Positions 1 to 24,163 of a DNA stretch of 24,163 nt are shown here, piece after piece. Source of the stretch: Streptomyces sp. NRRL WC-3618 (GTDB lineage Bacteria > Actinomycetota > Actinomycetes > Streptomycetales > Streptomycetaceae); NCBI RefSeq assembly GCF_001280005.1, contig NZ_LGDW01000026.1:1-24163 (forward strand). Reading direction: 5' to 3'. Both the position numbers and the translations under genes were made by a program. The notes beneath the pieces are model-generated. The model did no database searches and was not told the origin of the DNA. It worked only from the letters and a program-made list of their open reading frames with translations. Numbering within the stretch: position 1 is the first letter of the stretch; each line of letters begins with the position of its first letter.

Positions 1-50
1 GTGTGCAGGGTAGTCGGGTGGGGGGGTGTGTACGGGTGCGGGTGCGTTGT

Positions 51-131
51 GGCTGGTCGCGCCCACGCGGCGGAGCCGCATGTCGACACAGCCCCGGGCT
101 TTTAGGGGCGCGGGGAACTGCGCGACCAGCC
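51..131. repeat. Intergenic inverted repeat, Streptomyces-type interspersed element
   Basis: Bases 51-62 (ggctggtcgcgc) are the exact reverse complement of 120-131 (gcgcgaccagcc), giving a perfect 12-bp inverted repeat with a 57-base loop. Inside lie smaller pairings, for example ccccg at 92-96 with cgggg at 112-116. The right arm, with its ggggcgcggggaactg lead-in, matches a motif I recall as recurring between many Streptomyces genes; that is memory, not a search. It lies just beyond the stop of the minus-strand oxygenase gene, so it could act as that gene's 3' stem-loop or terminator. No gene is supported in bases 1-153. Confidence 0.6.
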
Positions 132-153
132 CCCACCGGGCTGCACTCCGAGG

Positions 154-1083
154 TCAAGCCAGCAGGCCCGACGACCTCCACAGCCGTCGGCCGACACCCC
201 GTAGCACCCCGATGTCGTCCAGGAAGTCCGTCAGCTTTCGTGCGCCCGACTGCATCACCTCCCGCCGGTGCCCGCTCGCCCGTACCTGTGCCACCGCCTC
301 CGCCTTGTCGAGCCCCACGTTCGCGTACACGTCGGGGTTGACGAAGGCGACCGAGAACACGCGGGCGAACTCGCCGGATGTGACGCGGGTGTACTCCTGC
401 GACCACCTCGGCGCCGTCACCATCTGGCGGCGGAGTTCCTCCCGGGCGTAGCGGACATGGCGGGCCTCCTCCACCACATGGATCCGCGTGACGCCCCTGA
501 CCAGCGGTTGCACCCGCTCGTCCGGGAACGTCAGCCGCTGCATCCAGTCGAGGACCTCCTCGCCGAGCAGGGTCGCCGTGAACGAACCGGGCGTGGTGGA
601 CACCGTCTTGAAGAAGCGGCCCAGGTTCTGGTGCGCGCGGCTGACCGGGTAGTAGGGGGTGCCGCCACGGCTGATGAGGCGGGCGAACATCTTCGAGTGA
701 CGGCACTCGTCCTCGATCTCCGTCAGGGCGTATCGGACGTGCGCGCTCGTCGCCGCCTTGTCGTAGATGTGCCGTACGAGGAGCTGCATCAGGATGATCT
801 CGAACCAGATGCCGAGCGAGGCGAGCGCCGCCGCCTCGTGCCGGGAGAGCAGGACGCGCTGCTCCTCGCTCATCCGTTTCCACATCGGGGTGCCGTACAG
901 GGAGACCAGCTCGGGCGGCCAGAACCACTTGCCGTCCTCGAAGGGGGCGTCCCAGTCGAGTTCCCTGTCCGGGTCGAAGGAGTGCTTGGCGGAGGCGTCG
1001 AGCAGCCGCTCGGCCACCTGTTCCCGGTCCTTGAGCACGCCGAGGGCGTCGCGGAGTATCTCTGCTTCCGTCACTGTCGTCAC
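154..1083 (-). CDS. AurF-family diiron oxygenase (p-aminobenzoate N-oxygenase-like)
   Basis: A 309-residue soluble helical protein carrying the seven-ligand diiron pattern of the AurF family: E95, E126-x-x-H129, E176 (in LLGEEVLDW), and H202-x3-E206-x2-H209 (in HVVEEARH). AurF itself oxidises the arylamine of p-aminobenzoate using O2 at a carboxylate/histidine diiron centre. Most chromosomal homologues have no assigned substrate, so the family is secure and the reaction is not. The start is taken as GTG at 1083. GTG at 1074 (residue 4) is an alternative, and neither has a clear Shine-Dalgarno sequence, so the mRNA may be leaderless or nearly so. A palindrome-containing promoter lies immediately upstream (1088-1118). 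Members are often found beside TetR regulators, but none is visible here; one could lie left of the window. The gene is divergent from the proline-rich membrane protein at 1178. Confidence 0.88.
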   Translation of the reverse strand: MTTVTEAEILRDALGVLKDREQVAERLLDASAKHSFDPDRELDWDAPFEDGKWFWPPELVSLYGTPMWKRMSEEQRVLLSRHEAAALASLGIWFEIILMQLLVRHIYDKAATSAHVRYALTEIEDECRHSKMFARLISRGGTPYYPVSRAHQNLGRFFKTVSTTPGSFTATLLGEEVLDWMQRLTFPDERVQPLVRGVTRIHVVEEARHVRYAREELRRQMVTAPRWSQEYTRVTSGEFARVFSVAFVNPDVYANVGLDKAEAVAQVRASGHRREVMQSGARKLTDFLDDIGVLRGVGRRLWRSSGLLA

Positions 1084-1087
1084 ATGC

Positions 1088-1118
1088 TTATGAGACCGCT
1101 TGTCAGCAAGCGGGTCAA
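1088..1118 (-). promoter_or_regulatory. Putative promoter of the AurF-like gene with a palindromic operator in the spacer
   Basis: Read on the minus strand, TTGACC (1118-1113) is a good -35 element and TCATAA (1093-1088) a possible -10, separated by 19 bases. Nearly filling the spacer is a perfect dyad, CCGCTTG (1096-1102) and CAAGCGG (1107-1113) around four bases. A dyad between -35 and -10 is typical of an operator. A 19-base spacer with a central dyad is the MerR-type layout, whereas the sequence itself looks more like a TetR-type site. The -10 is only 4 bases from the GTG at 1083, so either the -10 is misplaced or translation starts at 1074. The dyad could also affect the divergent gene at 1178. 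Confidence 0.5.
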
Positions 1119-1177
1119 TCCCCTGGAACCAAGGCCTGTGGAGTCACCCGGGTGAAGTGGTGAAGTAGCGTGCTGTC

Positions 1178-2068
1178 GTGTCCACGACTCCGCCGCCCCA
1201 GCCGCCCGACAACCCCTACGGCCCGCCCCCGACTTCGGGACCCTACGGCCGGCAGCCGCCTGCGTCGCCGTACCAGGCCCCCCAGTCGGGCCCGTACCAG
1301 GCCTCGGGCCCGTACGGCGAGAATCCCTACGGCCAGCCGCCGCCCCCGTTCCCCTACGGGCAGCAGCAGCCCTACGGCGCCCCTGCCCCCGGCCCCGCGC
1401 CCTGGGGCGCCGCGCCTCCGCCGCCCAGGAAGAGCAGGGTCGGGCTGGTCCTCGGCATCGTCGGCGGTGTCGTCGTGCTGGCCGTGACGACGGTGGCCGG
1501 CCTCTACTGGTTCAGCGTGAAGTCCGACACCGGCTTTCCCGAGGCCGAGTACAAGCTGACGCTGCCGCAGAAGGTGCTCGACGAGAAGTACGAACTCGCT
1601 GAGGACCTCTCCAAAACCCAGGGCCAGAACATCGAGACCGAGGCCGACGGCGCCTGGGACGCCCGGGACACCAAGGCCGTGGTCGGTCAGTACAGCCTCG
1701 GCGGCAAGCAGGCCGCGGGCACGCTCGTGGTGTCCGGCATGTACGGACGGTTCAAGAACACCGACCTCGCCCGCGACAACATGATGAAGGGCGCGGCAGG
1801 CGGCGAGGGCGCCAAGCTCGCCGTCAAGCCCAGGGACTTCAAGCCCGCCGGCTCCGACATCACCGTCACCTGCGAGGTGCTCGTCCAGACCGAAGTCGCC
1901 ACGGAGATCACCATCCCGGTCTGCGGCTGGGTGGACGGCAACACCGGTGCCTCGATCGCCGAGATCACCCCCGACTCGGTCACGAAGAAGCCCGCCGAGG
2001 TGGACCTGGCGGCGGCCGCCGAGACCGCCGTCAAGATCCGCGAGGAGATCAGGAAACCGATCGGCTGA
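1178..2068 (+). CDS. Proline-rich single-pass membrane protein, unknown function
   Basis: A 296-residue protein in three parts. Residues 1-85 are disordered and rich in Pro, Tyr and Gly, with repeated PYG/PYQ motifs. A basic patch (RKSR) is followed by a membrane segment at about 88-110 (GLVLGIVGGVVVLAVTTVAG). Residues 112-296 form a polar, probably extracytoplasmic domain. The basic flank predicts the N-terminus inside and the C-terminal domain outside. Such proteins are very common in Streptomyces, and I recognise no catalytic motif. The start is GTG at 1178, chosen because the PYG-rich head is continuous from there; the ribosome-binding site is weak. Its last 20 bases overlap the 3' end of the convergent DUF3291 gene. 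Confidence 0.75.
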   Translation: MSTTPPPQPPDNPYGPPPTSGPYGRQPPASPYQAPQSGPYQASGPYGENPYGQPPPPFPYGQQQPYGAPAPGPAPWGAAPPPPRKSRVGLVLGIVGGVVVLAVTTVAGLYWFSVKSDTGFPEAEYKLTLPQKVLDEKYELAEDLSKTQGQNIETEADGAWDARDTKAVVGQYSLGGKQAAGTLVVSGMYGRFKNTDLARDNMMKGAAGGEGAKLAVKPRDFKPAGSDITVTCEVLVQTEVATEITIPVCGWVDGNTGASIAEITPDSVTKKPAEVDLAAAAETAVKIREEIRKPIG

Positions 2069-2549
2069 GCGGTGCCGGCAGCGGGTCCGCGGGGCCCGGC
2101 GGGAACGACGTACGCAGGGTGAACGCGTACTCCGTCGGGCCGTGCGCACGCAGATGGAGGAGGCGGGTCTCCGCCTCCTTGACGGTCGGACGGTGTCCCG
2201 CCGGTACCCACCACAGCGTCGTGACCGCCTCCTCCAGCCGCTCGAAGAACTCCCGGCGGCGCGACAGCAACTCCCGGTGCTGCCCCTGGTACATGAACGC
2301 CGTGAGGGCGTCCGTGTCCCGCCACACCGACAGGTTGACCAGGGTCCACTCGTCGAACGCGCGCAGGTCGGTCGCGTCGCCCGTGTCGTCCTGCAGCCTC
2401 CAGACGAACCCGTCCGAGGCGTCGGCGACGGCGTTCACCGGGGCGAGGCCGTCGGCGAAGGGCTTCAACTCGGCGGAGTCCAGAGGGGCTTTGAGGCGGC
2501 CGATGTTGACCTGGGCGAGTTCGTACGCGGCTTCCGGAGATGGCGTCAT
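2049..2549 (-). CDS. DUF3291 family protein
   Basis: A 166-residue protein starting at ATG 2549. The opening AYELAQVNIGRLKAPLDS, the central WTLVNLSVWRDTDALTAFMY and the later TLWWVPAGHRPTVKEAETRL match the DUF3291 family, small alpha/beta proteins related to antibiotic-biosynthesis monooxygenase-type barrels. No function is established and I assign none. There is no signal peptide or membrane segment, so it should be cytoplasmic. The open frame extends further upstream on the minus strand through the PBP gene, but that part is a shadow of a well-supported gene, so the ATG after the PBP stop is the natural start. It lies 44 bases after the PBP gene with a small hairpin between, so co-transcription is uncertain. 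The 3' end overlaps the convergent gene by 20 bases. Confidence 0.75.
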   Translation of the reverse strand: MTPSPEAAYELAQVNIGRLKAPLDSAELKPFADGLAPVNAVADASDGFVWRLQDDTGDATDLRAFDEWTLVNLSVWRDTDALTAFMYQGQHRELLSRRREFFERLEEAVTTLWWVPAGHRPTVKEAETRLLHLRAHGPTEYAFTLRTSFPPGPADPLPAPLSRSVS

Positions 2550-2566
2550 GGCCGCACGGTAGGGCG

Positions 2567-2580
2567 GGGGCACGGGCCCC
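2567..2580 (-). terminator. Small GC hairpin between the PBP and DUF3291 genes
   Basis: ggggc (2567-2571) pairs with gcccc (2576-2580) over a 4-base loop, 13 bases past the PBP stop codon. There is no T run on the minus strand, so this is at best a weak or attenuating terminator. Confidence 0.25.
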
Positions 2581-2593
2581 GCATCCCCTTTTC

Positions 2594-4090
2594 TCACTCG
2601 CCGAGCACCGCCTCCATCACCGCCCGCGCGATCGGCGCCGCCACCCCGCCGCCGCTGATGTCCGTACGGTCGGCGGACGCGTCCTCGACCACCACCGCGA
2701 CGGCCACCGCCGGCTCGACGTCCCGTTCGCCCTGCGCCCACGAGACGAACCAGGCGTACGGCGTACCGGAGTTGCCGACACCGTGCTGGGCGGTGCCCGT
2801 CTTGCCGCCGACCGTGGCGCCGGGGATCGCCGCGTTCGTGCCGGTGCCCCGCTCCACGACGTCCCGCATCAGCTCGCGCATCCGTACGGCGGTCGACGGA
2901 TGCATCGCCCGGAACCGGCTCCGTACGCCCGGTGTGGCAACTGTCGTACCGTTCGCGGTGGTTGTCCGCTCCACCAGGTAAGGGGAGGGCACCTGACCGC
3001 CGTTGGCGACCGCCGCCGAGACCATCGCCATCTGCAACGGCGTGGCCCGCGTGTTGTACTGGCCGATCGCGGACAGCGCCAACTGCGCCTTGTCGACGTG
3101 GCGGTCGAAGGTGCTGCGCGCGACCGAGAAGGGGACGCGCAGCCCCGGGTCGTTGAAGCCGAAGCCCGCCGCCGTGGCCGCCAGGTCGGTGACGCCGACG
3201 TCCACGCCCAGCTTGGCGAAGACCGTGTTGCACGACCAGGCGAACGCGGCCCGCAGCGAGGCGTCCGCGCACCCGTCGCCCTCGTTCGTCAGCGCCGTGG
3301 ACGTACCGGGGAGGCGGTACGGGTCGGGGGAGCGGGTCGGCTCGTCCAGATCGGTGACCACCCCCGCGTCCAGCGCGGCCGCCGCCGTGACCACCTTGAA
3401 CGTCGAACCCGGCGGATAGGTCTGCCGCACCGCCCGATTCAGCATCGGCTTGTCCGGATCGTCGTTGAGCCGCCGCCAACTCCGTTTCACCGTAGGTCTG
3501 TTGCCGGACAGCACCGCCGGGTCGTACGACGGTGAGGAGACCAGGGCCAGGATGCGTCCGGTCGACGGCTCCACGGCCGCGACCGCCCCCTTGCGTCCGG
3601 CGAGACCCTCATAGGCGGCCTCCTGGGCGGCCGGGTCGAGGGTGGTCACGACGTCGCCGCCGGGATTCCGTGCGCGCGTCACGTCGTTCCACAGGGGGAA
3701 CGGGGTGAGGAGCGGATCGGTGCCCGACAGGATGCCGTCCTCCGCGTGCTCCAGGAACGTCGTGCCGTACACCTGGGAGGAGAAGCCGGTGACCGGGGCG
3801 TACAACGGGCCGTTCTTGTACGTCCGTTCGTAGCGGAGCTGCTCCCCGGTGTCCTTCGACCCGGTGACCGGCCGGCCGCCGACCAGGATGGCGCCGCGTG
3901 GCTGGCCGTAACGGGCGATCACCTGGCGGCGGTTGGCCGGGTTGTCGTCGTAGCGCTGGGCCTGGACGAGCTGGACGCGGGTGAGGTTGACGAGGAGGGC
4001 GAGGAGCAACAGGGCGCAGAAGACGGCCGCGTGCTTGATACAGCGGGTCATCTGCCGTGGTTTTCTTGCCCGTTCGGGCTGTCTCGTCAT
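2594..4090 (-). CDS. Class B penicillin-binding protein (PbpA/FtsI-like transpeptidase)
   Basis: A 498-residue D,D-transpeptidase that cross-links peptidoglycan on the outer face of the membrane. After a basic head there is one membrane anchor at about 21-38, a PBP dimerisation-type region, and the transpeptidase domain. All three active-site motifs are intact: S229-T-F-K232 (PPGSTFK), S286-C-N288 (AWSCN) and K430-T-G432 (GGKTGTAQ). The length fits actinobacterial PbpA (roughly 480-500 aa). ATG 4090 is chosen because it overlaps the stop of the upstream FtsW/RodA gene as ATGA, indicating translational coupling; the reading frame is open much further upstream but only as a shadow of FtsW. SEDS proteins polymerise glycan with a cognate class B PBP, so the pair should act together. 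In many actinomycetes such a pair sits beside pstP/pknAB, which are absent here, suggesting an additional copy. Confidence 0.93.
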   Translation of the reverse strand: MTRQPERARKPRQMTRCIKHAAVFCALLLLALLVNLTRVQLVQAQRYDDNPANRRQVIARYGQPRGAILVGGRPVTGSKDTGEQLRYERTYKNGPLYAPVTGFSSQVYGTTFLEHAEDGILSGTDPLLTPFPLWNDVTRARNPGGDVVTTLDPAAQEAAYEGLAGRKGAVAAVEPSTGRILALVSSPSYDPAVLSGNRPTVKRSWRRLNDDPDKPMLNRAVRQTYPPGSTFKVVTAAAALDAGVVTDLDEPTRSPDPYRLPGTSTALTNEGDGCADASLRAAFAWSCNTVFAKLGVDVGVTDLAATAAGFGFNDPGLRVPFSVARSTFDRHVDKAQLALSAIGQYNTRATPLQMAMVSAAVANGGQVPSPYLVERTTTANGTTVATPGVRSRFRAMHPSTAVRMRELMRDVVERGTGTNAAIPGATVGGKTGTAQHGVGNSGTPYAWFVSWAQGERDVEPAVAVAVVVEDASADRTDISGGGVAAPIARAVMEAVLGE

Positions 4091-5505
4091 GGTGTGGGCG
4101 CCCTGTCGTCGTCCTGGGGCTGTCGGCGGGCCGAGTCGCTGATCCGGATCAGCAGCGCCACAATGATCCAGTTGGTGACGACGGACGAGCCCCCCTGTGC
4201 CAGGAAGGGCATCGCCATGCCGGTGAGCGGGATGAGCCCCGACACCCCGCCCGCGATGACGAACACCTGGAGCGCCACGATCGAGGCGAGGCCGACGGCG
4301 AGCAGCCGTCCGAAGGGGTCGCGCAGGCAGAGGCCGGCCCGGTAACCGCGCTCCACCAGCAGGGCGTACAGGATGACGATCGCGGAGAGGCCGGCCAGCC
4401 CGAGTTCCTCGCCCGCCGTCGCCAGGACGAAGTCGGACTTGGCGGCGAAGCCGATCAGGATCGAGTGGCCGAGGCCCAGACCGGTGCCGAACAGGCCGCC
4501 CGCCGCGAACGCGAACAGCGACTGGGAGAGCTGGTTGGGGCCCTGGCCTGCGTCGATCGTCGCGAAGGGGTGCAGCCAGTCCTCGACACGGCTGTGGACG
4601 TGCGGTTCGAGCGTCCCGACGGCGAACGCGCCCAGCGCGGCCAGCAGCAGGCCGACCGCGATCCAGCCGGTGCGGCCGGTGGCGACGTACAGGAGGACCA
4701 CGAAGAGGCCGAAGAAGAGGAACGAGGTGCCGAGGTCGCGCTCCAGGACGAGCACACCGACGCTGAGCAGCCAGATCGCGACGATCGGGCCGAGCACCCG
4801 CCCGGTCGGAAGCTGGAGACGGCGCAGGCGCCAGATCTGGCGGCCGGTGTACGCGAGCGACCCCCGGTTGGCGGCCAGGTACGCGGCGAAGAACACCGCC
4901 AGCAGTACTTTCGCGAACTCGCCCGGCTGGAGGGAGAATCCGGCGATCCGGATCCAGATGCGGGCCCCGTTCACCGAGGGGAAGAAGATCGGGAGGGCGA
5001 GCAGGACGAGGGCGGCGGTCACACAGACGTACGCGTACCGCTGGAGGACACGGTGGTCGCGCAGCAGGACGACGACCACGATGAACAGCGCCACGCCGAC
5101 CGTGGACCACACGAGTTGGACGGGAGCGGCGCGGTGCCCGGGTGTCTCCAGGTCGAGCCGGTGGATGAGGACCAGGCCGAGGCCGTTGAGCAGCACGCCG
5201 ATGGGCAGCAGGAGCGGGTCGGCGCAGGGGGCGCGCCGGCGCACCGCGACATGCGCGAGGAGCGCGAGCACGCCGAGCCCGGCGCCGTAACCGGCGGCGC
5301 CGGGTGGGACGGTGCCGTTCTTCGCGAGGCCCACGTCGCAGTAGCCGTACACGCACAGCAGGACGGCGACGACGATGAGGGCCAGCTCGATGCCACGGCG
5401 CCGGGGGACTCGCGGGGCGGGAGCGGAGGGATCGGCGGGCTCCGAGAGCCAGGGCTTCGGGGATTCCTCGTACTGCGCCGCCACGGTGGTTCCGGGCTTC
5501 GTCAT
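4087..5505 (-). CDS. FtsW/RodA/SpoVE family SEDS glycosyltransferase
   Basis: A 472-residue polytopic membrane protein with around ten hydrophobic segments from about residue 39 onward, after a soluble Pro/Ser-rich N-terminal tail. SEDS landmarks are present: LERDLGTSFLFF, the stretch KSDFVLATAGEELGLAG, and PLTGMAMPFLAQGGSS at 426-441, the family's C-terminal signature. SEDS proteins polymerise lipid II into glycan strands with a partner class B PBP, here the next gene. The start is ATG 5505; upstream purines are weak as a ribosome-binding site. The stop codon overlaps the PBP start. FtsW (division), RodA (elongation) and a sporulation-specific paralogue cannot be told apart from this sequence, so no symbol is given. 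It is 41 bases downstream of the SH3-like gene on the same strand, so co-transcription is possible. Confidence 0.92.
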   Translation of the reverse strand: MTKPGTTVAAQYEESPKPWLSEPADPSAPAPRVPRRRGIELALIVVAVLLCVYGYCDVGLAKNGTVPPGAAGYGAGLGVLALLAHVAVRRRAPCADPLLLPIGVLLNGLGLVLIHRLDLETPGHRAAPVQLVWSTVGVALFIVVVVLLRDHRVLQRYAYVCVTAALVLLALPIFFPSVNGARIWIRIAGFSLQPGEFAKVLLAVFFAAYLAANRGSLAYTGRQIWRLRRLQLPTGRVLGPIVAIWLLSVGVLVLERDLGTSFLFFGLFVVLLYVATGRTGWIAVGLLLAALGAFAVGTLEPHVHSRVEDWLHPFATIDAGQGPNQLSQSLFAFAAGGLFGTGLGLGHSILIGFAAKSDFVLATAGEELGLAGLSAIVILYALLVERGYRAGLCLRDPFGRLLAVGLASIVALQVFVIAGGVSGLIPLTGMAMPFLAQGGSSVVTNWIIVALLIRISDSARRQPQDDDRAPTP

Positions 5506-5546
5506 GTCCGGAATCTACCTAAAGCGGACGGAATATTGTGCGCAGG

Positions 5547-6275
5547 TCAGCAGAAGCGTGGTGCGGCGCCGATGTTGTTGATGTAGCGGGCGGCGCCCCA
5601 GGCCCAGGTGCCGTCCGTGAGGAGGTACCAGAGCGAGTTGCCGTCGACGTTCTCACCGGCGACCTTGCAGAAGATGTTGACGATGGCGCCCTGCGGAACG
5701 ACCCGGATGATCGCGCTGCCACGGTTGGGCGCGCTGCGCAGCCGCAGTCCGCCGATGGCGGTGACGATGCCCTGGTATGGGCCGACGGTGCTGTTGGTGT
5801 TGTTGTGGTGCTGTCCCCAGTCGCTGTTGCCGCTCTGCTGCTGCTGGCTGTTGTTCTGCTGGTTCCAGCCGTTGCCGCTTTGATTGCTCTGGTTGCTCTG
5901 GTTGCTCTGGTTGCTCTGGTTGCTCTGGTTGCTCTGGTTCCAACTGGTGCCGGTCTGGTTGTTCTGGTTGCTCGGGTTCCAGCTGTTGCCGCTCTGGTTG
6001 TTCGAGTTGCTCGGCTGCTGCTGGCTGTTGCTCGGCTGCTGGTTCCAGCTGTTGCCGGTCTGGTTGCTCGGCTGCTGCGGCGGCTGCTGCTGGTTGTTGC
6101 TCGGCTGCGGCGGCGGCTGGTTGTTGCTCGGCCGCTGGTTCCAGCTGTTGCCGTTGTTCTGCTGGCCCCAGTCGTCGTCGGCGGCACTCGCGAGTGCCGG
6201 GGTGGCCGCGGCGACGGCGAGCGCGGTGGTGGCGGCGGCTATACCGAGGCGGGTCAGGGTGGTCCGCGGTGACAT
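5547..6275 (-). CDS. Secreted Q/N-rich protein with C-terminal SH3-like domain
   Basis: A 242-residue protein. Residues 1-31 form a signal peptide (RTTLTRLGIAAATTALAVAA, then ALASA), so it should be exported. Residues 33-165 are a low-complexity segment made almost wholly of N, Q, S, P, G and W, with recurring NSWNQ and PSN motifs and a perfect run of NQS triplets near 114-132. Residues 166-242 resemble a bacterial SH3 domain (GLRLRSAPNRGSAIIRVVPQ, then WYLLTDGTWAWGAARYI), with two cysteines (203 and 242) that could pair. Bacterial SH3 domains often bind the cell wall, which fits the neighbouring FtsW and PBP genes; that link is inference. ATG 6275 is preferred over an upstream in-frame codon at 6314 because a strong AAAGGAG site precedes it by 5 bases and the signal peptide starts there. 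Confidence 0.85.
   Translation of the reverse strand: MSPRTTLTRLGIAAATTALAVAAATPALASAADDDWGQQNNGNSWNQRPSNNQPPPQPSNNQQQPPQQPSNQTGNSWNQQPSNSQQQPSNSNNQSGNSWNPSNQNNQTGTSWNQSNQSNQSNQSNQSNQSNQSGNGWNQQNNSQQQQSGNSDWGQHHNNTNSTVGPYQGIVTAIGGLRLRSAPNRGSAIIRVVPQGAIVNIFCKVAGENVDGNSLWYLLTDGTWAWGAARYINNIGAAPRFC
5884..5937 (-). repeat. Six perfect 9-bp tandem repeats encoding the NQS run
   Basis: ttgctctgg (plus strand) is repeated six times without error, coding for consecutive Asn-Gln-Ser triplets in the secreted SH3-like protein. The unit is a multiple of three, so copy-number change by slippage would lengthen or shorten the protein without a frameshift. Imperfect relatives of the unit extend on both sides through about 5820-6150. 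Confidence 0.95.
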
Positions 6276-6280
6276 GTGGG

Positions 6281-6287
6281 CTCCTTT
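6281..6287 (-). promoter_or_regulatory. Strong ribosome-binding site fixing the SH3-like protein start
   Basis: On the minus strand, AAAGGAG lies 5 bases before ATG 6275. It decides between this start and an in-frame upstream codon at 6314. The 67-base gap to the histidine kinase gene also holds TAGCGT and TTAGTC -10-like hexamers on the minus strand, but I cannot fix a promoter. Confidence 0.7.
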
Positions 6288-6342
6288 GTCCGGACAGAGC
6301 TGACTAACCGCCACGCTAGGAGTGCCTCGTGTAAGACGCCCG

Positions 6343-7638
6343 TCACGCTGGGCCGTTGGTGGCGAGCCCCGTTGATTCGGCCAGCGTGAGCGTCGCCAGA
6401 GCGCCGCCGCCCTCGCTCGTCGGCACGTTGGCGAAGGTCAGCCGGGCGCCCAGTACCTCCGCCTGGCCCAACGCGATCGTCAGCCCGAGCCCGTGTCCGG
6501 TCGCCCCGCCCTCCGTACGGAACCGCTGCGGCCCGTGCTCCACCAGGTACTCCGGATAGCCGTCACCGTGGTCCCGCACGCTCACCACCGGCCCGTCGAC
6601 GGTCAGCGTCACCGGCGTACGACCGTGCAGGTGGGCGTTGACGACCAGATTCCCGAGCACCCGTTCGAGACGCCGCCGGTCGGTGTCGACGAGGGCGTCC
6701 CGGACGACGACGATCTCCGTGTCGGCTCCGGTGGTTCCCGGCGCTCGTACGTTCCGCACGACCCGTTCGGCGAGTATGCCGAGGGCCTCGGTGTCGACCT
6801 CCAGCCGCTCCTTGCCCGTGTCCAGCCGGGAGATCTCGAGCAGGTCCTCGGTGAGCGTACGCAGCGCGGCGACGCGGTCCCGGACCAGCTCGGTCGGGCG
6901 CCCGGGCGGCAGCAGTTCCGCCGCCGCGTGCAGTCCGGTGAGCGGAGTACGCAGCTCATGGGCCACGTCGGCGGTGAAGCGCTGCTCGCTGAGCAGTTTC
7001 CGTTGCAGCGAGGCCGCCATCGTGTCGAGGGCGGCGGCGACGGCGGCGACCTCGTCCGGCGGACGGCTCGGGTCCTGGGTACGGGCGTCGCCGACGCGGG
7101 CGTCCAGATCGCCGGCGCTGATCCGGCGGGCCACCTGGGCGGTCGCGTGCAGCCGGCGGGTCACACGGGTCACCGCGAACGCGCCGACCAGCAGCGTCGC
7201 GCCGATGGCGAGGCCCGACGACCACAGGATGGCCCGGTCGAGGCCCTCGATCGTCCGGGCGCTCTGCGAGTAATTGAGGGCCACGGCGAGGGCGTGCCCG
7301 CCGTTCGCCGGCCCGGCCGCCCACATCGTCGGCACCCCGTCGTGGTCGCTGACCATCGTGCCGCGCTCCCCGGCCGCCGCGAGCGCCCGCAGCGACTTCG
7401 GCAGCCCCTCCGGATCGATACCGGCGTGCGACCGGAGGGCGTCCCCGGCCTCGTACGCGGCCGTGGCCTCCACGAGCCGGGACAGGGCGCGGTCGCGGGC
7501 CTGGTCGACGGTCTGATTCGTCACCGAGACATGCACGAGGACGCCGAGCAGGGCGGCGAGGGCGCAGCACATCCCGGTGATGAACAGCGCGGCCTTGGCG
7601 GCGAGGGTCCTGGCCCATCCGGGCAGCGCGACCCTCAC
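6343..7638 (-). CDS. Sensor histidine kinase
   Basis: A 431-residue membrane sensor kinase. Two membrane segments (about 12-36 and 138-160) bracket an extracytoplasmic sensor domain of about 100 residues. A HAMP linker follows at 155-215, then the H-box with H227 in DVAHELRTPL, the N-box NLVVNAHLH (N330, N334), the D/G1 box DHGDG (356-360) and the G2 motif GHGLGL. All catalytic motifs look intact. GTG 7638 is chosen because it overlaps the lipoprotein stop as GTGA; the frame is open further upstream but only as a lipoprotein shadow. Such kinases normally pass phosphate to a response regulator encoded alongside, but none is visible here. The lipoprotein-kinase pairing resembles CseA/CseC-type envelope sensing in Streptomyces, without the usual sigma factor and regulator; the comparison is inference. 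Confidence 0.9.
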   Translation of the reverse strand: MRVALPGWARTLAAKAALFITGMCCALAALLGVLVHVSVTNQTVDQARDRALSRLVEATAAYEAGDALRSHAGIDPEGLPKSLRALAAAGERGTMVSDHDGVPTMWAAGPANGGHALAVALNYSQSARTIEGLDRAILWSSGLAIGATLLVGAFAVTRVTRRLHATAQVARRISAGDLDARVGDARTQDPSRPPDEVAAVAAALDTMAASLQRKLLSEQRFTADVAHELRTPLTGLHAAAELLPPGRPTELVRDRVAALRTLTEDLLEISRLDTGKERLEVDTEALGILAERVVRNVRAPGTTGADTEIVVVRDALVDTDRRRLERVLGNLVVNAHLHGRTPVTLTVDGPVVSVRDHGDGYPEYLVEHGPQRFRTEGGATGHGLGLTIALGQAEVLGARLTFANVPTSEGGGALATLTLAESTGLATNGPA

Positions 7639-8414
7639 CGGGCGCGCGCCGAGGAGGAGGCGGACGAGGATGCGGACGAGGAGGCCGAGGGGGTCGCCGG
7701 GGCAGAGTGGGCGCGCTTCGGTTTGCCGGTCCGGAGGAACTCGTCGCTGGTGAGCAGCATCGCCTTCTGGTCGGCGTCCCAGGTCCACTGGGTGCGGTAC
7801 TCGTACCCCGGGATCTGCGACGGCGAGCGGATTATCACGGCCCGGCCGGCCAGTTCCACGGCGGCCACCGCGTCGTCGTTCGCCATGATCTGCACCAACT
7901 TGTGCCGCCGGAAGGTGTACACGCGTACGGCCGTCCCGTTGCCCGGCAGCAGCCGGAAACCGAGGGCCATGTCGTCGCGGCCGTCACCGGTGAGGTCGCG
8001 GTAGTAGGCCTTGAGGACGGGGCAGGCGCCCGCACCGGAACCGCCGCTCTTCGGGCCGCACGCCGCCATCCGGGAGACCGTCCCGGCGTACGGGGGGCTG
8101 TCGGCGGTGTACAGGTCGGGATGCGCGGCGATCTCCGCCCGTACGACGGCCACCGGGTCGACCTTGTGGATGTCGTCGCCTGGCGCGGTGATGCCCTTCA
8201 CGGTCTCGGTCTCGGCCTCGCCGTAGTCCCAGGCGGGGCTGGAGGCGGCCGGCAGGTCGGGCCAGAGCCGGGCGGGGCTGACGGCGGTGGCGGTCGGCCC
8301 GGCGCCGCGCAGCCCACCGGCGTCGCCGCAGCCGGAGGTGAGGGCGGCGAGGGCCAGAGTGGTCAGGGCGGCCAGGGAGACGGAAGCGGCGCGGGAGATG
8401 CGGCTGGGAGTCAC
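7635..8414 (-). CDS. Lipoprotein translationally coupled to the sensor kinase
   Basis: A 259-residue exported lipoprotein. The N-terminus has an Arg, a hydrophobic run and a lipobox ending at C29 (ALTSGC), so the mature protein should be acylated at that cysteine and anchored outside the membrane. A DLTGDGRDDMALGF stretch (around 150-163) resembles the Ca-binding-like DxDGDGxxD loops of FG-GAP/VCBS repeats. The C-terminus is Ser/Ala-rich, low in complexity and possibly a linker. The start is GTG 8414 with AGGA-type purines upstream. The stop TGA overlaps the kinase start GTG, so the two are probably made in fixed ratio. A plausible role is as an accessory that modulates the kinase's sensor domain. 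I do not recognise a specific family. Confidence 0.82.
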   Translation of the reverse strand: MTPSRISRAASVSLAALTTLALAALTSGCGDAGGLRGAGPTATAVSPARLWPDLPAASSPAWDYGEAETETVKGITAPGDDIHKVDPVAVVRAEIAAHPDLYTADSPPYAGTVSRMAACGPKSGGSGAGACPVLKAYYRDLTGDGRDDMALGFRLLPGNGTAVRVYTFRRHKLVQIMANDDAVAAVELAGRAVIIRSPSQIPGYEYRTQWTWDADQKAMLLTSDEFLRTGKPKRAHSAPATPSASSSASSSASSSARAR

Positions 8415-8568
8415 TGGGTTCCTGCTCCTGGCCGGGGGACGTGGTGGGCGACAACCGGTCGGTCGCCCCGTAATTCACACCTTATTCGCAGGGCGGACAC
8501 GGTTGCCGCGTGGGTTGCTCCGATCGACCCGGCTGCTCCGCCCGGCCCGGCCGCTGCGCCCGTTCCGC

Positions 8569-9171
8569 CTATTCGGCCAGTTCCTCCAGCAGCCGGGCCG
8601 TGGACAGGCCCGTGCGCAGATACTCGACGAACAGGTCGTTGTGCAGGGCCCACGGGGAGCGGCGGGACCTGATCAGACGTATCGCCTCGTCGACGGTGTG
8701 CCCGTCCCGGACGAGGGCGTGCGCGACGACCAGCCCCGAACGGTTGTACCCGCTGTAACACCGGACGAGCACGGTGCGCCCGTCCTCCTGCGCGGCGCAC
8801 GCGGCCTCGGCGAGCCGGATCACGCCGGCCAGCTGGGTCCCGTCCAGCGGCCCGTCCGGGATGGCCCACACATGGTGCTCGACACCGGGATCCGGCCCGT
8901 ACCCGGGCAGTTTCAGAAGGGTCATGACCAGGTCGAACTCATCGTGCACGACGGCGAGTTCAAGTTCCCCGGGGTGCCTGGCGAACTCGTGTCCGCCCAT
9001 CCACAGCCCGGGCACGATCTCGCTCCACGGCTCGCCCGGTGCCGGTACGTCGGGCTGCTTCCTGCGGGTCCGCAACTTCGCCGCCTCCCCCACTCGGGCA
9101 CCCAACTCCGCCCTCAACTCCCTACAAAGGTAACCGGGTTCTTGCCGTCGCAGCACCCCGCCTGTTCCCAT
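8569..9171 (-). CDS. Dual-specificity-type protein phosphatase
   Basis: A 200-residue protein with the CX5R signature of cysteine-based phosphatases: C138-YSGYN-R144 followed by SGLVVAHAL. D106 in WAIPDGPLD is a likely general acid. The N-terminal part WSEIVPGLWMGG (about 49-60) is the typical opening strand of DSP-like domains. It would remove phosphate from Ser/Thr/Tyr or from a non-protein substrate; the substrate is unknown. There is no signal peptide. The start at ATG 9171 has no clear Shine-Dalgarno, and the first 45 residues precede the recognisable domain, so the true start may be internal, for instance GTG at residue 27. It is the first gene of the minus-strand run and is divergent from the NERD gene 29 bases away. 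A gap of 154 bases separates it from the lipoprotein gene. Confidence 0.83.
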   Translation of the reverse strand: MGTGGVLRRQEPGYLCRELRAELGARVGEAAKLRTRRKQPDVPAPGEPWSEIVPGLWMGGHEFARHPGELELAVVHDEFDLVMTLLKLPGYGPDPGVEHHVWAIPDGPLDGTQLAGVIRLAEAACAAQEDGRTVLVRCYSGYNRSGLVVAHALVRDGHTVDEAIRLIRSRRSPWALHNDLFVEYLRTGLSTARLLEELAE

Positions 9172-9200
9172 GGGCGTGCGGGGGAATGGGGTGAGGGTGG

Positions 9201-10004
9201 ATGAGCGGACTGCGCGTCGTACCGGCCTGGCGCCAGGGTCACGAACGGCTGTACGTGTGCCTGACGGACGGGCGGAGCGTCGCCTGGTACGACAGGGAGG
9301 CGTCCCGGGTCAACCTGCTGAGCGACGACCTCCGAGGGGACGTACTGGAGGCCCTGGCCCCGTTCCTGACGGGCCCCGTGGCGGTGGGCCCGCCCCCGGT
9401 CCCGACCCCGGCGGAACTGGCCCGCCTCTCCCTCCACCCCGACGACGACCTGGCCCCCAACCGCCCCGGCGAGGCCCTTCAGATCGCCCTGGACCGCGAC
9501 CCGGCCCCGCCCCACCGCCTCCGCCCGGACCCCCGACGACGCGCCCTGACGGCGGAACAGACGGTGGGTGACGCGCTGGAGGCGCTGGAGGGCGGGGGGT
9601 GGCACACCCTGCACTCGCTCCCGCTTCCCGGCGGCGACCGGATCCACCACCTGGTGATCGGCCCGGGAGGGCTGTACGCGGTGTACACCCTGTACGCCCG
9701 CAAGCAGCGGGTCGTGGTGACCGACCCGATGGTGACCCTGGGCCGCCGCGCCCCCCGCCCACTGCTCCGCAGGATCCGCTCGGACGCACACCGCGCCTCA
9801 CACGCCCTGACGGCGGAGGTCCACCCCGTCCTGACCCTGACGGACCCCGCCGACCTGAAGGTGACGGTCCCCCCGAGAGAGGTCAGGATTTTCCGGGACA
9901 CGGACCTGCCGGGGCTGGCGCAACTGGGGGGCGTGCTGAAACCGGCGGATGTGGAGGCGCTGCATGCGGTGGCTCGGGATCGGGGGACCTGTGGGCGGGT
10001 TTAG
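9201..10004 (+). CDS. NERD-domain (nuclease-related) protein
   Basis: A 267-residue protein. Residues 1-110 are a variable N-terminal part with a proline-rich patch. From about 119 to 190 is a NERD-like core: TAEQTVGDALEALEGGGW, then HSLPLPGGDRIHHLVIGPGG and LYAVYTLYAR. NERD domains resemble nuclease/restriction-like folds and occur in proteins thought to handle DNA, but most, including this one, have no demonstrated activity. Here the E-x-T-x-G and D-x-I-x-H-L-V-I-G-P-G-G elements are present. A direct metal-binding triad cannot be confirmed by eye. The start is ATG 9201 with GAGGGTGG just upstream. The arginine/proline-rich stretch around 9400-9540 is very GC-rich. It is convergent with the GNAT gene. 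Proximity to the ku/LigD-polymerase genes hints at DNA metabolism but proves nothing. Confidence 0.75.
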   Translation: MSGLRVVPAWRQGHERLYVCLTDGRSVAWYDREASRVNLLSDDLRGDVLEALAPFLTGPVAVGPPPVPTPAELARLSLHPDDDLAPNRPGEALQIALDRDPAPPHRLRPDPRRRALTAEQTVGDALEALEGGGWHTLHSLPLPGGDRIHHLVIGPGGLYAVYTLYARKQRVVVTDPMVTLGRRAPRPLLRRIRSDAHRASHALTAEVHPVLTLTDPADLKVTVPPREVRIFRDTDLPGLAQLGGVLKPADVEALHAVARDRGTCGRV

Positions 10005-10032
10005 GGGGCGTGGTCGGGGGGAGCGAGCTGTA

Positions 10033-10045
10033 GCACGGGCCGTGC
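10033..10045. terminator. Inverted repeat between convergent NERD and GNAT genes
   Basis: gcacgg (10033-10038) and ccgtgc (10040-10045) are perfect complements around a single base, sitting in the 43-base gap between two convergent stop codons. It could serve as a bidirectional transcription stop. The stem is short and no T run follows. Confidence 0.35.
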
Positions 10046-10047
10046 GC

Positions 10048-10587
10048 TCAAGCGAGCGGTGCCACCGTGGGCCGTAGGCCGAGCCACTGTTCGGCGTCCC
10101 AGGCCTGGAACCGTTCTATCTCCGTGAACCCCAGCTTGGCCGCCAGGCGCATCGAGGCGGCGTTGGCGGTCTGAGTGGTGAGCACCACCGGCTCGCCGGG
10201 AAGGGCGCCGTCGAACCAGTCGAGTGCCGCCGCGCACGCTTCCGCGGCGTACCCGAATCCCCACGCCCGCGGCAGGAAGAGGTAGCCGAGATCGGCCTTG
10301 CCCGTGGCAGCCGGACGGCGGTGCTCCGTTGCTCTCCTGAGCAGGATCTGGCCGATCATCGCCCCGTCGAGATCGACGACGAAGCTCCCGGGCCACCGCT
10401 CGGGCGTCCCGGGCATCTCTCGCTCGAGGTCGGCACGCGGACGGGGGCCGCCGAGGTAGGTGTGCACCTCCGGTGACGCCAGCAGCTCGATGAACGCCGC
10501 ACGGTCCTGGGCCTCGGGCGCGCGGAGCACCAGCCTCTCGGTCCTGATCGGCTCAGGCGGCCAGGCGACGGGCCCCAGATCTGACAT
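10048..10587 (-). CDS. GNAT family N-acetyltransferase (RimJ/RimL-like)
   Basis: A 179-residue protein beginning IRTERLVLRAPEAQDRAAF, the usual opening of RimJ/RimL-type GNAT enzymes. The middle GKADLGYLFLPRAWGFGYAA... carries the acetyl-CoA pyrophosphate-binding loop (R-x-x-G-x-G-x-A pattern), and ANAASMRLAAKLGF is the typical C-terminal motif (N-x-x-S-x-x-L-x-x-K-x-G-F). It transfers acetyl from acetyl-CoA to an amine; the substrate, a protein N-terminus or a small molecule, cannot be told. The start is ATG 10587. It lies 32 bases downstream of the LigD-polymerase gene on the same strand, so the two are probably co-transcribed. Confidence 0.88.
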   Translation of the reverse strand: MSDLGPVAWPPEPIRTERLVLRAPEAQDRAAFIELLASPEVHTYLGGPRPRADLEREMPGTPERWPGSFVVDLDGAMIGQILLRRATEHRRPAATGKADLGYLFLPRAWGFGYAAEACAAALDWFDGALPGEPVVLTTQTANAASMRLAAKLGFTEIERFQAWDAEQWLGLRPTVAPLA

Positions 10588-10619
10588 GCGCGCAGGCTAA
10601 CAGCCCGAGATCCGCGTGC

Positions 10620-11492
10620 TCATGGTGGCTGCGGTGGCACCAGCGGCGACAGCAGGTCCCCGTACGTATCCAGTCGGCCCTCGATGTCCCCCGCTCCGAA
10701 CATGAGTTGCCCCGGCTTCGTGCACCCCGCCACCTCCTCCCACGTCACCGGCGTCGACACCGTCGGCTCCCTGCGGGCCCTCAGGGTGTACGGCGTCGCC
10801 GTCGTTTTCCGGGCCGCGTTCTGGCTGTAGTCGACGAAGACCTTGCCGGGGCGCAGGCTGCGGGTCATGCGGTGGACGACCAGGTGGGGGAGGGCGCGTT
10901 CCGCCTCGACCGCCAGTTCCTTCGCGTACGCCGTGATCTCGCCGGACGGGGTCAGGGCCGCCGGCGCTGCCAGGAGGTGCAGGCCCTTCGAGCCCGACGT
11001 CTTCGCGTACGCCTCGATCCCGTCCGCCGCCAGTCGTTCCCGTAGCCAGAGCGCCACCTCGCAGCACTCGACGATCGTGGCCGGGTGACCGGGGTCCAGG
11101 TCCATCACCAGGCGGTCGGCCTCGCCGGGGGCGTCGATCAGCCACTGGGGGGTATGGAACTCCGTGACCAGGTTCGCCGCCCACATCAGCGAGGGCAGGT
11201 CCTGGATCAGCACCATGCGTGCCGGGCCCTCCGAGCGCGGAACGTGCGCTGTCGTGACCCAGTCGGGCGTACCCGGTGGCACGTTCTTGGTGAAGAAGAG
11301 CTGGCCGTCGGGGCCGTCCGGGTAGCGGAGGAAGGAGACCGGGCGGTCGCGCAGGTGGGGGAGGAGGGCGTCCGCGGTGGTGGCGTAGTAGTGGAGCAGC
11401 TCGCCCTTGGTGAAGCCGGTCGCCGGGTGGATCACCTTCTCCAGGTTGGAGAGAGCCACCCTTCGCCCCTCCACCTCCGTGATCGGCGTCAT
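10620..11492 (-). CDS. ligD: Stand-alone LigD-type DNA polymerase/primase domain (NHEJ)
   Basis: A 290-residue archaeo-eukaryotic primase-type polymerase, as in the polymerase module of LigD. Landmarks are NLEKVIHPATGFTKGELLHYY near the start, the metal-binding D131-L-D133 in VMDLDPG, the SGSKGLHLL loop with H172, D221 in VFVDYSQNAARKT as the likely third acidic ligand, and a C-terminal PVTWEEV motif. This module fills gaps and adds nucleotides, preferring ribonucleotides, at Ku-bound ends. Neither the 3'-phosphoesterase nor the ATP-dependent ligase module of full LigD is fused here. Separate LigD modules are known in Streptomyces, so the ligase should be encoded elsewhere. The symbol marks the family; the protein is only the polymerase part. 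ATG 11492 is divergent from ku with a 56-base shared gap. Confidence 0.92.
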   Translation of the reverse strand: MTPITEVEGRRVALSNLEKVIHPATGFTKGELLHYYATTADALLPHLRDRPVSFLRYPDGPDGQLFFTKNVPPGTPDWVTTAHVPRSEGPARMVLIQDLPSLMWAANLVTEFHTPQWLIDAPGEADRLVMDLDPGHPATIVECCEVALWLRERLAADGIEAYAKTSGSKGLHLLAAPAALTPSGEITAYAKELAVEAERALPHLVVHRMTRSLRPGKVFVDYSQNAARKTTATPYTLRARREPTVSTPVTWEEVAGCTKPGQLMFGAGDIEGRLDTYGDLLSPLVPPQPP

Positions 11493-11503
11493 ACGATGAG
11501 AAT

Positions 11504-11517
11504 CCCACGAAAGTGGG
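11504..11517. promoter_or_regulatory. Dyad in the divergent ku / LigD-polymerase promoter region
   Basis: cccac (11504-11508) and gtggg (11513-11517) pair perfectly around gaaa. The site is centred in the 56-base gap between two divergent start codons, so it could be a shared operator, or an RNA hairpin with a GAAA tetraloop in the ku leader. With one short example the choice cannot be made. Confidence 0.35.
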
Positions 11518-11548
11518 GCAAAGCCACCTCCGAAGGAAGGTTCACCTC

Positions 11549-12649
11549 GTGCGATCCATATGGAACGGCGCCATCTCCTTCGGGCTGGTCAGCATCCCGA
11601 TCAAGCTCGTGAACGCCACCGAGAGCCACTCGATCTCCTTCCGGCAGATCCACGTCGAGGACGGCGGGCGCATCCGCTATCGCAAGGTCTGCGAGGTGGA
11701 GGACCGCGAGGTGCGGGGGGACGAGATCGGCAAGGCGTACGAGGGTGCCGACGGCGCGATGATCCCGATCACCGACGACGATCTGGCGTCGCTGCCCCTG
11801 CCCACCGCCAAGACCATCGAGATCGTCGCCTTCGTGCCCGGCGACCGTATTGATCCGCTCCAGATGGACACCGCCTATTACCTCTCCGCGAACGGGGTTC
11901 CGGCCGCCAAGCCCTACACCCTGCTGCGCGAGGCGCTCAAGCGCAGCCAGAAGGTCGCCATCGCCAAGTTCGCGCTCCGGGGGCGGGAGCGGCTCGGCAT
12001 GTTGCGGGTCGTCGACGACGTCATCGCCATGCACGGGCTGCTCTGGCCCGACGAGATCCGCGACACGGAGGGTGTCGCGCCGGACGCGAGCGTCACCGTG
12101 AGGGACCAGGAACTCGATCTCGCCGACGCCCTCATGGCCACCCTCGGCGAGGTCGACCTCGCCGACCTCCACGACGACTACCGCGAAGCCGTGGAGGAGC
12201 TCATCGCCGCGAAGGCCTCCGGCGAGGAGGCGCCGCACGCCCCGGCTCCGAGCGGTGGCGGCAAGGTGCTGGATCTGATGGCCGCGCTGGAGAAGAGCGT
12301 GCGGGAGGCCAAGGAATCGCGCGGCGAGGAGGTCGCGGAGGGTACGGAGGAGGAGGGAGGGGAAGGGGAGGTGCAGTCCCTGCGTGAGCGCCGTACGGCT
12401 TCCAAGGCGGCGCCCCGGGCCACTTCCCGGGCGACCTCCCGGGCCACGCCCAAGGCCGAGGCCGGGAAGAAGTCGACCTCCACCGCGAAGAAGGCTGCCA
12501 CCAAGAAGGCCCCCGCCGCCAGGAAGTCGACCGGCACCGCCAAGAAGACGGCGAGCAAGACCAGTACGGCCAAGACCACCACGACCAAGGCCAGTACGGC
12601 GAAGAAGACCGCGGCCAAGAAGACCGCCGCCCGTAAGCGTTCGGCGTGA
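11549..12649 (+). CDS. ku: Ku, DNA end-binding protein of bacterial NHEJ
   Basis: A 366-residue homodimeric DNA end-binding protein that recruits LigD-type polymerase and ligase. The start RSIWNGAISFGLVSIPIKL is the family's hallmark, and the core (about 1-225) continues through KPYTLLREAL and the FALRGRERLGMLR strand. VLDLMAALEKSV (240-251) matches the segment after the core. The acidic stretch 259-274 is followed by a tail (about 285-366) very rich in Lys, Ala, Thr and Ser with repeated TAKK/TKK/ASK motifs, resembling histone H1-like tails. Lys-rich Ku tails are known in some actinobacteria and can bind DNA non-specifically. GTG 11549 is chosen over the in-frame GTG at 11513 because the Ku motif begins there and GAAGGAAGG lies 8 bases upstream. 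It is divergent from the LigD-polymerase gene. Confidence 0.95.
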   Translation: MRSIWNGAISFGLVSIPIKLVNATESHSISFRQIHVEDGGRIRYRKVCEVEDREVRGDEIGKAYEGADGAMIPITDDDLASLPLPTAKTIEIVAFVPGDRIDPLQMDTAYYLSANGVPAAKPYTLLREALKRSQKVAIAKFALRGRERLGMLRVVDDVIAMHGLLWPDEIRDTEGVAPDASVTVRDQELDLADALMATLGEVDLADLHDDYREAVEELIAAKASGEEAPHAPAPSGGGKVLDLMAALEKSVREAKESRGEEVAEGTEEEGGEGEVQSLRERRTASKAAPRATSRATSRATPKAEAGKKSTSTAKKAATKKAPAARKSTGTAKKTASKTSTAKTTTTKASTAKKTAAKKTAARKRSA

Positions 12650-12690
12650 CCGTTCATCGGACCGAGGTCCCGCCCGACAGTCGCTGGGCC

Positions 12691-12718
12691 CTCGCCCTTC
12701 GGCCCTCGCCCTTCGGCC
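12691..12718. repeat. 14-bp tandem repeat, two copies
   Basis: ctcgcccttcggcc occurs twice head to tail at 12691-12704 and 12705-12718, about 40 bases after the ku stop. It is flanked by gggcc and ggccc sequences that can pair, so a GC-rich hairpin and terminator role is possible. Confidence 0.85.
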
Positions 12719-12841
12719 CTCAAGGCGTGCCCCTCGCGCCCCCGTGCGCGTTCTGTCGCGTCCTGCCCCTTGTCCTGTCGCGGAAGGTCACGTGAAAGTA
12801 GGGGTCTGTCGTCGGTGAGTCTCTGAGTCACCCGGCGGGCG

Positions 12842-12860
12842 CCTTTGGCGTTGCCGAAGG
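12842..12860. terminator. Hairpin next to the 23-bp repeat
   Basis: cctttgg (12842-12848) and ccgaagg (12854-12860) pair over a 5-base loop with one G-T wobble. It abuts the 23-bp repeat. There is no T run, so a terminator role is only possible. Confidence 0.3.
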
Positions 12861-12861
12861 G

Positions 12862-12906
12862 TGTCCTACGCATGGCCCGATTCATGTCCTACGCATGGCC
12901 CGATTC
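12862..12906. repeat. 22-bp direct repeat, two copies with period 23
   Basis: The 22-base stretch running from tgtcctacg to cccgattc occurs identically at 12862-12883 and 12885-12906, separated by a single base. It lies in non-coding DNA about 350 bases before the synthase genes. It could be a slippage duplication, a regulator-binding pair, or a recombination scar. Confidence 0.95.
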
Positions 12907-13131
12907 GGCCGCCGCGACGCGGACATGAAGAATTTACAAGGTTTACTTCCCTCGCCAGTGGTGTTTCCGGGGCGTGAGGCCGAAGTGAATTCAACCGGGT
13001 ATCCGACAGCTCCCTGACGCCAGGAGGCGTACCGCCGGGTCTGCGGTGACGTCGAAACTGATTGGAATTGGGCGGTTTTTCGGGACTTGGGGTGGTCGGG
13101 CGGCGCTGGCCGAATGGAATCGGCCGCTTAG

Positions 13132-13141
13132 GGAATATTCC
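13132..13141. promoter_or_regulatory. Perfect 10-bp palindrome upstream of the synthase promoter
   Basis: GGAATATTCC reads the same on both strands and ends 8 bases before the -35 hexamer of the candidate promoter. The GAATATT core recurs at 13244-13250 inside a second dyad near the start codon, so the pair may be operator sites. No regulator gene is visible in the window. Confidence 0.4.
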
Positions 13142-13149
13142 GCGCCATG

Positions 13150-13179
13150 TTGACTCGTGAGTAATGTCGGCGCTAGCTT
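13150..13179 (+). promoter_or_regulatory. Candidate sigma-70 (HrdB-type) promoter of the synthase operon
   Basis: TTGACT (13150-13155) and TAGCTT (13174-13179) are separated by 18 bases and fit the Streptomyces vegetative pattern TTGACn ... TASVDT. Transcription would start near 13186, leaving a leader of about 75 bases before ATG 13261. A small dyad, ACTC-GT-GAGT (13153-13162), overlaps the -35 edge and could be an operator. Confidence 0.55.
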
Positions 13180-13241
13180 CCCGTTGGTTTCGCCTTGAGG
13201 TGAAGTACGTCTGCGCCACAAACCCCCACCGTGCAATTTCA

Positions 13242-13254
13242 CCGAATATTTCGG
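13242..13254 (+). promoter_or_regulatory. Dyad overlapping the ribosome-binding site of the first synthase gene
   Basis: CCGAA (13242-13246) and TTCGG (13250-13254) pair perfectly around TAT. The right arm overlaps the start of the GGAG ribosome-binding site (13253-13256), 4 bases before ATG 13261. As RNA this weak hairpin could mask the site; as DNA it shares the GAATATT core with the palindrome at 13132. The GGAG also decides the start in favour of ATG 13261 over GTG 13231, which has none. Confidence 0.45.
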
Positions 13255-13260
13255 AGAATC

Positions 13261-16200
13261 ATGACGTCTGCCGTGCGCGCCGTTGACATGATCGTTGGAG
13301 TCACCCCTTTCGGCGAGCCCGACGCCCGGCTCGCCGCCGCCGTCAGTCGGGCGGGCGGCCTCGGGGTACTGGACCTGGGCCTCGGCGACCGAAGAGCGAG
13401 AGACGCGCTGGCGAGAATGCGCCGCCTCGCCGCCCAGGCGCCCGCCTCCGCCACGGCCCCCGGATTCCGCTACGGCGTACGCATCGGCCCGCACTGCCGG
13501 CTCACCCCCGCTGACCTGGGCGGCGACGACGGCCCCGGCACCGTGATCCTCGCCCCCGATGCCGCCGACGCCTTCCGGCCGGTCGCCGAGATCGCCGCCC
13601 GGCACCGCGTCCTCGTCGAGGTCACCGACCTGGCGGACGCCCTCGCCGCCGTCCACGCCGGTGCGCACGGGCTGATCGCCCGGGGCAGCGACGGCGGCGG
13701 CCGGATCGGCGAGCTCAGCACCTTCGTCCTGCTGCAACGGCTCCTCGCCGAACCCGGCATCGACCTCCCCGTCTGGGCACGCGGCGGCATCGGCCCCCGT
13801 ACGGCCGTCGCCGCCGTCGCCGGGGGAGCGGCGGGCGTCGTCCTCGACAGCCAACTCGCCCTGCTCGCCGAGTCGTCGCTGCCGGAGGCGACGGCTGCCG
13901 CGCTGCGCTCGATGGACGGCTCGGAGACCGTCGTCGTGGCCGGTCACCGCGTACTGCACCGGCGCGGCCCCGACGCCCCGCCCGTCCCGGCCGCTGATCC
14001 GGCGGCGGTCGCGGCGCTGCTCGGCGCCCAGGACCCGCGCACCCAACTCCTCCCGGTCGGCCAGGACGGTTTCCTCGCCGCCCGTTTCGCCGACCGCTGG
14101 GGCGACACCGCCCGCACGGTCCGCGCCCTCACCGAAGCGGTGCGGGATGTCGTAGGAGATGTCGTACGGGGTGACGGTGCCGTACGCGCGTTGCGTGCCG
14201 GGTCCCCGATGAGCCGGGCCCTGGGTACCCAACTGCCCATCGCCCAGGGGCCGATGACCCGCGTCAGCGACCAGGCGCGGTTCGCCGCCGCCGTCGCCGA
14301 GGGCGGCGCCCTGCCGTTCGTCGCGCTGGCCCTCGCCACCGGCGAGCAGACCCGGACCATGCTGGCCGAGACCCGGGAAGCCGTCGGAGACGTCCGGCCC
14401 TGGGGGGTCGGCGTCCTCGGGTTCGCACCCGAGGAGCTGCGAAACGCCCAGCTCGAAGCCGTACGGGAGTTGCGGCCCACGCACGCCATCATCGCGGGCG
14501 GCCGGCCCGCCCAGGCCGAGGCGCTGGAGCGGGCCGGGATCAGCACCTTCCTGCACGTGCCCTCGCCGGGCCTGCTGAAGCAGTTCCTGGAAGCGGGGGC
14601 CCGCCGGTTCGTGTTCGAGGGGTCCGAGTGCGGCGGCCATGTCGGACCGCGCGGCAGCTTTCCGCTTTGGGAAGCCCAACTCGCCGTCATCGAGGACTAC
14701 TTGGCCGGGGCCCCGGACAGTGACGCCGAGGGCGTCGAGGTGTTCTTCGCGGGCGGCGTTCACGACGAGCGGTCGGCCGCGATGGTCGCCGCCCTCGCCG
14801 CTCCGCTGACCGCGCGCGGTGCGTCCGTCGGCGTACTGATGGGCACCGCCTATCTGTTCACCGAGGAGGCCGTGGCCTGCGGAGCGGTCCAGCCGCTCTT
14901 CCAGCGCCAGGTCGTCGACGCGACCAGTACCGCGCTGCTGGAGACCGCCCCCGGTCACGCCACCCGGTGCGTGCCCAGTCCGTTCAGCGACAACTACCGT
15001 GACCTCGAAGCGAAGTTGAGGGCGAGCGGGGTGCCCGAGCGGCGGATCTGGGAGGAACTGGAGCGGCTCAACGTCGGGCGGCTGCGGATCGCCAGCAAGG
15101 GCATCGAACGGGATACCGAGGGCGAGTTGGCGGCCGTGGACGAGCAACGGCAGCTCACCGAGGGCATGTTCATGGCCGGAGAAGTGGCCGTGCTGCGCTC
15201 GGCGGTCACGACCGTCGGCGCGCTGCACCACTCCGTGGCGGAAGGCGCCGCCGACTTCCTCACCGGGCGGGCGGCAGAGCTGCGGGAGCCGCTCGGTGTG
15301 CGTCCGCCCGAAGAGGCCCCGGCGCCCGCACCCCTCGACGTCGCCGTGGTGGGCATGGCCTGCATGTTCCCGGACGCGCCCGACCTCGCCGCCTTCTGGG
15401 CGAACGTCCTCGGCGGTCACGACGCCGTGGCGGAGGTGCCGGCCGACCGCTGGGACCCCTCCGTGCACTACTCGGCCGAGGACGGGGACGGGGGCGTCAC
15501 GCCCTCCAAGTGGGGCGGCTTCCTGCCCCGCATCCCCTTCGACCCGCTGTCGTACGGCATTCCGCCCACCTCGCTCGGCAGCATCGAGCCCGTCCAGCTG
15601 CTGGCGCTCGAAGCCGCCCGGCGGGCCCTGACGCACGCCGGATACGGGGAGCGGGGGCGGGAGTTCGACCGCTCGCGCACCTCGGTCGTCTTCGGCGCGG
15701 AGGCGGGCAGCGACCTGTCCAACGCGGGCACGCTGCGGGCCGTGCTGCCTTCCTACTACGGCAAGGTGCCGGACGGGCTCGTCGATCAGCTGCCCAGGCT
15801 CACCGAGGACTCCTTCCCCGGCATGCTCTCCAACGTCATCTCCGGCCGGATCGCCAACCGGCTCGACCTCGGCGGTGCCAACTACACGGTCGACGCCGCG
15901 TGCGCCTCGTCCCTGGCCGCCGTCGACGTGGCCTGCAAGGAACTGGTGGGCGGGACCAGCGACGTCGTGCTGTGCGGCGGCGCCGACCTGCACAACGGCA
16001 TCAACGACTACGTCCTCTTCTCCTCCGTGCACGCGCTGTCCCCGACCGGGCGTTCCCGCGCCTTCGACAGCTCGGCGGACGGGATAGCGCTGGGGGAGGG
16101 CGTCGCGTGTGTCGTGCTGAAGCGGCTGGCGGACGCCGAGCGCGACGGCGACCGGATCTACGGGGTCATCAAGGGAGTCGGCAGCTCCAGTGACGGGCGC

Positions 16201-19200
16201 TCCCTCGGACTGACGGCTCCCCGGCCCGAGGGGCAGCGGGCCGCGCTGCAACGGGCGTACCGCAACGCCGGGGTGTCGCCCGCCGAGGTCGGGCTCGTGG
16301 AGGCGCACGGCACGGGAACCGTGGTTGGTGACCGTACCGAACTGACCATCCTGGGCGAGGTGTTCAGCGAGGCCGGGGCCAAGCCGGGGGGTGTCGCCCT
16401 CGGTTCGGTCAAGTCGCAGATCGGCCACACCAAGTGCGCCGCCGGCCTGGCCGGACTCATCAAGACCGTCCTCGCCCTGCACACCGGGGTCAAGCCGCCC
16501 ACTCTCCACGTCAGCGAGCCCAACTCCGCCTGGGAGGCAGGCAGCAGCCCGTTCGTGTTCCACGGACAGGCGCGGCCCTGGGCGACACCGGCGCACGAAC
16601 GCGTCGCGGGCGTCAGCGCGTTCGGCTTCGGCGGCACCAACTTCCATGTGGTGCTGGAGGCCTACGCCGACTCCGCCCCGCCTGCGCACACACTGGACGC
16701 CTGGCCCGCCGAACTGTTCACCTTCCGGGCCGCCGATCCGGCAGGGGCCCGGCGCGCCGTCGAGGATGTGCTGAAGCCGGCCCAGGACGAGCAGTCCTCC
16801 TGGCGGCTGCGTGATCTCGCGCTCGCTGCCTCCCGCCGCTCCGACGCCCGGCACGAACCCGTGCAGATCGCGGTCGTGGCGACGGACCCGGCGGAACTCG
16901 TCGGGCAGTTGCGGCGGGCGCTGGCGGGTGAGCACGATCCGCGGGCCGGCATCCACCTCGCACGGAACCAGCAGGAGACCCCGGGCCAGGTCGCCTTCCT
17001 CTTCCCCGGGCAGGGCAGCCAGCGGACCGGCATGCTCGCCGACGTGTTCGTCGCACTCCCCGAACTCCAGTACTACCTGGAACTGGGCCGCGACCACGCC
17101 GACGTCCTCTACCCGCCCACCCCCTTCGACGACACCACCCGCGACCGCCAGCACGCCGCCCTCACCGACACCCGGGTCGCCCAGCCCGCCCTGGGCATCG
17201 CGGGTCTCGCCGCGCACGCCCTGCTCACCACGGCGGGCGTACGCCCGGACATGGCCGCCGGGCACAGCTACGGCGAACTCGTCGCCCTCAGCGCGGCCGG
17301 CGCCCTCGACCCGGAAACCCTCCTCGCGCTGAGCGCCCAGCGCGCGACCGCGATCCTCTCGGCCGCCGGTGACGCGGGCGACGACCCGGGCACCATGGCG
17401 GCGGTGTCGGCGGGCGCCGAGGACGTCACGGCCGCCCTGCGCGCCGCCGAAGCGCCCGCCTCCGTCGTCGTCGCCAATCACAACTCGCCCAAGCAGACGG
17501 TCATTTCGGGGCCGACGGAGGCGGTCGACGAGGCCGTACGGTTGCTGCGCGCCGCCGGACTGGGCGCGAAGCGCATCCCCGTCGCCTGCGCCTTCCACAG
17601 CCCGCTGGTCGCCGGGGCCGGCGAACGCTTCGCCGCCGTGCTGGCCCAACAGCCCCTGCGCGCACCCGAGTTCACGGTGTGGTCCAACCGTACGGCCGCC
17701 CCGTACGGCGCCGACGCGGACGCGGTGCGTGCCGAACTCGCCGCCCAGATCGGCGCCCCGGTCGCCTTCGTCGCCCAGATCGAGGCGATGTACGAGGCGG
17801 GCGCCCGCATCTTCGTCGAGGCCGGGCCAGGGTCCGTACTGACCCGTCTGGTCGGCCAGATCCTCGGCGACCGCCCCCACCGCACCGTCGCCTGCGAACC
17901 GCGTCCCGACAGCGGACTGCGCGGCTGGCTGGACGCGCTGGCCCAACTGGCCGTCGCGGGACAGCCGGTGCGCACCGGATGGCTCTTCCACGGGCGCGAC
18001 GCCGTCGACGCGATGCGCACCAAGGCACCCAAGCGCCCCGGCTGGACGGTCGACGGCCACCTGGTCCGCACCGCCGCCGGCGAACTCCTCCCCGGTGCCC
18101 TCGCACCGGCCCGACGCGTAGTGGAGACGACGACAGTGACCGCGAATCACCAGGACGCCACCCCGGGCGCTCACGGCAGGGACGCGCTGATCTCCGAGTT
18201 CCTGCGCACCAGCCGCGAGATGGTCGCCGCCCAACGGGACGTACTCCTCACGTACTTCGGCGCGACACCGGGCCAGTGGACACCCGCGCCCGCAGCCCCG
18301 GAGCCCCTGGGGGCGGCAGAGTCCCAGTTCCAGCAGGCCGCGCAGCTGCCCGCCCCCACGTACCCGCCCGCGCTCTACGCCGTACCCGCGCCTGTCCCCG
18401 CCCCGGCCGCCGTCGTGGGGTTCACGGAGGCGGATGTGCTGGGGGTGGTGCTGGAGATCATCAGTGAGCGGACCGGGTATCCGGTGGACATGATCGAGCC
18501 GGATCTTGATCTGGAGGCCGATCTGAGTATCGACTCGATCAAGCGGGCTGAGATTGCTGGTGAGTTGGCGCAGCGGCTCGGGGTCGGGGGTGGTGGTGAC
18601 CTCACCGTGCTTGCCGACGCCGAGCTGGAGGAGCTCGCCAAGGCCCGTACGGCGGCCTCGGTGACGGCATGGCTGGCGGCGCGGCTCGTAGGGCCGGCCG
18701 AAGCCGAGGAAGCGTCGGCTCCGCCGCAGGCACCGCGACCGGCAGCGGCCGGTGAGGCCGAGGCGCCCCCGGAGGTCATCGGCGAGGCACCGAAGCGCTT
18801 CCAGTTGCGGCCCGTCCTGCTGGAGCAGCAGGACGGGAACGTGACCGGGACCGGCGACCCCGCCGCCGTCCTGGCTGGGAAGCGGTTCGTGGTCCTCGGC
18901 GACGACGACGCGGGGGAGGTTGCCCGCGAGGTGGTGGCGAGGCTCGCCGGGCACGGCGCCGACGCGGTGGTCCTGGGGCCCGAGCACCTGCTGACGGAGG
19001 CGGACGGACCAGTCGACGGAGTGCTGTACCTCGACCCGCTGGCCGCCTCCCGGCCGCCGGTGCTGCCCGACGCGTTCCCCGTCCTCAAGGCGGCCCTCGG
19101 ACTCGGCCCGCGCCAGCTGTTCGCCGTACGAGTGACTGCGGAAGGCGCCCCGGACGGCGCCGAGTTGAGGTCTGCCGGTCTGCACGGGCTCTTCCGGACC

Positions 19201-20292
19201 GTGGCCCGGGAGTACCCGGAGACGGACGCGCGGATCATTGACCTCACCCTCCCTGAGACCGGTGCCGCCGCTGTCGCCGACGCGCTGCTCGGCGAGCTGC
19301 TCGCCCCCGACCGCACCCCGGTCGTCCTGCGAACCGCCGCCGGGCGCCACGGACTTGAGCTGGTCGAAACCCCCCTCGGCGCCCTCGGAACCACCGGCGC
19401 GGGACCCGCCGGGGACGGTGCCGCCGAGGCCGCCGCCCTCGGACTGGACCGGGACAGTGTGGTGCTGCTGGTCGGCGGGGCGCGGGGCATCACCGCGAAG
19501 TTCGCCGCCGCACTGGCATCCGCCTCCCGTTGCCGGATCGAACTGCTCGGCCGGACACCCGCACCGGACGGCCCGGAGGACGCGGCCACGGCAACCGCCC
19601 GTACCCGGACCGAACTCCGCGCCGCCCTCGCCGCCCGGGGCGGGCTCACCCCCGCCGCGATCAGCCGCGAGGCCGAACTCCTGCTCGCTCAACGGGAGAT
19701 CACCGCCACCCTCGCCGAACTCGAAGCCCTGGGCAGCCCGGCCCGCTACCACTCCGTCGACTTCAGGGCACAGGACGCGGCGCTCCAGGCCGTGAAGGAG
19801 ATCCACGCCGAACACGGCCGCCTCGACGGGGTCGTCTACGCGGCCGGGGTGATCGAGGACCGGCTGATCGCCGAGAAGACCACCGAGTCCTTCCAGCGTG
19901 TCTACGGGACGAAGACCACCGGCGCCGAAACACTGCTCGCGGCGCTGGAGCAGCTCCCCAACCCCCCTGCTTTCGCGGTCCTGTTCGGCAGCATCTCCGC
20001 CGTCCTCGGCAACCGGGGCCAGGTCGACTACGCCGCCGCCAACGACGCGCTCCAGACCCTCGGCGCCGCCTGGGCGGCCCGGTCCGGCCAGCGGGCCCTG
20101 ACCGTGCACTGGGGGCCATGGGCGCCGACCGGCGGCCACACCGGCATGGTGACCCCCGAACTCGGGCGCGAGTACGCCCGCCGTGGGGTCAGGCTCATCG
20201 ACCCCGAGGAGGGCACGGCCGCGTTGCTGCGCGAACTGGCCTGGGGCGAGGAGTCGGCAGGCGCCGTCGTCTACACCTCGTCGGGCTGGTAA
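13261..20292 (+). CDS. PUFA-synthase-like / hglE-type PKS: NMO-NMO-KS-AT-ACP-KR
   Basis: A 2343-residue iterative synthase. Domains in order: NMO/FabK-like barrel 1 (about 8-280), with GSDGGGRIGE, so R148 where the family has His; barrel 2 (about 321-660), with GSECGGHVG and H460 intact; KS (693 to about 1135), with C881 in DAACASS, H1016 in EAHGTGT and H1056 in IGHTKCAAG; AT (about 1241-1550), with PGQGSQ, S1336 in GHSYGE and H1446 in CAFHS; a helix EFLRTSREMVAAQRDVLL before the carrier; one ACP (about 1721-1800), with S1759 in DLSIDSIKR, the PUFA-type signature; and KR (about 1810-2290), with VGGARGIT, Y2257 and N2261. Condensation, malonyl loading, ketoreduction and probably FMN-dependent enoyl reduction are thus in one chain. 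There is no DH; that is in the next gene, 5 bases on. Product unknown. ATG 13261 is chosen for its GGAG. Confidence 0.93.
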   Translation: MTSAVRAVDMIVGVTPFGEPDARLAAAVSRAGGLGVLDLGLGDRRARDALARMRRLAAQAPASATAPGFRYGVRIGPHCRLTPADLGGDDGPGTVILAPDAADAFRPVAEIAARHRVLVEVTDLADALAAVHAGAHGLIARGSDGGGRIGELSTFVLLQRLLAEPGIDLPVWARGGIGPRTAVAAVAGGAAGVVLDSQLALLAESSLPEATAAALRSMDGSETVVVAGHRVLHRRGPDAPPVPAADPAAVAALLGAQDPRTQLLPVGQDGFLAARFADRWGDTARTVRALTEAVRDVVGDVVRGDGAVRALRAGSPMSRALGTQLPIAQGPMTRVSDQARFAAAVAEGGALPFVALALATGEQTRTMLAETREAVGDVRPWGVGVLGFAPEELRNAQLEAVRELRPTHAIIAGGRPAQAEALERAGISTFLHVPSPGLLKQFLEAGARRFVFEGSECGGHVGPRGSFPLWEAQLAVIEDYLAGAPDSDAEGVEVFFAGGVHDERSAAMVAALAAPLTARGASVGVLMGTAYLFTEEAVACGAVQPLFQRQVVDATSTALLETAPGHATRCVPSPFSDNYRDLEAKLRASGVPERRIWEELERLNVGRLRIASKGIERDTEGELAAVDEQRQLTEGMFMAGEVAVLRSAVTTVGALHHSVAEGAADFLTGRAAELREPLGVRPPEEAPAPAPLDVAVVGMACMFPDAPDLAAFWANVLGGHDAVAEVPADRWDPSVHYSAEDGDGGVTPSKWGGFLPRIPFDPLSYGIPPTSLGSIEPVQLLALEAARRALTHAGYGERGREFDRSRTSVVFGAEAGSDLSNAGTLRAVLPSYYGKVPDGLVDQLPRLTEDSFPGMLSNVISGRIANRLDLGGANYTVDAACASSLAAVDVACKELVGGTSDVVLCGGADLHNGINDYVLFSSVHALSPTGRSRAFDSSADGIALGEGVACVVLKRLADAERDGDRIYGVIKGVGSSSDGRSLGLTAPRPEGQRAALQRAYRNAGVSPAEVGLVEAHGTGTVVGDRTELTILGEVFSEAGAKPGGVALGSVKSQIGHTKCAAGLAGLIKTVLALHTGVKPPTLHVSEPNSAWEAGSSPFVFHGQARPWATPAHERVAGVSAFGFGGTNFHVVLEAYADSAPPAHTLDAWPAELFTFRAADPAGARRAVEDVLKPAQDEQSSWRLRDLALAASRRSDARHEPVQIAVVATDPAELVGQLRRALAGEHDPRAGIHLARNQQETPGQVAFLFPGQGSQRTGMLADVFVALPELQYYLELGRDHADVLYPPTPFDDTTRDRQHAALTDTRVAQPALGIAGLAAHALLTTAGVRPDMAAGHSYGELVALSAAGALDPETLLALSAQRATAILSAAGDAGDDPGTMAAVSAGAEDVTAALRAAEAPASVVVANHNSPKQTVISGPTEAVDEAVRLLRAAGLGAKRIPVACAFHSPLVAGAGERFAAVLAQQPLRAPEFTVWSNRTAAPYGADADAVRAELAAQIGAPVAFVAQIEAMYEAGARIFVEAGPGSVLTRLVGQILGDRPHRTVACEPRPDSGLRGWLDALAQLAVAGQPVRTGWLFHGRDAVDAMRTKAPKRPGWTVDGHLVRTAAGELLPGALAPARRVVETTTVTANHQDATPGAHGRDALISEFLRTSREMVAAQRDVLLTYFGATPGQWTPAPAAPEPLGAAESQFQQAAQLPAPTYPPALYAVPAPVPAPAAVVGFTEADVLGVVLEIISERTGYPVDMIEPDLDLEADLSIDSIKRAEIAGELAQRLGVGGGGDLTVLADAELEELAKARTAASVTAWLAARLVGPAEAEEASAPPQAPRPAAAGEAEAPPEVIGEAPKRFQLRPVLLEQQDGNVTGTGDPAAVLAGKRFVVLGDDDAGEVAREVVARLAGHGADAVVLGPEHLLTEADGPVDGVLYLDPLAASRPPVLPDAFPVLKAALGLGPRQLFAVRVTAEGAPDGAELRSAGLHGLFRTVAREYPETDARIIDLTLPETGAAAVADALLGELLAPDRTPVVLRTAAGRHGLELVETPLGALGTTGAGPAGDGAAEAAALGLDRDSVVLLVGGARGITAKFAAALASASRCRIELLGRTPAPDGPEDAATATARTRTELRAALAARGGLTPAAISREAELLLAQREITATLAELEALGSPARYHSVDFRAQDAALQAVKEIHAEHGRLDGVVYAAGVIEDRLIAEKTTESFQRVYGTKTTGAETLLAALEQLPNPPAFAVLFGSISAVLGNRGQVDYAAANDALQTLGAAWAARSGQRALTVHWGPWAPTGGHTGMVTPELGREYARRGVRLIDPEEGTAALLRELAWGEESAGAVVYTSSGW

Positions 20293-20297
20293 GCGAC

Positions 20298-23200
20298 ATG
20301 ACGGATCGTCACGCAACGGCCGTGCCGGTGGCCATCGTCGGCATGTCGGTGCTGCTGCCCGGCGCCCCCGGCCTCGACGCCTACTGGCAGAACCTGCTCG
20401 CCGGCACGGACGCCATCACCGAGGTGCCGGACGGGCGTTGGGACGCGGACGCCTACTACCGGCCGGACTCCGCCGGTGACCGTGCCGTCGCCGACCAGGT
20501 GTACTGCCGGCGCGGAGGGTTCGTGGACGCACTGGCGGAGGTGGAGGTGACCCGGTTCGGGATCATGCCGAACTCCGTCTCCGGCACCGAACCCGACCAG
20601 CTCATCGCCCTCAACGTGGCCGCCGCCGCCCTCGCCGACGCGGGCGGCGACGACCACCTCCCCGACCGCCACCGCATCGGCGTGGTCCTCGGCCGGGGCG
20701 GCTACCTCACCCCCGGACTCGTCCGGCTCGACCAGCGGGTCCGTACAGCGAGCCAACTCGTCCGAACGCTGGGCGAGTTGCTGCCGGACCTTGATCCCGG
20801 CCAACTCGACCGCGTCCGTACGGCGTTCACGGACCGCCTCGGCCCCGACAGCCCCGAGTCGGCGATCGGACTCGTCCCCAACCTTGCCGCCTCCCGGGTC
20901 GCCAACCGGCTCGACCTGCGCGGACCCGCGTACACCGTGGACGCGGCCTGTGCCTCCTCGCTGGTCGCCGTGGACCAGGCGGTGAACGAACTCGCGTCCG
21001 GGCGCTGCGACCTGATGCTGGCCGGCGGAGTCCACCACTGCCACGACATCACCCTGTGGAGCGTCTTCTCGCAGCTGCGCGCCCTCTCGCCCAGCCAGCG
21101 CATCCGCCCCTTCCACCGGGGCGCCGACGGCATCCTGATCGGTGAGGGCACCGGCGTCGTCGTCCTCAAGCGCCTCGCCGACGCCGAGCGCGACGGCGAC
21201 CGGATCTACGCCGTCATCCGGGGCACCGGCGTGGCCAGCGACGGCCGCGCCGCCGGTCTCGTCAACCCCGACCCCGGCGGCCAGACCCACGCCGTACGCC
21301 AGGCCTGGCAAGCCGCCGGTCTCGACCCCGCCCAGCCCGGTTCCCTCGGCCTCCTGGAGGCCCACGGCACGGCGACCCCCGCCGGTGACGCCGCCGAACT
21401 CGCGACGCTGGCCGAGGTGTTCGGGCCCAGGGAAAGCGGCGACGCGGATGGCGGTGGCCCGGCGGTGATCGGCTCCGTGAAGTCGATGATCGGGCACACC
21501 ATGCCCGCCGCCGGGGTCGCGGGCCTGGTCAAGGCCGCCCTCGCCGTCCACCACGGCATGCTCCTGCCCACCCTCCACTGCGACGACCCGCACCCGGCCC
21601 TCGCGGCCACCCGCTTCCGCCCGCTGGACAAGGCGGCGCCCTGGGAGACAACGGCCGAGCAGCCGGTACGTCGGGCGGCGGTCAACGCGTTCGGGTTCGG
21701 CGGGATCAACGCGCATGTGGTGATCGAGGAGGCGCCGGGAGCGCGTACGGGGAAGGCAGCGCGTAGGGGGAAGGCGGCGCGTATGGGGGCGGCGTCCCCG
21801 GCGCCGACGGTCACCGTTGTCGAGCCCGAGCGCGTCCTGCTGCTCGCCGCCGACACCCCCGAGAGCCTCGCCGCCCTCCTGGACGCCGACGACACGGCCG
21901 TACTCGCCGCCGGTCTCGACGCCACCCGTACGCATCAGCGGGCCGGGCGTACCCGGCTCGGCATCGTCGACCCGACCGCGAAGCGGCTCACCCTGGCCCG
22001 CCGGACGGTCGCCAAGGGTCGTACGTGGCACGGCCGTAGCGACGTCTGGTACCGCCCCGGGCCTCTACAGGCGGGCGCGGCCCACGAGTTGGGTGGCCTG
22101 GCCTTCGTCTTCCCCGGACTCGAAGGCGACTTCGAGCCCCGCGTCGACGACATCGCCGCCCACTTCGGTCTGGACGGTGTCCTCCCGGCCGGAGAACGGG
22201 CCGAGGTCGGGGACGTGGGCCGGCACGGATTCGGGGTCGTCGGGGTCGGGCTGCTCCTCGACCGGGCGCTGCGCCGCATGGGCGTCGTCCCCGACGCGGT
22301 CGCCGGGCACAGCGTCGGCGAATGGACGGCGATGACGGCCGCCGGACTGTACGACCAGGACGAGGTCGGCGCCTTCATGGCTACCTTCGACCCCGACACG
22401 GTGAGTGTGCCGGGGCTGGCGTTCGGGGCGCTCGGCGCGCCCGCCGAACGGGTGCTCGCGGCGCTCGCCGAGGAGGGCTGGGGGGACGCCGGCATCGTGC
22501 TCTCGCACGACAACGCGCCCGGCCAGTCGATGGTGTGCGGCCCGCAAGAGGCGGTCGAGGAGTTCGTCCGGGCGTTCCGTGCCCGGGGGGTGCTCAGCCA
22601 GGTGCTGCCCTTCCAGTCCGGCTTCCACACACCGATGCTGGCGCCCTACCTGGCCCCGATCGAGCAGGCCGCGCACCGCTTCCGGCTCCGGCCGCCGACG
22701 GTTCCGGTCTGGTCGGGGACCACGGCGGCACCCTTCCCGGCGGGCGAGTCGGCGGTGCGTGAACTGTTCGTACGGCATCTGCTGGAACCGGTGCGTTTCC
22801 GGCAACTCGTCGAGGCGATGTACGCGGCCGGACACCGGACCTTCGTCCAGGTCGGCACCGGCCAGCTCGGCTCCCTCATCGGCGACACGCTGGCGGGCCG
22901 CGATCATCTGGTCGTCGCCGCCAACTCCCCGCACCGCGACGGGTTGGCGCAACTCCGGCGCGTGGCAACGGCGTTGTGGACGACAGGGAGGGAGACGGCA
23001 CCCGCACTGCCGTCGCCCGCCCTCGGCAACCCCACCGGCGGGCCCACTCCCCACACCGCCGGTCCCTCCGACCGCTCCACGGACCCGGCCCACGCAACGG
23101 CCTCCGTGCGGGGGGACCGGCCTTCCAACCGCCCACCGGTCCGCCTCGACCTGGGCGGCGCCCTCATATCCCTCGACGAACCGACGCTCACCCGACTGCG

Positions 23201-24163
23201 GGCGGACCTGAGTCTGGGGCGGGGTCTGGCGGGGGGTGCGGCCACTGGGGCGCCGGGGACGGCGTCTCCGGCGTCGGTGCCGAGTCAACGGGACCAATCC
23301 GCAGGGTTGTCGGGAGTCACCGGGGCGCCCGTTTCTGGGGGTCTGCCCGGCGGGGGAGGCCCCTCGCCGGTGACCGCTCCGGCGGCCGTCTCGGCGCAAC
23401 GGGGAGGTGCCGCAGGGGTGTTGGGTGCCACCGAGGCTCCCGGTCCGGTGGGGCTGCCGGGTGTCGGCGACCCCTCGGCGGTGGCCGCTCGGGCGGCGGT
23501 CTCGACCCAACGGGGCGCTCTTGACGGGGCGTTGGGTGCCATGGAAACTCCATATGCCCCCGGGCTGACCTCGTCCCTGGACGCCCTCGCCAGCCGTTTC
23601 CCCGCCGCCGCCGAACTCGGCGCCCTGCTGCGGGAGACGGCGGACGCCGCAGCCGAGCTGATCGGCGCGGGCCACCGTCGTCCGGGTTCGGCCGCGGCCT
23701 ATGCGGGCGACGCCACGCAGGGTCCGGGCGGCCCCACCGGGAGCACCGGATTGCCCGCCCCGACCCGCCACACGCCCACCGGGCTGGACCGACGGCCCGC
23801 AGCGACGCCCGCCGGTGTCTCCTCCCAGCCCACACGACACGCGTCCGTGCCACCGACCGGGGCCTCCCGCCAGGCTTCCGTGCCGCCCACGAATGCATTC
23901 CCCCAGGTCGCACCCCCACCTGCCGGGGCTTCACGCCAGCCGGGGGCCACCCCACCACCCCCCTGGCGCACCACCGTCCACGTATCCCCCGACACCATGC
24001 CGTACCTCCTCGACCACTGCTTCTTCCCGCAGCGTCCAGGCTGGCCGGACGTGTCCGACCGATGGCCGGTGGTCCCGGCGACGACGATCGTGCAGCACAT
24101 GGTCGAAGCCGCCGAGCAAGCGGCGGAGCGGACGGCCCCGCATCACCACCGCCACCCCTACCC
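20298..24163 (+). CDS. PUFA-synthase-like PKS, KS-AT-linker-DH, cut by the window edge
   Basis: The frame from ATG 20298 stays open to the right edge (1288 full codons), so the gene is partial. KS (about 10-475): C218 in DAACASS, H356 in EAHGTAT and H400 in IGHTMPAAG, all intact. AT (about 602-900): S672 in GHSVGEW and H777 in SGFHTPM, but the usual PGQGSQ is PGLEGD. Residues about 910-1220 are a low-complexity Gly/Ala/Pro/Ser linker holding 37-residue repeats. At about 1222 a hot-dog dehydratase begins, with a likely catalytic H1240 in LLDHCFFPQ and DRWPVVPATTIVQHM. It probably condenses and dehydrates together with the preceding protein. It begins 5 bases after that gene's stop with no clear ribosome-binding site, suggesting translational coupling. 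No chain-length-factor domain lies between KS and AT, unlike PfaC. Confidence 0.92.
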   Translation, partial: MTDRHATAVPVAIVGMSVLLPGAPGLDAYWQNLLAGTDAITEVPDGRWDADAYYRPDSAGDRAVADQVYCRRGGFVDALAEVEVTRFGIMPNSVSGTEPDQLIALNVAAAALADAGGDDHLPDRHRIGVVLGRGGYLTPGLVRLDQRVRTASQLVRTLGELLPDLDPGQLDRVRTAFTDRLGPDSPESAIGLVPNLAASRVANRLDLRGPAYTVDAACASSLVAVDQAVNELASGRCDLMLAGGVHHCHDITLWSVFSQLRALSPSQRIRPFHRGADGILIGEGTGVVVLKRLADAERDGDRIYAVIRGTGVASDGRAAGLVNPDPGGQTHAVRQAWQAAGLDPAQPGSLGLLEAHGTATPAGDAAELATLAEVFGPRESGDADGGGPAVIGSVKSMIGHTMPAAGVAGLVKAALAVHHGMLLPTLHCDDPHPALAATRFRPLDKAAPWETTAEQPVRRAAVNAFGFGGINAHVVIEEAPGARTGKAARRGKAARMGAASPAPTVTVVEPERVLLLAADTPESLAALLDADDTAVLAAGLDATRTHQRAGRTRLGIVDPTAKRLTLARRTVAKGRTWHGRSDVWYRPGPLQAGAAHELGGLAFVFPGLEGDFEPRVDDIAAHFGLDGVLPAGERAEVGDVGRHGFGVVGVGLLLDRALRRMGVVPDAVAGHSVGEWTAMTAAGLYDQDEVGAFMATFDPDTVSVPGLAFGALGAPAERVLAALAEEGWGDAGIVLSHDNAPGQSMVCGPQEAVEEFVRAFRARGVLSQVLPFQSGFHTPMLAPYLAPIEQAAHRFRLRPPTVPVWSGTTAAPFPAGESAVRELFVRHLLEPVRFRQLVEAMYAAGHRTFVQVGTGQLGSLIGDTLAGRDHLVVAANSPHRDGLAQLRRVATALWTTGRETAPALPSPALGNPTGGPTPHTAGPSDRSTDPAHATASVRGDRPSNRPPVRLDLGGALISLDEPTLTRLRADLSLGRGLAGGAATGAPGTASPASVPSQRDQSAGLSGVTGAPVSGGLPGGGGPSPVTAPAAVSAQRGGAAGVLGATEAPGPVGLPGVGDPSAVAARAAVSTQRGALDGALGAMETPYAPGLTSSLDALASRFPAAAELGALLRETADAAAELIGAGHRRPGSAAAYAGDATQGPGGPTGSTGLPAPTRHTPTGLDRRPAATPAGVSSQPTRHASVPPTGASRQASVPPTNAFPQVAPPPAGASRQPGATPPPPWRTTVHVSPDTMPYLLDHCFFPQRPGWPDVSDRWPVVPATTIVQHMVEAAEQAAERTAPHHHRHPY
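21741..21791 (+). repeat. 18-bp imperfect tandem repeat in the KS-AT linker
   Basis: gcgcgtacggggaaggca is followed by a near copy at 21759-21776 and a partial third at 21777-21791. It encodes ARTGKA-ARRGKA-ARMGA, a basic patch directly after the KS domain of the second synthase, probably a slippage product in a tolerant linker. Confidence 0.75.
23274..23567 (+). repeat. 111-bp (37-residue) imperfect tandem repeats in the AT-DH linker
   Basis: Three in-frame units start at 23274, 23385 and 23496; the third is about 24 residues long. Each opens with a S/AVxxQR motif (SVPSQR, AVSAQR, AVSTQR), followed by GxLGxxxAP and GLPG elements, and the spacing is exactly 37 residues. The copies have diverged, so the duplication is not recent. 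The function is probably a flexible spacer between AT and the dehydratase. Confidence 0.8.

Follow-up and report, generated by a model that had tools for sequence, protein, structure and literature searches.

A probable ArsA-type iterative synthase in a conserved glycosyltransferase operon of Streptomyces sp. NRRL WC-3618

The window analysed here, a stretch of 24,163 nucleotides from Streptomyces sp. NRRL WC-3618, closes with two large multidomain synthase genes, PKS1 and PKS2. The frame of PKS1 opens with a GTG at 13231, and a protein length of 2343 aa agrees with a start at the ATG at 13261. PKS2 starts with a GTG at 20289 that overlaps the PKS1 stop, has a further ATG at 20298, and runs off the contig before it is complete. 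It continues on the minus strand of contig C117 (locus L102), which carries the second half of the dehydratase, a phosphopantetheinyl transferase (PPTase), an acyl carrier protein (ACP), a hydrolase, a glycosyltransferase and a methyltransferase; we infer the join between C26 and C117 from synteny with locus L019. The first-pass annotation had pointed to the genes right of the window, and reading them supplied the rest of the dehydratase, the PPTase and the glycosyltransferase. The features are as follows.

13261..20292, plus strand: PKS1, ArsA-type subunit, ER1-ER2-KS-AT-ACP-KR, ATG at 13261
13261..14040 (borders approximate), plus strand: ER1, first FabK/NMO-type barrel, catalytic His replaced
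14185..15285, plus strand: ER2, FabK-type enoyl reductase barrel with ECGGH motif
15337..16512, plus strand: KS1, active site DAACASS (77/77 homologues)
16996..17913, plus strand: AT1, malonyl-type
18448..18585, plus strand: single in-chain ACP, LSIDSIKR
19459..20124, plus strand: KR domain
20289..24163, plus strand: PKS2, truncated where the contig ends, KS2-AT2-linker-DH (N half), the linker long and rich in Pro, Gly and Ala
20325..21581, plus strand: KS2, catalytic Cys present, not a chain-length factor
22203..22856, plus strand: AT2, GHSVGE present, malonyl Arg absent
23970..24163, plus strand: N-terminal half of a PKS-type dehydratase, LLDHCFF, the rest on contig C117
Contig C117 (locus L102), minus strand: ACP, 109 aa; hydrolase, 275 aa; glycosyltransferase, 404 aa; methyltransferase, 373 aa (from a start that we selected)

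The two N-terminal barrels of PKS1 have different residues at the catalytic position. In ER2 the motif His is kept in all 77 PKS1 homologues, FabK is the nearest among the compared structures, and the FabK fold together with the catalytic His in GGH identifies the domain as FabK-type. At the corresponding position of ER1 an Arg is found in 62 of the 77 homologues and a His in 2; since the alignment rows cover model residues 218-675, the ER1 fold is assigned from the model, the NCBIfam match and the profile comparison. AT1 has an Arg 25 residues past the active Ser in every homologue (77/77). The DSIKR motif occurs once in the PKS1 of the window, which bears out the earlier observation of one such ACP in the first protein. 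Since 10 of the 77 homologues carry two copies and 67 carry one, a single ACP was discarded as a family trait.

In PKS2, the catalytic Cys of KS2 is conserved in 68 of 69 homologues. AT2 follows KS2 directly and no second KS-like domain was found, in agreement with the earlier remark that the second protein has no chain-length factor (CLF). A KS tree of 56 domains, including three modular KS and one FabF-like outgroup and built without named PfaA or HglE proteins, places KS2 in its own clade, separate from KS1 and ArsA. None of the domains of L013 and L014, also offered to the tree, passed. The malonyl-binding Arg of AT2 is absent in 69 of 69 homologues (F in 60, L in 5, Y in 2, V and H in 1 each). 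The dehydratase was identified as PF14765 in the full PKS2 of a relative and in the C117 piece. Its His motif was recovered in 44 of the 69 PKS2 frames with a strict pattern and in 65 with a looser one, and its Asp motif in 61; some frames are partial, so that misses there carry little weight, and the window's own entry in this set is a frame beginning upstream of the gene.

The likeness of the locus to polyunsaturated fatty acid (Pfa) synthases lies in the PfaA-like KS-AT-ACP-KR order, the DSIKR motif and the AT2 without malonyl Arg, a lack also reported for the AT of PfaB in the accessible text of PMC12895367. Among NCBIfam models, that of PfaA (TIGR02813) scores highest against PKS1, although its 889.1 bits stay under the cut-off of 1010.1, and the genome holds one FabA-type domain (PF07977, 44.6 bits) on contig C451, beside other KS genes. 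By contrast, the enoyl reductase here is fused and FabK-type, and the draft genome gave no match to PfaD (TIGR02814) in a search whose controls matched in 3 of 14 genomes, 1 of them over the cut-off; a fused PfaD was dismissed. Four or more tandem ACPs were not found, the window having one DSIKR, nor was a KS-CLF didomain. The sole dehydratase matched in the operon is a single PKS-type domain, with no FabA-type dehydratase/isomerase domain in the relative's full PKS2 or the C117 piece. We rejected the identity on these tests, and a true Pfa synthase is an extremely improbable reading, the PPTase motif described next also pointing away from it. The separate PfaD, CLF and multi-ACP protein that had been named as marks of an ordinary PUFA cluster are thus missing from the genome or the synthase genes, and the proposal of a lipid-type iterative synthase of another kind stands.

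The PPTase helps to place the system among the classes of Shulse and Allen. According to our own search patterns it contains the P1b' motif and neither P1b nor P0. Among 58 homologues tested (of 69), 56 have P1b', one of them also P1b and three also P0, and two have none; a PDB search with the DH-PPTase region gave no match. In the accessible text of Shulse and Allen 2011, Types A-L form the side that includes the PUFA and Hgl types and has the P1b motif (F/S)NxSH, which the PPTase here lacks. Its P1b' motif without P1b or P0, together with the single PKS-type dehydratase and the FabK-type reductase, points to the Type M-T side. A 'PUFA/hglE-like' filing, as originally proposed, is on these grounds weaker than an ArsA filing, in a comparison that included no named PfaA or HglE directly.

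A heterocyst-glycolipid-type (HglE/HglC) system would yield a glycosylated long-chain diol. It resembles the locus in joining a long-chain lipid synthase to a glycosyltransferase step, as HglT acts as the glycosyltransferase for heterocyst glycolipids and a glycosyltransferase is fixed in the operon of our close relatives. However, HglC is a KS-CLF-AT protein and the Hgl set (Type F) has no DH/I domains (PMC3098273), whereas here the CLF is absent and a dehydratase is present. The PPTase motif class also differs from that of Types A-L, and the fused FabK-type reductase matches ArsA instead. We rejected the Hgl system for its CLF and dehydratase content and consider a product of this kind very unlikely.

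Type M secondary lipid synthases, which the accessible part of Shulse and Allen 2011 lists from Frankia, Streptomyces avermitilis, Actinosynnema and Renibacterium with a product not known to its authors, share with the locus actinobacterial hosts and a PPTase carrying P1b', the motif of Types M-T, a likeness of host and motif rather than of compared architectures. None of the named Type M proteins was among the best 120 of 5107 and the best 120 of 5045 matches listed. Enediyne PKSEs are iterative as well and, as here, have an ACP between AT and KR and a fused PPTase; a PKSE is one protein without enoyl reductase, whereas here an enoyl reductase is present and the activities are spread over two proteins. 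The sphingolipid PKS SgaA of P. fluorescens was also considered (PMC12134224), the accessible text of which contains neither 'domain' nor 'enoyl' and so offered no basis for a comparison.

A precedent for PKS1 is found in Azotobacter vinelandii. ArsA, a type I fatty acid synthase that makes the tails of alkylresorcinols, aligns with PKS1 from ER1 into AT at 44% identity (736 of 1681 columns). Both have the same domain order, with tandem FabK-type barrels N-terminal to KS-AT-ACP-KR, and motif III of ER1 lacks the His in ArsA too, a W standing there. The accessible portions of the literature describe C23-C25 fatty acids made by ArsA for type III PKSs (PMC4824345) and a chain range of C22 to C26 (Shulse and Allen, for whom the arsABCD operon is Type P). 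Similarly, Beijerinckia indica possesses a pair with the same split, NMO x2-KS-AT-ACP x2-KR plus a PS-DH and PPTase protein. The PKS-type dehydratase and PPTase end of our PKS2, with the first DH half in the window and the rest on C117, matches this ArsD-like partner at 31% identity over 86%. The domains recognised at first sight are real, but the fused enoyl reductase taken for a novelty is shared with ArsA and the Beijerinckia homologue, and for PKS1 the same architecture already has a characterised product in ArsA. In a set of 120 Ars-like proteins, the ER2 His is present in 116, replaced by R in 1 and not located in 3; the ER1 motif was located in 73, of which 2 have His, and not in 47; and a strict pattern recovered the KS Cys in 72.

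The two systems also differ. Neither KS2 nor AT2 was found in the two scanned proteins of the Beijerinckia Ars-type locus, and PKS2 here has both, which implies that the last steps differ. In our operon the DH-PPTase is fused behind this extra KS2-AT2, and a discrete ACP, a hydrolase, a glycosyltransferase and mostly a methyltransferase are added. Type III PKS genes, which belong to the ars operon, were absent from the 80 loci fetched, the window, L102 and L116-L121 when searched with a Beijerinckia protein annotated as KS III C-terminal and read as a type III PKS; the control locus L130 matched at 71%. Elsewhere in the genome there is a type III PKS-like gene on contig C177 (81.7 bits) and a weak match on C414.

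The locus is best read as the actinobacterial branch of an iterative type I fatty acid synthase of the ArsA/ArsD kind. From domain content, homology to ArsA, active-site residues and the conserved operon order, we consider it probable that it makes a long, mostly saturated chain for an actinobacterial glycolipid. PKS1 would run a repeated cycle in which AT1 loads malonyl, KS1 condenses and KR reduces; the PKS-type dehydratase of PKS2 would then dehydrate, and ER2, with FMN, would reduce the enoyl group. In place of a FabK dimer, ER1, whose barrel lacks the catalytic His, most likely partners ER2, and the PPTase at the end of PKS2 would activate the ACPs. AT2 most likely transfers the completed long chain, probably onto the discrete ACP, a role suggested by the missing malonyl-binding Arg, as in PfaB, and KS2 may add a last unit or serve a specific cycle. 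The alpha/beta hydrolase would release or transfer the acyl group, the UDP-sugar-type glycosyltransferase would attach a presumed sugar at a presumed site, and in most strains the methyltransferase may methylate at a position likewise presumed.

Chain length and saturation are extrapolated from ArsA, a protein at 44% identity, and the set of activities would also permit partly reduced or hydroxylated chains. It is possible, though clearly less probable than the saturated chain, that the same synthase leaves one or more hydroxyl, keto or trans-ene groups in the chain through an incompletely reduced terminal cycle of KS2, and that the sugar is attached to such a hydroxyl, as in a 3-glycosyloxy fatty acid or a polyol-like lipid. 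The retained Cys of KS2 and its separate clade are consistent with such a cycle, as is the macrolide type of the glycosyltransferase, an enzyme class that commonly glycosylates hydroxyls. In locus L120, moreover, the dehydratase is located in PKS1 and PKS2 terminates in an ACP, which shows that the two proteins can share the work in different ways. Against a terminal cycle, L116 and L118 have no KS2, yet they keep AT2-DH-PPTase, ACP, hydrolase and glycosyltransferase; KS2 is thus dispensable for the pathway overall and was dropped as a required part.

A link to a glycolipid comes from the genes behind PKS2. Of the 65 loci that could be tested by tblastn, all 65 have ACP, hydrolase and glycosyltransferase after it, in this order and on its strand, and 55 have the methyltransferase as well. 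The 80 loci fetched were the best of 291, which biases the count to close relatives, and 15 were too short to test; earlier counts by an ORF picker (hydrolase 57, glycosyltransferase 44 and methyltransferase 32 of 81 sequences) were set aside because the picker had missed genes. L002, L003, L013, L014, L015, L098-L101, L103 and L105-L113 were fetched and used in no result. Parts of the downstream gene order persist across the phylum: six distant same-phylum loci contain ACP and hydrolase in all six, a glycosyltransferase in four (about 49-51% identity) and the methyltransferase in one. L120 and L121 lack a glycosyltransferase over their fetched 19.9 kb, which means that glycosylation does not extend to the whole phylum.

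That the glycosyltransferase, methyltransferase and hydrolase are no lipid-tailoring enzymes and instead protect the producer or act elsewhere, the product being a free acid or a starter, for instance for the type III PKS of this genome, is an unlikely alternative. The glycosyltransferase does match models of macrolide-inactivating and self-immunity enzymes with scores under their cut-offs, and few neighbour gene families recur across loci beyond the operon. The fixed order and strand in all testable loci and the retention of the glycosyltransferase in most of the distant ones argue for tailoring. The type III PKS on C177 and the FabA-type domain on C451 make a phenolic fate or a trans-acting isomerase possible; they lowered our confidence in the glycolipid reading marginally and raised that in a free acid or starter by a similarly small step. 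Fattiviracin/cycloviracin-type glycolipids were considered as candidate products and set aside.

What is new is the setting, in which the synthase is tied to a conserved gene set of ACP, hydrolase, glycosyltransferase and, mostly, methyltransferase. The group is widespread: the reductase query matches with at least 239 bits in 50 of the 150 genomes sampled from the genus, this one included, and our literature search found no characterised product for these clusters in the searchable papers. The initial guess of a new lipid metabolite gains from the glycosyltransferase operon. Tentatively, and with considerable doubt, Actinomycetota may share an ancient, unrecognised glycolipid whose chain comes from an ArsA-type synthase, in which the dead and the live FabK barrel form a built-in heterodimer and KS2-AT2 sets the length and passes the chain to its dedicated ACP; it could be an envelope lipid, structural or stage-specific, rather than an antibiotic. 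Alkylresorcinols in Azotobacter cysts offer a parallel. The tie to ArsA makes a testable prediction, a long saturated chain and not a polyunsaturated one, and the glycosyltransferase conserved in every testable operon suggests looking for it among glycolipids that depend on pks1. This could supply a product for clusters that are now loosely filed as hglE- or PUFA-like.

The synthase genes lie at the end of the window, which is the whole of one contig (C26) in an assembly of 9.34 Mb and 499 contigs:

13261 (ATG) to 20292: PKS1, with the Pfam-derived order NMO-type domains, KS, AT, one PP-binding domain, KR
20289 or 20298 (start, overlapping the PKS1 stop), open at the contig end: PKS2, with KS and AT, then a long linker of low complexity and a DH broken off after its first half

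Among the best 120 of 5107 matches, the best-named PKS1 relatives are Streptomyces proteins, which over residues 1-690 reach identities of up to 97%. The AT2-DH linker (22926-23948) is rich in Pro, Gly and Ala, as in the PKS2 of relatives, and that of locus L066 has a weak collagen-like score. PKS2 length differs greatly among loci.

The first-pass annotation described these genes as a two-gene PUFA/hglE-like synthase. Its observation of a synthase was good, but the nearest relative it named was wrong. PfaD has no match in the genome and PKS1 scores under the cut-off of the PfaA model. As that annotation had noted, PKS2 contains no chain-length factor beside KS2, which retains its cysteine. 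No FabA-type dehydratase domain was matched in the operon, whose DH is PKS-type; a single one lies elsewhere in the genome, on contig C451. Using patterns devised for this analysis, P1b' was detected in the operon's own PPTase, with P1b and P0 absent; of 58 PPTase homologues tested, 56 carry P1b' (one also P1b, three also P0) and two carry none. Shulse and Allen assign P1b' to Types M-T and not A-L (PMC3098273). On the combined evidence of PfaD, chain-length factor, DH, PfaA score and PPTase, a PUFA or Hgl identity was rejected. A 2014 genome paper likens a Kutzneria cluster, possibly of this family, to omega-3 PUFA synthase genes (PMC4210621).

A tblastn search against plasmids reached Beijerinckia indica pBIND02, encoding a synthase (NMO x2-KS-AT-ACP x2-KR), a separate PS-DH-PPTase protein and two further proteins that carry a KS III C-terminal-domain annotation and that we read as type III PKSs. 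Shulse and Allen place this organism with Azotobacter vinelandii in Type P (PMC3098273). A protein search from this locus retrieved ‘Type I fatty acid synthase ArsA [Azotobacter vinelandii CA]’ (P0199). Because PKS1 aligns with ArsA (44% identity across 1681 columns), the fused enoyl reductase, previously put forward as the novelty, is by sequence an already known ArsA trait. ArsA is described as producing the C23-C25 fatty acids that ArsB and ArsC, both type III PKSs, then use (PMC4824345); by analogy, the predicted chain would be long and saturated. Unlike the Type P Beijerinckia locus, neither the window nor the 80 relatives' loci contain a type III PKS match; one occurs elsewhere in the genome, on contig C177.

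The two acyltransferases differ in their malonyl Arg, present in AT1 of 77/77 homologues and in AT2 of 0/69 (F 60, L 5, Y 2, V 1, H 1). In this AT2 resembles PfaB, which also lacks it and is reported to be the terminal, long-chain acyltransferase (PMC12895367). In a FastTree phylogeny of 56 KS domains, KS2 forms a clade (support 0.961) that groups with outgroups against KS1 and ArsA (0.985); the KS1 group without the distant locus L120 has a support of 0.996.

The genes right of the window, which the first-pass annotation had proposed to read, were located through the relative L019, whose PKS1 is 91% identical to ours. Its DNA 3' of PKS2 matches contig C117 of the genome from which the window comes (91% identity, about 4.7 kb). 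By this synteny-based placement, judged from L019 coordinates, about 200 bases are apparently absent between the contigs. C117 encodes:

second DH half and PPTase, 409 aa
ACP, 109 aa
alpha/beta hydrolase
glycosyltransferase, UDPGT/EryCIII-type
methyltransferase

In L066 an LPG_synthase_TM-type membrane protein (27336-28379, minus strand; PF03706), possibly a lipid transporter or flippase, adjoins the methyltransferase gene; L019 and L058 have similar frames.

From the best 80 of 291 relatives, 65 have sufficient sequence past PKS2. All 65 carry ACP, hydrolase and glycosyltransferase in this order on the PKS strand, followed in 55 by the methyltransferase. Six loci outside the genus, drawn from nine other strong phylum matches, share 46-57% identity over the reductase region and retain ACP and hydrolase (6/6), glycosyltransferase (4/6) and methyltransferase (1/6). 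Their architectures vary: L116 is without KS2, L120 has its DH in PKS1, and L118 (2023-12090) holds almost the whole synthase, without KS2, in one 3355-aa frame (tandem reductase, then KS-AT-KR-AT-DH-PPTase). In L117 two tandem frames (14722-16273) match the operon hydrolase. Among 150 sampled genomes of the genus, 50 match the reductase query with a score of at least 239 bits, a few of these matches lying on frames interrupted at contig ends; in the phylum, 10 of 396 genomes score at least 500 bits. Our genome is counted in both. A further branch is seen on the Rhodobacteraceae plasmid pSC52_2 (L131, 14002-28618), where a related synthase occurs together with an AT-DH-PPTase protein, a TauD/TfdA dioxygenase and a methyltransferase.

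Adjoining the operon is a divergent non-homologous end-joining pair, LigD primase-polymerase (10620-11492, minus strand) and Ku (11513-12649, plus strand); L066 also has a Ku gene upstream of PKS1. Distant from the operon lies an AurF-type p-aminobenzoate N-oxygenase homologue (154-1083, minus strand; PF11583, 312 bits).

In the open-licence literature, surveyed mostly through lists of hits, no product was found for such clusters. As far as sequence tells, the locus is an ArsA-type lipid synthase within a highly conserved actinobacterial setting, and the order of its genes suggests that the product would be a glycolipid.
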